From Simplicispira metamorpha (GTDB lineage Bacteria > Pseudomonadota > Gammaproteobacteria > Burkholderiales > Burkholderiaceae_C): a DNA stretch of 64,000 nucleotides. The notes under the pieces are model-generated. The model searched no databases, was not told the DNA's origin, and saw only the letters and a list, made by a program, of their open reading frames with translations. Position 1 is the first letter of the stretch. The number at the start of each line of letters is the position of its first letter. The position numbers and the translations under genes are program-made. Location: NCBI RefSeq assembly GCF_004341365.1, contig NZ_SLXH01000004.1, forward strand, positions 1-64,000, read 5' to 3'. Positions 1 through 64,000 of this stretch are shown here, piece after piece.

Positions 1-248
1 GCCGCAGGACTGAGCTTTCTCATGTCGGTCAGTTTCATCAAGACAACATCCGGGTAATCAGAAATATTTCAAGTCGTTTTGTTTCTAATTAATAAAATGC
101 TCAGGCCTGTTTCAGATCAGTTCCCAACTCTCACTTACGCCAGTGAATCATGAGTGAAGCAGCCTGCTACGACAATACGCCGAGCGACTGGTTGTGGCCG
201 AAAGCCGCCCACTGACACACCCAACCCGCAACCCCGGGTTGCACCAAT

Positions 249-740
249 CTACCCCACCAGGTTCTCCAGCACGGCATCCGTCTCGTTGCGGTCGAACATC
301 TCGTGTGCGGCCATGAAGCGCAGCACGGCCTTGGCCTCGTCGCGGGTCTTGGGCCGGATGCTGGCCAGGCAGTGGGCCTCGATGTAGTGGCGGCGGGCAC
401 TGACCTCGGGCAAGTCGTCGCCCAAGGCTTCGGCGCGGGCCACGTTGCGGTTGATGGTGCGCTTGGACTGTCCGGTGATGGCGGCGGTTTCTGCGGCGAA
501 CTGGGTGTTTCCCCTGCCGGTTTTTGGCGAAGCTAAAGTGGGACAAGTTGTCCCACTTTCTTCGGTGCATGCGCCCGCGCCATCCTCCTGCCCGTAATCC
601 GGCGAAGGCTCTGGGTTCAGCGCCTCCCAAATCTCCTTGCGGCGCTTGGTGTAGCCGCTGCGCTGGCTGGCCGTCAGCTCAGAGCGGCACAGGTTTTCGT
701 CAATCTCAATCAGCTCGGCTTGCAAGTGCTCTGCGGCCAC
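249..740 (-). pseudogene. ParB/RepB-like protein, 3' portion only
   Basis: The 163-residue product resembles the second half of ParB-like partition or nuclease proteins of mobile elements: an AELIEIDENL block near the start, a TKRRKEIWEAL helix, and an HTH-like segment around ITGQSKRTINRN. The first part of the ParB domain is missing. Reading the same frame upstream of the GTG at 740 gives a short ParB-like stretch (QRLGWCEIDAIVIV) and then unrelated sequence. A different frame just upstream encodes a plausible but unrelated peptide (HCLHELEFWDALYHL). I read this as a rearrangement junction that removed the 5' half, so the gene is probably inactive. Positions 1-248, to its left, show no gene I can support. 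Confidence 0.5.
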
Positions 741-934
741 GATGACGATGGCGTCGATTTCGCACCAGCCCAGCCGTTGCGCAGGTGGTAGAGCGCATCC
801 CAGAATTCCAGCTCGTGCAGGCAGTGGTCCAGGGTGTGCGGGGCCATGTCCTGGTGCTGTTCAAAGGCGGCATTGGCCTGGTCGTGGCCGCGGCCACCCC
901 AAGACTCAGTGACAACCAGCACCAGCACCATGAC

Positions 935-985
935 GCTATGGCTTTGATAGCTTCTTGCGCACGTATCTATTGGGATAGAGCCCCG
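935..985. repeat. Dispersed ATAGCTGC-type repeat, degenerate
   Basis: The segment TTGATAGCTTCTTGCGCAC, followed by GGGATAGAGCCCC, matches one arm and the end of the dispersed repeat seen elsewhere in the window. It sits immediately before iteron module 1, as the copy at 8649-8695 sits before module 3. Confidence 0.5.
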
Positions 986-1020
986 TTTGACCACTCTTTC
1001 ACCAATGCAGGCAGTGCTGT

Positions 1021-1114
1021 TCTGTAACCCCTGTAACCCCTGTTTTTTTGATGGGGTTACAGCGCAAACCCGCATGGATAAAGGATGTGCCCTCTGTAAC
1101 CCCTGTAACCCCTA
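1021..1114. repeat. Iteron-like module 1 (CTGTAACCCCT type)
   Basis: Two tandem copies of CTGTAACCCCT are followed by an inverted copy (GGGGTTACAG), then the core CAAACCCGCATG at 1065-1076, about 15 bases of spacer and two more direct copies. The layout matches the modules at 1813-1925 and 8736-8827, which use different iteron sequences. Iterons flanking a constant core suggest a binding site for a replication protein or a related regulator. The function is inference. Confidence 0.7.
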
Positions 1115-1115
1115 A

Positions 1116-1182
1116 AAATACAAGTCGCGTGAGGCATTTTTGAGCCTGGGCACTTTGCTTACTGTTCATGGTGCTGCCCCTG
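1116..1182. repeat. 67-bp direct repeat, left copy
   Basis: The segment starts AAATACAAGTCGCGTGAGGC and ends GGTGCTGCCCCTG. It matches 8830-8896 with only a few differences near the middle, at equal length. Weaker similarity continues about 50 bases further into the integrase-tail region. The two copies bound roughly 7.7 kb, so recombination between them could delete or circularise that segment. Confidence 0.8.
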
Positions 1183-1242
1183 TGCCCCCACCACCAGATG
1201 CAGCGTGCCCGGCTGGCTGGCGCTGGTCTGTGCCTGAAATAG
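1159..1242 (-). pseudogene. 3' tail of a second tyrosine integrase
   Basis: Read on the minus strand this encodes QTSASQPGTLHLVVGAQGQ. It aligns with the last residues of the intact integrase at 8880-10238 (QFTSASEPGKLRVVAGGAG). The DNA beyond its stop codon is also shared, through the 67-bp repeat. Sequence upstream does not resemble an integrase, so only about the last 25 codons remain. This shows that a related element or integrase once occupied the site. Confidence 0.6.
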
Positions 1243-1390
1243 GTTGAGCATTGCACCGTCGCTCTGGCACTTGTGCGCGTGCGTGTGGCGCGCGTTTCTT
1301 TTGGGGGCGTTACGCGGTGCGTCCTTTTGGCAAAAAGAAACCCGGCGCAGGGCCGGGCTGGTGATAGGTCGGTCAGGTATCAATCGCACT

Positions 1391-1765
1391 TCACCACGCA
1401 CGCCCCTTTTTCATCCACTGAAAATGCGGCGGCTGCACTGCGCTATAGGAACTCCAAAGAGCTGACCCAGTACCGCAGCGCAGGCCATAGCGGGCTCCAC
1501 GTCCGGCAGCTTGGCAGACCGGGCAAGTGGCATGGTGCAGTTGGTATGCCTTGTCCAGCGCGTGCCAGTCGGGTGCCTCGCCATCGTTGTTCATTGCGCC
1601 AGGCATAGCCATCACGCGCGGCCCGCTTGCATGGGCGTCCTGGGGTGTTTGAACTGGTGCAGGAGCTGGCGCTGGTGGCGGTGCTGGTACCGGTTCTGGC
1701 ACGCTCAAATCAGCCCCTTCAGCCAGCCTTTTCCTGGCCCATGCGGTCACATCGCTGATGCCCAT
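1391..1765 (-). CDS. Small CPVC-motif protein, function unknown
   Basis: The 124-residue protein has a Pro/Ala-rich linker (about residues 23-42) and a compact C-terminal part beginning at DWHALDKAYQLHH. A CPVC motif near residue 82 and a later cysteine (LRCGTG) suggest a small metal-binding or zinc-ribbon-like fold. The ATG has an excellent ribosome binding site (AAGGAGCC, four bases upstream), which supports a real gene. It is the last gene of the minus-strand replication block and slightly overlaps the small ORF before it. I do not recognise a family with certainty. Confidence 0.6.
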   Translation of the reverse strand: MGISDVTAWARKRLAEGADLSVPEPVPAPPPAPAPAPVQTPQDAHASGPRVMAMPGAMNNDGEAPDWHALDKAYQLHHATCPVCQAAGRGARYGLRCGTGSALWSSYSAVQPPHFQWMKKGRAW

Positions 1766-2007
1766 TTCAGGCTCCTTTTCGTGGTTTTTACTTCCACTTC
1801 TGTTTTTTGACAGGTTTCAGGGGTATCAGGGGTTTCAGCGCCCGCAAACCCGCATGGGCATTGGGTTTTCACTGAAACCCCTGCCCTGTTTTCAGGGGTT
1901 TCATGGGGTTTCAGAGGGGTATCAGCGCTGGGAATAGATTCACCATAAAAATAGGCTCTAGTTATTTCCAGCATTGAACTTGCAGCTATTAAATGAATAG
2001 CACTCAT
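1747..2007 (-). CDS. Possible small ORF spanning repeat DNA
   Basis: An 86-codon frame starts at an ATG that overlaps the stop of the DUF927 gene (ATGA) and ends inside the ribosome binding region of the next gene, so coupled translation is possible. Nearly all of its sequence is repeat DNA, however: the first 20 codons come from a dispersed ATAGCTGC-type repeat and the middle from iteron module 2. It may only be a bridge between two real genes. No family is recognised. Confidence 0.3.
   Translation of the reverse strand: MSAIHLIAASSMLEITRAYFYGESIPSADTPLKPHETPENRAGVSVKTQCPCGFAGAETPDTPETCQKTEVEVKTTKRSLKWASAM
1813..1925. repeat. Iteron-like module 2 (CTGAAACCCCT type)
   Basis: The core CAAACCCGCATG is at 1845-1856. 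On its left are inverted units (GTTTCAG, GTATCAG, GTTTCAG with intervening GGG). On its right are CTGAAACCCCTG and three further inverted units ending in GTATCAG. The layout is that of modules 1 and 3, but the variable part of the iteron is mostly GAAACC. It lies just downstream of the DUF927 gene. Confidence 0.65.
1947..2002. repeat. Dispersed ATAGCTGC-type repeat
   Basis: AAAATAGGCTCTAG on one side and GCAGCTATTAAATGAATAG on the other form the two arms of the dispersed palindromic repeat. The copy lies at the 3' edge of the DUF927 gene. Confidence 0.6.
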
Positions 2008-3845
2008 GCTGAAACCCCGTCGCCCCCCTCGGGATGCACTTGGTACAGCTTCATGCCCCGCCCACGGATGCGTTTGAAGCGTGCCCTTTTGCCATCGGCA
2101 CCGGGCGCTGGAATGAGCCCTTGGAGCTGCAAAACATCCAGCGCGCGGGCGAAGTCGAAGCCCTTCAAAGCCTCGCGCAGGCCGTCCGCAGTGAACCAGT
2201 AAACCCGGCCTTCGTGCCCGTCCTGCCACCACCCGGCCCGGTCACGCACCATGGCTGCGCGTTGGTCGTCGTCGCTGTCAGCATCGCTGAATCGGCTGTC
2301 ACCATGGCGCTCGATGAAGCTGTGCAGGCGCTCGGCAATCTGGCCTTGCTCGGCGTTGCCCGTGGCGTTGCCGCGCAGGGTCAGCCAGGCAGCAAAGCCC
2401 ACCTCGGCGGCGCGCGTGGCCTCGCCTGGGGGCCAGCCGGTGATGCCGTAGGCGGTGGCCAACTCCCCCGCCAGCGCCAGCACGGCCAGGCGTGCAGCAG
2501 CGCGTGCCGCTTGCCCTTCACCGCCAGGCGCTTGCAGGCCGGGTAGCTGCTTGATGGCGTCCAGGGCTTCGCTGAAGTTGTCGCTGTCGCGCGTGAGCTT
2601 CTCCAGAAAGGCGCGGCCCGCATGGCCATAGTGCCGGGCGGCCTCATGTTTGAGGGCGTCGGACAGGGCGGTGCCAGTGGTGTGCTGGTGCAGGTTGTCC
2701 CATGCGCCGTACTGGCGCTGGGCCGGTATGTCCAGCAGGCGCACAGCTTGGCCAGCTTTGACGCGGTGGCCACCTTCAATCATGGTCGTGGCAATGGAGC
2801 GCTCGCCGGTCGAGAGCACGCTACTGCGCCAGCGGGTCACAGCACGGGCGCCACCGGCTCGGCCAGCGCGCTGTTTGCCGCGTCCGTTGCCCAGCATGTA
2901 AACCACTTCGCCCACGGCGCGCGGGTCACACTCGCTGATTTCGTCCAGGGCCAGCAGGCTGTCATTGAACAGCGCGGCTGCACCCTCCAGACCGTTGCTG
3001 GTGGTGCGCCAGCTTCGGCGGTAGCTCGGCCCACCCCATACGCTACAGGCCGATTCCAGCGCAGTCGTTTTGCCCGTGGAGCTGTCACCAATGAGGTGCA
3101 GTCCCCCACTTTCCATGTTGACGCGCGCCAGTACCGGCCCGGCAAAGGCGGCGCACAGCGCCAGCACCAGCAGCGGATTGCCCACGGCCAGGGCGGCGGT
3201 GCCTTGCTGCCAGCCGTGCAGTGTGCCGCGCTGGGTGTATTCGTCGGCGGCGCGCGTGTCGCTCTGGTAGGCCACGCTGGCGGCCTTGGGGCCAATGACG
3301 GTATCGGGCAGCACAAACGCCTTGAAGTCGGTACCGGCCCAGCCCGTTTGCAGCGCGCATTCAATACGGCGCTTGGGTGCCTTGTCTTGCAGGTACACGC
3401 CCAGCAGGTTGCGGCCAAAGGGGTCAATCTGCACCCCCATACCCAGCAGCACCCCGCGCAGGTCGGTGCAGTCGCCGCGCAGCATCTCCATGGGCATGGC
3501 CCATGTCACCCACTTGCCCAGCGTGGTTTGAAAGCGCAGCAAGCGGCCAAAGTTACCTTCGTGCGGGTCGTGCGTCACTGCGTCAATGTGCAGGGGGCTG
3601 CACACCCAGCGCTGCGTGAGGGTGGGCGGCGCATCTTCGCCCCGGCCCGGCTTGATGCCAAAGTGCCAAACGCCCGCGCGGTACTTGCTGGCGCCTTCTT
3701 CGGTGAACTCGTCCAGCACGACAAAGCAGGGGCGGCCCTGTTCGCCGGGGATGCGGCTTGCGGTCTTGGCGGGGGGCGGCTCCAAGGGGATGAGCGCGGC
3801 CCCTTCTCGGTCGGCGGTGGCCTGGTCGGCAGTGGTATCTAGCAT
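2004..3845 (-). CDS. DUF927 P-loop ATPase, likely replicative helicase
   Basis: The 613-residue protein has the features of DUF927 proteins of integrated elements. There is a Walker A motif, GDSSTGKTTAL, at residues 253-263 and a Walker B motif, LLALDE, at 297-302, within a RecA/AAA-like core. The N-terminal 200 residues precede it, and a C-terminal winged-helix-like region ends in HPEGGDGVSA. Such proteins usually accompany a Toprim primase and are thought to unwind DNA at the element origin. Its start overlaps the upstream primase gene by seven bases, so the two are translationally coupled. The DUF927 label and helicase role come from family knowledge; only the motifs are seen directly. Confidence 0.8.
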   Translation of the reverse strand: MLDTTADQATADREGAALIPLEPPPAKTASRIPGEQGRPCFVVLDEFTEEGASKYRAGVWHFGIKPGRGEDAPPTLTQRWVCSPLHIDAVTHDPHEGNFGRLLRFQTTLGKWVTWAMPMEMLRGDCTDLRGVLLGMGVQIDPFGRNLLGVYLQDKAPKRRIECALQTGWAGTDFKAFVLPDTVIGPKAASVAYQSDTRAADEYTQRGTLHGWQQGTAALAVGNPLLVLALCAAFAGPVLARVNMESGGLHLIGDSSTGKTTALESACSVWGGPSYRRSWRTTSNGLEGAAALFNDSLLALDEISECDPRAVGEVVYMLGNGRGKQRAGRAGGARAVTRWRSSVLSTGERSIATTMIEGGHRVKAGQAVRLLDIPAQRQYGAWDNLHQHTTGTALSDALKHEAARHYGHAGRAFLEKLTRDSDNFSEALDAIKQLPGLQAPGGEGQAARAAARLAVLALAGELATAYGITGWPPGEATRAAEVGFAAWLTLRGNATGNAEQGQIAERLHSFIERHGDSRFSDADSDDDQRAAMVRDRAGWWQDGHEGRVYWFTADGLREALKGFDFARALDVLQLQGLIPAPGADGKRARFKRIRGRGMKLYQVHPEGGDGVSA

Positions 3846-4753
3846 GGTGTGCCCTCCAGTAGTTCGGCAAAGCAGGCGCGCACGGCGCCTTGCCCGGCCA
3901 GCGCGGCCAGGTCGTTGAAGTCGGTGGCTTTGGCTGGGCGCTCGGCGGGGAACTGCGGCACCACCACCAGCCCGCCCACAGCCAGCGCGGCATGGCGGGC
4001 GGCAGTGAGGCCCGGATTGCCCTCGGTGCGCCAGTCGTCGTCAGCGGCCACCAGCAGCGCCAGCGCGGGGTACTTGCGGCGCAGGGCGCGTGCCACGGGC
4101 AGCAAGTTGCCGCTGTGAAAACACGCGGCCACAGGCAGGCCGACTGCCTCATGGATGGTGGCGGCGGTGGCGTAGCCTTCAGCCAGCACCAGCACATCGG
4201 CCAGCTTGCCCATGGCGTGGTAGCTCCCCTGCACCGCGCCACCGGGCAGAAAGCGCTTGGTGCCATCGGCTCGGATGGTTTGCAGGCTGGCCAGCACCCC
4301 GGCGGCGCTGCGCACCGGCACCAGCAGCGCGGCACCTTCCACGCGCAGACCATGGGCGCGCACGCCCTTGGCTGCAAGGTACGGGTGCTGGATGGCGGGC
4401 GCTGCGGCCTGCCAGCGTTGCATGGCGGTGTGGCTGGCCTGTTGGCGGCGACGCGCTTGTTCTGCATCACGCTGGCGCTGGGCGGCGCGCACCTGTTCGC
4501 GCTGGGCGCTGCGCTCGGCCTCGGTCAGGTCGCACTCTGGCTTGGCGCACCAGGTCGATTGCAGCCCACTGCGCCAGCAGCCAAACACACCAGCGGCCAG
4601 GCCATCGTTGTGCAGCACGTACCAAGCAGCCAGGTCGGCGTGCTTGCCTGTGGGTGAAAAGCGGTGCAGGTGGCCGTCAGCGTGCAGCGTGTCAGGTGGC
4701 TCCATGCCTGCGGCCTTGATGGCGGCGCGGAATTGGTCGAGGACGCTATTCAT
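3839..4753 (-). CDS. Toprim-domain primase
   Basis: The 304-residue protein carries a Toprim fold. The catalytic glutamate is in VLAEGYATAAT (Glu192) and the acidic DxD-type cluster is AADDDW (Asp238-240). The N-terminal part (HLHRFSPTGK, then FGCWRSGLQSTW) resembles the primase zinc-binding-like domain of mobile-element primases. A basic, Arg/Gln-rich helix lies at about residues 78-108. I chose the ATG at 4753, which gives MNSVLDQF, because the upstream extension is not protein-like. It probably primes replication of the element together with the DUF927 ATPase, whose start codon it overlaps. Confidence 0.82.
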   Translation of the reverse strand: MNSVLDQFRAAIKAAGMEPPDTLHADGHLHRFSPTGKHADLAAWYVLHNDGLAAGVFGCWRSGLQSTWCAKPECDLTEAERSAQREQVRAAQRQRDAEQARRRQQASHTAMQRWQAAAPAIQHPYLAAKGVRAHGLRVEGAALLVPVRSAAGVLASLQTIRADGTKRFLPGGAVQGSYHAMGKLADVLVLAEGYATAATIHEAVGLPVAACFHSGNLLPVARALRRKYPALALLVAADDDWRTEGNPGLTAARHAALAVGGLVVVPQFPAERPAKATDFNDLAALAGQGAVRACFAELLEGTPC

Positions 4754-4763
4754 GTTGCGGCCC

Positions 4764-4904
4764 TCAATCCACGTACAGCACGCACGCGCCGTACTTGCTT
4801 TGCAGGATGGCCTGGGCCTGCTTTGCTCTGGCACGGCAAGCGAACCAGGGCGACTGGTGCTCAATCCCGTTCTTCACGTACAAGACGCAAATGCGGGCGC
4901 TCAT
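4764..4904 (-). CDS. 46-residue hypothetical protein
   Basis: This short frame starts at an ATG that overlaps the upstream gene's stop codon (ATGA), and its own stop lies ten bases before the primase start, which argues that it is translated as part of the block. The protein contains two similar halves, each with CVLYV (CVLYVKNG near the start and CVLYVD at the end), and a basic alanine-rich helix between them. I recognise no family. Confidence 0.5.
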   Translation of the reverse strand: MSARICVLYVKNGIEHQSPWFACRARAKQAQAILQSKYGACVLYVD

Positions 4905-5620
4905 GCTGTACCGCCGTTTGCGCGCTGCGCCTTCGCTGCTTTTGCAGCCTTCATCCGCTGCACGAACGCGGCTTTGTCGGATGCTTCGCTCTCTGCGCAA
5001 TAGGCTTGGTATTGCTCGGCCCGGGCAATGCGGCCGGCCACGAAATCGGTATGCATGGCGTGCTTGGCCATGAAGGTCAAGGACTCCCTGACGACTTCCA
5101 GAAACGTCACGGCGGCACCACGGCGGCCAGTCTTGTCAAAAGACTCGTGTGTAGCCGTTATCACCTCATCAAGGATGTTGTTCAGCGGAATGTATGGCCC
5201 GTAGCCGCACTGCAACGCAGCCAGCAACTCGCCTGCACAGCGGTAGCCTGTGATGTTGCCCGATACGTAGTCCTCGGGGGGAACGTCAAAGCAGCGTTCA
5301 CCTATCCAGCCACCATTGCGGCTGATTTGTTGGGTGATGAAGGACAGTGCGCCTTGTCTGGTGCGGGTACCGTCAGGATGGCGAACAACTGGATGCACGG
5401 CATGTGCGCGCAGGCGGCCGCGCTCGCTCTGGGGAAGGTCATCAAACAGCGGGTGCCAGGCGTCGGCCTGGGTGGGCAGGTCAATGGTGCGCTGCCAGCC
5501 CTCGGGGAACTCCAGCAATGCGGTCTTGCCGTGGGGGCCGGTGCCCAGCGCCAGCAGGCGCACGGGCTTGGTTTTGTGGGTGCTGGCGTGGTGGGTAGGA
5601 GTCCAGGGTGTGGTGCTCAT
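4901..5620 (-). CDS. Hypothetical protein of the replication block
   Basis: The 239-residue soluble protein has no signal peptide and no membrane segment. Visible features are a central tract with GGWIGERCF and YVSGNITGYRCAGELL, and a charged, alanine/lysine-rich C-terminal tail (KAAKAAKAQR). Both ends are coupled by ATGA overlaps, upstream to a 77-residue ORF and downstream to the 46-residue ORF, so it belongs to the primase-helicase operon. I do not recognise its family. A role in replication or copy control of the element is only a guess from position. Confidence 0.65.
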   Translation of the reverse strand: MSTTPWTPTHHASTHKTKPVRLLALGTGPHGKTALLEFPEGWQRTIDLPTQADAWHPLFDDLPQSERGRLRAHAVHPVVRHPDGTRTRQGALSFITQQISRNGGWIGERCFDVPPEDYVSGNITGYRCAGELLAALQCGYGPYIPLNNILDEVITATHESFDKTGRRGAAVTFLEVVRESLTFMAKHAMHTDFVAGRIARAEQYQAYCAESEASDKAAFVQRMKAAKAAKAQRANGGTA

Positions 5621-5850
5621 GCTGCGGCCTCCGCTCGCTCAAACGCTGCCAGGCGGCGCAGGGCTGCCAGGGCTTGGCGCAGCTTGCGTGCCGCTTCGGT
5701 GTGACGGTGGCGGGCTGCATACCAGCGGGCCATGGCACAGGCGTTGACGACCTCGCCGTGCAGGGCTACCAGGTCGATAGTGGTGGGGGTATTGCCCGTG
5801 GGGGCGTGCGCAGACGCGGGCGCAGTGCGGCCCTGGGGGGTGTTAGCCAT
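5617..5850 (-). CDS. 77-residue hypothetical, first gene of replication block
   Basis: The gene starts at an ATG with a GGAG six bases upstream and ends in an ATGA overlap with the next gene. The first 25 residues are a Pro/Thr/Ala-rich lead, and the rest is strongly helical and basic (ACAMARWYAARHRHTEAARKLRQALAALR split over two helices). It could be a small helical DNA-binding or adaptor protein. No family is recognised. The promoter for the block should lie in the gap before it. Confidence 0.6.
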   Translation of the reverse strand: MANTPQGRTAPASAHAPTGNTPTTIDLVALHGEVVNACAMARWYAARHRHTEAARKLRQALAALRRLAAFERAEAAA

Positions 5851-6172
5851 GAATGGCTCCTTCGGAACAGGTTTGAAACCTGCCGCCCCCATCGCCAAAT
5901 GAGGGTGGCAGACCGTGCGGGGTTGGCGAACCGGCCGAAGGAACCGGCACACCCTTGCGGGTGTCCCCACACGGCCCGCCAAAAAGGAAAGCCATGTGTG
6001 CCATGCGCAGCGCATGGGCGTAAAAAAGCCGCTGTCCAAATTGGGCGCGGCTGCTGCGCCTTCGGTAATTGGGTCGCCAAACCCGTGGTGCTTTTCAGCG
6101 CCTGGGCGAATTGTGCCACGGGCAGCGCCAGCGGTGAAGGCGGGCAGCACCCCTGTTACTACAATCAGGTGC
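5851..6172. promoter_or_regulatory. Divergent intergenic region
   Basis: This 322-base gap separates the minus-strand replication block from the plus-strand BrnA-like gene and must hold both start regions. It contains short hairpins, including CACCCTTGCGGGTG near 5950. I see no convincing sigma70 promoter and no BrnT toxin gene in any frame. Confidence 0.4.
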
Positions 6173-6454
6173 ATGAATCCACGCGCTCCACTGATTGATG
6201 CTGATGGCGAAGTGCGAGAACTGAGCGCTGCCGATATGCGCAAATTCAAACCAGCCACCGAAGTGTTGCCGTTGGAATTGCAAAAGACGCTGGGCGTCAG
6301 TCCACGCGGGCCACAGAAGGCGCCTACCAAGGTGGCCGTGACAGTGCGGTACAGCCCTGACGTGCTGGCGGCATTCAAAGCCACGGGTGCAGGCTGGCAA
6401 ACGCGCATGGATGCTGCGCTGAAAGACTGGCTCAAGACGCACTCGCCAGCGTAG
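6173..6454 (+). CDS. BrnA-like antitoxin without its toxin
   Basis: The 93-residue protein matches the BrnA antitoxin pattern: KFKPATEVLP in the first third, then KVAVTVRYSPDVL and FKATGAGWQTRMDAALKDWL, which form the ribbon-helix-helix DNA-binding end. BrnA normally follows the RNase toxin BrnT in one operon and binds it through this kind of C-terminal dimer. Here the 300 bases upstream do not encode BrnT, and the downstream genes are on the other strand. It may act as a stand-alone repressor or neutralise a BrnT elsewhere. It is the only plus-strand gene of the element. Confidence 0.75.
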   Translation: MNPRAPLIDADGEVRELSAADMRKFKPATEVLPLELQKTLGVSPRGPQKAPTKVAVTVRYSPDVLAAFKATGAGWQTRMDAALKDWLKTHSPA

Positions 6455-6521
6455 GGGGTGGGCAGCGGTTTGCCACTGGGCACGCGGCGCGCTGTAGAGC
6501 CTGAGAAAACCTGTGCTTCGG

Positions 6522-7013
6522 TCATGCTGTCGGCCCCTCAAACAGACTCGATTGGTCGATATGAAAATGCCTTGTGCGGTGCGCTGCATTGGCCTGGGCG
6601 GCTGCACGTTCGGCTTGGGCGGCCTTTTTGCGGCGCTCCAGTCGGGCCTTGCGCACCTCTGTGCACCATGCCCCGGCGCCGTCCTGCATTGCTTGGGCGA
6701 TTGCCTCGGGATGCAGGTGGTATTCAACGACCCACGCCACGCGGCCATCGTTACAGCCTGCGGCCTTCTCAGTGGTGTCAATCGTCCAGCCGTGGGTCTT
6801 GGCCAAGTGATGCGCCACCGCCGATAGCCGTGTGGTGCTGGCTTCGTAAACAGCGTCCAGACCGGTCAGACGTTCGCCGCCCAGCAGGCGGGCCAGTACC
6901 TCGGCTGTGACGGTGTCGTGCTGGGTGGGCAGCGCGCCAGTGCGTGCGACAATCGCAGCGCCTTGCCCGGCTGCGCCCTGTTCTGCATTCTTTGTGGAAC
7001 GGGGCGTTTTCAT
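6522..7013 (-). CDS. Winged-helix DNA-binding protein of phage type
   Basis: The 163-residue protein contains a segment that looks like a phage helix-turn-helix domain: VLARLLGGERLTGLDA, then TTRLSAVAHHLAK and GWTID, followed by a beta-like VAWVVEYHL. The C-terminal 40 residues form a basic alanine-rich helix (RLERRKKAAQAERAAAQA). It is the third gene of a coupled set and overlaps the gene before it by ATGA. A regulatory or accessory replication role is likely by analogy with phage proteins of this kind, but the identification rests on pattern only. Confidence 0.6.
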   Translation of the reverse strand: MKTPRSTKNAEQGAAGQGAAIVARTGALPTQHDTVTAEVLARLLGGERLTGLDAVYEASTTRLSAVAHHLAKTHGWTIDTTEKAAGCNDGRVAWVVEYHLHPEAIAQAMQDGAGAWCTEVRKARLERRKKAAQAERAAAQANAAHRTRHFHIDQSSLFEGPTA

Positions 7014-7417
7014 TCGTCGGCCCCTTCATCGAACTGAGGCAGGCTGGCAATGCCCAGCTCCAGCACGTTGACGATGGCACCAGCAAAACCACCGGCAGCG
7101 CTGTCGCCGTGCTCCAGCTTGACCAGGGCGCGCAGGGCATCATTCACGGCGCGGAACGCTTCGTACTCTGGGCGGCCACACAGCGCGAAAAGCGCTTTCA
7201 CCAGGTCGGTGCCCAAAGCAGCGCCAGCGCGTTCACTCTCCTCCTGGGCGGCGGTGGTGGCGTGCTCCAGCAGCGCAGCGCCCAAGGCGGCCAGGCCATC
7301 GGGGCCAATCGGCATGGAAATGGCAATGCCCTCGGCGGCGCAGGCAGTCAACAGCCCGTTGCCCACGACGATTTCCGCGCCATCAGGGTGCGCATAAACG
7401 ATGTTCTCCGCACTCAT
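7010..7417 (-). CDS. Hypothetical protein, 135 residues
   Basis: This is an acidic, mostly helical, soluble protein with no motif I can name. It lies between an AlpA-like gene and a winged-helix gene and overlaps both by four bases (ATGA at 7414-7417 and 7010-7013), so all three are almost certainly translated from one message. The length, codon use and coupling support a real gene. Its function is unknown. Confidence 0.6.
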   Translation of the reverse strand: MSAENIVYAHPDGAEIVVGNGLLTACAAEGIAISMPIGPDGLAALGAALLEHATTAAQEESERAGAALGTDLVKALFALCGRPEYEAFRAVNDALRALVKLEHGDSAAGGFAGAIVNVLELGIASLPQFDEGADE

Positions 7418-7686
7418 GCTGGCACCTCCAGCAGCTTGCGGATGGCGGCCACGGGCCAGGCCAAGCGGCCATGAATGCGCACGGGGCGCAGAGGGCCAGT
7501 CCCGTCACGCATAGCCCAATGCCGCAGCGTTTGCGGACGGCGGTTCAGGTAGTAAGCGGCCTGCTCTGTCGGTACGGTCTGGAGGCTGACCTGCTCCAGC
7601 GGAGGGAAGGTCTTGGGGGTGGTGACGGCGCGGCGGGTGACTACGCGATAGGTAGCGGCGCTGTGGTGAGCGGATGCGGTGTCCAT
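7414..7686 (-). CDS. AlpA/excisionase-like DNA-binding protein
   Basis: The 90-residue protein has a C-terminal MerR/AlpA-type helix-turn-helix: VPTEQAAYYLNRRPQTLRHW, with the wing around RPVRIHGRLAWP. Small proteins of this kind next to tyrosine integrases usually act as excisionase or as activators of element genes. The ATG has a good ribosome binding site (GGAGAAACT). It is the first gene of a three-gene coupled operon, and the 205-base gap before it should carry the promoter. Confidence 0.7.
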   Translation of the reverse strand: MDTASAHHSAATYRVVTRRAVTTPKTFPPLEQVSLQTVPTEQAAYYLNRRPQTLRHWAMRDGTGPLRPVRIHGRLAWPVAAIRKLLEVPA

Positions 7687-7891
7687 AGTTTCTCCAGGCT
7701 CACAGCCGGGCTGGCTGTGCTTGAAGTCCTATTTGTTCGCATACGCTGATTTGTGTCGAACCCTACAGGGGGGATCGCCAATCAACCCACACAAACGCCC
7801 ATCTGCCATCCCCAATAGATTCTTTTCAAATCAATGGGTTACGACTCAACGAAGGCAACAGCCGCTTTCCGCCCACTGGGGCTGGAACGGT

Positions 7892-8191
7892 TCAGGCGGG
7901 GGCGGGTTCTAGTCCGGCCAGGCGCTCTATGGCGCTGCGGCGCTGCGCGTTTTCGCGGGCCATCCATAGGTCACGCTGGGCTTGCAGCGCCAGCCAGTAG
8001 CCGGGGGACGTGCCCAAAGCCTCAGACAAGCGCAAGTCCATATCCGCAGTGATACCCGCGTGGCCATGCAGCAAGCGGGACAACATCACGCGACTGATTC
8101 CGATATGGGCGGCAAAGGCCGTCACGCTGGTGTTCAAGTCCTCCAGCCAGCCTTGCAGCAGCTCGCCGGGGTGGGCAGGGTTGTGCATCAT
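7892..8191 (-). CDS. HigA-type addiction module antitoxin
   Basis: The 99-residue protein starts HNPAHPGELLQGWLEDL and contains the XRE-type helix-turn-helix VTAFAAHIGISRVMLSRLLHG, followed by the RLSEALGTSPGYWLALQ segment typical of HigA antitoxins. HigA normally pairs with the RelE-like ribonuclease HigB encoded just upstream. Here the gene upstream is another antitoxin-like protein, to which it is joined by an ATGA overlap, and I see no HigB in any frame nearby. It may simply be a repressor of its own operon. Confidence 0.8.
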   Translation of the reverse strand: MMHNPAHPGELLQGWLEDLNTSVTAFAAHIGISRVMLSRLLHGHAGITADMDLRLSEALGTSPGYWLALQAQRDLWMARENAQRRSAIERLAGLEPAPA

Positions 8192-8538
8192 GCGTGGGCG
8201 TTGTCTCGCGTCACTGCCACGCGCAGGCCAGCAGCGCCCAGCACGGCCAGCACGGCCAGCACGGCCAGCAGCGTTTTAACGGTGGGGTTGCCCTTTGGCC
8301 CCAGTGCGCGGTAAAGGGTTTCGCGCGGTATGCCTGCACGCTGGGCCACGGCGGCCATGCCCTGGGCCTCGGCTACGTGGCGCAGCGCGGCCAGCAGTGC
8401 GGCCTGCCCGCCGGGCTGGTCGGCTTCCTCCAGCGCTGCGGCCAGGTATTCATTGGCAAAGTCGGGGTCTGCCTTGAGCAGTTCCACCACAGCGGCGTCG
8501 TGCGGACGGCTTGCGGGTAGTTTGCGGGTTGCGGTCAT
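8188..8538 (-). CDS. Antidote-type XRE protein with expanded repeat
   Basis: The 116-residue protein matches the putative addiction-module antidote family: EYLAAALEEADQ, then AQGMAAVAQRAGIPRETLYRAL and NPTVKTLLAVL. These usually follow a RelE/ParE-like toxin gene. Upstream here are only repeats and the integrase, so the toxin is missing. The C-terminal helix carries an in-frame expansion (LAVLAVLAVL) encoded by about four copies of a 9-base unit at 8229-8262, which may alter the end of the protein. The start has a good AAGGA ribosome binding site. Confidence 0.75.
   Translation of the reverse strand: MTATRKLPASRPHDAAVVELLKADPDFANEYLAAALEEADQPGGQAALLAALRHVAEAQGMAAVAQRAGIPRETLYRALGPKGNPTVKTLLAVLAVLAVLGAAGLRVAVTRDNAHA
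8229..8262. repeat. Short tandem repeat, 9-bp unit CAGCACGGC
   Basis: About four tandem copies of CAGCACGGC lie inside the antidote-like gene. Each adds three residues (Leu-Ala-Val) without shifting frame. Such a tract can vary by slippage. Confidence 0.8.
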
Positions 8539-8648
8539 ACGGGTTTCCTTCGCTGTTGCCAGTCATGCCAGTGGTCCAGGGCGGGTGCCGGGGGCGGTCG
8601 GTAGGTGGGCGGCGCAGTGGTACCAGGCAAGGGAACCAGCGCCAGCAC

Positions 8649-8695
8649 GCTATTTATTTAATAGCTGCTCGTGCTTTCTTGGCAAAGGCTGGCCG
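8649..8695. repeat. Dispersed ATAGCTGC-type repeat
   Basis: GCTATTTATTTAATAGCTGC and the following CGTGCTTTCTTGGCAAAGGC make the two arms of the dispersed repeat. It precedes iteron module 3 just as a degenerate copy precedes module 1. Confidence 0.65.
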
Positions 8696-8735
8696 CATAT
8701 TTCATGCACCAAACAGGTGACAGCGCAGGCTGTTG

Positions 8736-8827
8736 CTGATACCTCTGATACCTCACCAAAAAACATGAGGTATCAGCCCAAACCCGCATGTTTATTGGCT
8801 TGCACCCCTGATACCCCTGATACCTCT
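8736..8827. repeat. Iteron-like module 3 (CTGATACCYCT type)
   Basis: Two direct copies of CTGATACCTC are followed by an inverted copy (GAGGTATCAG), then the core CAAACCCGCATG at 8779-8790, spacer, and two more direct copies (CTGATACCCCT and CTGATACCTCT). Position for position it matches module 1, with GATACC in place of GTAACC in every unit. Confidence 0.72.
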
Positions 8828-8829
8828 AT

Positions 8830-8896
8830 AAATACAAGTCGCGTGAGGCTGTTTTCAGCCTGGGCACTTTGCTTACTGTTCATGGTGCTGCCCCTG
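8830..8896. repeat. 67-bp direct repeat, right copy
   Basis: This copy matches 1116-1182. Its right end overlaps the last codons and stop of the intact integrase gene, which shows where the left copy came from. Confidence 0.8.
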
Positions 8897-10238
8897 CGCC
8901 ACCGGCCACCACGCGCAGCTTGCCCGGTTCGCTGGCGCTGGTGAACTGCACCCCAGCCAATCCCAGAATGTGCGCTTCCACTTGCTCGGCATAGGGCCGC
9001 AGCTCGCCAATGCTCAGAACGGCATACCCCTCGGCAACGGCGCTTGGCGCGTGCCCGCTGATTTGCGCTGGTACGCCCGCAGGCACCACGCGGCGCGCGT
9101 GCTGAATGAAGGTGCGGCGCAGGTCGTGGAACGTCAGGTGGGGCACGCCCGCGCTTTGCAGGGCCTTGGCGTGGGCGTCACGGGCGTCAGCGATGTGCCC
9201 GGTTTTGCTGTCGGCGGCAAACACGTAGGGCCCCACCCTGGGCAGCGTGGCCAGTAGCTGCGCCAGGTAGGGTGTCAGGGGGATGGTTCTGGTGCTGGTG
9301 GCCTTATCGGCAAGGGTCAGTTTGCGCCACTGAAAATCCACGTCCTGCCACTTGATAGCGGCCACTTCCTCGCGCCGGGCGCCGGTCAGCAGCAGCGTTT
9401 TCAGGTAGGCGCTGGCAGTGCGGTTTCCCAGCTCCTCCACGCCCTGCCACCAGCCGGGCACCTGGGCGGCCTCCAGTGCGCCCGTGCGGCGCTTGGTGGG
9501 CGGCAGGTTTTCCACGATGCGCGGGTCTTTGGGCGCTTCGCGGTCGGCCAGGGCGCGGTATTCGGGCTGGCCACTGCACCAGCGCAAAAAGCCCTGAAAC
9601 ATCCCACGGGCGCGGGCGGCTTGGTCTTTGCCGCGCAGGGCTTGGTGGTCGTACCAGGTGGCCAGCGCATCGGGCGTCACGTCCACCAGCGCCAGCCCCA
9701 TGAGCGGGTGCAGCGGGCCAGGCAGCGTCAGCCCTTGCCCGCGCTTTTTGGGGGCACCACCTGGGCTGGCCATGCTTTCCAGGTCGGCACGGTAGCGCGG
9801 TTTCCATGCGTCTTTGCGCTTGGGCCTGCCCTGCGCCAAGTACAGGGGCCACAGCTCGCCCACGGTCAGAGCCTGGGCACTGGCAGCAGCCTGGGCGGCG
9901 GCTTTGTCTGCCTGTTGCTGGCGCTCTATCTCGCGGGGGTCTTGCCCGTTGTCCAGCAGCACGGCCAGGCGGCGCGCTTCGGTGCGGGCCTGTTCAATTG
10001 ACCAGGTGCGAACGTCCCCGATGGTGCGGCGGATGGTTTGGCGGTTCAGCTTGCCTTCAAACACAAAAGCCTTCGCCCCGGTGTTGGTCACGCGAACACG
10101 CAGGCCAGGTGCTTTGGTGTCCCGCAAGAAGGCTTGCGCCTTGGTGTCGGTGCGGCACGTCAGGCGCTCGATGGTGCCAGCGGTCAAGTCAATGGCCTGG
10201 GTGGTGTCTGGTGCGTCAGTCTTTTTGGGGCGGGCCAT
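8880..10238 (-). CDS. Tyrosine site-specific integrase
   Basis: The 452-residue protein is a P4-like integrase. The N-terminal arm-binding domain (APGLRVRVTNTGAKAFVFE, about residues 43-61) is followed by the core-binding part and a C-terminal catalytic domain. Catalytic residues can be read as Arg288 in LLTGARREE, His371 and Arg374 in HDLRRTF, His396 in SGHAP, and the nucleophile Tyr405 in AEGYAV. It lies about 215 bases inside the tRNA-Thr attachment site, the usual place for the integrase that recombined there. An array of 11-bp repeats just upstream of its start is a likely control or arm site. Confidence 0.92.
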   Translation of the reverse strand: MARPKKTDAPDTTQAIDLTAGTIERLTCRTDTKAQAFLRDTKAPGLRVRVTNTGAKAFVFEGKLNRQTIRRTIGDVRTWSIEQARTEARRLAVLLDNGQDPREIERQQQADKAAAQAAASAQALTVGELWPLYLAQGRPKRKDAWKPRYRADLESMASPGGAPKKRGQGLTLPGPLHPLMGLALVDVTPDALATWYDHQALRGKDQAARARGMFQGFLRWCSGQPEYRALADREAPKDPRIVENLPPTKRRTGALEAAQVPGWWQGVEELGNRTASAYLKTLLLTGARREEVAAIKWQDVDFQWRKLTLADKATSTRTIPLTPYLAQLLATLPRVGPYVFAADSKTGHIADARDAHAKALQSAGVPHLTFHDLRRTFIQHARRVVPAGVPAQISGHAPSAVAEGYAVLSIGELRPYAEQVEAHILGLAGVQFTSASEPGKLRVVAGGAGAAP

Positions 10239-10265
10239 GCTGGTGCCTTTTGTGAGTGGGGGGCT

Positions 10266-10326
10266 TGGCTACACTACGCATCCCGTGTAGCCACGGTGTA
10301 GCCACCGTGTAGCCACTGTGTAGCCA
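10266..10326. repeat. GTGTAGCCA array upstream of the integrase
   Basis: Four direct copies of GTGTAGCCA begin at 10285, 10296, 10307 and 10318, exactly 11 bases apart, with one inverted copy (TGGCTACAC) at 10266-10274. The even spacing, about one helical turn, puts the copies on one face of the DNA. The position between the integrase start and the attachment site fits integrase or excisionase arm sites, or an operator for the integrase. Confidence 0.7.
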
Positions 10327-10453
10327 AAAACCCCATATTTTGGGGAATACAAATCAACGCCAGCGCCGTGCAAAAACCCTAAAAATGCACCTAAGTCGCT
10401 GATTTTCATAGGATAAATCAACGCCGGTCAACGATTCCGAAACATTCTAACCG

Positions 10454-10502
10454 CTCATTCGTAATGAGAAGGTCGGGTGTTCGATTCATCTCTCCGGCAC
10501 CA
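10454..10502 (+). other. attR: 3' half of tRNA-Thr (CGT)
   Basis: The sequence from the anticodon stem (CTCATTCGTAATGAG, anticodon CGT) through the T arm (GTTCGATTC) to CTCCGGCACCA is the 3' half of a tRNA-Thr. The D arm and 5' acceptor strand are absent upstream. The tRNA's terminator follows directly. This is the classic footprint left when an element integrates into a tRNA 3' end. The functional tRNA should lie at the other element end, to the left of this window. Confidence 0.85.
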
Positions 10503-10505
10503 ATA

Positions 10506-10544
10506 CAAAACCCCGCTATCCACACGGTAGCGGGGTTTTTTTTA
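10506..10544 (+). terminator. tRNA-Thr intrinsic terminator
   Basis: The hairpin ACCCCGCTA/TAGCGGGGT is followed by a run of eight T. It originally terminated the tRNA-Thr gene and is now separated from it by the inserted element. Confidence 0.85.
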
Positions 10545-10615
10545 CATGCGGCCCAATGGCGGATGTAAGACGATGTCCACTGGCCCCGCAACAACGATTT
10601 GATCCACCACCCGCC

Positions 10616-11107
10616 ATGAATGCTCCCCGCCCCGCACCCCGCCCCGCGCCTGCCGACCACGCTGCGCTTGGCGCACCCCCTGCTGCTCCACCCGTCGCTG
10701 CGCCCCTGGTCAACGCCACCCGGCGCGTGGCCGTGGCCAGTTTGCTGGGGCTGATTGTGCTGAGCCTGGCCTGGGAGCTGTTTCTGGCGCCGCTGCGCCC
10801 GGGGGGCTCGTGGCTGGCGCTCAAAGCCCTGCCGCTGTGCATTCCGCTGGCCGGCTTCCTGAAAAACCGCATGTACACCTACCGCTGGGTCAGTCTGATG
10901 GTGTGGCTGTATTTCACCGAAGGCGTGGTGCGCGCCTGGAGCGACCGCGCGCCCAGCAACTGGCTGGCCCTGCTGGAAGTGGTACTGTGCCTGCTGCTGT
11001 TTACTGCCTGCACCATGCACATCCGCCTGCGCCTGCGCAGCGCCCGCCCGGCCAGTGCCGATACAGCCCCGGCACCCAGCGCGGCCGACACGGCCCGCAC
11101 CGTCTGA
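10616..11107 (+). CDS. DUF2069 inner-membrane protein
   Basis: The 163-residue protein begins with a Pro/Ala-rich cytoplasmic stretch, then has four probable membrane helices (starting near VASLLGLIVLSL, ALPLCIPLAGFL, WVSLMVWLYF and LALLEVVLCLLL) and a polar tail. This pattern and the phrase KNRMYTYRWVSLMVWLYFTE fit the DUF2069 family of small proteobacterial membrane proteins of unknown role. I chose the ATG at 10616 because the longer frame only adds non-conserved residues. It is the first chromosomal gene right of the element. Confidence 0.75.
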   Translation: MNAPRPAPRPAPADHAALGAPPAAPPVAAPLVNATRRVAVASLLGLIVLSLAWELFLAPLRPGGSWLALKALPLCIPLAGFLKNRMYTYRWVSLMVWLYFTEGVVRAWSDRAPSNWLALLEVVLCLLLFTACTMHIRLRLRSARPASADTAPAPSAADTARTV

Positions 11108-11176
11108 ACACCGCGCGCACCTGTACGCTTATCCGCCGCCCACTTTCTGCCCCGCACCACCACCGGAGTTCCACCT

Positions 11177-12628
11177 ATGCCAGAGCCGATGCCCGCACTG
11201 ATCGAATCCCTGCGCCGCGCCGTGGGCGCCGCCCATGTGCTGACCGAGGGCGACCTCGGCGCCTACGAGCAAGACTGGCGCCGCCGCCGCACCGGTAAGG
11301 CGCTGGCCGTGGTGCGCCCGGCCAACGCTGCCGAGGTGGCCGCCGTGGTGCGCTGCTGCGCGCAGGCGGGCGTGGCCATCGTGCCCCAGGGCGGCAACAC
11401 CAGCCTGTCGGTCGGCTCCACGCCCGACGGCTCGGGCCGCGAGTTGGTGCTCAGCCTCACGCGCATGAACGCGGTGCGCGGCATCGACAAAGACAACCTC
11501 ACGATGACGGTGGAGGCCGGCTGCATCCTGCAAAACGTCCAGCACGCCGCTGACCAGGCGGGCCTGCTGTTCCCCCTCTCGCTGGCCGCTGAGGGCAGTT
11601 GCACCATCGGCGGCAACCTGGCCAGCAATGCCGGTGGCACGCAGGTGCTGCGCTACGGCAACGCACGTGAGCTGTGCCTGGGCCTGGAAGTGGTCACGGC
11701 GCAGGGCGAGGTCTGGGACGGCCTGCGCGGCCTGCGCAAAGACAACACCGGCTACGACCTGCGCGACCTGTTCATCGGCAGCGAGGGCACGCTGGGCATC
11801 ATCACCGCCGCCACGCTCAAGCTCTACCCCCAACCCGCAGCGCAGCTCACTGCCTGGGCTGCCGTGCCCTCGATGGAACACGCCGTCGCCTTGCTGGGCC
11901 TGGCCCACCAGCACCTGGGCGCGGGCCTGACGGGCTTTGAAGTCATGGGCCGCTTTGCCCTGGAGCTGGTGAACAAGCACTACCCGCAACTGCGCGTACC
12001 CTTCATCGACCAAAGCGGCGTGCCCTACGGCGTGCTGCTGGAAAACTCCGACAGCGAATCCGAAGACCACGCCCGCACCCGCTTTGAGGCACTGATGGAA
12101 GCCGCCTTCGAGGCCGGCTGCGTGCAAGACGCCGTGGTGGCCGAGAACCTCGCGCAGGCGCACACCCTGTGGCACATCCGCGAAAGCATCCCGCTGGCGC
12201 AGGCCGAAGAGGGGCTGAACATCAAGCACGACATCTCGGTGCCCATCTCGCGCATCCCGGCGTTTGTGGCGCACACCGAGGCCCTGCTGGCGCGCGAAGT
12301 GCCCGGCGTGCGGCTGGTCAACTTTGGCCACCTGGGCGATGGCAACCTGCACTTCAACGTGCAGGCGCCTGCCGAGGGCGACGCCAAAGCCTTTCTGCGC
12401 GACCAGGAAGCGCGCGTCAACGCGCTGGTGTACGACGCCGTGGCGCAGTTTGGCGGCTCCTTCTCCGCCGAGCACGGCGTGGGCGCGCTCAAGGTGGATA
12501 CGCTGGCGCAGTACCAGTCGCCCGTGGCGCTGGGCCTGATGCACGCCATCAAGCAGGCGCTGGACCCGCAGAACCTGCTCAACCCGGGCCGCGTGCTGGG
12601 TGCGCAGCAGCCACCATCTTCCACCTGA
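11177..12628 (+). CDS. FAD-linked oxidase, GlcD/D-lactate dehydrogenase type
   Basis: The 483-residue protein has the vanillyl-alcohol-oxidase fold. The FAD-binding half contains VPQGGNTSLSVG and the GNLASNAGGTQVLRYG motif. The C-terminal cap half carries NFGHLGDGNLHFN and the terminal AEHGVGALK. It probably oxidises a D-2-hydroxy acid such as D-lactate, glycolate or D-2-hydroxyglutarate and passes electrons on. No GlcE or GlcF partner is adjacent, so a single-subunit enzyme is more likely. A GGAG ribosome binding site precedes the ATG. The exact substrate cannot be read from sequence. Confidence 0.85.
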   Translation: MPEPMPALIESLRRAVGAAHVLTEGDLGAYEQDWRRRRTGKALAVVRPANAAEVAAVVRCCAQAGVAIVPQGGNTSLSVGSTPDGSGRELVLSLTRMNAVRGIDKDNLTMTVEAGCILQNVQHAADQAGLLFPLSLAAEGSCTIGGNLASNAGGTQVLRYGNARELCLGLEVVTAQGEVWDGLRGLRKDNTGYDLRDLFIGSEGTLGIITAATLKLYPQPAAQLTAWAAVPSMEHAVALLGLAHQHLGAGLTGFEVMGRFALELVNKHYPQLRVPFIDQSGVPYGVLLENSDSESEDHARTRFEALMEAAFEAGCVQDAVVAENLAQAHTLWHIRESIPLAQAEEGLNIKHDISVPISRIPAFVAHTEALLAREVPGVRLVNFGHLGDGNLHFNVQAPAEGDAKAFLRDQEARVNALVYDAVAQFGGSFSAEHGVGALKVDTLAQYQSPVALGLMHAIKQALDPQNLLNPGRVLGAQQPPSST

Positions 12629-12631
12629 ACA

Positions 12632-12690
12632 CTATTGATTTCATAGCTGCTTGCGCGCTGTGCGCAAGGCTCAGAGCCTGTTTTTATCTG
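12632..12690. repeat. Dispersed ATAGCTGC-type repeat
   Basis: CTATTGATTTCATAGCTGC and the GCGCGCTGTGCGC palindrome, followed by CAGAGCCTGTTTTT, form a full copy between the oxidase gene and thyA. It makes up almost all of the thyA leader. Confidence 0.7.
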
Positions 12691-12700
12691 ATTTTTTGCC

Positions 12701-13534
12701 ATGCCATCTCGCCCCATCCGCTCCCAGTACGAAGACCTGATGCGCCACGTGTTCACGCACGGCGTGACCAAAGCCGACCGCACCGGCACCGGCACGAAAA
12801 GCGTGTTCGGCCACCAGATGCGCTTTGACCTGAAGGAAGGCTTTCCGCTGATCACCACCAAAAAAGTCCACCTCAAAAGCATCATCGTGGAGCTGTTGTG
12901 GTTTCTCACCGGCTCCAGCAGCAACCACTGGCTGACCGAGCGCGGCGTGAGCATCTGGAACGAATGGGCCCGCCCCGACGGCGACCTCGGCCCCGTGTAT
13001 GGCGTGCAGTGGCGCAGCTGGCCCACGCCGGATGGCGGCCACATCGACCAGATCAGCCAGGCCATCGACACGCTCAAAACCAACCCCGACTCGCGCCGCA
13101 TCATCGTCAGCAGCTGGAACGTGGCCGAGCTGGACAAAATGGCGCTCATGCCCTGCCACGCTTTCTTCCAGTTCTATGTGGCGCCCGCCAGCGCGCCCGG
13201 CGGCAAAGGCACCTTGAGCTGCCAGCTCTACCAGCGCAGCGCCGACATCTTTTTGGGCGTGCCCTTCAACATTGCCAGCTACGCGCTGCTGACGCACATG
13301 GTGGCCCAGCAGTGCGATCTGGAGGTGGGCGATTTCATCTGGACGGGGGGCGACTGCCACCTCTACAGCAACCACTTCGAGCAGGTGCAAACGCAGCTGG
13401 CGCGCGCGCCCTACCCCTATCCCACGCTGCACATCCAGCGCCGCCCGGATTCGATCTTCGACTACCAGTACGAAGACTTTGAAGTGACAGACTACCAACA
13501 CCACCCTGCCATCAAGGCGCCGGTGGCGGTCTAG
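12701..13534 (+). CDS. thyA: Thymidylate synthase
   Basis: ThyA converts dUMP to dTMP using methylene-tetrahydrofolate and releases dihydrofolate. The 277-residue protein has the active-site Cys152 in [10 protein letters not shown], the phosphate-binding arginines in [11 protein letters not shown], the folate-binding C-terminal end (IKAPVAV), and the conserved [19 protein letters not shown] block. It is slightly longer than the E. coli enzyme (264). The folA gene two genes downstream recycles its product, so the pair forms a short thymidylate cycle unit. Confidence 0.97.
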
Positions 13535-13600
13535 GCCACATGCTGGCGCGCGCACGCACCATCGCACCTTTGTTTTTTACCCTCACCTTCCAACCACACC

Positions 13601-14209
13601 ATGTCTTCCGGCGGATTTCACGTACACGGCCCCCACGACCACGCTATTGAACATGCCACGCACGGCGGCGACCACCACCACGATGCGGGCCATGAGGCAA
13701 GCGGCGTAGCCACCAGCCGCATTGCCATGGTGACTGCCATCGTCGCCACCGTGGGGGCACTGTTTTCTTACATGGGTGGCGCCACGCAAACCAACGCCGG
13801 GCTGTACAAAAACGATGCGGCCATCAAAAAAACCGAAGCCGCCAACCAGTGGACTTACTTCCAGTCCAAAAGCACCAAACAGCACCTGACCGAAGTCTCA
13901 CGCGACCTGAATCCGAACCCGGAAGACAAAACCAAATACCAAGCCCAGATTGACCGCTACGAAAAAGAGAAGAACGACATCAAGGCGGCAGCAGAAAAGC
14001 TGGAGCAAGAATCCAGCGCCTGGGATCACAAGAGTGAGGCGCAAATGCACGAGCACCACCGCTGGGCCCAGGCCACCACCGCCTTGCAGATCGCCATTGC
14101 CCTGGCCGCCATCGCCCTGCTGACGAAAAAGAAATGGCTGGAATACGCCATGTTCGGCGTGGCCGGCGTGGGCATTGCCGTGGGTGGACTGGCGTTTTTG
14201 CACATCTGA
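13601..14209 (+). CDS. DUF4337 membrane protein
   Basis: The 202-residue protein has a His-rich N-terminal end (HVHGPHDHAIEH and DHHHDAGHE), one membrane helix (IAMVTAIVATVGALFSYMG), a long coiled-coil-like periplasmic or cytoplasmic stretch (YEKEKNDIKAAAEKLEQES) and two C-terminal helices. This matches DUF4337. Its function is unknown; the His-rich end could bind metal. It lies between thyA and folA, six bases before folA. Confidence 0.8.
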   Translation: MSSGGFHVHGPHDHAIEHATHGGDHHHDAGHEASGVATSRIAMVTAIVATVGALFSYMGGATQTNAGLYKNDAAIKKTEAANQWTYFQSKSTKQHLTEVSRDLNPNPEDKTKYQAQIDRYEKEKNDIKAAAEKLEQESSAWDHKSEAQMHEHHRWAQATTALQIAIALAAIALLTKKKWLEYAMFGVAGVGIAVGGLAFLHI

Positions 14210-14215
14210 CACACC

Positions 14216-14707
14216 ATGCCTGTGCATTTGATTTACGCCCGCGCCGCCAACGGCGTCATTGGCAAAGACGGCACCATGCCCTGGCACCTGCCAGAAGACC
14301 TCGCACACTTCAAGCAGCTCACGCTGGGCTGCCCGGTCATCATGGGGCGCAAAACCTGGGACTCGCTGCCCGCGCGCTTTCGGCCCCTGCCCGGGCGCAG
14401 CAACACCGTCATCACGCGCCAGCCAGATTGGCATGAAAACGGCGTGCAGCGCGCATCCAGCCTGCGCGAAGCGCTACAACTTCATGAGCACCACAACAGC
14501 ACCATCTGGGTCATCGGCGGCGCGCAAATCTACGCCCAGGCCCTGCCCCTGGCTGATTGCGTGGAAGTGACAGAAATCGGCCAAGACTTTGATGGCGACG
14601 CCTACGCCCCCACGCTGGGCCCCGAATGGAAAGAGGCCGCGCGCGAGCACCACACCAACGCCAGCGGCCTGCCGTTTTGCTTTGTGCGCTACCTGCGCGC
14701 TGCCTGA
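14216..14707 (+). CDS. folA: Dihydrofolate reductase
   Basis: FolA reduces dihydrofolate to tetrahydrofolate with NADPH. The 163-residue protein shows IYARAANGVIGKDG, the MPWHLPEDLAHFK substrate-binding segment with the catalytic aspartate, VIMGRKTWDSLP for NADPH and WVIGGAQIY near the C-terminal half. It starts six bases after DUF4337 and is probably co-transcribed with thyA. It is the usual target of trimethoprim. Confidence 0.96.
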   Translation: MPVHLIYARAANGVIGKDGTMPWHLPEDLAHFKQLTLGCPVIMGRKTWDSLPARFRPLPGRSNTVITRQPDWHENGVQRASSLREALQLHEHHNSTIWVIGGAQIYAQALPLADCVEVTEIGQDFDGDAYAPTLGPEWKEAAREHHTNASGLPFCFVRYLRAA

Positions 14708-14780
14708 ACACCACCTTGGCACCGCCTGCGCGCCGACAACCCTGGCAGCGGTGGCACGGCACCCGCCACCACTTCACTCA

Positions 14781-14830
14781 TTTATTGATAGCTGCTAGCG
14801 CACACCACACAAGGTCTGGAGGCCAAAAAA
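14781..14830. repeat. Dispersed ATAGCTGC-type repeat
   Basis: TTATTGATAGCTGCTAGCGC followed by GGTCTGGAGGCCAAAAAA is a nearly complete copy ending two bases before the start codon of xthA. Confidence 0.75.
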
Positions 14831-14832
14831 CC

Positions 14833-15612
14833 ATGCAAATCGCCACCTGGAACGTCAACTCCCTTACCGTTCGCCTGCCCCAGGTGCTGGACTGGCTGGC
14901 CGCCCACCCGGTGGACGTGCTGGCCCTGCAAGAGCTCAAACTCACCGACGACAAGTTTCCGTTGGCCGCGCTGCAAGCGGCGGGCTACCACGCCGCCGTC
15001 TTCGGCCAGAAAACCTACAACGGCGTGGCCCTGCTGGCGCGCAGCCCGCTGCGCGACGTAGTGCGCAACATCCCCGGCTTTGACGACGAACAGGCCCGGG
15101 TGATTGCCGCCACCATCGACACCCCCGGCGGCGCGCTGCGGCTGGTGAACGGCTACTTCGTCAATGGCCAGGCGCCGGGCAGCGACAAATTCGCCTACAA
15201 ACTGCGCTGGCTGGCCGCACTGCACGACTGGCTGCGCACCGAGCTGGCCCAGCACCCGCGTCTGGTGCTGCTGGGCGACTTCAACGTCGCCCCCGAAGAC
15301 CGCGACTCCTACGACCCCGAGGGCCTGCGCGGCACCATCCACCACACGCCGGAAGAACGCGCGCATTTTCAGAGCCTGCTGGCGCTGGGCATGGCCGATG
15401 CATACCGTTTGTTCGAGCAGCCCGAGAAAAGCTACTCGTGGTGGGACTACCGCATGCTGGGTTTTCAGAAAAACCGGGGCCTGCGCATTGACCACATCCT
15501 GCTCAGCGATGCCCTGCGCGGCCACGCCAGCGCCTGCACCATCGACCGCGCCCCGCGCAAAAACCCCCAGCCCAGCGACCACGCGCCCGTGGTAGTGACG
15601 CTGGCCGAGTGA
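14833..15612 (+). CDS. xthA: Exodeoxyribonuclease III
   Basis: The 259-residue protein is an AP endonuclease/3' exonuclease of the XthA family that repairs abasic sites. It shows all metal-site and catalytic motifs: ATWNVNSL, LALQELKL, LLGDFNVAPEDRD, LRIDHILLS and the C-terminal PSDHAPVVV. The ATG at 14833 was chosen because the family begins here; the longer frame crosses a dispersed repeat. No strong ribosome binding site is visible since the repeat abuts the start. Confidence 0.95.
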   Translation: MQIATWNVNSLTVRLPQVLDWLAAHPVDVLALQELKLTDDKFPLAALQAAGYHAAVFGQKTYNGVALLARSPLRDVVRNIPGFDDEQARVIAATIDTPGGALRLVNGYFVNGQAPGSDKFAYKLRWLAALHDWLRTELAQHPRLVLLGDFNVAPEDRDSYDPEGLRGTIHHTPEERAHFQSLLALGMADAYRLFEQPEKSYSWWDYRMLGFQKNRGLRIDHILLSDALRGHASACTIDRAPRKNPQPSDHAPVVVTLAE

Positions 15613-15703
15613 GGCAGTTCAGCCACGATTGCTCACAAATGTAAAGACACCGTAGGGCTGTGGGATTACAGTCGCACCGATTCACCTGTTGAGGAGTGCT
15701 GAC

Positions 15704-18340
15704 ATGAATTTCCCGTCTGCGCGCAACCACCTGGCAGCCTTGCTGCTGGGCGCTGCGCTTTTAGCGCCTGCAATGGCGCAAACCGTCCTGGCGCTGCCCG
15801 CAGCCCAGGCGCCTGGTAGCGATGTACGCCAGGCGTTGACCGTGCCCCCTGGCGGCACGCTGCGCCTGGAGCGCCTGAAGCTGGACGAAGCCAGCGGCGA
15901 AGTGGCCAGCGCCGACCTGCGCCGCACCAACGCGGGCAGCGCGCCACTGCTGGTCGTGCATTCGGGCACGGAAGTGAGCACCACACGCCCCGCACCGCGC
16001 GCCCATTTCACCGGCCAGCTGGTGGGCGACCCCAAAAGCAGCGTGTTTGTCTCCATAGATGAACAGGGCGCCCTGCGCAGCATCGTGCGCCGTGGCGAAG
16101 AAGTGTTTGTCAGCGACATGCCTGCGCCCAGCACGCCGGGCGCATCGGGCACGGCCAGCCTCGCGGCCCCCGGCTTGCGCGCACGCCGCGTGGAACTCAC
16201 CGCAGACGCCCCGGCCCAGCCCTTTGTGTGTGGCGTCAATGACGAGTTCATTGAAAAGCACTACACACCGCCCTCGGCCGCCTTGCTGGAAAACCTGCGC
16301 AACAACCACCAGCGCGCCGGACTGATGGGCACGGCCTCGCAGGGCCCGCAAGCGCTGGGCGCTCAGCGGCGCGCCGACCTCATCATCGAGACCGACTACG
16401 AACTGTTCCAGCGCCTGGGCAGCAGCAGCGCAGTACATGCCTACGTGACCGATTTGCTGGGCTACGCCAGTTCGCAGTACGAGAGCGAAATCGGCGCGCG
16501 CCTGAATCTGACACAAATCAATGTGTACACCAGCAGCGCCGCTGACCCGTGGAGCAATACCATGGACACCGGTGTCTTGCTGGAAGAACTGCAAGCCTAC
16601 TGGAACGCCCCTGGCCGAAGCAGCCAAGCGCGGCACCACGTTCATTTGCTGAGCGGACGCGATACGGGCGGCGGTGTGGCTTACCTGAACACCCTCGGCA
16701 GTGCCAGCAAAACCTATGCCTACGGTGTCAGCGGCAGCATCAAGGGCAATTTTTCTGCCAGCAACCCCCAGGTCATCTGGGATTCGATGGTCGTGGCACA
16801 CGAGATCGGGCACGCTTTTGGCAGCGACCACACGCACAACTACGACGCCCCATCCATTGGCTCCAACCAAGGCGGCGCTATCGATTGCTGCGTCTCCGAA
16901 GATGGTTCGCAATGCATAACACAGCTCGGGGGCTCAGGCCAGACTGGTGTATTACCGGGTATCAACTCTGTCACTGGCGGCATAGCAGGCACCGGCGCGG
17001 GCACCATCATGAGCTACTGCCACTTCCCCAATGGCAGTATGGCCGACATCAGCTTCAACTTCGGCACCAACCACACCCGGGGCGTCAACCCCTGGCGCGT
17101 GGCCAGCGTGCTACAAAGCAGTGCCCAAACCAACCTGCCACTGGACAACGTGGTGCAGAACTACACCCTGTCCGTCTCGCGCCAAGGCACCGGCAGCGGC
17201 ACCGTGACCAGCGCACCGGCAGGCATCAACTGCGGCAACGCATGCTCGTACAGCTTTGTGGCTGGGGCGTCCGTTACTTTGACCGCACAGCCTGCATCGG
17301 GCAGCAACTTCACCGGCTGGAGCGGTGCTTGCACCGGCACCGGCAGCTGCACAGTCAGCATGGACAGTGCCCGCAGCGTCACCGCCAGCTTCACCGCAGC
17401 AGCTACCACGCGCCTGGTCACGCTCACCAAGTCGGGTGCGGGCACCGGCAGCGTCACCAGCAATCCCAGCGGGTTGAGCTGCGCAGCAGGTTGCACCAGC
17501 GCATCGGCCAGCTTTACCAGTACCAGCGCTGTGACGCTGACAGCCCTGGCCTCTAGCGGCAGCACCTTTGCAGGCTGGGGCGGCGCATGCAGCGGCACCA
17601 GCAACTGCACCATTGCCGCAGGCAGCAGCAGCACCAGCGTGACGGCCAGCTTCAGCACTGGCAGCGGTGGTGGGCCACTGGCCGACCCGGTGGTCTTTGT
17701 CACGCAGCAGTACGTGGACTTTCTGCGCCGCACACCGGACAGCGCTGGTCTGAACTACTGGGTAGGCCAACTCAACGCGGGCACGTCCTCACGCGCCGAG
17801 CTGATCGAGTCGCTGATGTACTCGGGTGAATTCCGTGGCCGCTTCGGCCCGCTGGTGCGCCTGTATACCGCCTACTTCCAGCGGCTGCCCGACTATGCCG
17901 GCCTGATGTACTGGTTTGACGCCATGTACCCCAGCAGCGGCACCGGCAACAGCATCACGCAAGTCTCTGATGCTTTTGCGCAATCCAGCGAGTTTGTCAA
18001 CACCTACGGCCCCTTGGACAACGCAGGCTTTATCAACCGTGTGTACCAAAACGTGTTGGGCCGCAGCCCCGACGCCGCAGGCCAGGCTTACTGGCTGGCA
18101 CAGCTCAACGGCGGTATGCCGCGCGGCCAGGTGATGCTCGGCTTCTCGGAATCGACTGAAAACCAGAATGCCAGCGCCAATTCCCTGCTCATCACCATGG
18201 GCTATGTGGGTATGCTGCGTCGCACGCCCGATCCAGCAGGCCACGCCTGGTGGCTGGCCGAGGTGAACGCCGGACGCGCCAGCGTACTGGGCCTCATCAA
18301 CGGCTTCCTCAGCTCCTCCGAGTACGCTGCCCGCTTCTGA
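15704..18340 (+). CDS. Secreted reprolysin-like metalloprotease with DUF4214 tail
   Basis: The 878-residue protein starts with a signal peptide (LAALLLGAALLAPAMAQ). A propeptide-like region leads to a zinc metalloprotease domain with HEIGHAFGSDH at residues 366-376 and the met-turn GTIMSYCH near 436, typical of M12-like metzincins. Two beta repeats follow, with GWSGACTGTGSCTV and GWGGACSGTSNCTI. The tail has about three DUF4214 units (FVTQQYVDFLRRTPDSAGL and similar) and ends SSSEYAARF. A GAGGAG ribosome binding site supports the start at 15704. The repeats and tail are homologous to those of the next gene. It is probably exported by Sec and type II secretion. Confidence 0.88.
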   Translation: MNFPSARNHLAALLLGAALLAPAMAQTVLALPAAQAPGSDVRQALTVPPGGTLRLERLKLDEASGEVASADLRRTNAGSAPLLVVHSGTEVSTTRPAPRAHFTGQLVGDPKSSVFVSIDEQGALRSIVRRGEEVFVSDMPAPSTPGASGTASLAAPGLRARRVELTADAPAQPFVCGVNDEFIEKHYTPPSAALLENLRNNHQRAGLMGTASQGPQALGAQRRADLIIETDYELFQRLGSSSAVHAYVTDLLGYASSQYESEIGARLNLTQINVYTSSAADPWSNTMDTGVLLEELQAYWNAPGRSSQARHHVHLLSGRDTGGGVAYLNTLGSASKTYAYGVSGSIKGNFSASNPQVIWDSMVVAHEIGHAFGSDHTHNYDAPSIGSNQGGAIDCCVSEDGSQCITQLGGSGQTGVLPGINSVTGGIAGTGAGTIMSYCHFPNGSMADISFNFGTNHTRGVNPWRVASVLQSSAQTNLPLDNVVQNYTLSVSRQGTGSGTVTSAPAGINCGNACSYSFVAGASVTLTAQPASGSNFTGWSGACTGTGSCTVSMDSARSVTASFTAAATTRLVTLTKSGAGTGSVTSNPSGLSCAAGCTSASASFTSTSAVTLTALASSGSTFAGWGGACSGTSNCTIAAGSSSTSVTASFSTGSGGGPLADPVVFVTQQYVDFLRRTPDSAGLNYWVGQLNAGTSSRAELIESLMYSGEFRGRFGPLVRLYTAYFQRLPDYAGLMYWFDAMYPSSGTGNSITQVSDAFAQSSEFVNTYGPLDNAGFINRVYQNVLGRSPDAAGQAYWLAQLNGGMPRGQVMLGFSESTENQNASANSLLITMGYVGMLRRTPDPAGHAWWLAEVNAGRASVLGLINGFLSSSEYAARF

Positions 18341-18436
18341 AGACTACGGCGCAGCACCGGATCGGCCAGCGCTTTGCTTCCAAGCAAGGCGCTGGCTCGA
18401 CTTTATTTTTATGCCTCCCCAAGAAGGAACCTATCC

Positions 18437-21400
18437 ATGAGCAATGTATGGAAGATTTTTAACGGCATACGCCGCACCCTTGCGGTGTCGATAGCGGGCC
18501 TGGCCTTGTCGGCTGCCAGCGCCAGCGCAGCAGACCGGGTACTGCTGGGCGCGCCCGCAGGCGTAGGGCAAGCAGCCCTGTCATCGGCAACGCTGCGCGC
18601 TGCACTGCAAGGCTTGGCGGCCACGGCACAAGAGAGAGGCTCGGTGCGCGTGATTGTGGGCGTTCGCGCTGCGTTCGCCCCTGAAGGCCAGCTGGCTGCC
18701 GCCACGGCAGCCCTGCAACGCAATGAAATCGCCAGTGCGCAATTGAGCGTCCTGTCGCGCCTGCCCCTGGCCACCCAGAAAAGCAGCACGGTGCGGCGTT
18801 TTGCCAGCATCCCGTACCTGGCCATGTCCGTGACAGCCCAGGAGCTGAAAACGCTGGAGCAAATGCCCGAAGTCACCTCCATCCAGGAAGACAAGGCAGT
18901 GCCCGCCACGCTAGCCTACAGCGTGCCCTTTATTGGTGGCACCACGGCCTGGGGGAGCGGCTACACCGGGGCCGGGCAAGCGGTGGCGGTGCTCGATACC
19001 GGGGTGGACAAAGTACACCCGCTGCTCAAAGACAAAGTGATTGCAGAGGCCTGCTACTCCACCACGGACAGCGGCTATGGTGTGACTTCCGTCTGCCCTG
19101 GTGGAGTAGGTGCATCGACGGCTCCAGGCTCTGGCGTGCCTTGCACCGGTGTTGAAGCCTGCTCACATGGCACCCATGTGGCAGGCATCGTGGCAGGCAA
19201 CGGCGGATCCAACAGCGCCCCTGCCGGTGTCGCCAAAGGCGCAGGCATCATTGCCATGCAGGTGTTTTCCAAGTTCAGCACGGAAGATGTCTGTGGCGTT
19301 GGCCGGGCCCCCTGCGCACTCACGCTCAACTCTGACCAGATCATGGCCCTGGAGCAGGTCTATACCTGGCGCAATGTCCATCCGATTGCGGCGGTCAACA
19401 TGAGCCTGGGCGGTGGTCGTTATTACGACCAGGCCAGTTGCGATGCGGACAACGCATCAGTCAAAGCAGCCATTGACAACCTGCGCACCGTCGGCATTGC
19501 CACCATCATCTCTTCGGGCAATGACGGTTACAACAACTCCATGGGCGCACCAGGCTGCATCTCCAGCGCCATCAGCGTGGGCTCCACCCACGTCCAGGCC
19601 GGTTATCCCAACAATTGCGACGGCAACAACCTGGGCACCTCTAGCCCGGACGCCATTTCGTGCTTCTCCAACTCGGTATCGTTCCTGAACCTGCTGGCGC
19701 CCGGCTCCAACATCAGCTCTTCGGTACCGGGCAGCAAATACGACAGCTACTCCGGTACCTCCATGGCGGCACCCCACGCAGCGGGCGCCTGGGCCATCCT
19801 GAAGCAGAAGAAACCCACAGCCACGGTCAATGAAGTGCTCAATGCCTTCGTCACGACAGGCCAAGCGGTGACCGACCCCCGCAACGCCATCACCAAGCCA
19901 CGCATCCAGGTGGCGCAGGCCCTGAACAGCATCAACGCCAGCGGCTACACCCTGTCCGTCACCAAAACGGGCACCGGCACCGTCACCAGTTCGCCCGCAG
20001 GCATTGATTGCGGCGCCACCTGCTCCGCCAATTTCAGCGCCAACAGCAGCGTGACCCTGACAGCGATAGCCTCTGGCAGCAACACCTTTATCGACTGGAG
20101 CGGCGCCTGCACAGGCGCCACCACCACCTGCACCGTCAGCATGAACGCAGCGCGCAGCGTGACTGCCAACTTCACCGCAGCCGCCAGTACGCGCTTGGTT
20201 GCGCTGAGCAAGTCGGGCCAGGGCAGTGTGGTCAGCACCCCCAGCGGCATCTACTGCGACACCTCTTGCACCAGCGCCTCCTACAGCTTTTCTTCCAGCA
20301 GTGGCATCGTTTTGACGGCCACCCCGGCAACGGGCAGCAGCTTTGCGGGCTGGAGCGGCGCCTGTAGCGGCACGGGCAATTGCAGTATCAGCGCTGGCAC
20401 AGACGCGGCCAATGTCACGGCCATGTTCACCAGCAGCAGCAGCGGTGACGGGACCATCTCCCTCCTGGAGCGAACCAATCTTGGCGGCAGCGCCAGCACC
20501 AACGCCAGCTTCTCAGTGCAAGTGCCTCCTGGAGCCACTAACCTGGCGATCACCACCGCTGGCGGCATGGGCGATGTGGACTTGTACGTCAAAGCAGGCG
20601 CGTTACCGACCCTGCAATCGCACGACTGCGCATCGCAAAACTCCGGCAACACAGAAAGCTGTGGCGTGGCAACCCCCCAGCCGGGCGCCTACTACATCCT
20701 GCTCAATGGCTACGAAGCCTATAGCGGCGTCACGCTGCGCGTCACCTACCGCCTGCCCAGCGCCAAAGTCACCTTGAACGTGGCCAAAACCGGCACCGGC
20801 CAAGGCACTGTGCTGTCTGCATCAAGCACCTCAGCGCAAATGCCCGCCACTGGCAACTTGGCTGGCCCTACCATCGTGGGCGGTCAGCCTGCCCAGTCTG
20901 GCGCCTGGCCTTGGCAAGTACGCCTGGCCATCACCACCCAAGAAGGCACCTTCCTGTGCGGTGGCTCGTTGGTGTCTGACCAGTGGGTGCTGACAGCAGC
21001 GCACTGCATTGACAACGCAGGCAGCACCGTCAGTCCCGCCAATGTCACCGTGCGCGCCGGATCACTGCAAAGAGACAGCGGCGGCGTGGTGGTGGGCGTA
21101 AGCCGCATCATCAAGCACCACGCCTACGAACCTGCAACCACAGACAACGACATTGCACTGCTGCGCCTGTCCAGCCCGCTGCCATTGTCTAGCACCATCA
21201 ACGTGGTGGCACCGCTGTCTGCATCGCAAGAAAACCAACTGGCTGCCAGCAACACCCTGGCCACTGTCACTGGCTGGGGCACCACCAGCCCCGGCGGTGA
21301 TTCCTCGACCACTTTGCTGCAAACCCAAGTACCTTTGCTGAGCAGCAGCGACTGCGCAGCCACATCGGCGTATGGCAGCAGCAGACTGTCGAGCAACATG

Positions 21401-22474
21401 ATCTGCGCTGGCTACCCATCGGGTGGCAAAGACTCATGCCAAGGCGATAGCGGCGGCCCCCTGGTGGTGCCCAACGGCCAGGGCGGACATGTTCTGGCGG
21501 GTATCGTGAGCTGGGGTGAGAGCTGCGCCGCACCCAACTACCCCGGTGTTTACACCCGGGTGGCCAACTACCAGCCCTGGCTGCAAACGCATACCCAACT
21601 GGCGCTGGGCGCACCGCTCCTCAACTGCGGCAGCGCCTGCTCGGCCAGCGTGGATGCCAACACCACCATCACCCTGCGCGCACTGGCCAGCAACGGCAGC
21701 AACTTTGTTGGCTGGAGCGGCGCTTGCAGCGGCACAGCCGACACCTGCACCGTGCTGCTGGACAACGCCCGCAGCGTGACAGCCAACTTCAGTGCCAACG
21801 GCTTCAACCCGCTGCCTGACCCCGTGGACTTTGTCACCCAGCAGTACCGAGACTTTCTGGGCCGTACCCCCGACACCGCAGGCCTGGCCTACTGGGTCAA
21901 CCAGCTCAAAACCGGCGCAACCACACGGGCGCAGTTGGTGGAAGCATTCATGCAGGAAAGCGTATTCCGGGGCCGTCTTGACCCCATCGTGCGCCTGTAC
22001 ACCGCCTACTTCAAACGCCTGCCCGACTACCCGGGTCTGATGTTCTGGCTCAACACCATGCACCCTGCCACGGGTACGGGCCAAAGCTTGGTACAAGTGT
22101 CTGAGGCATTCGCCCAATCGGGCGAGTTTGTCGCCACCTACGGCCCACTCAACAACACGTCCTTCATCACCCGCGTGTACCAAAACGTGCTGGGCCGCGA
22201 CCCCGAGGCCGAGGGCTACGCCTACTGGATGAAGCGCCTGGCCGAGGGCATGCCACGCGGCGAAGTCATGCTGGCCTTCTCGGAATCGGCCGAGAACCAA
22301 AGCGCCACCGCCAGCACGCAGTTCGACACCGTGCTGTACGTGGGCATGTTCAAGCGCGTACCCAACGCCACCGAACACGCCCAGTGGCTTGCCGATGTGC
22401 AAGCCGGACGTGCCAACGTACTCAACCTGATCGACAGTCTGTTGCAATCGTCAGAGTACGCCGCCCGCTTCTGA
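18437..22474 (+). CDS. Giant secreted protease: subtilisin plus trypsin, DUF4214 tail
   Basis: The 1345-residue protein has a signal peptide ending near ASASA, an I9-like propeptide, and an S8 subtilisin domain with Asp187 (VLDTGVD), His244 (SHGTHVAG), Asn362 and Ser442 (GTSMAAP). Next are two beta repeats (about 503-665), a PPC-like domain (about 675-772), and an S1 trypsin domain from IVGG at 813 with His856, Asp905 and Ser1005. Asp999, six before the serine, predicts cleavage after Arg/Lys. The trypsin is flanked by two halves of a third beta repeat, so it looks inserted. A DUF4214 tail ends QSSEYAARF. AAGAAGGA precedes the ATG. Confidence 0.9.
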   Translation: MSNVWKIFNGIRRTLAVSIAGLALSAASASAADRVLLGAPAGVGQAALSSATLRAALQGLAATAQERGSVRVIVGVRAAFAPEGQLAAATAALQRNEIASAQLSVLSRLPLATQKSSTVRRFASIPYLAMSVTAQELKTLEQMPEVTSIQEDKAVPATLAYSVPFIGGTTAWGSGYTGAGQAVAVLDTGVDKVHPLLKDKVIAEACYSTTDSGYGVTSVCPGGVGASTAPGSGVPCTGVEACSHGTHVAGIVAGNGGSNSAPAGVAKGAGIIAMQVFSKFSTEDVCGVGRAPCALTLNSDQIMALEQVYTWRNVHPIAAVNMSLGGGRYYDQASCDADNASVKAAIDNLRTVGIATIISSGNDGYNNSMGAPGCISSAISVGSTHVQAGYPNNCDGNNLGTSSPDAISCFSNSVSFLNLLAPGSNISSSVPGSKYDSYSGTSMAAPHAAGAWAILKQKKPTATVNEVLNAFVTTGQAVTDPRNAITKPRIQVAQALNSINASGYTLSVTKTGTGTVTSSPAGIDCGATCSANFSANSSVTLTAIASGSNTFIDWSGACTGATTTCTVSMNAARSVTANFTAAASTRLVALSKSGQGSVVSTPSGIYCDTSCTSASYSFSSSSGIVLTATPATGSSFAGWSGACSGTGNCSISAGTDAANVTAMFTSSSSGDGTISLLERTNLGGSASTNASFSVQVPPGATNLAITTAGGMGDVDLYVKAGALPTLQSHDCASQNSGNTESCGVATPQPGAYYILLNGYEAYSGVTLRVTYRLPSAKVTLNVAKTGTGQGTVLSASSTSAQMPATGNLAGPTIVGGQPAQSGAWPWQVRLAITTQEGTFLCGGSLVSDQWVLTAAHCIDNAGSTVSPANVTVRAGSLQRDSGGVVVGVSRIIKHHAYEPATTDNDIALLRLSSPLPLSSTINVVAPLSASQENQLAASNTLATVTGWGTTSPGGDSSTTLLQTQVPLLSSSDCAATSAYGSSRLSSNMICAGYPSGGKDSCQGDSGGPLVVPNGQGGHVLAGIVSWGESCAAPNYPGVYTRVANYQPWLQTHTQLALGAPLLNCGSACSASVDANTTITLRALASNGSNFVGWSGACSGTADTCTVLLDNARSVTANFSANGFNPLPDPVDFVTQQYRDFLGRTPDTAGLAYWVNQLKTGATTRAQLVEAFMQESVFRGRLDPIVRLYTAYFKRLPDYPGLMFWLNTMHPATGTGQSLVQVSEAFAQSGEFVATYGPLNNTSFITRVYQNVLGRDPEAEGYAYWMKRLAEGMPRGEVMLAFSESAENQSATASTQFDTVLYVGMFKRVPNATEHAQWLADVQAGRANVLNLIDSLLQSSEYAARF

Positions 22475-22477
22475 AGC

Positions 22478-22500
22478 AAAAAGCGCCCTCGGGCGCTCTT
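22478..22500. terminator. Intrinsic terminator between protease and yghU
   Basis: The hairpin AGCGCCC-TC-GGGCGCT has a T-run on the minus strand, so it ends the yghU transcript. It also lies just after the protease stop and may end that message less efficiently. Confidence 0.75.
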
Positions 22501-22551
22501 ATTTGAATAGCTGCCAGCGCTTATCCTGTAAGCCCTGGCGGCTTTTTTTAT
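22499..22551. repeat. Dispersed ATAGCTGC-type repeat
   Basis: TTATTTGAATAGCTGCCAGCGC and AGCCCTGGCGGCTTTTTTT form a full copy. It overlaps the stop codon of yghU. Confidence 0.75.
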
Positions 22552-23414
22552 GCCAACTTGTCGTGCGTACGGGTATCGAAATCACTGGCGTCGTGGCGCT
22601 CGTGCAGTTGGCTGGCAGGGTCGCCCCAGGTGCGGTTGACCATGCGGCCGCGCTGCACCGCCGGGCGCTTTGCAATCTGCTCGGCCCAGCGCAGCACGTG
22701 GGTGTATTCATGCACCTGCAAAAACTCCGCTGCATCGTAGAGCTGGCCCAAGGCCAGGGCGCCGTACCAGGGCCAGGCGGCCATGTCGGCCACGGTGTAG
22801 GCGTCGCCCGCCAAAAACTCGTGCGTGGCAAGGCGCTGGTTGAGCACATCCATCTGGCGCTTGGCTTCCATGGCGTAGCGGTTGATGGCGTACTCGATCT
22901 TGGTTGGCGCGTAGGCGTAAAAATGGCCAAAGCCGCCGCCCAGAAACGGCGCGCTGCCCATCTGCCAAAACAGCCACGACAGGCACTCGGCGCGCGCCGC
23001 ACCGCTGGCGGGCACAAAGGCACCAAACTTTTCGGCCAGGTACAGCAGGATAGCGCCAGACTCGAACACACGCACCGGCTCGGCGCCGCTGCGGTCCATC
23101 AGCGCCGGAATCTTGGAGTTGGGGTTGACCGCGACAAAGCCGCTGCTGAACTGCGCCCCCTGCTGGATGGGAATCAGCCAGGCGTCGTACTCGGCGCCGC
23201 TGTGGCCCAGGGCCAGCAGCTCTTCCAGCATCACCGTCACCTTGACGCCGTTGGGTGTGGCCAGCGAATACAGCTGCAACGGGTGCTTGCCCACCGGCAA
23301 CTCTTGCTCGTGCGTGGCACCGGCGATGGGCCGGTTGATGTTGGCAAACTTGCCGCCGCTTTCCTGGTTCCATTGCCAGATGGCGGGCGGGGTGTAGGGG
23401 GATGAATCGGTCAT
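22548..23414 (-). CDS. yghU: YghU-type glutathione S-transferase
   Basis: The 288-residue protein belongs to the Nu-class glutathione transferases, with disulfide-bond reductase activity toward organic hydroperoxides. It has the extended N-terminal arm (YTPPAIWQWNQESGGKFA), LYSLATPNGVKVTVMLEELL, the cis-Pro region NPNSKIPAL and the glutathione-contacting FESGAILLYLAEKF. The C-terminal helical domain has AGDAYTVADMAAWPWYG. The start is the ATG at 23414, giving MTDSSPYTPP. Its stop lies inside a dispersed repeat. Confidence 0.92.
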   Translation of the reverse strand: MTDSSPYTPPAIWQWNQESGGKFANINRPIAGATHEQELPVGKHPLQLYSLATPNGVKVTVMLEELLALGHSGAEYDAWLIPIQQGAQFSSGFVAVNPNSKIPALMDRSGAEPVRVFESGAILLYLAEKFGAFVPASGAARAECLSWLFWQMGSAPFLGGGFGHFYAYAPTKIEYAINRYAMEAKRQMDVLNQRLATHEFLAGDAYTVADMAAWPWYGALALGQLYDAAEFLQVHEYTHVLRWAEQIAKRPAVQRGRMVNRTWGDPASQLHERHDASDFDTRTHDKLA

Positions 23415-23498
23415 ATCCAAGCTCCAAGAACAGATCAAAAAACTCCAGCGCAGGGCCGTTGCCACAACCCATAGTTCAGGCTGCACGGGCGCGGGGTG

Positions 23499-26372
23499 TC
23501 AATGCGCCTCATCCCAGTTGCGGCCCACGCCCACTTCGGCCAGCAAGGGCACGCGCAGGTCGGCGACGCTGGCCATGAGACGCGGGATTTCATGGCGCAG
23601 CCAGTCCACCTCGCTCTCGGGCAGCTCGAACACCAGTTCGTCGTGTACCTGCAAGATCATTTTGATGGCAGGCTGGTGCGCGTCCAGCGCTTGCTGCACC
23701 TTCACCATGGCCAGTTTGATCAGGTCGGCAGCCGTGCCCTGCATGGGTGCGTTGATGGCGGCGCGCTCGGCGGCGGCGCGGCGCGGGCCGTTGGGGGAGT
23801 TGATCTCGGGCAGGTACAGGCGCCGGCCCAGCACGGTTTCGACATAGCCCATGGCTTTGGCCTGGGCTTTGGTGTCGTCCATGTACTGCTTCACGCCAGG
23901 GTAGCGCTGGAAGTATTTGTCGATGTAGGCGGCAGCGGCCTTGGTTTCAATGCCTAAGTTTTTCGCCAAGCCAAAGCTGCTCATGCCGTAGATCAGGCCA
24001 AAGTTGATGACCTTGGCGTAGCGGCGCTGCTCGCTGGTGACCTGGTGGACGCTGACGCCAAACACCTCGGCGGCCGTGGCGCGGTGGACATCCAGCCCTT
24101 GCTGAAAGGCGTGCAAGAGCGCGTGGTCGCCCGAGAGGTGGGCCATGATGCGCAGCTCAATCTGGCTGTAGTCGGCGCTGGCCAGCACGCAGCCGGGCGG
24201 TGCCACAAAGGCTGCGCGAATGCGCCGCCCCTCGGGCGTGCGGATCGGGATGTTCTGCAAATTGGGCTCGGCGCTGGAGAGCCGCCCGGTCACGGCCACG
24301 GCCTGCGCATAGTGGGTGTGAACGCGCCCGGTGCGCGGCAAGGCCAGTTGCGCCAGCTTGTCGGTGTAGGTGCCCTTGAGCTTGGAGAGCGAGCGGTGCT
24401 CCAGCAGCTTGGCGGGCAGCGGGTAGTCCAGCGCCAGCTTTTCCAGCACTTCCTCATCGGTGCTGCGCGCGCCGGTGGCGGTTTTTTTGACGACGGGCAT
24501 GCCCAGCTTGTCGAAAAAAATCTCGCCCAGCTGCTTGGGGCTGGCCAGGTTGAAGGGCTGGCCCGCAATCTCGTAGGCCTCTTGCTCCAGCTGCAAGATG
24601 CGCTGGCCCAGCTCGTGGCTTTGCGTGGCCAGCGTGGGTGCATCAATCAGCACGCCGTTGCGCTCGATGCGGTAGAGGGCTTCGCTGCTCTGCATTTCCA
24701 GGGCGTAGATGGCACGCAGCTTGTCGTCGGCCTGCAACAGCGGCCACAAGGCGCCATGCACCTGCAAGGTCTGGTCGGCGTCTTCGCCCGCATATTCGGC
24801 GGCTTTGGCCACATCGACCTGCGCAAACGGTATCTGGTGCGCGCCTTTGCCGCACAGGTCTTCGTAGGCGATGCCGCTGCGGCCCAGGTGGCGCTGGGCC
24901 AGGCTGGTGAGGTTGTGCGGCTTGTGGACTTCCAGCACATAGCTTTGCAGCATGGTGTCGTGGGCGTAGCCCTGCACTTCGATGCCGTGGTTGGCAAAGA
25001 CGTGGCGGTCGTACTTGATGTGCTGGCCCAGCTTGGGGCGGCTGGCGTCTTGCAACCAGGGCTTGAGCCGGGCCAGCACCGCATCGAACGGCAGTTGCTC
25101 GGGGGCGTCGGGGCCTGCGTGGCGCAGCGGAATGTAGGCGGCCTCGTCCGGCTGCACGCTGAAAGAGATACCGACGATTTCCGCGCGCATGGCGTCCAGT
25201 GAGGTGGTTTCGGTATCGATGGCGACCAGCTCGGCGCCCTGGAGGCGTGCCAGCCAGCGGTCAAAGTCGGCCCAGGTCAGCAGGGTGTCGCAGCGCAGGG
25301 TGCTGGCGGGGTCAGCGCTGGCAGGATCGGTGGTGGTGTCTGGGCCATCTGGGGGCGCCGTCGTGGTGTCAGCGCCTGCGGTGTCGGTGGCAGACAGGTC
25401 GGCGTCCGCAAAGAGGTCGCTGGTCAGGTTGTCGCTGGGCTTTTTGGCGGCTTTTTTGGGGGTGGGTGCGGGGGCGGCCTGGGCCGGTGCAGCGCCCAGC
25501 GCACTGGCCAGGCCCTTGAAACCGTATTGTTGGTAAAAATCGCGCAAAGCGCCCGTCTGCTGTGCGCCTACAGCTATTGAATCCATAGCAGGCAGGCCGG
25601 GCACATGGCCGTCTAGGTCGCAGTCGGTTTTGATGGTGACGAGCTGGCGCGCCGTGGGCAGCCAGCCCAGCGCGCCGCGCAGGTTCTCGCCCACCACGCC
25701 TTTGATCTCACCCGCACGGGCCACCAGCGCGTCCAGCGAGCCGTATTCCATCAGCCACTTGGCCGCCGTTTTGGGGCCCACCTTGGGCACGCCGGGCACG
25801 TTGTCCACGGTGTCGCCCACCAGCGCCTGAAAATCCACCATCAGCGCGGGCGGCACGCCAAACTCGGCCGTGACGCCGGCCACGTCGCGCTTTTTGCCGT
25901 TCATGGTGTCGATGATGGTGATGTGCTCGTTGACCAACTGGCTCAGGTCTTTGTCGCCGCTGCTGACGATCACTTCAATGCCCTGGCGCGCTGCCGCCAC
26001 GGCCAGCGTACCGATCACGTCGTCGGCCTCCACGCCCGTGATGGCCAGCACGGGCCAGCCCAGCAGGCGCACCACCTCGTGGATGGGCGCGATCTGGGCG
26101 CGCAGGTCGTCGGGCATGGGTGCGCGCTGGGCTTTGTACTGCGGATAGAGGGCGTCGCGGAAGGTGGGGCCCGAGGCGTCAAACACGCAGGCGGCGTAGT
26201 CGGCCTGCACTTGCTTGCTCAGCGCCTGCATCATGTTGACCATGCCGCGAATGGCGCCCGTGGCGGGGCTGTGGGGGTCGCCGGGCACCGCACGCAGGTC
26301 GGGCATGGCGTGGTAGGCGCGGTAGAGGTAGCTGGAGCCATCGACCAGCACCAAAGTCTTAGGTTTGCTCAT
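23499..26372 (-). CDS. polA: DNA polymerase I
   Basis: The 957-residue protein has all three activities. The 5' nuclease domain covers about residues 1-300 (LVLVDGSSYLYRAYHAMP, VSSGDKDLSQLV). The 3'-5' exonuclease domain is intact, with VAIDTETTSLD. The polymerase domain has SADYSQIELRI (motif A), RRYAKVINFGLIYG (motif B) and VHDELVFELP (motif C). The linker at about 290-380 is Ala/Pro/Asp-rich, and near its start the DNA holds a fragment of the dispersed repeat (about 25568-25592). It fills gaps in excision repair and removes Okazaki primers. The start is MSKPKTLVLVDG. Confidence 0.97.
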   Translation of the reverse strand: MSKPKTLVLVDGSSYLYRAYHAMPDLRAVPGDPHSPATGAIRGMVNMMQALSKQVQADYAACVFDASGPTFRDALYPQYKAQRAPMPDDLRAQIAPIHEVVRLLGWPVLAITGVEADDVIGTLAVAAARQGIEVIVSSGDKDLSQLVNEHITIIDTMNGKKRDVAGVTAEFGVPPALMVDFQALVGDTVDNVPGVPKVGPKTAAKWLMEYGSLDALVARAGEIKGVVGENLRGALGWLPTARQLVTIKTDCDLDGHVPGLPAMDSIAVGAQQTGALRDFYQQYGFKGLASALGAAPAQAAPAPTPKKAAKKPSDNLTSDLFADADLSATDTAGADTTTAPPDGPDTTTDPASADPASTLRCDTLLTWADFDRWLARLQGAELVAIDTETTSLDAMRAEIVGISFSVQPDEAAYIPLRHAGPDAPEQLPFDAVLARLKPWLQDASRPKLGQHIKYDRHVFANHGIEVQGYAHDTMLQSYVLEVHKPHNLTSLAQRHLGRSGIAYEDLCGKGAHQIPFAQVDVAKAAEYAGEDADQTLQVHGALWPLLQADDKLRAIYALEMQSSEALYRIERNGVLIDAPTLATQSHELGQRILQLEQEAYEIAGQPFNLASPKQLGEIFFDKLGMPVVKKTATGARSTDEEVLEKLALDYPLPAKLLEHRSLSKLKGTYTDKLAQLALPRTGRVHTHYAQAVAVTGRLSSAEPNLQNIPIRTPEGRRIRAAFVAPPGCVLASADYSQIELRIMAHLSGDHALLHAFQQGLDVHRATAAEVFGVSVHQVTSEQRRYAKVINFGLIYGMSSFGLAKNLGIETKAAAAYIDKYFQRYPGVKQYMDDTKAQAKAMGYVETVLGRRLYLPEINSPNGPRRAAAERAAINAPMQGTAADLIKLAMVKVQQALDAHQPAIKMILQVHDELVFELPESEVDWLRHEIPRLMASVADLRVPLLAEVGVGRNWDEAH

Positions 26373-26429
26373 GGCGGCGATTGTGCATGGCGGCGCTGGC
26401 CCCGTGCAGGCGCCGCCTACAATCGCGCC

Positions 26430-26795
26430 ATGCGCGCTGCCCCCCACCCCCTTTACGCCCTTTTGCTGCTGGCTTTTGCCACGGCCCCTGCCCTGGCCCA
26501 AAATACAAGCCAAAATGCCCTGCAAAGCTCTGCTGATGGGCGCGAGCAGCTATCAAACCAAGAGCAAAATGCGCCGCGCCAGAACCAGCGCACCGAGCGC
26601 ATCCGGGTGGAAGACGGCGGCAGCCGCGTCGATGAGCTGCGCATTGGCGGCCAGACGCAAAGCATTACGGTGCAACCCAAGGTGGGCGACCTGCCCGCCT
26701 ACGAGGTGCAGCCCTCCGATGGCGTGCGCAACCGCAGCCAGAACGGCGCTGAAGCCACCACCGGCTCGCGCGTCTGGAACGTGATGAAGTTCTGA
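26430..26795 (+). CDS. DUF2782-type periplasmic protein
   Basis: The 121-residue protein has a signal peptide (YALLLLAFATAPALAQ) and a short C-terminal domain with VEDGGSRVDELRIGGQTQSITV and WNVMKF, as in DUF2782. The function of this family is unknown. Residues around EQLSNQEQNA are encoded by a half copy of the dispersed repeat (GCAGCTATCAAA), so part of the linker is repeat-derived. It is divergent from polA and 86 bases before thrB, as is common in Burkholderiales. Confidence 0.75.
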   Translation: MRAAPHPLYALLLLAFATAPALAQNTSQNALQSSADGREQLSNQEQNAPRQNQRTERIRVEDGGSRVDELRIGGQTQSITVQPKVGDLPAYEVQPSDGVRNRSQNGAEATTGSRVWNVMKF

Positions 26796-26881
26796 CGCAC
26801 CGGCCCTGTGCCCCCTCCTGGCTTCGCACCTTCCGGGGTGCGATCTTTTTTGCCCCTGATTTTTTTGTTGTGTTCTGAGCG

Positions 26882-27832
26882 ATGGCCGTATTTACCAAAG
26901 TCTCCCTGAAAGAGGCGCGCGAACTGCTGCGCCGTTTGCACCTGGGCGAGCTGCAAAAGCTGCGCGGCATCGAAGGTGGTATCGAAAACACCAACTACTT
27001 CGTCACCAGCGACCAGGGCGAGTTCGTGCTGACGCTGTTTGAGCGCCTCACCGCCGAGCAGCTGCCGTTTTATCTGCACCTGATGAAGCACCTGGCGCAG
27101 GCGGGCATCCCCGTGCCCGACCCGCGCGCCGACCAGCGCGGCGCCATCTTGCACACCGTTTGCGGCAAACCCGCTGCCGTGGTCAACCGCCTGCCCGGCC
27201 AAAGCCAGCTGGCGCCGCAGGCCGCGCACTGCGCCGCCGTGGGCGACATGCTGGCGCGCATGCACCTGGCCGGGCGCGGCTACGAGCGCCAGCAGCCCAA
27301 CCTGCGCGGCCTGCCCTGGTGGAACGAGACCGTGCCCGTGGTGCTGCCCCACCTCACGCCTGAACAAGCCGATCTGCTGGGCGCCGAGTTGGCTTATCAA
27401 AACCACATTGCCGCCAGCTCGGCCTATACGGCACTGCCGCGTGGCCCGGTACACGCCGACCTGTTCCGCGACAACGTGATGTTTGACGGCGAACAGCTCA
27501 CAGGTTTCTTCGACTTTTACTTTGCCGGTGTCGATACCTGGCTGTTCGACCTGGCCGTGTGCCTGAACGACTGGTGCATTGACTGGGCCACAGGCGCCCA
27601 CCACGCCGAACGCGCCGGTGCCATGCTGCGCGCCTACCAGGCCGTGCGCCCGCTGGCTGCAGCCGAGCGCCAATTGATCAACGCCATGCTGCGCGCGGGG
27701 GCACTGCGCTTCTGGATTTCGCGGTTGTGGGACTATTACCTGCCGCGCGAGGCTTCCATGCTCACCCCGCACGACCCCGCACACTTCGAGCGCGTGCTGC
27801 GCCAGCGCATTGCGCACCCGCTACAGGCCTGA
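26882..27832 (+). CDS. thrB: Homoserine kinase (APH-fold)
   Basis: The 316-residue protein phosphorylates homoserine in threonine biosynthesis. It is the aminoglycoside-phosphotransferase-fold type found in many proteobacteria rather than the GHMP type of E. coli. Visible motifs are GIENTNYFV, the catalytic loop GPVHADLFRDNVMF and the metal-binding FFDFYFAG. A terminator-like GC hairpin (CACCTTCCGGGGTG) near 26830 precedes it. The downstream membrane protein follows by 18 bases. Confidence 0.93.
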   Translation: MAVFTKVSLKEARELLRRLHLGELQKLRGIEGGIENTNYFVTSDQGEFVLTLFERLTAEQLPFYLHLMKHLAQAGIPVPDPRADQRGAILHTVCGKPAAVVNRLPGQSQLAPQAAHCAAVGDMLARMHLAGRGYERQQPNLRGLPWWNETVPVVLPHLTPEQADLLGAELAYQNHIAASSAYTALPRGPVHADLFRDNVMFDGEQLTGFFDFYFAGVDTWLFDLAVCLNDWCIDWATGAHHAERAGAMLRAYQAVRPLAAAERQLINAMLRAGALRFWISRLWDYYLPREASMLTPHDPAHFERVLRQRIAHPLQA

Positions 27833-27850
27833 GAGGCTGGAAACCCCACC

Positions 27851-28669
27851 ATGAAACTCCACATCGTCCCCGCCAGCACCGGCATCACCTGGGTCAAGAG
27901 TGGCATCGCCGTGTTCCGGCGCCAACCCATGGCCATGGCGGCACTGTTCTTCATGACCATGGCGGCGATGTCGCTGGCCTCGGTGGTGCCGTTGATCGGC
28001 CCGGCGCTGGCGCTGGCGCTGCTGCCCTCGGCCACGCTGGCGATGATGGTGGCCTCGGCAGAGGCCATGCAGGGGCGCTTTCCCACGCCAGCGGTGCTGC
28101 TGGTGGCGTTTCGCACCGGACGCCAGCGCCTAAACCACATGCTGGTACTGGGTGCGCTGTATGCGGGGGGGTTTCTGGCGGTGATGGGCATATCGGCGCT
28201 GGTCGATGGCGGCGTGTTTGCCCAGGTCTATCTGGGCGGCGAGACCATGACGCAGGAGATCGCTGAAAACGAGGACTTCCAACACGCCATGTGGGTGGCC
28301 ATGGCGCTGTACCTGCCGCTGTCGCTGCTGTTCTGGCACGCGCCCGGTCTGGTGCACTGGCATGGCGTACCGCCAGTGAAGAGCCTGTTTTTCAGCATCG
28401 TGGCCTGCGTGCGCAATTTCGGTGCTTTTGTTGTCTTTGGTCTGGGCTGGCTGGCCGTGTTTGCACTGGGCGGCGTGCTGATGAGCCTGGTCTCGGCGGT
28501 GCTGGCGGTGCTGGGGCTGTTCAGCGCCGGGGCCATGGGCGGCTTGATGGTCGGTTTGGCCATGGTGATGGCGGCCATGTTCTTCAGCTCCATCGTCTTC
28601 ACGTTTCGCGATTGTTTCGCGGCACCCGACACTGCCTCCCCCACCCCTGACGCGCCTACATCGCCCTGA
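27851..28669 (+). CDS. BPSS1780 family membrane protein
   Basis: The 272-residue protein is mostly hydrophobic with about six membrane helices (for example AALFFMTMAAMSLASVV, LVLGALYAGGFLAVMG and AVFALGGVLMSLVSAVLAVLGL). It starts with the characteristic MKLHIVPASTGITWVKSGI. This pattern is that of the BPSS1780 family of uncharacterised betaproteobacterial inner-membrane proteins. It probably forms an operon with thrB. No enzymatic motif is visible. Confidence 0.82.
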   Translation: MKLHIVPASTGITWVKSGIAVFRRQPMAMAALFFMTMAAMSLASVVPLIGPALALALLPSATLAMMVASAEAMQGRFPTPAVLLVAFRTGRQRLNHMLVLGALYAGGFLAVMGISALVDGGVFAQVYLGGETMTQEIAENEDFQHAMWVAMALYLPLSLLFWHAPGLVHWHGVPPVKSLFFSIVACVRNFGAFVVFGLGWLAVFALGGVLMSLVSAVLAVLGLFSAGAMGGLMVGLAMVMAAMFFSSIVFTFRDCFAAPDTASPTPDAPTSP

Positions 28670-28713
28670 GCGTTCTCGCGGCCTGCCCTGCCTTTTGCAC
28701 GCGCGGGCCAGCG

Positions 28714-29349
28714 TCAGACCCCTGCGCCAGGGTGTGGCGCACTGCACGCCAGCGCCAGCACATAAGGGGGCGCCCCCACCGGGAGTGCATCTGGCGACAC
28801 AGGCAGTTGCTCCAGCACGGCAGCGTTCAGGTGCAGCTCCCGGGCTGGCGACCACTCTTGCAAACCGAGGCCCAGGCATTTGCTGCGCGCCTCCATGGCC
28901 GCCCAGGCGCGGGCAAAGTCCTGGTCGCGCTGTCCACCGGCCACCTCCGCCAGTTGCTGCGCCACCCGATCGCCCAGGTACAGACGCGCCAGCGGCTCCC
29001 AGTCCGGCAGGGGCTGCACCACCGCCAGATCAATGCCCAGGCGCCCCCCGGCACACAGCCCGATGGCCACAACGCCGGGGGCATAACCCATGCTGATCGA
29101 CAACGCCAGCCCTTGCCAGCGATCAGCTACCGTGGGTGCCTGACCGGGCACAAACACCAGCGCCACCTGCTGCGGCGCCACGCCCAGGCACTGCGACAGC
29201 AAGCGCCGCAGCGCCTGCCGGGCCAGGGTGCGCACCTGTGCCTTTGTCTGTGGCTGTACGCCCGGCACGGCCAGCAACCACACCTCCGGGCGCTGCGCCA
29301 CCAGGCCGGGCTGCTCACCTGGCTGGCGCAGCACGGCTGGCAACCGCAT
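28714..29349 (-). CDS. 4'-phosphopantetheinyl transferase superfamily protein
   Basis: The 211-residue protein has the two signature regions of Sfp-type transferases: LGIDLAVV, supplying the magnesium-binding aspartate, and WAAMEARSKCLG, the counterpart of the usual WxxKEAxxK. In the second motif Met replaces the common Lys. It should attach phosphopantetheine to the carrier domain of the synthetase encoded upstream. The two genes overlap by four bases (ATGA), which makes the functional link strong. Confidence 0.8.
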   Translation of the reverse strand: MRLPAVLRQPGEQPGLVAQRPEVWLLAVPGVQPQTKAQVRTLARQALRRLLSQCLGVAPQQVALVFVPGQAPTVADRWQGLALSISMGYAPGVVAIGLCAGGRLGIDLAVVQPLPDWEPLARLYLGDRVAQQLAEVAGGQRDQDFARAWAAMEARSKCLGLGLQEWSPARELHLNAAVLEQLPVSPDALPVGAPPYVLALACSAPHPGAGV

Positions 29350-32300
29350 CAGGGCCGCCAGGACTGTGCGGGCGACCCGGCCCAGGCGGTATCGGCGGGC
29401 AGCGCCTCGCCTTTCATGACCAGCGTGAGCGGCCCCAGCAGCACACCATCGCCCAAGGTGGTGTCGTAGAGCACCGTGCTGCGGATACCCACCGTGACCC
29501 GCGCGCCGATGCGGATGCGGCCAATCTTCATCACCCGGTCTTCAAACAAATGCGTCTGCGGGCCCGACCAGGCGTTGAATTCGCTGTGGTCGCCAATCTC
29601 TACGCAGTCAAACTCAGTGATGTCGGTGGTGTCCAGGTACACATCGCGGCCAATCTTCACGCCCAGCAGGCGCAGCATGGCAGGCAGCATGGGCGTGCCG
29701 CGCAGGTACTCCAGAAAGTTGGGCACGGCCACCGACTCGTACATGCTGGTCAGCGCCTCGCTGATCCAGACAAAGGGCGTCCACATGGGCACGGCCCGGG
29801 GCTGGTAGCGCCCCACCATCAGCCACTTGAGCGCCACCACCAGCAAAAAGCAGCCCACGCCATACAGCAGCCCGCTGACACCCAGTGCCACCACCAGCGC
29901 CAGCCACTGGCCCGCTTCGGCCAAGGGCATGACAGCGCTGATGATGACGTAGCCAGCCCCAATCACCAGCGCCAGCGGCATGACGATGCGCAGCGCCTCC
30001 ACCAGCGCGCGGCCCAGGCGCCGCCACACCGAGGGATGGAAAGTGAGCTCATCCGGAAAACCCGCCAACCGCTCGCGCGAGGGCAGATGGACGGCGGGCG
30101 AGCCCACCCAGGTCTGCCCCGGCTGCATGTGCGCGCTGGGGGGCGCTTTCGATTGCACGCCAATCAGCACATCGGGCGGCAACGTGGTGCCATCGGGCAC
30201 ATAGGCACCGTTGCCGACAAAGCTGCGGTCGCCAATCACGGTGTAGTCAATCGACATCCAGCCGCCGTCGATTTCCTCATCGCCCAACATCACGGCATCG
30301 GCAATGAACGTCTCGTGGCCCAGCGTGAGCATGTCGGGAATCAAGCCCATGGCGGTAGAGATTTCGGCGTTGCGGCCAATTTTGGCGCCCAGCAGCCGAT
30401 ACCACAGGGGCGCATACACCGTGGCATACACCCCGTGCAGCACATGCAGGCTGGCCACCTGAATCTGGTTGGCCAGCCATTTGCGGCAATACAGGTTGCT
30501 GTGTACCGGCCAGCTGCCCGGCTGCAGGCGCGGCAGTGCCAGCCAGCGGATGGCGGCAGAAATCAGCGCCGTGCCCACCACCAGCAAGGCACTGGCGGGC
30601 ACGGCCAGCAGGGCGTACTCAAACACCGCCAGCACGTAGCCGTGCGCTTGCAGCGAGGGCTCCAGCACCTCCCCTTCCAGCGCGTCGATCAACGCAAAGG
30701 CCGGAAAAATCGGCAGAAAAAACAGCACCGACGTCAGCGCAGCACCCGCCGCAAAGAACAGCGACTCGCCGATGCGGCGCAGCCGCGTCACCGGGGGGCG
30801 TGGCGGGCGCGGTGCCACCGGCTGCTGGCGCACCCGGCGCGCGGGCGAACCGTCCCAGACCTCGCCCTCTGCAATGCGCCCGGCGCGGGCCAACGCGGCC
30901 AGCCCTTCGAGCCGACCCTGGGGCGCAATGGCGGTATCGCCCTCCATCACCGCGTAGGAGCCGACGTAGGCCTCAGCACCAATGTCGATGGCGCCCACCA
31001 CCAGTTCGCCGCGCTCGACGCGCACGTTTTCCAGGTTGACGTTGGCGCCCACGCTGGCGCCATCGCCAATGCGCAGCAAATGCGGCTGGCGGATAGTGAC
31101 CGAGCCGATCACCACATCAGCGCCGATGTGCGCCCCCATGGCGCGCAGGTAGCTGTTGTAGAGCGAGGAGCCAGACAACAAATAGGCCGGGGCCACCTGG
31201 TGCAACCGGTCGGCCAGCCACCAGCGAAAGTACACCGCGCCCCACAGGGGGTAGCGCCCGGCGGCAATGCCGCGCAGCAGCACCCGGCTGCTGGCCACGG
31301 CCACCCCCAGGCTGAACAGGTGGCTGACCAAAAACACCAGCACCGACGCCAGCACCGCGCGGGCAATGCTGTCGCCAGGCTCGCCGGTGTAGTAGTGGTA
31401 GGTAAAAAAGGGCGCCAACCAGTTCATGATCTGCAAGATGATCATGAACGGCAGGGTCAGTGCCTGCGCCACCCCGCACAGCCAGCGGCGCGTGCGGGGC
31501 ACCAGGGTAAAAGGCGGCAACGCGGCCCCGGCGTGGGCGGCACTGCCCGCTGCCATGGCCGCGCCAATGGCACCCAGGCGGCGCTGGCGGTACACATCGT
31601 TGACCGTCATGTGTGCAAAGCGCGCATCCTGGCGCAGCGCCGACACCAGCCGCGCTGCCAGCAGCGAATGGCCGCCCAGGTCGTCAAAAAAATCAGCGTT
31701 GCGCCGAATCGGCAGCCCCGGAAAAAAACGCTCTAGCGCAGCAAACAGCGCGGCTTCGGCATCGGTCTCGGGCGCGTCTGAATCGGCCGCGTGGTCGGCC
31801 ACCTCCATGGACAAGGCACGCAGGGCTTTGCGATCAATCTTGCCCGAGGTCAGGCGCGGGATGGTGTCCACCACCTCAAAGTGGCTGGGCACCATGTAGG
31901 GCGGCAAGGCGGCGCGCAAACTGGCGCGCAATGGCGCCACCTCCACCTGTGCGCCCGCACTGGCCACGATGTAGGCCACCAGTTGCTCTATCTCGCTCAC
32001 CGGCTTGAGCACCACCGCCGCCGTACCAACGGCCTGTTGCTGGCTCAGCACGGCCTCGATCTCGCCCAGCTCGACGCGAAAGCCGCGCACCTTCACCTGG
32101 TCGTCCACACGGCCCAGGCATTGCACCTGGCCTTGCGCATCAATGCGCGCCAGGTCACCGGTGCGGTACAGGCGGGCCTCGTGGGGCTGCTGCATCCAGG
32201 GGTTGGGCAGAAATTTCTCGGCGGTCAGCTCGGGGCGGCCCAGGTAGCCCTCGGCCACACCGGGGCCGATGATGCACAGCTCACCCGTCTCACCGGCGGG

Positions 32301-33314
32301 CAGCAACTGCAATTGGGCATCGACCACCAGCAGGCCGTAATTGGGCAATGGCTGGCCAATCGTGACCGGCTGCCCCGCGTGCAGCGGTGCCAGGCTGGCC
32401 GACACCGTGGCCTCGGTCGGCCCGTAGGTGTTGAAAACCTGGCGCGTGGGCGTGGCCCAGCGCTCGACCACGGCCTGCGGGCACATCTCGCCGCCCAGAT
32501 TGATCAGGCGCAGCCCCGGCACATCGCTGGCAAACAGCGCCAGCAGGGTCGGCACCGCATGCAGCACCGTCACGCCCTGCGCGGCCAGGGCACGCGGCAA
32601 GGCATCGGGGTCGGCGGTGATCTCTGCCGGGGCAATCCACAGGATAGCGCCCACCAGGTAGCTGATCCAGATTTCCTCAAACGACATATCAAATGCCACC
32701 GAGAAGCCCTGGTACACCACGTCATCAGCGCGCACACCCAGTACGGCGTTTTCGCTGCGCAAAAAATGGCAAATCGCCCCCTGACTGATGGGCACGCCCT
32801 TGGGCTTGCCGGTGGAGCCGGAGGTGTAGATGACATACGCCGGGTCTTGCGGGCTCTGGCCGCTGCGGCACAACAGCGCGCCAGTGACGGGTTGCCGCAA
32901 ATCGCCCAGCCCCCACACCGGACAAGGCAATGCCACCAACTGCGCCTGCAAGCACTGGCCGGTGACGATGCCCACGGCCCGCGCGTCTTCCAGGCACACG
33001 GCCACGCGCTCGGCGGGCGCATCGGCGTCGAAGGGCAGCCAGGCGGCGCCCGTTTTGGCAATGGCCAGCTGGCTGACCAGCAAATCCACGCCCCGGGGCA
33101 GCCACAGGCCCACGATGTGCCCTGGCCGCACGCCGTGGCCGATCAGGTGGTGCGCCATGGCGTTGGCGCGGGCATCCAGGTCGCCGTAGCTGATGCGCTC
33201 GTGGGCGCAGATCAGCGCGGTGTGGTCTGGCTGGCGTGCAGCGGTGGCCTCAAAGATGTCTGCCAACACTTCATCGCGCAGCAAATCCGGGCGAAAAGGG
33301 CCCCTCAAAACCAT
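29349..33314 (-). CDS. Pls/PosA-type non-ribosomal peptide synthetase
   Basis: The 1321-residue protein has one adenylation domain (YVIYTSGSTGKPKGV, FDMSFEEIW, NTYGPTEATV, YRTGDLARID, LTSGKIDRKAL) and one carrier domain (DDLGGHSLLAARLV, near 570). Six membrane helices follow, alternating with hexapeptide-repeat, acetyltransferase-like C-terminal domains. There is no condensation or thioesterase domain. This is the architecture of epsilon-poly-lysine synthetase and its relatives, which couple one amino acid repeatedly at the membrane. My manual pocket reading begins Asp-Met-Glu; the Glu at the third position would suit a cationic substrate such as ornithine or lysine. The product is not known. 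Confidence 0.88.
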   Translation of the reverse strand: MVLRGPFRPDLLRDEVLADIFEATAARQPDHTALICAHERISYGDLDARANAMAHHLIGHGVRPGHIVGLWLPRGVDLLVSQLAIAKTGAAWLPFDADAPAERVAVCLEDARAVGIVTGQCLQAQLVALPCPVWGLGDLRQPVTGALLCRSGQSPQDPAYVIYTSGSTGKPKGVPISQGAICHFLRSENAVLGVRADDVVYQGFSVAFDMSFEEIWISYLVGAILWIAPAEITADPDALPRALAAQGVTVLHAVPTLLALFASDVPGLRLINLGGEMCPQAVVERWATPTRQVFNTYGPTEATVSASLAPLHAGQPVTIGQPLPNYGLLVVDAQLQLLPAGETGELCIIGPGVAEGYLGRPELTAEKFLPNPWMQQPHEARLYRTGDLARIDAQGQVQCLGRVDDQVKVRGFRVELGEIEAVLSQQQAVGTAAVVLKPVSEIEQLVAYIVASAGAQVEVAPLRASLRAALPPYMVPSHFEVVDTIPRLTSGKIDRKALRALSMEVADHAADSDAPETDAEAALFAALERFFPGLPIRRNADFFDDLGGHSLLAARLVSALRQDARFAHMTVNDVYRQRRLGAIGAAMAAGSAAHAGAALPPFTLVPRTRRWLCGVAQALTLPFMIILQIMNWLAPFFTYHYYTGEPGDSIARAVLASVLVFLVSHLFSLGVAVASSRVLLRGIAAGRYPLWGAVYFRWWLADRLHQVAPAYLLSGSSLYNSYLRAMGAHIGADVVIGSVTIRQPHLLRIGDGASVGANVNLENVRVERGELVVGAIDIGAEAYVGSYAVMEGDTAIAPQGRLEGLAALARAGRIAEGEVWDGSPARRVRQQPVAPRPPRPPVTRLRRIGESLFFAAGAALTSVLFFLPIFPAFALIDALEGEVLEPSLQAHGYVLAVFEYALLAVPASALLVVGTALISAAIRWLALPRLQPGSWPVHSNLYCRKWLANQIQVASLHVLHGVYATVYAPLWYRLLGAKIGRNAEISTAMGLIPDMLTLGHETFIADAVMLGDEEIDGGWMSIDYTVIGDRSFVGNGAYVPDGTTLPPDVLIGVQSKAPPSAHMQPGQTWVGSPAVHLPSRERLAGFPDELTFHPSVWRRLGRALVEALRIVMPLALVIGAGYVIISAVMPLAEAGQWLALVVALGVSGLLYGVGCFLLVVALKWLMVGRYQPRAVPMWTPFVWISEALTSMYESVAVPNFLEYLRGTPMLPAMLRLLGVKIGRDVYLDTTDITEFDCVEIGDHSEFNAWSGPQTHLFEDRVMKIGRIRIGARVTVGIRSTVLYDTTLGDGVLLGPLTLVMKGEALPADTAWAGSPAQSWRP

Positions 33315-33463
33315 GGAGCAACCTCATTTTTCTAAACCTGTGGGCGCTGCACGGGTAGCCAGCGCGAAAAATCCCGCCATCGCCCCAAGACGATGGCGGG
33401 AACCAATATCTGATTGTCGCCAAGAAGCCGCTGGTTCGCGTGCGCCGTGCAAGCCGCCCACGC

Positions 33464-33499
33464 AAAAAGCCTGCCGACGCCAGGCCGACAGGCTTTTTT
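33464..33499. terminator. Bidirectional intrinsic terminator
   Basis: AAAAAGCCTG and CAGGCTTTTTT pair around a 15-base loop, with T-runs on both strands. On the minus strand it ends the PhoX-like transcript. A second perfect hairpin (CCCGCCATCG/CGATGGCGGG, 33367-33396) lies between it and the synthetase gene. Confidence 0.8.
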
Positions 33500-33539
33500 C
33501 GAGCAGCCTGCGGGGCCAGCGGCCCCGCCCCACTAACCG

Positions 33540-35705
33540 TCAGAGGCCAATGGCCCCGCCATCCTTGCGCGTAACCACCACGGTGGCCGAGCGCGGACGC
33601 TGGGTGGCCGACGGGTTGGCCTGGCTGGCAGGCCAACGGCTGCTGGGGCTGGCCAGGCTGCCGTCTTCACCGGGGTGCTGCACGTTGAAGAACAAGGTCT
33701 TGCCATCGGGAGTGACGGCAATGCCGGTGATCTCGCAGTCTTTGGGGCCTACCAAAAAGCGGCGCACCGTATCAGCCGACGCATTGGCACCCTTGCGGGT
33801 GGCCGTGCCGCCAGCGGCAGTGGCCACACCACCGTCGCCCACCTGGCCGGGCACAGCGGCCAGCATCATGCAGTTGGTGACGTCGGTGTAGGCACCATCG
33901 TCGGTCTGAATCCACAGCAGGCCGCGCGGGTCGAAGTACAGGCCGTCGGGGCTGGAGAAATCGTTCACTGCCGTCAGGCCCGACAGGTTGACGTTGGCCG
34001 CCGCGTCCGCCTCGGCGCCAAACAGGTAAATATCCCAGGCAAAGGCCGTGGCGGCCACGCTGCCTGCGTTTTCACGCCAGCGGATGATGTGGCCGTGGGG
34101 GTTGCCCTTGTTGGTTTTGGTGGTGCCGTCGGCGTTGGTGTAGTTGTCGCTGTAGTAGCGCGGGTTGGCCGCATCGGGCTTGAGCTGGCTGCCCGTGGGG
34201 CTGGCACCGGGGTCCACGCGGTTGCTGTTGTTGGTCAAGGTCATGTAGGCCTCGCCGTTGAGCGGGTTCACCGCGCCCCATTCCGGGCGGTCCATCTTGG
34301 TGGCGCCCAGCTTGTCGGCAGCCAGGCGGGCGTGGGTCACTACATCGCCCTGGTCGGCAAACGGGTAGGCCGCGTTGCTGGCATCGAGGCCGTTTTTGCC
34401 GTAGGTGAGTTCCAGCCACTGGCCCGTGCCGTCGGCGTTGAACTTGGCCACGTACAGCGTGCCTTCGTCCAGGTATTTGGCGCCAGCGGCCATGCCGCCG
34501 TTGACATCCTTGGGGTCCCACACGGCTTTGGAGACAAACTTGTAGATGTACTCGTTGCGCGCATCGTCGCCCATGTACATGACGATAGGCTTGCCCGCCA
34601 CGGCGGGTGCAGGCCAGGCGCCTTCGTGGTTGAAGCGGCCCAGGGCGCTGCGCTTGGCGGGCGTGGAGGTGGGGTTGAAGGGATCGATCTCGACCACCCA
34701 GCCAAAGGTGTTGGCGATGTTGCGGTAGTCGTCGGTGGCGGCAGCGCCCGTCACTGACGACGTCCAGCGCACAAACAGGTCGTCGGTGCCTGCGGTGTCC
34801 CACAGGTAGGGGCTCTTGCGGTTTTCAGGCAGGCCGTAGCGCTTGAGGGCCACCACCTCTTTGGCATCGCGCTGGGCATCGTCGCCAGCGGCGCGGCCCA
34901 CCACGTTGAGCCAGTTTTCCTCGCAGGTGATGTACGTGCCCCAGGGCGTGTAGCCGTTGGCGCAGTTGTTGTTGGTGCCACGGGTTTTCAGGCCATCGGG
35001 CGAGAACTTGGTCTTGACCAGCGCATTGCCCTTGACCGGGCCGGTGAACACCATTTCAGTGGCCGAGGTCACGCGGCGGTTGAAGCGCGAGCCGCGCACC
35101 ATCACCATGTCGTTGCCGGTGCTGCGCTTGACTTCGACCACGCTGATGCCGTGGGCGTAGATTTCTTTTTCCACTTCCGAGGGCACGCGGGTGGCGCCTT
35201 TGGTCATGCCGTTGGGGTGCAGGGCATAGGGCGCCACCACGTACTCGTGGTTGACGGCCAGCAGGCCCCGGTCAGAGCGGTCGGCGTTGAATTTGCCGTC
35301 GTCCGAGAGGCCAAAGTAGTACATGCCATCGTGGCCATCGCCGATGCGGCGGTTGTAGGAATCGGCGGTTTCGCTGCCGTCGTCTTTCCACGACTCCTCG
35401 CCAAACTGCAACGGATCGCCCAGCGCGTGCAGGATGCTGACCTGGTAGCCCTCGGGCACGGTCACCAGATCGTTCTTGTTTTTGGCCACGGCCTTGAAGC
35501 CCAGCTGGAGCGGCGCGGGGGCATCGTCGCTGCCGCCACCGCAAGCGCTCAGGCTCAAGCCGCCCAACAGCGCAGCCGCCGTCACACTCATGCCCCCCTT
35601 GAGCGCCTGACGGCGGCTCAGCTGCACGGCGATCAGCTCGTCCATGTGCAGGTTGGTGGAGGGGTTGACGATTTCGTTGTCGTCGTAGGTGCTGGGTGCT
35701 GTCAT
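33540..35705 (-). CDS. PhoX-like (DUF839) phosphatase, Tat lipoprotein
   Basis: The 721-residue protein belongs to the PhoX/DUF839 family of periplasmic calcium-iron alkaline phosphatases. It has a twin-arginine motif (SRRQALKGG at residues 30-38), followed by a hydrophobic stretch and a lipobox LSAC with Cys55, suggesting a Tat-exported lipoprotein. Internal landmarks are LLAVNHEYV, TPWGTYITCEENW, FGWVVEIDPF and GRFNHEGAW. The end contains SPDGLYFDPRGLLWIQTDDG. It probably releases phosphate from organic esters. The phosphate transporter genes at 52.3 kb are not adjacent. Confidence 0.87.
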   Translation of the reverse strand: MTAPSTYDDNEIVNPSTNLHMDELIAVQLSRRQALKGGMSVTAAALLGGLSLSACGGGSDDAPAPLQLGFKAVAKNKNDLVTVPEGYQVSILHALGDPLQFGEESWKDDGSETADSYNRRIGDGHDGMYYFGLSDDGKFNADRSDRGLLAVNHEYVVAPYALHPNGMTKGATRVPSEVEKEIYAHGISVVEVKRSTGNDMVMVRGSRFNRRVTSATEMVFTGPVKGNALVKTKFSPDGLKTRGTNNNCANGYTPWGTYITCEENWLNVVGRAAGDDAQRDAKEVVALKRYGLPENRKSPYLWDTAGTDDLFVRWTSSVTGAAATDDYRNIANTFGWVVEIDPFNPTSTPAKRSALGRFNHEGAWPAPAVAGKPIVMYMGDDARNEYIYKFVSKAVWDPKDVNGGMAAGAKYLDEGTLYVAKFNADGTGQWLELTYGKNGLDASNAAYPFADQGDVVTHARLAADKLGATKMDRPEWGAVNPLNGEAYMTLTNNSNRVDPGASPTGSQLKPDAANPRYYSDNYTNADGTTKTNKGNPHGHIIRWRENAGSVAATAFAWDIYLFGAEADAAANVNLSGLTAVNDFSSPDGLYFDPRGLLWIQTDDGAYTDVTNCMMLAAVPGQVGDGGVATAAGGTATRKGANASADTVRRFLVGPKDCEITGIAVTPDGKTLFFNVQHPGEDGSLASPSSRWPASQANPSATQRPRSATVVVTRKDGGAIGL

Positions 35706-35776
35706 GAAGGCTCCGTAGGGAATGGATATAAACCCCTGGCATTCTTCAAGCCCACTGTGACAACAGCGTGAAATGC

Positions 35777-38227
35777 TCAATCCACCACGGTGAGCTTGGC
35801 CACGGCCAGCGCCAGCCATTTGGTGCCATGGCGCGCAAAGCTGACCTGGGCGCGCGCATCGTCGCCCGTGCCCTCGATGGCCAGCACCTTGCCTTCACCA
35901 AACTTGGTGTGGAACACGTTGATGCCCGCACGCAGGCCGTGCGCGGGCGCGGCTTTCTGGGGCGGCACGGGCGGGCTGGCAAAGGTGTCAGATTTGAAGC
36001 CAAATCGGCCTCCAGAACCCGCAGAGTAAGCGCAAGCAGCTCCTGAATCAGGAGCAAATTTGCCAAACCCCGGGTGCCGTGGCGTGATCCACTTGAGCGC
36101 GCCCTCGGGCAGCTCGTCAAAGAAACGGCTTTGGGTGTTGTAGCGCGTCTGGCCGTGCAGCATGCGCGTTTGCGAGTGGCTCAAATACAGCCGCTGGCGC
36201 GCGCGGGTGATGGCCACGTACATCAGGCGGCGCTCTTCTTCGATACCGCCCCGGTCGCCCAGGGCGTTCTCGTGGGGGAACAGGCCGTCTTCCAAGCCGC
36301 CGATGAACACGGCGTCAAACTCCAGCCCCTTGCTGGCGTGCACGGTCATCAGCTGCACCGCGTCCTGCCCGGCCTGGGCCTGGTTGTCGCCCGCCTCCAG
36401 CGCGGCGTGGGTCAAAAACGCGGCCAGCGGCGAGAGGGTTTCGCCCGTGTCCACGTCCACCATGCCGGGCACGGCGGCGCTCGCCAGGGGCGCGTCCCGC
36501 AGCGGCGCATCCACATCCAGACCCTGGCTGGCGGGGCTTTGCGTGAGCGGCGCGCCGTGCTCGTCCAGCGGCAGGGCCACGGCATCGCGGCCAAAGCCCT
36601 CCAGGGTGACAAAGCTCTCAGCGGCGTTGACCAGCTCTTGCAGGTTCTCGATGCGGTCTTGGCCTTCTTTTTCGGTGCGGTAGTGCTCGATCAGGCCCGT
36701 GGCGTCCAGCATGCGCTCAATGATGCTGCGCAGGTTGTGCCCTTGGGTTTGCTCGCGCAGCACATCCACCAGGGCCACAAACGCGCCCAAATTCGCACCC
36801 GCCTTGCCGGGCACGGTGCTGACAGCGTCGTGCAGCGAGCAGCCCACAGCGCGCGCCGCGTCTTGCAGCACCTCGATGCTGCGCGCGCCAATGCCGCGCG
36901 GCGGAAAGTTGACCACGCGGGCAAAGCTGGTGTCGTCGTGCGGGTTCTCCAGCAGGCGCAAATAGGCCAGCGCGTGCTTGATTTCAGCGCGCTCAAAAAA
37001 GCGCAGGCCGCCGTACACGCGGTAAGGAATGCTGGCATTGAACAGCGCCGATTCAATCACCCGGCTTTGCGCATTGCTGCGGTAGAGAACAGCGATTTCC
37101 TGGCGCGCCAAGCCGTCGTTTTTGACCAGCTGCTTGATTTCATCGACCATCCAGTGCGCCTCGGCGATGTCGCTGCTGGCCTCGAACACACGCACCGGCT
37201 CGCCGGGGCCCTGGTCGGTGCGCAGGTTCTTGCCCAGGCGCGCGCTGTTGTGGCTGATGAGGTGGTTGGCCGCATCCAGAATGTTGCTGTAGCTGCGGTA
37301 GTTGTGCTCCAGCTTGATCTGACGCTGCACGCCAAACTCGCGCACAAAGTCAGCCATGTTGCCCACGCGCGCGCCGCGAAAGGCGTAGATGCTCTGGTCA
37401 TCGTCGCCCACGGCAATCACGCTGCCGCGCGCCTCCAGATGGCCGTCCACCTCCTCGCCCGCCAGCTGCTTGAGCCAGGCGTATTGCAGCTTGTTGGTGT
37501 CCTGGAACTCATCGACCAGGATGTGGGCAAAGCGGCGCTGGTAGTGGGCGCGCAGGGGGTCGTTATCGCGCAGCAGCTCGAAGCTGCGCAGCATCAGCTC
37601 GCCAAAATCGACCACGCCCTCGCGCTGGCATTGCTCCTCGTAGAGCTGGTAGAGCTCGACTTTCTTGCGCGCATCAGGGTCGGTGGCCACCACATCGCGC
37701 GGGCGCTGGCCTTCTTCCTTGCAGCCCGCGATAAAGTATTGCAACTGCTTGGGCGGAAAACGCTCATCGTCCACGTTGAACTGCTTGCACAGCCGCTTGA
37801 TGGCCGAGAGCTGGTCTTGCGTGTCCAGAATCTGGAACGACTGCGGCAGGCCCGCCGCTTGGTGGTGCGCGCGCAGCAGGCGGTTGCACAGGCCGTGGAA
37901 GGTGCCGATCCACATGCCGCGCACGCTGAAGGGCAGCATGGCCGAGAGGCGCGCCACCATCTCTTTGGCCGCCTTGTTGGTGAACGTGACGGCCAGAATG
38001 CCGCCGGGCGTGGCCAGGCCGTTTTGCAGCAGCCAGGCGATGCGCGTGGTGAGCACGCGCGTCTTGCCCGAACCGGCACCGGCCAGGATGAGCGCATGGC
38101 CCGCTGGCAGCGTGACGGCAGCGAGCTGCTCGGGGTTGAGGTGGGCCAGCAGGGGCGATGCGGCAAGCGTAGCCGCAGGGGCCGCCGATGGCGCCGGGGC
38201 GCCAGAAAACAGGTCTTGAGGGAGCAT
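35777..38227 (-). CDS. uvrD: UvrD/PcrA-type DNA helicase
   Basis: The 816-residue protein is a superfamily 1 helicase of mismatch and nucleotide excision repair. It shows [13 protein letters not shown] (Walker A), [21 protein letters not shown] (Walker B), [37 protein letters not shown] and [13 protein letters not shown]. The C-terminal tail carries a Tudor-like end ([16 protein letters not shown]). Between them about 20 residues ([15 protein letters not shown]) are encoded by a degenerate dispersed repeat at 36001-36060. The start chosen gives MLPQDLFSG. Confidence 0.94.
36001..36060. repeat. Dispersed repeat inside uvrD
   Basis: AATCGGCCTCCAG, AAGCGCAAGCAGCTCCTGAA and TCAGGAGCAAATT match the arms of the dispersed repeat. 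It is in frame and lies in the variable linker before the C-terminal domain. Confidence 0.6.
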
Positions 38228-38581
38228 GCAGGCATTGTAGAAAGTGCGCCCGCATCGGGGCGCGTGCGCTGGCGGGCGCAGGCCCTCAACGCAGCTTGTG
38301 TTGCACAAAAATACAGCAAAAACAGCCGCAAAGGCAATCAATACGGGCGCGAGCAGCTATCAAAAAATGAGTTCTCAAAACACCTCTTCCCAGCGCTGGC
38401 ATGCCAGTGCCCCGGGCTGCCGGGGCCGGGGGCGTGGGTAGAATCAGCCACCGGGCCCAAGTTTCTTGCAGCCCGGTTTTTTGTGCCTGCGCGATGCAGG
38501 CCAAACCGGCCTCCAGACCAAGCGCCCCATCGCCACAGAAATCGTTCTGTGGCGCGCCTTCTCAAAGGAGCTTGGAATCTC
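38228..38581. promoter_or_regulatory. Divergent uvrD-guaC intergenic region
   Basis: The 354-base gap holds the start regions of uvrD and guaC, a half copy of the dispersed repeat (GCAGCTATCAAA, about 38350), a CTGGCATGCCAG palindrome at 38396-38407 and a terminator-like hairpin at 38451-38482. I see no gene in it and no clear riboswitch fold. Confidence 0.5.
38451..38482 (+). terminator. Terminator-like hairpin in guaC leader
   Basis: CCGGGC pairs with GCCCGG across a 14-base loop and is followed by six T. No plus-strand gene lies upstream within 220 bases, so this looks like an attenuator in the guaC leader rather than the end of another message. Confidence 0.6.
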
Positions 38582-39559
38582 ATGGAAATCTTCGACTACG
38601 ACAACATCCTCTTGCTGCCACGCAAATGCCGCGTCGAAAGCCGCGCCGAATGCGATGCCAGCGTGGTGCTGGGCGCGCGCAGCTTTCGCCTGCCGGTGGT
38701 GCCCGCGAACATGAAGACGGTGGTGGACGAAAAAATCTGCACCTGGCTGGCGCACAACGGCTATTTCTACGTCATGCACCGCTTTGACTTTGACAACGTG
38801 CAGTTTGTGCGGGACATGCAGGCACGCGGCCTGTTCGCCTCCATCTCGCTGGGCGTGAAACAGCCCGACTACGACACTGTGGACCAGCTCGCCGCAGCGG
38901 GCCTGGTGCCCGAATACGTCACCATCGACATCGCCCACGGCCACGCCGACAGCGTCAAGGCCATGATCGGCTACCTCAAGAAAAAGCTGCCCGCCAGCTT
39001 TGTGATTGCGGGCAACGTGGCCACCCCCGAGGCCGTGATCGACCTGGAAAACTGGGGCGCCGACGCCACCAAGATCGGCATCGGCCCAGGCAAGGTGTGC
39101 ATCACCAAGCTCAAGACCGGCTTTGGCACGGGCGGCTGGCAGCTGTCGGCGCTGAAGTGGTGCGCGCGCGTGGCCACCAAGCCCATCATTGCCGACGGCG
39201 GCATCCGCCACCACGGCGACATCGCCAAGAGCATCCGTTTTGGCGCCACCATGGTGATGATCGGCTCGCTGCTGGCTGGCCACGAAGAATCGCCCGGCCA
39301 GACGGTGGAGGTCGATGGCAAGCTCTACAAAGAGTATTACGGCTCGGCCTCTGACTTCAACAAGGGCGAGTACCGCCATGTCGAGGGCAAGCGTATTCTG
39401 GAGCCGGTCAAGGGCACCCTGGCCGAAACGCTGGTAGAGATGGAGCAGGACGTGCAAAGCTCCATCAGCTACGCGGGCGGCAAAAAGCTCATGGACATCC
39501 GCAAAGTGAACTACGTCATCCTGGGCGGCGAAAACGCCAGCGCCGACCTGATGGCCTGA
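38582..39559 (+). CDS. guaC: GMP reductase
   Basis: GuaC converts GMP to IMP with NADPH and so recycles guanine nucleotides. The 325-residue protein is a TIM barrel of the IMPDH/GMPR family without CBS domains. It has the catalytic cysteine in [10 protein letters not shown] (Cys173), the phosphate-binding [10 protein letters not shown] and MIGSLLAGH, and the [13 protein letters not shown] flap. The length and PANMKTVVD and HRFDF features fit the short GuaC type. A terminator-like hairpin 100 bases upstream suggests control by attenuation. Confidence 0.93.
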
Positions 39560-39620
39560 TGGCCCCATCACCGCCCGCCACCACCCTGCATCCTTGCACC
39601 TCGCCCGAAAGCTCTCGCGC

Positions 39621-40541
39621 ATGACCACCACCAATACCGACACCGTTGCCACTGAAACTGCGTTCCAGCCGCTGCACATTGCGGTGTTGGGCACCGGCAT
39701 GATGGGCCTGCCCATGGCACATCGGCTGTGCGCAGCAGGCCACCACGTGCATGTCTGGAACCGCACCCGCGCCAAGGCAGAGCCGCTGGCGGCAGCGGGT
39801 GCCACGGTACATGACCACGCGGCCGACGCGGTGCGCCACGCCGACATCGCCATCAGCCTGCTCGAAAGCGGCCCGGTGGTGGCGCAGGTGCTGTTCAGCC
39901 AGGGCGCGGCGCAGGCCCTGCGGGCGGGCAACCTGTTCATCGACATGGCCTCGATCCAGCCCCGCGAAACCCGCGCACATGCCGAGCAGCTGCAAGCGCA
40001 GGGCGTGGCCTGCCTGGACGCGCCGGTCTCGGGTGGCACCGTGGGCGCCGAGGCAGGCACGTTGGCCATCATGGTAGGTGGCCACGCCACAGACTACGAG
40101 CGCGCCCTGCCCGTCTTTGCCGCACTGGGCCGCGCTACGCACGTGGGGCCGCATGGAGCGGGTCAGCTGGCCAAGCTGGCGAACCAGATGATTGTCGGCA
40201 TCACCATCGGCGCTGTGGCCGAGGCCCTGCTGTTGGCTACCAAAGGCGGTGCCGACATGGCCAAGGTGCGCGAGGCCATCAGCGGCGGTTTTGCCGACAG
40301 CCGCATCCTGCAAGTACACGGCCAGCGCATGCTGGAGCGCGACTTTGCCCCGCGCGGACGCGTGGGTGTGCAGCTCAAAGATATGCGCAACGCTTTGGTC
40401 ACCGCCCAGGAGCTGGGTTTTGACGCCCCGGTGACTGCATTGCTCGAAAGCCTGTACGCCCAGGCCGCTGCGCATGGCCTGGCCGATCTGGACCAGAGTG
40501 GCCTGTTCGTCGAGTTGGCGGGGCGCAATGGAATGCAGTGA
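39621..40541 (+). CDS. 3-hydroxyisobutyrate dehydrogenase-family oxidoreductase
   Basis: The 306-residue protein has an N-terminal Rossmann fold (IAVLGTGMMGLPMAHRL, WNRTRAKAEPL) and the all-helical C-terminal domain of beta-hydroxyacid dehydrogenases. The substrate motif is DAPVSGGTVGAEAGTLAIMVGG, and the catalytic lysine is in GQLAKLANQM. Candidates are 2-hydroxy-3-oxopropionate reductase (GarR-like) or 3-hydroxyisobutyrate dehydrogenase. The neighbours do not decide between them. It starts 61 bases after guaC. Confidence 0.87.
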   Translation: MTTTNTDTVATETAFQPLHIAVLGTGMMGLPMAHRLCAAGHHVHVWNRTRAKAEPLAAAGATVHDHAADAVRHADIAISLLESGPVVAQVLFSQGAAQALRAGNLFIDMASIQPRETRAHAEQLQAQGVACLDAPVSGGTVGAEAGTLAIMVGGHATDYERALPVFAALGRATHVGPHGAGQLAKLANQMIVGITIGAVAEALLLATKGGADMAKVREAISGGFADSRILQVHGQRMLERDFAPRGRVGVQLKDMRNALVTAQELGFDAPVTALLESLYAQAAAHGLADLDQSGLFVELAGRNGMQ

Positions 40542-40544
40542 TTT

Positions 40545-40572
40545 TTGAAAAATTTTTAGCACTCATTAGAAT
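40545..40572 (+). promoter_or_regulatory. Candidate sigma70 promoter of tRNA-Lys
   Basis: TTGAAA at 40545-40550 and TAGAAT at 40567-40572 are separated by 16 bases in an AT-rich stretch upstream of the tRNA. A second possible -10, CATAAT, lies at 40591-40596. Confidence 0.5.
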
Positions 40573-40634
40573 ATGGCAAAAAAATTGGTGCATAATTTGA
40601 GTCTCTGTTGCAACACAGAAACTTTTTCAAAGTG

Positions 40635-40710
40635 GGGTTCTTAGCTCAGTTGGTAGAGCAGCGGACTCTTAATCCGTAGGTCGAGTGTTCGAGTCACTCA
40701 GGACCCACCA
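40635..40710 (+). tRNA. tRNA-Lys (CTT)
   Basis: The 76-base sequence folds into a complete cloverleaf: acceptor GGGTTCT with AGGACCC, D arm around TAGCTCAGTTGGTAGAGC, anticodon loop CTCTTAA (anticodon CTT, lysine), T loop TTCGAGT, and an encoded CCA end. It stands alone and is followed by a strong terminator. Confidence 0.96.
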
Positions 40711-40717
40711 CCACTTC

Positions 40718-40749
40718 AAAGGACTTGGCTTTCAGCCAAGTCCTTTTTT
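40718..40749 (+). terminator. tRNA-Lys terminator
   Basis: AAAGGACTTGGCT pairs with AGCCAAGTCCTTT around a three-base loop, followed by more T. It ends the tRNA transcript. Confidence 0.9.
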
Positions 40750-40795
40750 CGTTGCCCCCCCTGAAAAGTCTGCCCCCTACGGCAAAGCACACACC

Positions 40796-42028
40796 ATGAA
40801 CCCTGACGCCCACCTCTTATGGAAGGCTCCCCGTTGGGCACTGGCCTTTTTGCTGGCCTTGCTGGGCATGCTGGGGCCCTTCTCCATCGACACCTACCTG
40901 CCCGCATTTGCCGGCATGGCACAGGCCCTGGGGGCCACGCCAGTGCAAATGCAGCAAACGCTGTCTGCATACCTGTTTGGCTTTGCTTTCATGAACTTGT
41001 TCCATGGTGCGCTGGCCGACAGTTTTGGCCGCAGGCCGGTGGTGCTCTGGGGCATCGCCATTTTCACCCTGGCATCAGCGGGCTGTGCGTTGTCCCAGAG
41101 CATTGGCCAACTGGTCATGTTTCGCGCACTGCAAGGCCTGTCCACCGGTGCAGGCATCGTCGTATCCCGCGCGGTGATTCGTGACATGTTTCCGCCAGCG
41201 CAGGCGCAGAGGGTGATGAGCCAAGTCACGATTTATTTTGGCATTGCCCCGGCCATCGCTCCAATGGTGGGCGGATGGCTGTATGTGCATACTGGCTGGC
41301 ACAGCATTTTCTGGTTTCTGACGCTGGTGGGCGCAGCGCTGTGGCTGGCCAACTACCGGCTGCTGCCCGAGACACTGCATGTACAGCAACGCCAGCCCTT
41401 CAACACCCGACACCTGATGCGGGGCTATTGGCAATTGGGCTCCAGCGCACGTTTTGTGCTACTGGCACTGGCCAGCGGCATCCCTTTCAACGGCATGTTC
41501 CTGTACGTGCTGGCGGCACCGGCATTTTTAGGCGACCACCTGGGACTGGATCCAGGGCAGTTTTTCTGGTTTTTTGTGATGACGATCTCGGGGATCATGG
41601 GCGGCGCGTGGCTGAGCGGCCGTCTGGCCGGGAAAGTCGCACCCAAACACCAAATACGCCACGGTTTCGTGATCATGCTGACAACATCGGCGCTGAACCT
41701 GATCGCCAACGCCTTGTTTCCAGCCCATGTCGCCTGGGCTCTGTTGCCGATTGCGATTTTTTCTTTTGGCTGGGCCTTGATGGTGCCAGTCGTCACACTG
41801 CTGGTACTGGACTTGTACCCAGAGCGGCGCGGGATGGCATCCTCCATGCAAGCCTTTATCGGCTCCACTGCCAACGGGTTGGTGGCTGGTGTTGTCGTAC
41901 CGCTGGTTATGCACTCCACCCTGCTGCTGGCGACAGCGTCGCTGTGCATGCTGGGCATCGGCCTTGTCGCCTGGTTTTATCTGCACCAGCGTTGGCCCGA
42001 GATTGGCCGGACCAACACATTGCATTGA
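40796..42028 (+). CDS. Bcr/CflA-family drug efflux transporter
   Basis: The 410-residue protein is a 12-helix major facilitator of the Bcr/CflA type. It has the family start (FSIDTYLPAFAGMAQALG), the loop 2-3 motif GALADSFGRRPVVLWG, and GAGIVVSRAVIRDMFPP, which is diagnostic for Bcr/CflA. These pumps export drugs such as bicyclomycin or sulfonamides, and also cysteine, using protons. The substrate here is not predictable. The start at 40796 gives MNPDAHLLW. Confidence 0.9.
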   Translation: MNPDAHLLWKAPRWALAFLLALLGMLGPFSIDTYLPAFAGMAQALGATPVQMQQTLSAYLFGFAFMNLFHGALADSFGRRPVVLWGIAIFTLASAGCALSQSIGQLVMFRALQGLSTGAGIVVSRAVIRDMFPPAQAQRVMSQVTIYFGIAPAIAPMVGGWLYVHTGWHSIFWFLTLVGAALWLANYRLLPETLHVQQRQPFNTRHLMRGYWQLGSSARFVLLALASGIPFNGMFLYVLAAPAFLGDHLGLDPGQFFWFFVMTISGIMGGAWLSGRLAGKVAPKHQIRHGFVIMLTTSALNLIANALFPAHVAWALLPIAIFSFGWALMVPVVTLLVLDLYPERRGMASSMQAFIGSTANGLVAGVVVPLVMHSTLLLATASLCMLGIGLVAWFYLHQRWPEIGRTNTLH

Positions 42029-42080
42029 GATCCAGAACACCGCTCTGCGGGTTGGGCAACCAACAAACCGGAGCAAGCAT

Positions 42081-42110
42081 AAAAAAACCGGCCACTTGGG
42101 CCGGTTTTTC
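42081..42110. terminator. Convergent terminator
   Basis: AAAACCGGCC and GGCCGGTTTTT flank a five-base loop, with T-runs on both strands, between the converging transporter and helicase genes. Confidence 0.9.
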
Positions 42111-42126
42111 TTACGCCACAGCGCGA

Positions 42127-44010
42127 TTAGCGCGCAGGACGTGCGGGACGTTTGCGTGCATCGTGCGGCACGAAAGGCTTGCCTGCACCAGCGCCTGGCT
42201 TGGAGAAAGCGGGCTTGCGGGGTGCGAAGTCGCCACGGGGGGCTGCCTCACCACGGTGGGCAAAGTCACCACGGGCGCCACCTTCGTGGCGAGCACCAAA
42301 CCCTGGGCGGGCACTGTCGCCAAAACCAGGCTTGCGGCCATAGCCTTCACCATCACGGCGGGGCGCAAAACCACGGTCTTCACGCGGCGCACCACCGAAA
42401 CCACCACCGCCGTTCGGACGATCATCGCCGGGACGGCCTTGCACACGCTGGCGGTCGTTGAAACCACTGGCGCCACCAAAGTTGCGCTCGCGGTCGCCAC
42501 CAAAGCCACCGCCAAAACCGCCACGGGCACCAGAGCCACCGCCACCAAATTTGCGGCCACCACGGCCACCACCACCAAAGTCGCCTTGTGGGCGGCTACC
42601 AGGCTGCGGGAAACGCTGCACCGGCTCCAGGCCCGGAATCACTTCGGACTTGAACTGCTGATGGGTATGGCCTTCGATATCGAAAATCTTGCGACGGTCG
42701 CGGAACTCGGCAAATGTGATGGCCAGACCGTCACGACCAGCACGGCCCGTGCGGCCAATGCGGTGGGTGTAGTCTTCGGCCTTCATGGGCAGGCCATAGT
42801 TGAAAACGTGGGTGATGGTGGGCACATCAATGCCGCGCGCGGCCACATCAGTAGCCACCAAAATTTGCACTTGGCCCTGGCGCAGTGCCATCAGGCGGCG
42901 GTTGCGCAAGCCTTGGCTCAGGGCACCGTGCAGCGCCACTGCGCTAAAACCTTCTTGCTGTAGATCAGCCGCCAATCCGTCGCACTCAACCTGGGTGCTG
43001 GCAAAAACAATGGCTTGGTTAATGGAGGTATCGCGCAACCAGTGATCCAGCATCTTGCGCTTGTGCTGTGCGTTGTCGGCCCAATACAAAACTTGCTTGA
43101 TGTTGACGTGCTTTTCGTGGGGAGCGTCGTTCTGGATCTTCTTGACCGACGAGCCGTTGTCGTGCATGACGCGCATGGCCAATTGCTGGATGCGCGGCGC
43201 AAAGGTGGCACTGAACATCATGGTTTGCTTGCGCTGGCTGGTCAGTTGGTTGACCTCGGCCAGATCATCGGAAAAGCCCAGATCCAACATGCGGTCGGCT
43301 TCGTCCACCACCAGAAACTGAACCTTGTCCAGCTTGATCTGCATGGAGCGCTGCAAGTCCAGCAGACGGCCCGGGGTGGCTACCACCAGGTCAGCGTTTT
43401 GCAGCTTGGCAATTTGCAATTGGTAAGGCATGCCGCCCACCACGTTGGCCACGCGCAAACCACGGGTGTGCTTGACCAGATCAATGGCGTCGTGGGCCAC
43501 TTGCTGCGCCAACTCACGCGTTGGGCACAGAATCAGGGCACCGGGGGTGGCTGCCTTGAAGTTGCGCGCGTTGGTGGGGTCTTTGCGCTTGGCACGCTTG
43601 GGCGGGGCTTCGCCACGGGCAAGTGCTTCGGCGGCGGCTTGCTCGTACTCGGCGCGGGATGCGGCTTCGGCTTCGGCCATTTGGCCAATCAGCGTGTGCA
43701 GCACTGGCAGCAAGAAGGCGGCGGTTTTGCCGCTGCCGGTTTGGCTGGAAACCATCAAGTCGATGTAGCGACCGTTTTCGCCACCAGCACCCATGGCCAA
43801 AGGAATGGCCTTCAGCTGTACGGTGGTAGGTTGGGTGTAGCCCAGATCGGCCACGGCTTGCACCAGCTCAGGGGCCAGGCCCAGTTCGATAAAGCCATTG
43901 GGCTCGGCGGTGACGGCCTCGGTGGATTCGACGGTGTCGATCACGGAAATATCAGCAGCAAAAGATTCAGCAGGCGCGAAGTCGCCCTGCACTTGGAAAG
44001 TGTCGGTCAT
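42127..44010 (-). CDS. RhlE-like DEAD-box RNA helicase
   Basis: The 627-residue protein has the DEAD-box core: SSQTGSGKTAAF, PTRELAQQ, TPGRLLDL, VDEADRMLD, SATFAPRI and HRIGRTGRAG. About 55 extra residues (AEAEAASRAEYEQAAAEAL and a basic KRAKRKD stretch) lie between motifs I and Ia. The last 170 residues are a Gly/Arg/Phe-rich tail (repeats such as GGGGFGG and RGDFA), typical of RhlE proteins that bind RNA loosely. It likely helps ribosome assembly and RNA decay at low temperature. The long leader (44011-44240) may carry control elements. Confidence 0.9.
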   Translation of the reverse strand: MTDTFQVQGDFAPAESFAADISVIDTVESTEAVTAEPNGFIELGLAPELVQAVADLGYTQPTTVQLKAIPLAMGAGGENGRYIDLMVSSQTGSGKTAAFLLPVLHTLIGQMAEAEAASRAEYEQAAAEALARGEAPPKRAKRKDPTNARNFKAATPGALILCPTRELAQQVAHDAIDLVKHTRGLRVANVVGGMPYQLQIAKLQNADLVVATPGRLLDLQRSMQIKLDKVQFLVVDEADRMLDLGFSDDLAEVNQLTSQRKQTMMFSATFAPRIQQLAMRVMHDNGSSVKKIQNDAPHEKHVNIKQVLYWADNAQHKRKMLDHWLRDTSINQAIVFASTQVECDGLAADLQQEGFSAVALHGALSQGLRNRRLMALRQGQVQILVATDVAARGIDVPTITHVFNYGLPMKAEDYTHRIGRTGRAGRDGLAITFAEFRDRRKIFDIEGHTHQQFKSEVIPGLEPVQRFPQPGSRPQGDFGGGGRGGRKFGGGGSGARGGFGGGFGGDRERNFGGASGFNDRQRVQGRPGDDRPNGGGGFGGAPREDRGFAPRRDGEGYGRKPGFGDSARPGFGARHEGGARGDFAHRGEAAPRGDFAPRKPAFSKPGAGAGKPFVPHDARKRPARPAR

Positions 44011-44265
44011 ATTTTTCTCACACGAAAACGGTCGCAGGCGCAGCCTGCGATGGCTTCGTCAATGGTTAAAAAACATCAACCATCAAACGAAACCTGCACG
44101 GGCATGGGGCCGGTGCGGCTGGGTATTTGTTGCAATAACAGGGCGGTTGCCGTGGCAAGCCCTGAAATATTGCAGACCCGGTGTGTGAAGGGAGATGCGC
44201 AAACTGCATGGCGTATGCAATGCAGCACGAGATTATGACACTAATGCGGGTTTTCCCGCAAGACC

Positions 44266-44853
44266 CTACACTGCAAGCAGCCGTGCGCGGTAATGCGCCA
44301 GTTCGTCAATCGACTCGTACACATCCGCCAGCGCCGTGTGCTTTTGTGCTTTCTTGAAGCTGGAATAGGCCTCGGGTTTCCAGCGCTTGGCCAGCTCCTT
44401 GAGGGTGCTGACATCCACGTTGCGGTAATGCAAAAACGCCTCCAGCCTGGGCATGTAGCGGGCGAGGAAACGGCGATCCTGGCCAATGCTGTTGCCGCAC
44501 AGCGGCACCTTGCCCTTGGGCACATACTTTTTCAAAAACTGGAGCAGCTCTTCTTCGGCTTGCGCTTCTGTGGTGGTGGAAGCCTTCACTTTGTCGATCA
44601 GGCCGCTGCGCCCGTGCGTGCCTTTGTTCCAGGCATCCATCTTGCCCAGCAGCTCGTCGGACTGGTGGATGACCAACACTGGCCCCTCCACGCGCGGCTC
44701 CAGCTGCGGGCCCGTGATTACCACGGCAATTTCAATGATGCGCTCTGTCTCCGGGTTCAAACCGGTCATTTCACAATCCAGCCAGACCAGGTTCTGGTCG
44801 GATTTGGCAAGCAACACGGGGGGGATTGGGGGGATTTCTGGCATGGGCGGCAT
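44266..44853 (-). CDS. orn: Oligoribonuclease
   Basis: Orn degrades 2-5 nucleotide RNA fragments, the last step of RNA turnover. The 195-residue protein is a DEDDh exonuclease with [12 protein letters not shown] (first acidic pair), [13 protein letters not shown] and [11 protein letters not shown] (histidine and last aspartate). The N-terminal end has a Pro-rich extension ([12 protein letters not shown]). The exact start, 44853 or 44844, is uncertain. It is divergent from the M48 protease gene. Confidence 0.94.
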
Positions 44854-44881
44854 TGTCGCTGATGCCCTACACTCGCCCGAC

Positions 44882-46201
44882 ATGCCTGCTCCTACGCCCG
44901 ATTTTTTCTCGCCCTCGCTGCTCCTGACCCTTGTTTTTGTCGCCACGCTGGTGCTTGGTCTGGTGCTCAAATTCTGGCTGGCCACGCGCCAGATACGGCA
45001 TGTGGCGCAGCACCGCCAGCAGGTGCCTGCCCGCTTTGCCCCCCACATTGCACTGACTGCACACCAGAAAGCGGCCGACTACACCATCGCCAAAAACCGC
45101 TTTGGCCTGCTGGAGATGGCGCTGGGCGCTGCCGTCTTGCTGGGCTGGACGGTTCTTGGCGGGCTGGACTGGCTCAACCAGCTGCTGCTGGAGGCCATCG
45201 GCCCCGGCATGCCCCAGCAAGTGGCGCTGCTGGCCAGCTTTGCGCTGATCAGCGGCCTCATTGATCTGCCCAGCACGCTGTACCAAACCTTTGTGCTGGA
45301 GCAGCGCTTTGGGTTCAACCAGACCACGCCGCGCCTGTGGCTGGCTGATCTGCTCAAGTCCACCCTGCTCTCGGCCCTGATCGGCCTGCCACTGGTCGCG
45401 CTGATTTTGTGGCTCATGGGCAGTGCGGGCACGCTGTGGTGGCTGTGGGCCTGGGGCCTGTGGATGGGCTTCAATGTGCTGCTGATGGTGATTTACCCCA
45501 CCTTCATTGCACCGCTGTTCAACCAGTTCAAGCCACTGGAAGACGCCGCGCTCAAAGCGCGCGTCACGGCGCTGATGCAGCGCTGCGGTTTTGCCGCCAA
45601 GGGCCTGTTTGTGATGGATGGCAGTCGGCGCAGCGCCCACGCCAATGCCTATTTCACCGGCTTTGGTGCCGCCAAACGGGTGGTTTTTTACGACACCCTG
45701 CTGAACCAGCTCACCCCCGGCGAGGTGGAAGCCGTGCTGGCCCACGAGCTGGGGCATTTTCACCACCGCCACATCCTCAAGCGCATGGTCGGCCTGTTCG
45801 CCCTGAGCCTGGCCGGTTTTGCCCTGCTGGGCTGGCTGTCCACGCAGGCCTGGTTTTATACCGGCCTGGGTGTACGCCCCAGCCTGACGCTGTTGCTGCC
45901 CGATGCCCCCGGCGGGCCCAACGATGCGCTGGCGCTGCTGCTGTTCTTGCTGGCCGTTCCGGTGTTCACCGTGTTTTTGACACCGCTGTTCACGCAGCTC
46001 TCCCGCCGCGACGAATTCCAGGCCGACGCCTACGCCATGGCCCAGACGCACAGCGCCGATCTGGCCACGGCCTTGCTCAAGCTCTACCAGGACAACGCCT
46101 CCACACTCACCCCCGACCCGGTGTATGTGAAGTTTTATTATTCCCATCCACCGGCCAGCGAACGGCTGGAACGCATCCCTTTTTCCGCCACTACACCATG
46201 A
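44882..46201 (+). CDS. M48 (Ste24-type) membrane zinc protease
   Basis: The 439-residue protein has about seven membrane helices and the zinc motif [14 protein letters not shown], with the second zinc ligand region at [11 protein letters not shown]. This is the CAAX-protease/Ste24 branch of M48, longer than HtpX. It has the typical [11 protein letters not shown] and [24 protein letters not shown] segments. A role in membrane protein quality control is likely. The next gene starts inside its stop codon (ATGA). Confidence 0.9.
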
Positions 46202-46530
46202 TAATTTTTAAGCAAAAAGACTGGTCAAGCCAGACCCGGCGTGCGCTGACAGCTACAGAAATAGAAGCAAATCTGGCCCTGCTCAAAGGCTGGACACTGG
46301 ACACCCACAGCGTACCAGCGACCCTCGAAAAGACCTACCGCTTCGCCAATTACTACGAAACCATCGCCTTCGTGAATGCGCTGGCTTTGGTGGCCCACAT
46401 ACAAGACCACCACCCTGACCTGTCGGTGCATTACGACCGCTGCGTGGTGCGCCTGAATACGCACGACGTGGGCGGCATCTCTGCCACCGACTTTGATTGC
46501 GCAGCCCGCTTTGACGCACTGCTGACCTGA
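46198..46530 (+). CDS. 4a-hydroxytetrahydrobiopterin dehydratase
   Basis: The 110-residue protein matches pterin-4a-carbinolamine dehydratases: FANYYETIAFVNALALVAHIQDHHPDL carries the conserved histidines and ends in VGGISATDFDCAARFD. These enzymes recycle the cofactor of phenylalanine hydroxylase. No such hydroxylase gene is nearby. The segment RALTATEIEANL is encoded by DNA resembling a half copy of the dispersed repeat (ACAGCTACAGAAATAG). It is coupled to the M48 protease and rsgA. Confidence 0.88.
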   Translation: MIIFKQKDWSSQTRRALTATEIEANLALLKGWTLDTHSVPATLEKTYRFANYYETIAFVNALALVAHIQDHHPDLSVHYDRCVVRLNTHDVGGISATDFDCAARFDALLT

Positions 46531-46531
46531 A

Positions 46532-47485
46532 ATGACAGAGCGCAGCACGCCCACAGAGGGCCTGGTGGTGGCCAGCCACGGACGCCACTGTGTGGTCGAA
46601 ACCCCCGACGGCCAGCGTCGCATCTGCCACCCGCGTGGTAAAAAAAGCCAGGCGGTCGTGGGCGACCGCGTGCTGTGGCAGGCGGCCCCCGCAGGCCAAG
46701 GCCACGAGGGCACGATCGAAAAAGTGCTGGAGCGGCGCAATCTGTTCTACCGCCAGGACGAGATCCGCACCAAGTCGTTTGCGGCCAACCTGGATCAGGT
46801 GTTGATCCTGATTGCCGCAGAGCCGGTGTTTTCCGAAAGCCAGCTGGCGCGCGCGCTGATTGCTGCCGAAGCGGCCCACATCCGGCCCCTGATCGCCCTG
46901 AACAAAACCGATCTGGTGGAGCCGTTTGCCCGTGCCTGGGAGCGCCTGCTGCCCTACCGGCACATCCGGGATGCAGACGGTAGCCCCCACTATGGCGTGT
47001 TGCCGCTGTCGCTGACCGCCTCGGGCGATGCCGATCGCCACTTGCTGCTGGAGCATTTGCAGGGCAAAACCACCCTGGTGCTGGGCCCTTCAGGCTCGGG
47101 CAAAAGCACGTTGATCAACCTGCTGGTGCCGGGCGCCACCGTGCTGACAGGCGAAATATCGCAGGCGCTGAACTCGGGCAAGCACACCACCACCAGCACC
47201 GCGCTGTACTGGGTGGATGCAGAACGCACCACGGCACTGATCGATTCGCCGGGGTTTCAGGAGTTTGGTCTGCAACATATCGCTCCCATGCAGCTGGCCG
47301 GCTGCATGCCCGACATTGCTGCCCACGCCACGCAGTGCAAGTTCTATAACTGCACCCATCTGCATGAACCGGGCTGCGGCGTTCTGGATGCAGTCAAAAA
47401 CACCCCTGAGGCCCACGGAATCAGCGCTAACCGCTATAAAATATATAGCGATTTATTTGCCGAACTGGGCCACACCCGCTACTGA
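46532..47485 (+). CDS. rsgA: Ribosome small subunit GTPase RsgA
   Basis: RsgA is a circularly permuted GTPase that checks maturation of the 30S decoding centre. The 317-residue protein has an N-terminal OB-fold and the permuted G motifs: ALNKTDLVE (G4), then LGPSGSGKSTLINLL (G1), TTTSTALYW (G2 region) and DSPGFQEFGL (G3). The C-terminal zinc knuckle has CKFYNCTHLHEPGC. It follows the dehydratase by one base, in a three-gene operon with the M48 protease. Confidence 0.95.
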   Translation: MTERSTPTEGLVVASHGRHCVVETPDGQRRICHPRGKKSQAVVGDRVLWQAAPAGQGHEGTIEKVLERRNLFYRQDEIRTKSFAANLDQVLILIAAEPVFSESQLARALIAAEAAHIRPLIALNKTDLVEPFARAWERLLPYRHIRDADGSPHYGVLPLSLTASGDADRHLLLEHLQGKTTLVLGPSGSGKSTLINLLVPGATVLTGEISQALNSGKHTTTSTALYWVDAERTTALIDSPGFQEFGLQHIAPMQLAGCMPDIAAHATQCKFYNCTHLHEPGCGVLDAVKNTPEAHGISANRYKIYSDLFAELGHTRY

Positions 47486-47504
47486 CGCAGCCAACGCCAC
47501 CGCC

Positions 47505-48491
47505 CTACCCCAGCAAGCGGGCCAGCGTCAGCAGCGCCAGCAGCAGCAACCACACCACCACCGAGCGCCACACCAGGCCGACCACGCTGCGCAGGTGCCC
47601 CACCTCGGGCTCACGGCCCGGGGTGCTGCCGCCATCGCCGCTCTCGGCATCGTCCTCAAAGCCCTGGGAAGCCAGCCACTCCACCCGCGCCCTGAGCGCC
47701 TCGCCGCCCAGGCGCACGTTGATGGCCCCGGCTGTAGCAGCCAGCACCACACCATCGTTGTCGTTGGGAAAACGCTGGGCATGAAAACGCCAGCCCTCAA
47801 TCGCTTCTTCAAAGCTGCCCACGACGGCAAAGCACAAGGCCGTAAGGCGCGCAGGCAGCCAGTCCACCGCCGTCCATGCCGTCGCAGAAGCCCTCTGCAA
47901 AGCGACACTGGCCGTTTGCGTGGCAATGCCACGCTGGCGCTTGCAGTAGCGCGCCATGAACTCGGCCATGCGGTAGAGCACCGCCCCCATGGGCCCCATG
48001 CCAAACGCAGCCAGCACTGAAAACCAGGCCAGTACGCCAAAAACATGGCGATGTGCAGCCAGCACCGAGTACTCGATCACATGGCGCACGATCTCGCTGC
48101 GCGGCAGATCACCCGCATCCACTTGCTGCCAGCGCGCCAGCAGCTCACGGGCACGGTCTTCGTCGCCCTCTTCCAAGGCATCGCGCAGGCCGGTGAAATG
48201 GTGGCTGAACTGGCGAAACCCCAGCGTGAGGTACAGCACGGCCACGTTCCACAGCACGGCAAAAGGCCAACCCAGGCCCCACAGCAGCAGCCAGTGCACT
48301 GCCAACGCCAGCAGCGCTGGCAGCACCACGGCCAGGCCCCAGGCCACCCAGGCGTGGTGCGGCTTGCCCGCATCGAAATTGCGGCTCACCGACAGCGACC
48401 ACGCGCGCAAACCCGCATGCACCGGATTGCTGCGTGCCAACGGGCGCGCCTGCTCGATCAGCAAGGCAAACAGGATGGCAAAGAAACTCAT
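47505..48491 (-). CDS. CobD/CbiB-family membrane protein
   Basis: The 328-residue protein starts MSFFAILFALLIEQARPL and has about four or five membrane helices. The segments DLPRSEIVRHVIEYSVLAAHRHVFGVL and LDWLPARLTA-like WTAVDWLPARLTAL are typical of the CobD/CbiB family, which attaches the aminopropanol arm in cobalamin synthesis. It also resembles AmpE-like relatives. No other cobalamin gene lies near, so it is more likely a family member with another role. The distinction cannot be made here. Confidence 0.75.
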   Translation of the reverse strand: MSFFAILFALLIEQARPLARSNPVHAGLRAWSLSVSRNFDAGKPHHAWVAWGLAVVLPALLALAVHWLLLWGLGWPFAVLWNVAVLYLTLGFRQFSHHFTGLRDALEEGDEDRARELLARWQQVDAGDLPRSEIVRHVIEYSVLAAHRHVFGVLAWFSVLAAFGMGPMGAVLYRMAEFMARYCKRQRGIATQTASVALQRASATAWTAVDWLPARLTALCFAVVGSFEEAIEGWRFHAQRFPNDNDGVVLAATAGAINVRLGGEALRARVEWLASQGFEDDAESGDGGSTPGREPEVGHLRSVVGLVWRSVVVWLLLLALLTLARLLG

Positions 48492-48561
48492 GGAGACGAA
48501 TGATACCGACCCCCTACACCCCACCGCCTGGGCGCCGGCTACGTGTGCGCCCTGGACGGGA

Positions 48562-49272
48562 TCAGGCGCGCAAAAAGCGGTAAAAGTTGCGCAGCATGCC
48601 CGCCGTGGCGCCCCAGATGTAATGGTTCTTGGGGCCGCTTTGGTAGGGCATGGAAAACCACTCGCGCCGCACCCCTTGCCATTCAAAAACATGGCGCTGG
48701 TGGTGTGCCGGGTTAAGCAAAAAGGCCAGCGGCACCTCAAAAATATCGGCTACTTCGTGCGGATTGGGACGCAGCACGCAATGCGGCTGCACCAGCGCTA
48801 CCACCGGCGAAATGATGAACGACGAGCCTGTCACGTAGGTAGGCAGCGAGCCCAGTACCTCGACAAAATGCGGCTCCAGACCGACCTCTTCATAGGCCTC
48901 GCGCAAGGCGGTGTCGGCGGGGCTGGCATCTTCGGGGTCAGCGCGCCCCCCCGGAAAGGCCACTTGCCCGGAATGGGTGGACAAGTGCGCAGTGCGTTCG
49001 GTGAGCAGTACGGTGGGCTGCTCGCGCAGCACGATGGGCACCAGCACCGCAGCATGTGCCGGTGATCGGCTGGAAAAGCTCTTCTCCTGCACCACCTCGG
49101 GCTCCCAGGCGGGCGGCGCAGCAAAGCGCTGGCGCAGGGCCTGCGGCGTGGTCTGCGACGGTGCCACGCGGGGCAAATGCCTGTCCACCCCCACCACGGG
49201 AACATGGCGCGGGTCAAAATCGGGCAACGAGGACAGCGATGCCAATGAAGAAGGGGCTGGCGCAGAAGTCAC
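48562..49272 (-). CDS. CoA pyrophosphatase-like Nudix hydrolase
   Basis: The roughly 236-residue protein has a complete Nudix box (FPGGRADPEDASPADTALREAYEEVGL) preceded by LTERTAHLSTHSGQVAF, the UPF0035/CoA-pyrophosphatase signature. It should cleave CoA or oxidised CoA to phosphopantetheine and 3',5'-ADP. The start is uncertain. A longer frame to 49311 would run through the rplS terminator, so I prefer the GTG at 49272. Transcription may come partly from read-through of the ribosomal operon. Confidence 0.85.
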   Translation of the reverse strand: MTSAPAPSSLASLSSLPDFDPRHVPVVGVDRHLPRVAPSQTTPQALRQRFAAPPAWEPEVVQEKSFSSRSPAHAAVLVPIVLREQPTVLLTERTAHLSTHSGQVAFPGGRADPEDASPADTALREAYEEVGLEPHFVEVLGSLPTYVTGSSFIISPVVALVQPHCVLRPNPHEVADIFEVPLAFLLNPAHHQRHVFEWQGVRREWFSMPYQSGPKNHYIWGATAGMLRNFYRFLRA

Positions 49273-49283
49273 GGCGATGCTCT

Positions 49284-49325
49284 GAAAAAAAGAAAAAGCC
49301 GCTACAGGCAAATGCTGTAGCGGCT
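49284..49325 (-). terminator. Terminator of the rpsP-rplS operon
   Basis: Read on the minus strand, AGCCGCTACAG and CTGTAGCGGCT form an 11-bp stem followed by TTTTTCTTTTTTT. It directly follows rplS and ends the ribosomal operon. Confidence 0.92.
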
Positions 49326-49348
49326 GGGGCGCTCAAGGCAGTGGCGCT

Positions 49349-49744
49349 TTATGCGGCCACGGCAGCGGCAGCGGCCGCCTTGTTGACGCGCTGTGGCAGC
49401 TTTTCCTTGATACGTGCCGACTTGCCGCTGCGGTCACGCAGGTAGTACAGCTTGGCACGGCGCACATCACCACGGCGCTTGACTTCGATCTTGGCGATCA
49501 GGGGGCTGTAGGTCTGGAACGTGCGCTCCACGCCTTCGCCGTTGGAAATCTTGCGCACGGTGAAGCCGCTGTTGATGCCGCGGTTGCGCTTGGCAATCAC
49601 CACGCCTTCGTAAGCCTGCACGCGCTTGCGCGTGCCTTCCACCACGTTCACGCTCACGATGACCGTGTCGCCAGGGCCAAATTCGGGAACAGTTTTGTTG
49701 AGGCGGGCGATTTCTTCCGCTTCCAGGGTCTGGATCAGGTTCAT
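49349..49744 (-). CDS. rplS: Ribosomal protein L19
   Basis: The 131-residue protein starts [15 protein letters not shown] and shows [23 protein letters not shown] and [20 protein letters not shown], the conserved L19 fold at the 30S-50S interface. The C-terminal tail is a poly-alanine extension ([10 protein letters not shown]). It is the last gene of the rpsP-rimM-trmD-rplS operon. Confidence 0.98.
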
Positions 49745-49860
49745 TTTTGCATCCACCGATCATGTCCGCGCCATCATTGGCATTGTCGGGATTGACGTTT
49801 GGGCCTTGTGCAAAACAAGGCGGCCGGCCAGAGGATCGAAAAGCCCGCGATTATAGCTTT

Positions 49861-50619
49861 TCAGGCAAGGCGGGCCAGCGCAGCCTCATCCAAGGGCGCC
49901 AGATGCCCGGCTGCGCGCGCGGCGGCAATCAGGTCGGGGCGGTGCTTGGCCGTGGTAGCCAGGCGCTGGTCACGCCGCCAGCGCTCAATGTGGGCGTGGT
50001 GGCCCGACAGCAGCTCGGGCGGCACGGTGCGGCCATTCCATTCTTCCGGGCGGGTGTAGTGCGGACAATCCAGCAGACCATCGAGCGCTGGGTTGAAGCT
50101 ATCGAGCTGGTGGCTGCCTTCGTCATTCAGAACGCCGGGCTGTAGCCGAGCCACCGCGTCCAGCAGCGCCAGCGCGGCAATTTCGCCGCCGGAGAGCACA
50201 AAATCGCCCAGACTGAGCTGCACGTCCACGTGCGCATCGATGAAACGCTGGTCAATGCCCTCATAGCGCCCGCACAGCAGCACTGCGCCTGCACTGGCAG
50301 CCCAGTGCGCCACCACACCGTGCTGGATGGGAGTGCCGATGGGCGAAAAAAGCACCAGTGGTGCCTGCGTATCGGGGGATTCGGCGCGGTCGGCGCGAAT
50401 GGCGGCCAGGCAACGCTCCAGGGGCGGCGCCATCATCACCATGCCGGGGCCACCGCCAAAGGGGCGATCGTCCACGCGGCGGTAGTTGCCCTCGGCGTAG
50501 TCGCGCGGGTTCCACAAGCGCACATCCACCAGCCCCTGCGCGTAGGCACGGCGGGTCACGCCGCTGGCCAGAAACGGCGCAAACAGCTCCGGAAACAGGG
50601 TAATGACGTCAAAGCGCAT
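49861..50619 (-). CDS. trmD: tRNA (guanine-N1)-methyltransferase
   Basis: TrmD methylates G37 next to the anticodon and so prevents frameshifting. The 252-residue protein has the trefoil-knot SAM site (LLCGRYEGIDQRFID, then LSLGDFVLSGGE), PFGGGPGMVMM near residue 55 and the C-terminal RPEEWNGRTVPPELLSG. It lies in the standard operon place between rimM and rplS, with a gap of 28 bases from rimM. Confidence 0.97.
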   Translation of the reverse strand: MRFDVITLFPELFAPFLASGVTRRAYAQGLVDVRLWNPRDYAEGNYRRVDDRPFGGGPGMVMMAPPLERCLAAIRADRAESPDTQAPLVLFSPIGTPIQHGVVAHWAASAGAVLLCGRYEGIDQRFIDAHVDVQLSLGDFVLSGGEIAALALLDAVARLQPGVLNDEGSHQLDSFNPALDGLLDCPHYTRPEEWNGRTVPPELLSGHHAHIERWRRDQRLATTAKHRPDLIAAARAAGHLAPLDEAALARLA

Positions 50620-50647
50620 GGTGCAGCGGGGAAAGGAACAGCAACGA

Positions 50648-51217
50648 TCAGTAGTCGGGCTGCCAGTCCACGGTGATGCGCCGCTCGGGCAGCTCCACCT
50701 TGTCCACGAAAGCCGAAACGAAGGGAATCATGCGCTCTACGGGTTTTCCGTCTTGCTCGTGTGCCAGCACCAGCACAGTTTGCGGGCCAGTGGACATCAG
50801 GTCACGCACCTGGCCCAGCGCCACACCTTCGCGGTTGACCACCTCCAGACCGATCAGATCGACCCAGTAATACTCATCGGCCTCGGCTTTCGGAAAGTCA
50901 GCGCGCGGCACAAAAATGCGCGCGCCGCGCAGCGCTTCGGCCGCATTGCGATCGTCAATGCCCTGCGCCCAGGCAACGATGGTGTCGGAGTGCGGGCGCA
51001 CCTGGCGAATCTCCAGCAACGCGGTGCCGCTAAAGGTACGGGCACCTTTTTCGCTCGGCTGCACATACCAGCGCTTGGCAGCAAACAAAGCTTCGGGGGC
51101 GGCGTTGTGCGACAGCACCTTGAACCAGCCTTTGACACCCCAGGCATCGGCAATGCGACCGACTTCAATCGCATCTGCGGGCAGCTGGGCAGGCTCCAGG
51201 TTCAGTTCAGTGGACAT
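50648..51217 (-). CDS. rimM: Ribosome maturation factor RimM
   Basis: RimM helps 30S head assembly through S19. The 189-residue protein has the N-terminal barrel (IEVGRIADAWGVKGWFKVLS) and the PRC-barrel end (YYWVDLIGLEVVNREGVALGQV, IPFVSAFVDKVELPERRITVDW). The start MSTELNLEP at 51217 was chosen over a longer frame. An intrinsic terminator lies between rpsP and this gene. Confidence 0.96.
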   Translation of the reverse strand: MSTELNLEPAQLPADAIEVGRIADAWGVKGWFKVLSHNAAPEALFAAKRWYVQPSEKGARTFSGTALLEIRQVRPHSDTIVAWAQGIDDRNAAEALRGARIFVPRADFPKAEADEYYWVDLIGLEVVNREGVALGQVRDLMSTGPQTVLVLAHEQDGKPVERMIPFVSAFVDKVELPERRITVDWQPDY

Positions 51218-51242
51218 GGTGGGAAAAATAAAGACGTAAGGC

Positions 51243-51286
51243 AAAAGAAAAAGCGGGCTTCGTCAGTGGACACCGACGAAACCCGC
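51243..51286 (-). terminator. Internal terminator between rpsP and rimM
   Basis: Read on the minus strand, GCGGGTTTCGTC pairs with GACGAAGCCCGC (one mismatch) and is followed by TTTTTCTTTTG. It has all parts of an intrinsic terminator but lies inside the operon, so it should reduce expression of rimM, trmD and rplS relative to rpsP. Confidence 0.85.
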
Positions 51287-51305
51287 CTTGGTCAGACAAC
51301 CAGAA

Positions 51306-51557
51306 TCAGGCAGCCTTTTTGGCAGCTTGCTTGATCAGGCGCTCGACGGTGGGGGAGGTTTGTGCGCCCACGCCAGTCCAGTAAGTCAGACGGTCTTGCG
51401 CAATGCGCAGGCCTTCTTCGCCACCCTTGGCGGTGGGGTTGTAGAAGCCCAGACGCTCGATGAAGCGGCCATCGCGGCGCACGCGCTTGTCGGCAACGAC
51501 GATGTTGAAGAAAGGACGGCTTTTGGAGCCGCCGCGGGAGAGTCGAATGACGACCAT
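51306..51557 (-). CDS. rpsP: Ribosomal protein S16
   Basis: The 83-residue protein starts [25 protein letters not shown] and contains [12 protein letters not shown] and the C-terminal [19 protein letters not shown], all typical of S16. It is the first gene of the operon with rimM, trmD and rplS. Its promoter should be in the 130-base gap shared with the divergent acetyltransferase. Confidence 0.98.
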
Positions 51558-51686
51558 GATTTATCCTTCGGGTGGTAGGCCAGCGACGCGCACTGTGCCC
51601 ATGAGTTCGCAGCGTTGAGACACGCGACATGACCACCCGGCCAGCGACACGCTGCAAAGCCGCCGATTATAGCCACTTCCCCTGTT

Positions 51687-52211
51687 ATGACCACCACCGT
51701 CCGCGCAAGCCAGGAGGCCGATATCACGGCCATCACCGCCATTTACGCCCACCATGTGCTGCACGGCACCGGCACCTTCGAGATCGACCCGCCCGGCAGC
51801 GCCGACATGGCCATGCGCCGCGCCGACGTGCTCGGCAAAGGGTTGCCCTACCTGGTGGCGGAACAAGCAGGGCAAGTGGTCGGTTTTGCTTACTGCAACT
51901 GGTTCAAGCCGCGCCCGGCGTACCGTTTTTCTGCCGAGGATTCGATCTACGTGGCCGACAGCGCACGCGGCCAGGGTGTGGGGCGCCAGCTGCTGCATGC
52001 CCTGGCGTGCCAGGCCGAGGCCGCCGGTGTACGCAAGCTGCTGGCCGTGATTGGCGACAGCGCCAACGCTGGCTCCATCGGGCTGCACCGCGCGCTGGGC
52101 TTTACCGAAGTGGGCGTGATGCGCTCGGTGGGCTGGAAGCACGGCGCCTGGCGCGACATCGTGCTGATGGAAAAACCCCTGGGCGCTGGCGACAGCACGG
52201 CACCCGAATAA
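51687..52211 (+). CDS. GNAT N-acetyltransferase, phosphinothricin type
   Basis: The 174-residue protein is a GNAT enzyme of the Pat/YncA branch: ITAIYAHHVLHGTGTFE near the start, YCNWFKPRPAYRF, and the acetyl-CoA loop ARGQGVGRQLLHAL (Q/RxxGxG/A). It ends GWKHGAWRDIVLMEKPLG. Family members acetylate phosphinothricin, methionine sulfoximine or related amino acids. The real substrate is unknown. Confidence 0.88.
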   Translation: MTTTVRASQEADITAITAIYAHHVLHGTGTFEIDPPGSADMAMRRADVLGKGLPYLVAEQAGQVVGFAYCNWFKPRPAYRFSAEDSIYVADSARGQGVGRQLLHALACQAEAAGVRKLLAVIGDSANAGSIGLHRALGFTEVGVMRSVGWKHGAWRDIVLMEKPLGAGDSTAPE

Positions 52212-52231
52212 CGCCACCGAACTGATTACAT

Positions 52232-52289
52232 ATAAAAATAGCCTCCAGCGCTTGTGCAGCAAGCGCCAGAAGCTATTTATTTAATAGCA
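52232..52289. repeat. Dispersed ATAGCTGC-type repeat, complete
   Basis: AAAAATAGCCTCCAGCGCTTG and CAAGCGCCAGAAGCTATTTA form an almost perfect palindrome around TGCAG. It is one of the best copies in the window and lies between converging genes. Confidence 0.85.
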
Positions 52290-52303
52290 CGCCAGGGTTA
52301 CTA

Positions 52304-53314
52304 TCAGAACAACTGCAAACTGACCCAGTAAGCAATAGCGGCCACAAACGCGCTGGCTGGAATGGTCAGAATCCAGGCCCAGACGATGTTGCCCGCCACG
52401 CCCCAACGCACGGCGCTGGCGCGCTGCGTAGAACCCACACCCACAATGGCGCCCGTGATGGTGTGCGTGGTCGATACCGGAATGCCCAGCATGGTGGCCA
52501 GGAACAGCGTCATGGCACCACCCGTTTCAGCGCAGAAACCACCTACCGGCTTGAGCTTGGTGATCTTCTGGCCCATGGTCTTGACGATGCGCCAGCCACC
52601 AAACATGGTGCCCAGGCCGATGGCCGCATAGCAAATCACAATCGTCCAGGTCGGTGGCGAGGTATCGCTGGCCGAGGTGTAGCCCGTGGCAATCAACAGC
52701 AGCCAGATGATGCCGATGGTCTTTTGTGCGTCATTGCCGCCGTGGCCCAGGCTGTAGGCGCCAGCCGAAAGCAGTTGGAGGCGCCGGAACCATTTGTCCA
52801 CCCCGCTGGGGCGTGCCCGGCGAAAAATCCAGGCCACCGCCACCATCATCAACGAGCCCAGCGTGAAGCCCAGCAGCGGCGAGATAAAGATGAAGGCCAC
52901 GGTTTTGAAAATGCCCGACGCCACCAGCGCACCAGCGCCCGTTTTGGCAATCACGGCACCCACGATGCCGCCAATCAGTGCGTGCGATGAGCTGCTGGGG
53001 ATACCGTAGTACCAGGTAATCACATTCCAGGTGATGGCGCCCACCAGCGCACCAAACACTACGTGCGTATCCACCACCCCAGGCTGGACAATGCCTTTAC
53101 CGATGGTGGCCGCCACGCTGAGGTGGAACACAAAAATCGCAATGAAGTTGAAAAAGGCAGCAAACACCACGGCCTGACCCGGCTTGAGCACCCCGGTAGA
53201 GACCACCGTGGCAATCGAATTGGCCGCGTCGTGAAACCCGTTCATGAAGTCGAACAGCACTGCCAGCGCCACCAGCAATACCACGACCCACAGGGCTGTC
53301 TGTACGGTTTCCAT
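52304..53314 (-). CDS. Low-affinity inorganic phosphate transporter (PiT)
   Basis: The 336-residue protein has about ten membrane helices and the two inverted signature repeats of PiT transporters: FMNGFHDAANSIATVVSTG near residue 24 and HGGNDAQKTIGIIWLL in the second half. It takes up phosphate, probably as metal-phosphate, with protons. The DUF47 gene lies 21 bases upstream in the same operon, the usual partner. Confidence 0.93.
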   Translation of the reverse strand: METVQTALWVVVLLVALAVLFDFMNGFHDAANSIATVVSTGVLKPGQAVVFAAFFNFIAIFVFHLSVAATIGKGIVQPGVVDTHVVFGALVGAITWNVITWYYGIPSSSSHALIGGIVGAVIAKTGAGALVASGIFKTVAFIFISPLLGFTLGSLMMVAVAWIFRRARPSGVDKWFRRLQLLSAGAYSLGHGGNDAQKTIGIIWLLLIATGYTSASDTSPPTWTIVICYAAIGLGTMFGGWRIVKTMGQKITKLKPVGGFCAETGGAMTLFLATMLGIPVSTTHTITGAIVGVGSTQRASAVRWGVAGNIVWAWILTIPASAFVAAIAYWVSLQLF

Positions 53315-53335
53315 CAGTGAACCGTCCCGTCAAAA

Positions 53336-53983
53336 TCAGGAGTTTTCGAGGACGATGCCCTCGATCAGATTGGCCACATCCTCGCACTTGTCGGTGATGG
53401 TTTCGAGCAGTTCATAAATCGCCTTGAGCTTGATCAGCTCGCGCACATCGGGCTCTTCACGGAACAGTTTGCTCATGGCGCTGCGCAGCACACGGTCAGC
53501 ATCGCTTTCCAGGCGGTCGATTTCTTCGCACGTCTTGAGGGCAGCTTCTGCCGTCGCGGGGTCGGCCAGCTTGTCCAGCAGCTTGATGGCATCGCGCAGG
53601 CGCTCGCAGCATTTGACGCTCAGGTCGGTCAGGCGCGTGATCTCCTCGGTCATGTGGCGCACGTCGTACAGCGTCATGGTTTCAGCCGAGTCCTGGATCA
53701 GGTCGGCCACATCGTCCATGGTGTTGATGAGCGAGTGGATCTGCTCACGGTCAATCGGGGTGATAAAGGTTTTGTGAACAGCCTTGTTGACTTCGTGGGT
53801 CACGCGGTCGGCAGCGGCCTCTGCGTTGTCCACATCCTGGCCGTATTTTTCGCGCAAATTCAGATCGCCGTAGTGGGCCACCAGTTGTTCAAAAGCACGC
53901 GCTGCCTCGACGATGCGGTCGGCGTGCTGGTTGAACATTTCAAAAAAATTACCTTCTCGCGGCAACAGTTTGCCAAATAGCAT
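53336..53983 (-). CDS. DUF47/PhoU-like regulator of phosphate transporter
   Basis: The 215-residue protein is all-helical: MLFGKLLPREGNFFEMFNQHA at the start, then EVNKAVHKTFITPIDREQIHSLI and KAIYELLETITDKCEDVANL. This is the DUF47 family, related to PhoU, whose members sit before PiT genes and probably control the transporter. The stop is 21 bases before the PiT start. Confidence 0.92.
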   Translation of the reverse strand: MLFGKLLPREGNFFEMFNQHADRIVEAARAFEQLVAHYGDLNLREKYGQDVDNAEAAADRVTHEVNKAVHKTFITPIDREQIHSLINTMDDVADLIQDSAETMTLYDVRHMTEEITRLTDLSVKCCERLRDAIKLLDKLADPATAEAALKTCEEIDRLESDADRVLRSAMSKLFREEPDVRELIKLKAIYELLETITDKCEDVANLIEGIVLENS

Positions 53984-54076
53984 GGGGGCTCCTAGGGAGG
54001 AATCAGATCAAGATGGTTGCGCAGTTATGACAAAAATATGTCAAATGCGTGAAGGCCGGGAGTTTAACCGTGCGCT

Positions 54077-55384
54077 TCAATCTGTATCTGGGGCGGCGTC
54101 TGCGGCCGCGTTGCGCTGGCGCAGTTGCTCCAGTTTGTCGGCGATCTTGATCTCCAGGCCGCGGCGCACGGGCTGGTAAAAGCCGGGCGCGGCCATGCCG
54201 TCGGGCAGGTAGCGCTCGCCCGCCGCGAAACCGCCCTCCTCGTCGTGGGCGTAGCGGTAGCCCTTGCCGTAGTCCAGTTCTTTCATCAGCGTTGTCGGCG
54301 CGTTGCGCAGGTGCAGGGGCACGGGGCGCGTGGCGTCTTGCTGCACCCAGGCACGCGCTGCGTTGTACGCCTTGTAGACGGCATTGGACTTGGGCGCCAC
54401 GGCCAGATAGACCACGCATTGCGCCAGCGCCAGCTCGCCCTCGGGGCTGCCCAGGCGCTCATAGACCTCGGTGCAATCGAGTGCCATGCGCAGGGCGCGC
54501 GGGTCGGCCAGGCCGATATCTTCGCTGGCCATGCGCACCAGACGGCGCGCCAGGTAGCGCGGCTCGGCGCCGCCGTCGAGCATGCGCACCAGCCAGTACA
54601 GCGCGGCGTCAGGGTCAGAGCCGCGCACCGATTTGTGCAGGGCGCTGATGGTGTCGTAGAACTGCTCGCCACCCTTGTCGTAGCGGCGCATTTGCTGGCC
54701 CAGCACCTGCACCAGCCAGGCGTCGGTGATGTCGGTGCGCTGCTGCTGCGCTGCTGCCATGCCCAGGGTTTCGAGCGTGTTGAGCAGGCGCCGGGCGTCG
54801 CCGTCGGCGTAGGCCACGAGGCGGTCTATTGCTATGTTTTCAATAGCTGGTAGCGCTTTCTGTGATTGGGCCAGAGCCACAATTTGCTTCAAATCTTCGC
54901 CCGACAGCGGTTGCAGCACATACACCGCCGCACGCGACAGCAGGGCCGAGTTGACCTCGAACGACGGGTTCTCGGTGGTGGCGCCAATGAAGGTGAACAG
55001 GCCGCTTTCGACGTGTGGCAAAAACGCATCCTGCTGGCTTTTGTTGAAGCGGTGGACTTCATCCACAAACACCAGCGTGCGCTGCTGCATGAGGCCATCG
55101 CGGGCGTTTTCGGCCAGTTGCACGGCCTCGCGAATGTCTTTGACGCCGCCCAGCACGGCGCTGATGCTGATGAACTGCGCATCGAACGCCCCGGCCATCA
55201 GCCGTGCAATGGTGGTTTTGCCCACGCCCGGCGGGCCCCAGAGGATGCAGCTGTGCGGCCTGCCCGACTCGAACGCGAGGCGCAGCGGCATGCCCGGCCC
55301 AAGGATGTGCCGCTGGCCGATCACCTCAGCCAGGCTGCGCGGGCGCAGGCGCTCGGCCAGGGGTGGCTGGGCGGCGGTGCTCAT
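54077..55384 (-). CDS. rarA: Replication-associated recombination protein A
   Basis: RarA (MgsA) is an AAA+ ATPase acting at stalled forks, related to the clamp loader. The 435-residue protein has LAERLRPRSLAEVIGQ, the Walker A motif WGPPGVGKTTIARL, Walker B FVDEVHRFNKSQQDAF, sensor 1 IGATTENPSFE and the C-terminal tetramer domain (GSDPDAALYWLVRMLDGG). The segment QSQKALPAIENIAI is encoded by a dispersed repeat at 54832-54886. A longer frame exists upstream, but the family begins at the chosen ATG. Confidence 0.95.
   Translation of the reverse strand: MSTAAQPPLAERLRPRSLAEVIGQRHILGPGMPLRLAFESGRPHSCILWGPPGVGKTTIARLMAGAFDAQFISISAVLGGVKDIREAVQLAENARDGLMQQRTLVFVDEVHRFNKSQQDAFLPHVESGLFTFIGATTENPSFEVNSALLSRAAVYVLQPLSGEDLKQIVALAQSQKALPAIENIAIDRLVAYADGDARRLLNTLETLGMAAAQQQRTDITDAWLVQVLGQQMRRYDKGGEQFYDTISALHKSVRGSDPDAALYWLVRMLDGGAEPRYLARRLVRMASEDIGLADPRALRMALDCTEVYERLGSPEGELALAQCVVYLAVAPKSNAVYKAYNAARAWVQQDATRPVPLHLRNAPTTLMKELDYGKGYRYAHDEEGGFAAGERYLPDGMAAPGFYQPVRRGLEIKIADKLEQLRQRNAAADAAPDTD
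54832..54886. repeat. Dispersed repeat inside rarA
   Basis: TTCAATAGCTGGTAGCGCTTTC and GGGCCAGAGCC match the repeat arms. It keeps the reading frame and lies between the ATPase core and the following helical domain. Confidence 0.65.
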
Positions 55385-55427
55385 ACGCCCTGCCCTGGCC
55401 CAGCGCCGCCACACCCTGCCCGCACGT

Positions 55428-56060
55428 TCATGGCTTGAGCACGTCGGCCCCGGCGGGCGGTTTGAACTGGAAGGCGGTGGCGGGCAACGCCGGGTTGTTC
55501 TGCACGTTGGCAAAGCGGATGAGTGAGCGCTGACCAAAGCTGTCCAGAATATCCAGTGCGGCCAGTTGACCGGCGGCAAAACCCACGCGCACGCTGTGCA
55601 GTTGCCCGTCTTTGGCCTTGGGGCGGGCCAGCACCCACTGCACACCGTCCTGCTCGGGCGCCGTCTCCAGCGTGAACTCGGCGCGCAGGGCTTTGAGGTC
55701 GGGCGCGGCAGCCAGCAAGGCGGCGGGGGTGCTGCCCAGCGCCTGGGCCTGGGGGCGCTGGGTGACCTGGTTCAAGTCCACGTCGTACAGCCACAGGGTG
55801 CGGCCATCGGCCACGATGGTTTGCTCGAACGGCTTTTGGTACACAAACTTGAAGCGCCCGGGCCGCTGGAACTCAAACGTGCCACTGCTGGTTTTGCTGC
55901 GCGCGACCTGGCCGTCCTTGGCAGGCGCAGTCACCACCTGGGTGAAATCGGCGCGGCCCGTTTGCGTGCCCTGCAAGAAAGAATCCAGGTCTTTCAGGGC
56001 ATCAGCCCACGCCAGCTGGGCGCTTACAGCTATCAAAACAGTAGTCAATATCTTTTTCAT
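55428..56060 (-). CDS. lolA: Outer-membrane lipoprotein carrier LolA
   Basis: LolA carries lipoproteins across the periplasm from LolCDE to LolB. The 210-residue protein has a signal peptide (MKKILTTVLIAVSAQLAWA) and the LolA beta-barrel signatures ADFTQVV, SGTFEFQRPGRFKFVYQKPFEQTIVADGRTLWLYD split across the N-terminal half. The signal-peptide DNA contains a half copy of the dispersed repeat (ACAGCTATCAAAAC, about 56026). It lies between ftsK and rarA, as usual in Burkholderiales. GGAG supports the start. Confidence 0.94.
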   Translation of the reverse strand: MKKILTTVLIAVSAQLAWADALKDLDSFLQGTQTGRADFTQVVTAPAKDGQVARSKTSSGTFEFQRPGRFKFVYQKPFEQTIVADGRTLWLYDVDLNQVTQRPQAQALGSTPAALLAAAPDLKALRAEFTLETAPEQDGVQWVLARPKAKDGQLHSVRVGFAAGQLAALDILDSFGQRSLIRFANVQNNPALPATAFQFKPPAGADVLKP

Positions 56061-56105
56061 GCAATGCTCCATAGGGGGCCGCAGAACCGGCGCTGCGGTG
56101 ACAGG

Positions 56106-59782
<3,677 letters not shown>

Positions 59783-59790
59783 GCGCAGGC

Positions 59791-59796
59791 TATAAT
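59791..59796 (+). promoter_or_regulatory. Candidate -10 element upstream of rpmB
   Basis: A perfect TATAAT lies just after the trxB stop and is followed by a GC-rich segment (CTGCGG), as in growth-regulated ribosomal promoters. I see no good -35. The implied leader of about 155 bases before rpmB is long. Confidence 0.5.
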
Positions 59797-59957
59797 CTGC
59801 GGCTTTGCCAAAACTGGCTGCGCTCTTTTGGGGGCGTTTGAATCAGGGCCCTGGGGCAGCTTGGGGCTACAGGCAAATTCGGGTTACCGCCACCCTTCAA
59901 TGGCGAGGTGAGGCCACCAGCGCTGCTGGGGGCCGTTCAAAATATCGGAGTGTCCTC

Positions 59958-60191
59958 ATGGCACGCGTATGTGAAGTCACGGGCAAGAAGCCCATGGTCG
60001 GGAACAATGTTTCCCACGCCAACAACAAAACCAAGCGCCGGTTCCTGCCGAACCTGCAATACCGCCGTTTCTGGGTTGAGAGCGAAAACCGCTGGGTGCG
60101 CCTGCGTGTTTCGAGCGCTGCCCTGCGTTTGATCGACAAGAACGGTATTGAATCGGTGCTCGCAGACCTGCGTGCACGCGGCCAGGCTTAA
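59958..60191 (+). CDS. rpmB: Ribosomal protein L28
   Basis: The 77-residue protein starts [29 protein letters not shown] in two conserved blocks and contains [16 protein letters not shown], typical of L28. It is 11 bases upstream of rpmG, with which it forms the usual operon. Confidence 0.98.
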
Positions 60192-60202
60192 GGAGAACCA
60201 CC

Positions 60203-60373
60203 ATGGCAACCAAAGGCGGACGCGACAAGATCAAGTTGGAATCGACTGCAGGCACGGGTCATTTCTACACCACCACCAAAAACAAGAAGACCATGCCCGA
60301 GAAGATGCTGATCAAGAAATTTGATCCCAAAGCTCGCAAGCACGTGGACTACAAGGAAATGAAGCTGAAGTAA
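60203..60373 (+). CDS. rpmG: Ribosomal protein L33, zinc-free type
   Basis: The 56-residue protein ([14 protein letters not shown], then [12 protein letters not shown] and [15 protein letters not shown]) is L33 of the type without the two CxxC pairs. It therefore does not bind zinc and needs no zinc-dependent paralogue switch itself. An AAGGAG site precedes the ATG. A strong terminator follows. Confidence 0.97.
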
Positions 60374-60390
60374 TTCAGCGCATTGCCCGC

Positions 60391-60426
60391 AAAAAAACCG
60401 CCCGGCGCAAGCCCGGCGGTTTTTTT
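60391..60426 (+). terminator. rpmB-rpmG terminator
   Basis: ACCGCC and GGCGGT pair around a GC-rich interior and are followed by seven T. A-runs on the other side could also end the converging desaturase message. Confidence 0.88.
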
Positions 60427-60454
60427 GTGCGCGCAGGGGGCCTGCCCTGCGCCC

Positions 60455-61672
60455 TCACACCGGCTGGGCGGCGCGCAAGCGCAGTGAGAACTCGCGCAGC
60501 GCCGTAATGCCGCTGGCCTCGGCACGCTGGCACCAGGCCTGCAAATCGGCGGTGAGCTGCTCGCGAGAATGCGAGGTGTTGAGCCACAGCTGGCGCAGTT
60601 CCTCGCGCATGGTGACCATCTGGTCGAGCACCGGGTGGGCCGCACGCACCTGGGCCAGGTGTGGCAGTACCGCACGCGGCACCTGCTCGGTATCGCGGTG
60701 CAACCAGCGCCTTGCCGCCCGCAGCACCGATACATCGGCCTGGCGCGCCTGCAACGCCGCCATCTCGTCCTGGCAGGCTTGGCGAACGCCGCGCGCATAA
60801 CCGGCCATGACCTCGTAGCGGTGCGCTATCAACGCCTCCAGGGTTTTTTCATCGGCCACGGGTTTGATGGCGCCCAACTTCAGGCGTGGCGCCACCTTTT
60901 TCACGCTGGCCCAGCCCAGCTTTTGCAGCAGGCAGATATAAGTCCAGCCCAGATCGAACTCGTACGGCTTGACCGAGAGCTTGGCCGATGTGGGGTAGGT
61001 GTGGTGGTTGTTGTGCAGCTCTTCGCCACCGATCAGGATGCCCCAGGGCGAGAGGTTGGTGCTGGCGTCAGGCGCCTCGAAGTTGCGGTAACCCCAGAAA
61101 TGCCCCAGGCCATTGACCACGCCCGCCGCCCAGAACGGAATCCAGGCCATCTGCACCGCCCACACGGCCAGACCGGCCACGCCCAGCAACGCCACGTCGA
61201 TCAGCAGCATGAGCGCAATGCCCCAGGAGGCGCGGCGCGTATAGACATGGCGCTCCAGCCAATCGTCGGGTGTGCCGCGGCCAAACTTGGCCAGGGTATC
61301 GGGTCTTTCAGCCTCGGCGCGGTACAGCTCGGCACCGCGCCACAGCACGGTTTTGAGGCCACGCGTTTGCGGGCTGTGCGGGTCATCGGGGGTTTCGCAC
61401 TTGGCGTGGTGCTTGCGGTGGATGGCCACCCACTCGCGGGTGACGATGGAGGTGGTGAGCCACAGCCAGAAGCGGAAGAAGTGCGCTGGCACCGGGTGCA
61501 AATCCAGCGAGCGGTGCGCCTGGGAGCGGTGCAGAAAAATCGTCACCGATGCGATGGTGATGTGCGTCAGGCCCAGCGCCCACAACACGGTTTGCCACCA
61601 GGACAGGCGCAGCACACCCTGGGCCAACCAATCGATGGCTGCGCTTGCGGCAGCCCCCTCAAAAAACAACAT
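60455..61672 (-). CDS. Membrane fatty acid (acyl-CoA) desaturase
   Basis: The 405-residue protein has the three histidine boxes of acyl-lipid/acyl-CoA delta-9 desaturases (HRSQAHRS, HRKHHAKC, EELHNNHHTYP) and four hydrophobic segments. The last 130 residues form a helical cytosolic extension (for example QACQDEMAALQARQADVSVL). It introduces a double bond into saturated chains with molecular oxygen. It is convergent with rpmG. Confidence 0.9.
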   Translation of the reverse strand: MLFFEGAAASAAIDWLAQGVLRLSWWQTVLWALGLTHITIASVTIFLHRSQAHRSLDLHPVPAHFFRFWLWLTTSIVTREWVAIHRKHHAKCETPDDPHSPQTRGLKTVLWRGAELYRAEAERPDTLAKFGRGTPDDWLERHVYTRRASWGIALMLLIDVALLGVAGLAVWAVQMAWIPFWAAGVVNGLGHFWGYRNFEAPDASTNLSPWGILIGGEELHNNHHTYPTSAKLSVKPYEFDLGWTYICLLQKLGWASVKKVAPRLKLGAIKPVADEKTLEALIAHRYEVMAGYARGVRQACQDEMAALQARQADVSVLRAARRWLHRDTEQVPRAVLPHLAQVRAAHPVLDQMVTMREELRQLWLNTSHSREQLTADLQAWCQRAEASGITALREFSLRLRAAQPV

Positions 61673-61753
61673 ACCCTACCAGCCCCCCGGCGCATCGCCG
61701 CTACAACGCCCCCGGCACGGGGGCAAAGCGGCGATTCTAGTGGCGGGCCGGTT

Positions 61754-63076
61754 TTATGGCTTGCGCGTCCAGACGGCGGCAAAGAAGCCGTCAGTGTGGT
61801 GGACATGGGGCCACAGGCGCAGGTACAGGCTGCCCGTGTCGCCGCCGCTGCACAGGCTGGCCGCGCCCTCCACCTTCAGCTGGGCCAGCGTCTCGCCCGC
61901 ATCCATCGCCACAAAGTCGGGGTGGGCAGCGGCAAAGGCTTCAGCGATGCGCTCGTTTTCTTCGGGCAGCACGCTGCAAGTGGCATACACCAGGCGCCCG
62001 CCGGGCTTGACCAGGCGCGCGGCGCTGGCCAGGATGGCCGCCTGCTTGACCTGCAACTCCTGCACCGCGTTGGGCGACTGGCGCCATTTCAGGTCGGGGT
62101 TGCGCCGCAGCGTGCCCAGGCCCGAGCACGGCGCATCGACCAACACCCGATCGATCTTGCCGCTCAGGCGCTTGACGCGCTCATCACGCTCATGGGCGAT
62201 GGCCGCCGGATGGACGTTGGACAGCCCGCTGCGCGCCAGCCGTGGCTTGAGCGCATCGAGCCGGTGGCCCGACACGTCAAAGGCGTACAGCCGCCCGGTG
62301 CTGCGCATGGTGGCGCCCACGGCCAGCGTCTTGCCACCGGCGCCTGCGCAAAAGTCCACCACCATCTCGCCACGCTTGGCGTCCAGCAGCAGTGCCAGCA
62401 GTTGCGAGCCTTCGTCCTGCACTTCGATGGCGCCGCGCACAAACGCGGGCAGCTTGGCCAGAGCGGGCTTGCCCTCGACGCGCAGGCCCCAAGGCGAGTA
62501 CGGCGTCGCTACTGATTTGATAGCTGCTTGCGCAAGCTCCTTCTGCACTTCAGGCCGTTTTTCTTTCAAAACGTTGACGCGCAAGTCCAGCGGTGCGCTG
62601 GACGACAGCGCCTGCACCAGCGGCCAGAAGCCGTCGCCCAGCTGGGCTTTGAGCGGCTGGGCCAGCCACTCGGGCAGGTTGTGGCGGTGGCGCTCCAGCA
62701 GCTCATCGGGGCGCACGGCGTCGCAAGCGTCGAGCCACTGCTTTTCGCGGTCGTTCAAGGCGCCGCGCAAAAACTCGCGCGGGCCGTGCACGGCTTGCGG
62801 GTTGCTGCGCCGGGCTTCTTCGTCTTGCCAGTGGGCGTAGCCCAGGATGGCCAAGCGCCGCTCCTTGGGGCCGGAGCCCGAAGGCGCCATGTGGTCAAAC
62901 AGCAGTTTTTTGCGCAGCACCGTGTAAACGGTTTCTGCCAGCGCAGCGCGCTCGCGCTGGCCCAGACCCCGGTGGTCGCGGAAAAAACGCGACACCACGG
63001 CGTCGGCAGGGTGTTCAAAAGTCAGGGTGAGCCGCACGAGTTCGGCGCAGGCTTCGATAAGGGCGTTGGGATGCAT
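61754..63076 (-). CDS. RsmB/NOP-family RNA (cytosine-C5) methyltransferase
   Basis: The 440-residue protein has the N-terminal NusB-like or PUA-like lead, then the SAM domain: VDFCAGAGGKTLA, APCSGLGTLRRNPDLKW with the release cysteine, and YATCSVLPEEN with the catalytic cysteine. It probably methylates 16S or tRNA cytosines. The exact target (rsmB, rsmF or another) cannot be assigned. The residues EVQKELAQAAIKSVATP are encoded by a dispersed repeat at 62513-62562. Confidence 0.9.
   Translation of the reverse strand: MHPNALIEACAELVRLTLTFEHPADAVVSRFFRDHRGLGQRERAALAETVYTVLRKKLLFDHMAPSGSGPKERRLAILGYAHWQDEEARRSNPQAVHGPREFLRGALNDREKQWLDACDAVRPDELLERHRHNLPEWLAQPLKAQLGDGFWPLVQALSSSAPLDLRVNVLKEKRPEVQKELAQAAIKSVATPYSPWGLRVEGKPALAKLPAFVRGAIEVQDEGSQLLALLLDAKRGEMVVDFCAGAGGKTLAVGATMRSTGRLYAFDVSGHRLDALKPRLARSGLSNVHPAAIAHERDERVKRLSGKIDRVLVDAPCSGLGTLRRNPDLKWRQSPNAVQELQVKQAAILASAARLVKPGGRLVYATCSVLPEENERIAEAFAAAHPDFVAMDAGETLAQLKVEGAASLCSGGDTGSLYLRLWPHVHHTDGFFAAVWTRKP
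62513..62562. repeat. Dispersed repeat inside the methyltransferase gene
   Basis: TGATTTGATAGCTGCTTGCGC and CTTCAGGCCGTTTTTC match the repeat arms closely. The repeat is in frame, in a surface segment between the N-terminal and catalytic parts. Confidence 0.75.
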
Positions 63077-63173
63077 GGGCGCGATTGTCCCATTGTGGGC
63101 AGGCCAGCGGGCATTGTCCTGCGCTGCGGCGGCTTATGCTGGCGCTTTTTACCTTGCCCCCCGCCAGCGCCCC

Positions 63174-63437
63174 ATGCACGACGACTTGCCTCCACTGACC
63201 ACCATCCCGCCCGGCCTGTACCGGCATTACAAAGGCCAGCGCTATGAAGTGGTGGCCACCGCCCGCCACAGTGAAACGCGCGAGGCCATGGTGGTGTACC
63301 GCGCACTGTATGGCGACCAGGGGCTGTGGGTGCGCCCCGCCGCCATGTTTCTGGAAACCGTGCAGGTCAACGGCCAACCCCAGGCACGCTTTGCCCCGGT
63401 GGCTGGCGAAATCATTGAAAGCAAAAATAGCCTCTAG
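63174..63437 (+). CDS. DUF1653 protein
   Basis: The 87-residue protein contains GLYRHYKGQRYEVVATARHSET and VYRALYGDQGLWVRPAAMFLE, the DUF1653 pattern. These are small soluble proteins of unknown function. The last residues (ESKNSL) and the stop codon come from the dispersed repeat that follows. Confidence 0.88.
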   Translation: MHDDLPPLTTIPPGLYRHYKGQRYEVVATARHSETREAMVVYRALYGDQGLWVRPAAMFLETVQVNGQPQARFAPVAGEIIESKNSL

Positions 63438-63477
63438 CGCCCGTCTGGTATGCGCTAGCAGCTATTATTTAGATAGC
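63422..63477. repeat. Dispersed ATAGCTGC-type repeat, complete
   Basis: AAAAATAGCCTCTAGCGCCCG and ATGCGCTAGCAGCTATTATTT form a full palindromic copy between converging genes. It supplies the stop codons of both DUF1653 and purN. Confidence 0.85.
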
Positions 63478-64000
63478 AAATTCGCAATCGCGCGCGGGTA
63501 GATCAGGTGCTCTTGCGAGAGCACGCGCGCGGCCAGCGTGTCGGCGGTGTCCTGGGGCAGCACGGGCACCACGGCCTGATCGAGGATGGGGCCCACGTCC
63601 AGCTCGGCAGTGACCAGATGCACGGTGGCACCGGCAAACTTGCAGCCCGCGTCAATGGCGCGCTGGTGCGTGTGCAGGCCGGTAAAAGCGGGCAGCAGCG
63701 AGGGGTGGATGTTGGTCAGCCGCCCTTCGTAGTGCGCCACAAACCCTGGCGACAAGATGCGCATGAAGCCTGCCAGCACCACCAGCGCGGGGTCGTACTG
63801 GTCGATCAGCGCGGCCAGCGCAGTGTCAAAAGCCTCGCGGCTGGCAAACTGCTTGTGGTCCAGCACCTCGGTGGCAATGCACTGCGCGCGGGCCAGCTCC
63901 AGCCCTTTGGCATCGGCTTTGTTGCTGATGACGGCCGCCACCCGCACGCCCAGGCGCTGCGCCCAGTCTTGTTGCTGCGCTGCCCGCACAATGGCCGCCA
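63465..64000 (-). CDS. purN: Phosphoribosylglycinamide formyltransferase, 5' end missing
   Basis: PurN transfers a formyl group from 10-formyl-tetrahydrofolate to GAR in purine synthesis. The visible 178 residues include VAAVISNKADAKGLELA, VLAGFMRILSPGFV, the NIHPSLLPAFTGLHTHQRAI active-site region and GATVHLVTAELDVGPILDQA with the catalytic aspartate. The reading frame runs off the window edge (AAIVRAAQQQDW), so the N-terminal 20 or so residues with the phosphate loop lie outside. Confidence 0.95.
   Translation of the reverse strand, partial: AAIVRAAQQQDWAQRLGVRVAAVISNKADAKGLELARAQCIATEVLDHKQFASREAFDTALAALIDQYDPALVVLAGFMRILSPGFVAHYEGRLTNIHPSLLPAFTGLHTHQRAIDAGCKFAGATVHLVTAELDVGPILDQAVVPVLPQDTADTLAARVLSQEHLIYPRAIANLLSK

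Follow-up and report, generated by a model that had tools for sequence, protein, structure and literature searches.

A complete trypsin predicted to be nested in a beta repeat of a subtilisin-bearing protein of Simplicispira metamorpha

By its sequence, a protein of Simplicispira metamorpha that already bears a subtilisin also carries a complete trypsin nested within one of its beta repeats, an arrangement that is kept in related species, in one of them with another head enzyme. This probably secreted subtilisin and trypsin protein of 1345 amino acids is encoded at 18437-22474 of the window, the 64,000-nucleotide stretch of DNA that was analysed. The same split repeat was found in five of 26 genomes of the genus (Simplicispira/Giesbergeria type).

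Domain architecture

Pfam and a repeat HMM place the domains in the order subtilisin (S8), two intact InlB-type repeats, PPC, a third repeat split by the trypsin, and a DUF4214 tail (Table 1), with Pfam itself reporting three Flg_new_2 (InlB B-repeat) and three DUF4214 stretches. The Peptidase_S8 profile matches residues 178-476 with 112.2 bits against a cut-off of 21.8, which together with the Asp187, His244 and Ser442 triad assigns the head to the S8 subtilases. Likewise, the Trypsin profile matches residues 813-1049 over its whole length with 228.7 bits against a cut-off of 20.6. This domain has His856, Asp905 and Ser1005, six cysteines, and a specificity residue, Asp999, which we take to be the equivalent of Asp189 in chymotrypsin numbering; the whole-domain match, triad and aspartate of trypsin specificity identify it as an S1A protease. 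Inspection of the residues confirmed the reading frame and both triads where the preliminary description had placed them. The genome containing the window has two GspD matches above cut-off, so that a T2SS is available.

Table 1. Features of the subtilisin and trypsin gene and of its upstream neighbour (positions in the window).
Feature	Position	Strand	Basis
M12B (reprolysin-like) metalloprotease paralogue with two repeats and a DUF4214 tail, without trypsin	15689..18340	+	Pfam
Probable signal peptide (residues 1-32)	18437..18532	+	Basic start, hydrophobic stretch, ASASA before mature part; by eye
Weak inhibitor I9-like subtilisin propeptide (residues 113-155)	18773..18901	+	Pfam PF05922 E 0.11, below cut-off
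Subtilisin (S8) domain; Asp187 His244 Ser442	18968..19864	+	Pfam PF00082 E 3.9e-32; residues checked
InlB-type repeat 1, intact (residues 504-580)	19946..20176	+	Pfam PF18998; repeat HMM 94 bits
InlB-type repeat 2, intact (residues 587-665)	20195..20431	+	Repeat HMM 85 bits
PPC domain (residues 690-757)	20504..20707	+	Pfam PF04151 E 6.3e-15
Third repeat, N half, strands 1 and 2 (residues 776-796)	20762..20824	+	Repeat HMM positions 2-17; model
Flexible S/T/A/G/P-rich linker before trypsin, ending PT/IVGG	20825..20872	+	Presumed activation site 812/813
Trypsin (S1A), complete (residues 813-1056)	20873..21604	+	Pfam PF00089 E 9.8e-68, 1-220 of 220
Third repeat, C half, strands 3 to 7 (residues 1059-1121)	21611..21799	+	Repeat HMM 19-75, 66 bits; model
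DUF4214 tail, three stretches	21821..22471	+	Pfam PF13946 E 5.2e-42

The interrupted repeat

Only positions 15-72 of the 73 in the Pfam profile match the third repeat, starting at residue 1068. A repeat HMM of 76 positions, derived from 30 intact repeats in the window and in relatives, found positions 2-17 just before the trypsin and 19-75 just after it. The third copy therefore fails as a continuous PF18998 repeat of about 75 residues, breaking off after HMM position 17 and restarting at 19. A contig search gave five loci, four of them composite; in all, the composite loci are the window, L031, L032, L033 and L034. In all five the trypsin breaks the repeat at the same place, and none has independent repeats on the two flanks. 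The proposal in the preliminary description that a whole S1 protease sits within one beta repeat is supported. An uninterrupted counterpart was also found, in paralogue L042, where an intact repeat (residues 957-1031) directly follows the PPC domain. Chance and assembly or sequencing error were rejected as explanations because the interruption is common to five genomes and falls at the same place in each.

At about 17 residues the N half is short, and it scores weakly alone, with iE values of 0.02-0.14 across the composites and 2.2 bits (iE 0.14) in the window protein. As a control, we ranked its 11-residue core among all segments of that length. In the four full-length composites the core came 2nd, 2nd, 1st and 3rd (second-best in the window protein), the remaining top-three places being taken by the starts of the two intact repeats, and in the fifth composite, a fragment, it ranked first.

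The insertion itself is seen by sequence in the five genomes; the assignment of strands is based on models. An intact repeat is modelled with seven strands, two before and five after a break at about repeat residues 22-24, which lies between the strands at 16-21 and 30-35. In the AlphaFold model of the composite, the only long stretches with pLDDT above 50 are residues 776-795 (block means 63-79) and 1062-1122 (block means 57-83), and these show the same two and five strands; two further stretches of 8-10 residues lie inside the trypsin. The flanks are therefore not placed in separate domains: their pLDDT is mostly 60-80 and their strand pattern is that of one repeat, although contact between them is unproven, as the trypsin is unfolded in this model (mean pLDDT 41.5) and neither geometry nor half-to-half contact can be read from it. 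Foldseek with the nested-region model returned trypsin-fold chains whose TM-scores reach only 0.2-0.4, to which we give no weight, and with the intact repeat it returned the adhesion exoprotein domain 2kyw at an E of 0.05, which is suggestive only.

Each of the five composites has a complete S1A domain with triad, Asp189 equivalent and six cysteines. The trypsin is strongly conserved: its omega of 0.07-0.10 was the lowest among computable segments in each comparison, set beside 0.23 for the S8 domain (with L032), these values being rough because dS was near or above 1.

Two other accounts of the split repeat have to be weighed. One accepts the nesting and regards the repeat as the site of a tolerated accident, whose halves part or degrade so that the trypsin and tail are freed. 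Such an account would fit the S/T-rich linker, which resembles an ordinary protease propeptide, the occurrence of solo trypsins of this kind (L019, same genus, 54% identity, no subtilisin in the chain) and the general tendency of mature proteases to lose repeats and PPC domains. We nevertheless consider it unlikely, since both halves retain the conserved residues of the repeat in all five composites, the C half has an omega of 0.09 against L031 (the sole pair for which it was computable), and the join on the C side keeps one short length in four of the five, L034 having five residues more. The other account denies a domain insertion, with the flanks being remnants of different repeats that were brought together by recombination and do not fold together. 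Repeats do recombine readily in these genes, which have between 2 and 6 of them and exchange heads and tails, and in L034 the N-half match (1-17) overlaps the C-half match (5-76). The L034 halves fail to join cleanly, however, because the C-half profile extends into a longer linker. In the window protein one half ends at position 17 and the other starts at 19, without overlap or loss of a strand, the corresponding pairs in L031 (16/19), L032 (19/19) and L033 (15/19) lie within a few positions of this, and both modelled flanks have the expected strands at the pLDDT values given above. This account we hold to be very improbable.

The composites do not all have the same head. In L031 the PPC domain and nested trypsin form a cassette behind an M12B metalloprotease, and the window subtilisin has no match in that genome at an E of 1e-20. 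Its occurrence behind different head enzymes suggests that the nested trypsin is an independent unit. The M12B paralogue whose gene stops 96 bases upstream of the ATG that starts the S8 gene (PF13688 E 1.8e-22, PF18998, PF13946) is a likely partner in the L031 head swap. Seven other M12B paralogues examined in the genus, among them L045, which is cut by a contig end, had no trypsin.

Wider searches with the nested region took in 399 family, 399 order, 369 class and 349 phylum genomes, as overlapping samples rather than complete groups, at E cut-offs of 1e-30 to 1e-20. Beyond the window and G023 these gave four further places in the family, two in the order, 49 in the class and 14 in the phylum, of which 4/4, 2/2, 28/49 and 12/14, respectively, were read or HMM-scanned. 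None of the trypsins inspected in these samples was seen to be nested: the repeat HMM gave nothing better than iE 0.78 in 31 ORFs picked by an active-site-like motif, and in the ORFs of another 14 regions nothing below iE 1.3. In a plasmid collection 401 records matched, none over 80% of the protein, and the 20 matches listed all stop before the trypsin. Searches of open-licence articles in PubMed Central for this protein or for nested proteases listed none that describes it by title or start of abstract.

Activation and a proposed mechanism

All five composites have IVGG at the start of the trypsin, 17-21 residues of variable sequence after the GTV strand. The preceding residue is T, T, S and Q in the four subtilisin-headed composites (counting L033, whose head lies on another contig and is presumed to be a subtilisin) and R in the M12B-headed L031. 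The preliminary description had the subtilisin activate the trypsin of the same chain. As a general statement this lacks support, given also the PQ/IVGG site of L019, and we reject the subtilisin as obligatory activator because of the M12B head of L031 and the lack of a match to this subtilisin in its genome at an E of 1e-20. A dedicated role in the subtilisin-headed forms would agree with their four non-basic sites and with the Arg of the M12B-headed form, which could activate itself. Outside the family, moreover, non-basic sites are not the rule, as 12 of the 14 solo trypsins read at class loci have R or K before IVGG. On the other side, the metalloprotease-headed case is a single one, and the cut could be made in trans, by a free subtilisin or by the neighbouring M12B enzyme. 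Solo trypsins can have non-basic sites too, as do L019 and three of the four family loci (which have K, E, L and Q), so that such a site may be no more than an ancestral trait. A dedicated same-chain activator thus seems to us a possibility somewhat against the odds, although the subtilisin is still a reasonable candidate in the subtilisin-headed forms because trypsin should not cut after T, T, S or Q.

The reading that we favour, and consider probable, is that of a dual protease, exported from the cell, in which the flexible linker of the trypsin zymogen is cut while the split repeat keeps the chains together. The zymogen, with its own propeptide-like linker, would have been inserted in the loop between strands 2 and 3 of an InlB-type repeat, such that the C end of the trypsin joins strand 3 with hardly any linker and the N end hangs on the flexible one. 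We infer the secretion route, the cleavage and the two-chain state. After export, a protease would cut before Ile813, the freed N-terminus would enter the activation pocket of the trypsin, and the chain would become two pieces. In the subtilisin-headed forms the activator would be a non-trypsin protease, either the subtilisin, whether in cis or in trans, or a different secreted protease. As the trypsin lacks an additional cysteine that could link the pieces, the half-repeats would stay paired and keep the subtilisin and trypsin chains joined. The dual enzyme could then degrade extracellular protein with complementary specificities, one broad and one for Lys/Arg.

S1A proteases require a freed N-terminus and are therefore usually found at a chain end or behind a removable propeptide. 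For an S1A domain nested in another domain, activation must therefore cut the host. We tentatively suggest, though with less than even confidence, that the split repeat is a built-in clasp, in which activation of the trypsin severs its host domain and strand complementation of the half-repeats replaces the disulphide that tethers other activated S1 proteases to their chains, the PPC domain and clasped trypsin moving as a cassette between heads (subtilisin in four genomes, M12B in one). The nested trypsin is a clean natural experiment on the ability of a split beta domain to keep two enzyme chains together, and protein engineers could take it as a ready-made pattern.

Comparison with known systems

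VesB of Vibrio cholerae is an S1A zymogen and T2SS substrate with a His-Asp-Ser triad that is activated by cleavage before Ile, apparently by itself at Arg32-Ile33; it comprises a signal peptide, short propeptide, protease domain, Ig-like domain and GlyGly-CTERM (PMC6219818). The window trypsin is an S1A domain with the same triad, and may share T2SS export and cleavage before Ile, but it is internal, between the two halves of another domain, and has Thr before the Ile. The human polyserases 1-3 have several serine protease domains per chain, kept in the chain in polyserase-2 and -3 (PMC1435904). They are tandem S1 proteins of a single family, whereas the window protein combines one S8 with one S1 domain, the latter nested in a repeat, and is thus not a polyserase. 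Nesting of one domain in another within a secreted protease is likewise found in PA-domain-containing proteases, among them the distant relatives L107, L109 and L102, where a PA domain lies inside the trypsin; there the protease is host to a non-catalytic guest, whereas in the window protein the protease is the guest. The M12B metalloprotease paralogues of the same genus have the same kinds of tail module (repeats, with PPC and DUF4214 in some) but another catalytic head, L031 being the one that carries the nested trypsin.

A third repeat split around the trypsin

The preliminary description had proposed that a whole S1 protease was inserted into a beta repeat of a subtilisin. We found that the third InlB-type repeat of the window protein is indeed split around the trypsin, and that the same holds in four related loci (L031 to L034; with the window protein, the five composites). 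Residue inspection verified the positions of both catalytic triads named earlier (Asp187/His244/Ser442 and His856/Asp905/Ser1005). Asp999, six residues ahead of the active serine of the trypsin, is its specificity residue, and the six cysteines of this domain are the number expected for three internal bridges, so that none is spare to link it to the preceding chain.

Coordinates of the window protein, its domains and related loci (residues where stated)
Feature	Position	Strand	Source
Window protein, 1345 residues	18437-22474	+	
Peptidase_S8	residues 178-476		Pfam
Flg_new_2 (divergent InlB B-repeat), three matches			Pfam
PPC	residues 690-757		Pfam
Third repeat, N half	residues 776-796		
Trypsin, complete	residues 813-1049		Pfam
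Third repeat, C half	residues 1059-1121		
DUF4214, three matches			Pfam
M12B metalloprotease gene, window	15689-18340	+	
M12B gene beside L034	7251-10214		
L031, nested-trypsin cassette with its M12B head and DUF4214 tail	3129-7052		
L042, M12B paralogue	2440-6114	-	
L042, intact repeat after PPC	residues 957-1031		
L107, trypsin with PA domain inside	1098-2843	-	Pfam PF02225
L109, trypsin with PA domain inside	1424-2857	-	Pfam PF02225
L102, trypsin with PA domain inside	848-3076	+	Pfam PF02225

The split was seen with a 76-position profile of 30 intact repeats from the window and its relatives, the single composite-derived row having been taken out beforehand. In this search (ORF numbering, which is protein numbering + 32) the window protein gave two full repeats, then profile positions 2-17 directly before the trypsin and 19-75 directly after it. 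The corresponding halves covered positions 2-16 and 19-76 in L031, 2-19 and 19-75 in L032, and 1-15 and 19-75 in L033; in L034 they covered 1-17 and 5-76, the latter match extending into the longer post-trypsin linker of that protein. The N half alone is a short, weak match (2.2-4.9 bits, iE 0.02-0.14). As a control, every 11-residue window of each composite was scored with a matrix derived from the intact repeats. The N half ranked second in the window protein and in L031, first in L032 and third in L034, the remaining two of the top three being intact-repeat starts, and it ranked first in the L033 fragment, which contains no intact repeat.

The best of five models of intact repeat 1 (mean pLDDT 80.9; 65 to 39 for the remainder) has seven strands (6-13, 16-21, 30-35, 39-47, 51-58, 66-71 and 75-83), and the break corresponds in this model to about residues 22-24, between predicted strands 2 and 3. 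The composite model (361 residues, 11 alignment rows, with six additional rows covering the C half and none the N half) had a mean pLDDT of 41.5. Its long stretches above 50, 9-28 and 295-355 (protein residues 776-795 and 1062-1122), are the two half-repeats (block means 79, 63 and 62, 75, 83, 76, 82, 57); short ones at 162-171 and 201-208 fall within the trypsin. The flanking strands (10-19 and 23-31 before; 301-306, 309-317, 322-328, 336-341 and 345-352 after) fall 2+5, the pattern of one intact repeat, the contact between halves being putative in a model that left the trypsin unfolded.

An uninterrupted counterpart was found in L042 (genome G004), which carries four repeats, a PPC domain, an intact repeat immediately following it, a further repeat and then PPC once more. 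In the window protein the third repeat occupies the same post-PPC position, and its C half is of the short form, without a three-residue insert, like the first repeats. The L042 repeat illustrates the form of an uninterrupted version; L042 is a paralogue and not a direct ancestor. This M12B protease, in which InlB-type repeats number six in all and PPC occurs twice, also illustrates the ready duplication of these modules.

Distribution, selection and exchange of the protease head

The nested region is present in 5 of 26 genomes of the genus sample (G000, the window's own, G005, G008, G009 and G023), the other carriers being Simplicispira psychrophila DSM 11588 (L032), two Giesbergeria MAGs (L031, L033) and a Burkholderiaceae MAG (L034). 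The G008 gene lies over two contig ends (head L013/L052, tail L033); we infer that the pieces are one gene, and four neighbours of its head match S. psychrophila counterparts at 63-84% identity. Trypsins are present in the family, order, class and phylum samples, and none was nested in the further places examined (4 of 4, 2 of 2, 28 of 49 and 12 of 14, respectively). Trypsin omega (YN00) for the window protein was 0.098 against L032, 0.097 against L034, 0.069 against L031 and 0.077 against L033, in every comparison the lowest among the computable segments, to which the comparison is limited (against L032: S8 0.225, repeats 1-2 0.282, PPC 0.252; against L031: C half 0.086); these values are rough because dS is around or over 1.

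In L031 the cassette is joined to an M12B metalloprotease head in place of S8 (Pfam PF13688, E 1.5e-22; HEIGHAFGSTH), 76% identical over the catalytic part to the M12B gene of the window. Its trypsin and C half are 82% and 79% identical to those of the window protein, its first repeat is closer to the window M12B paralogue (67%) than to the S8 gene (59%), and its DUF4214 tail resembles neither kind (22-27%). Both heads are present in each of G000, G005, G008 and G009; in G023 the only M12B head is the fused one, and a search at E 1e-20 did not find this subtilisin. Since the M12B gene of the window shares its strand with the S8 gene and stops 96 bases upstream of it, a deletion between the repeats of two such genes would yield a fusion of the L031 type. 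In L034, too, the subtilisin-trypsin gene directly adjoins an M12B gene, and in both loci the M12B gene has repeat and DUF4214 modules like those of its neighbour; in L034 (genome G009) the two genes stand in the opposite order. In the trypsin tree, subtilisin-headed L034 falls outside L031 and the rest, which makes the subtilisin the probable older head (support 91/93 and 94/91, values under the program's star, with row ends varying by one to a few residues). Elsewhere in the window's genome, two very long open reading frames (L029 and L030, contigs C51 and C1; 2239 and 2298 aa) contain stretches resembling DUF4214 and about 40% identical to the tail of the window protein, which is thus common to several large proteins of this genome.

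Activation and relation to known proteases

In all five composites a linker of 17-21 residues and variable sequence precedes IVGG, whereas the connection from the trypsin to the C half is short and varies little, L034 having five extra residues. This fits a cut N end and a fixed C end: the N end would be cleaved and swing into the activation pocket, the C end staying anchored to strand 3. P4-P1 read AGPT, SGPT, VSPS and SAPQ in the subtilisin-headed composites (L033 by its presumed head) and VDAR in the M12B-headed one. Because trypsin does not cleave after T, S or Q, the former would need a different protease for activation, and the latter could be self-activating. The earlier suggestion that the subtilisin activates the trypsin agrees with this T/T/S/Q versus R pattern, which is a single contrast. 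Solo trypsins vary at this site: IVGG is preceded by PQ in L019, from the same genus, by K, E, L and Q in the four family loci, and by R or K in 12 of 14 class loci.

We conclude that the nested trypsin is real, conserved within a small clade and unusual. By sequence, the arrangement is that of an S1A zymogen as guest within a beta repeat whose host protein is a protease from a different family; we found no description of such a protein in the open-licence literature. Domain insertion is itself a known phenomenon. The opposite arrangement, with S1 as host to a non-catalytic guest, was seen in L107, L109 and L102, where a PA domain separates the first cysteine strand from the IIGG/IVGG...WPYM start (the latter read directly in L107 and L109), the Trypsin profile picking up again at position 22-24. 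Chains with several proteases are already known from the polyserases (PMC1435904). For VesB of Vibrio cholerae, apparent self-activation at Arg32-Ile33 is described, likely following outer-membrane passage (PMC6219818); there Arg32 precedes Ile, whereas the subtilisin-headed composites have T, S or Q before IVGG.
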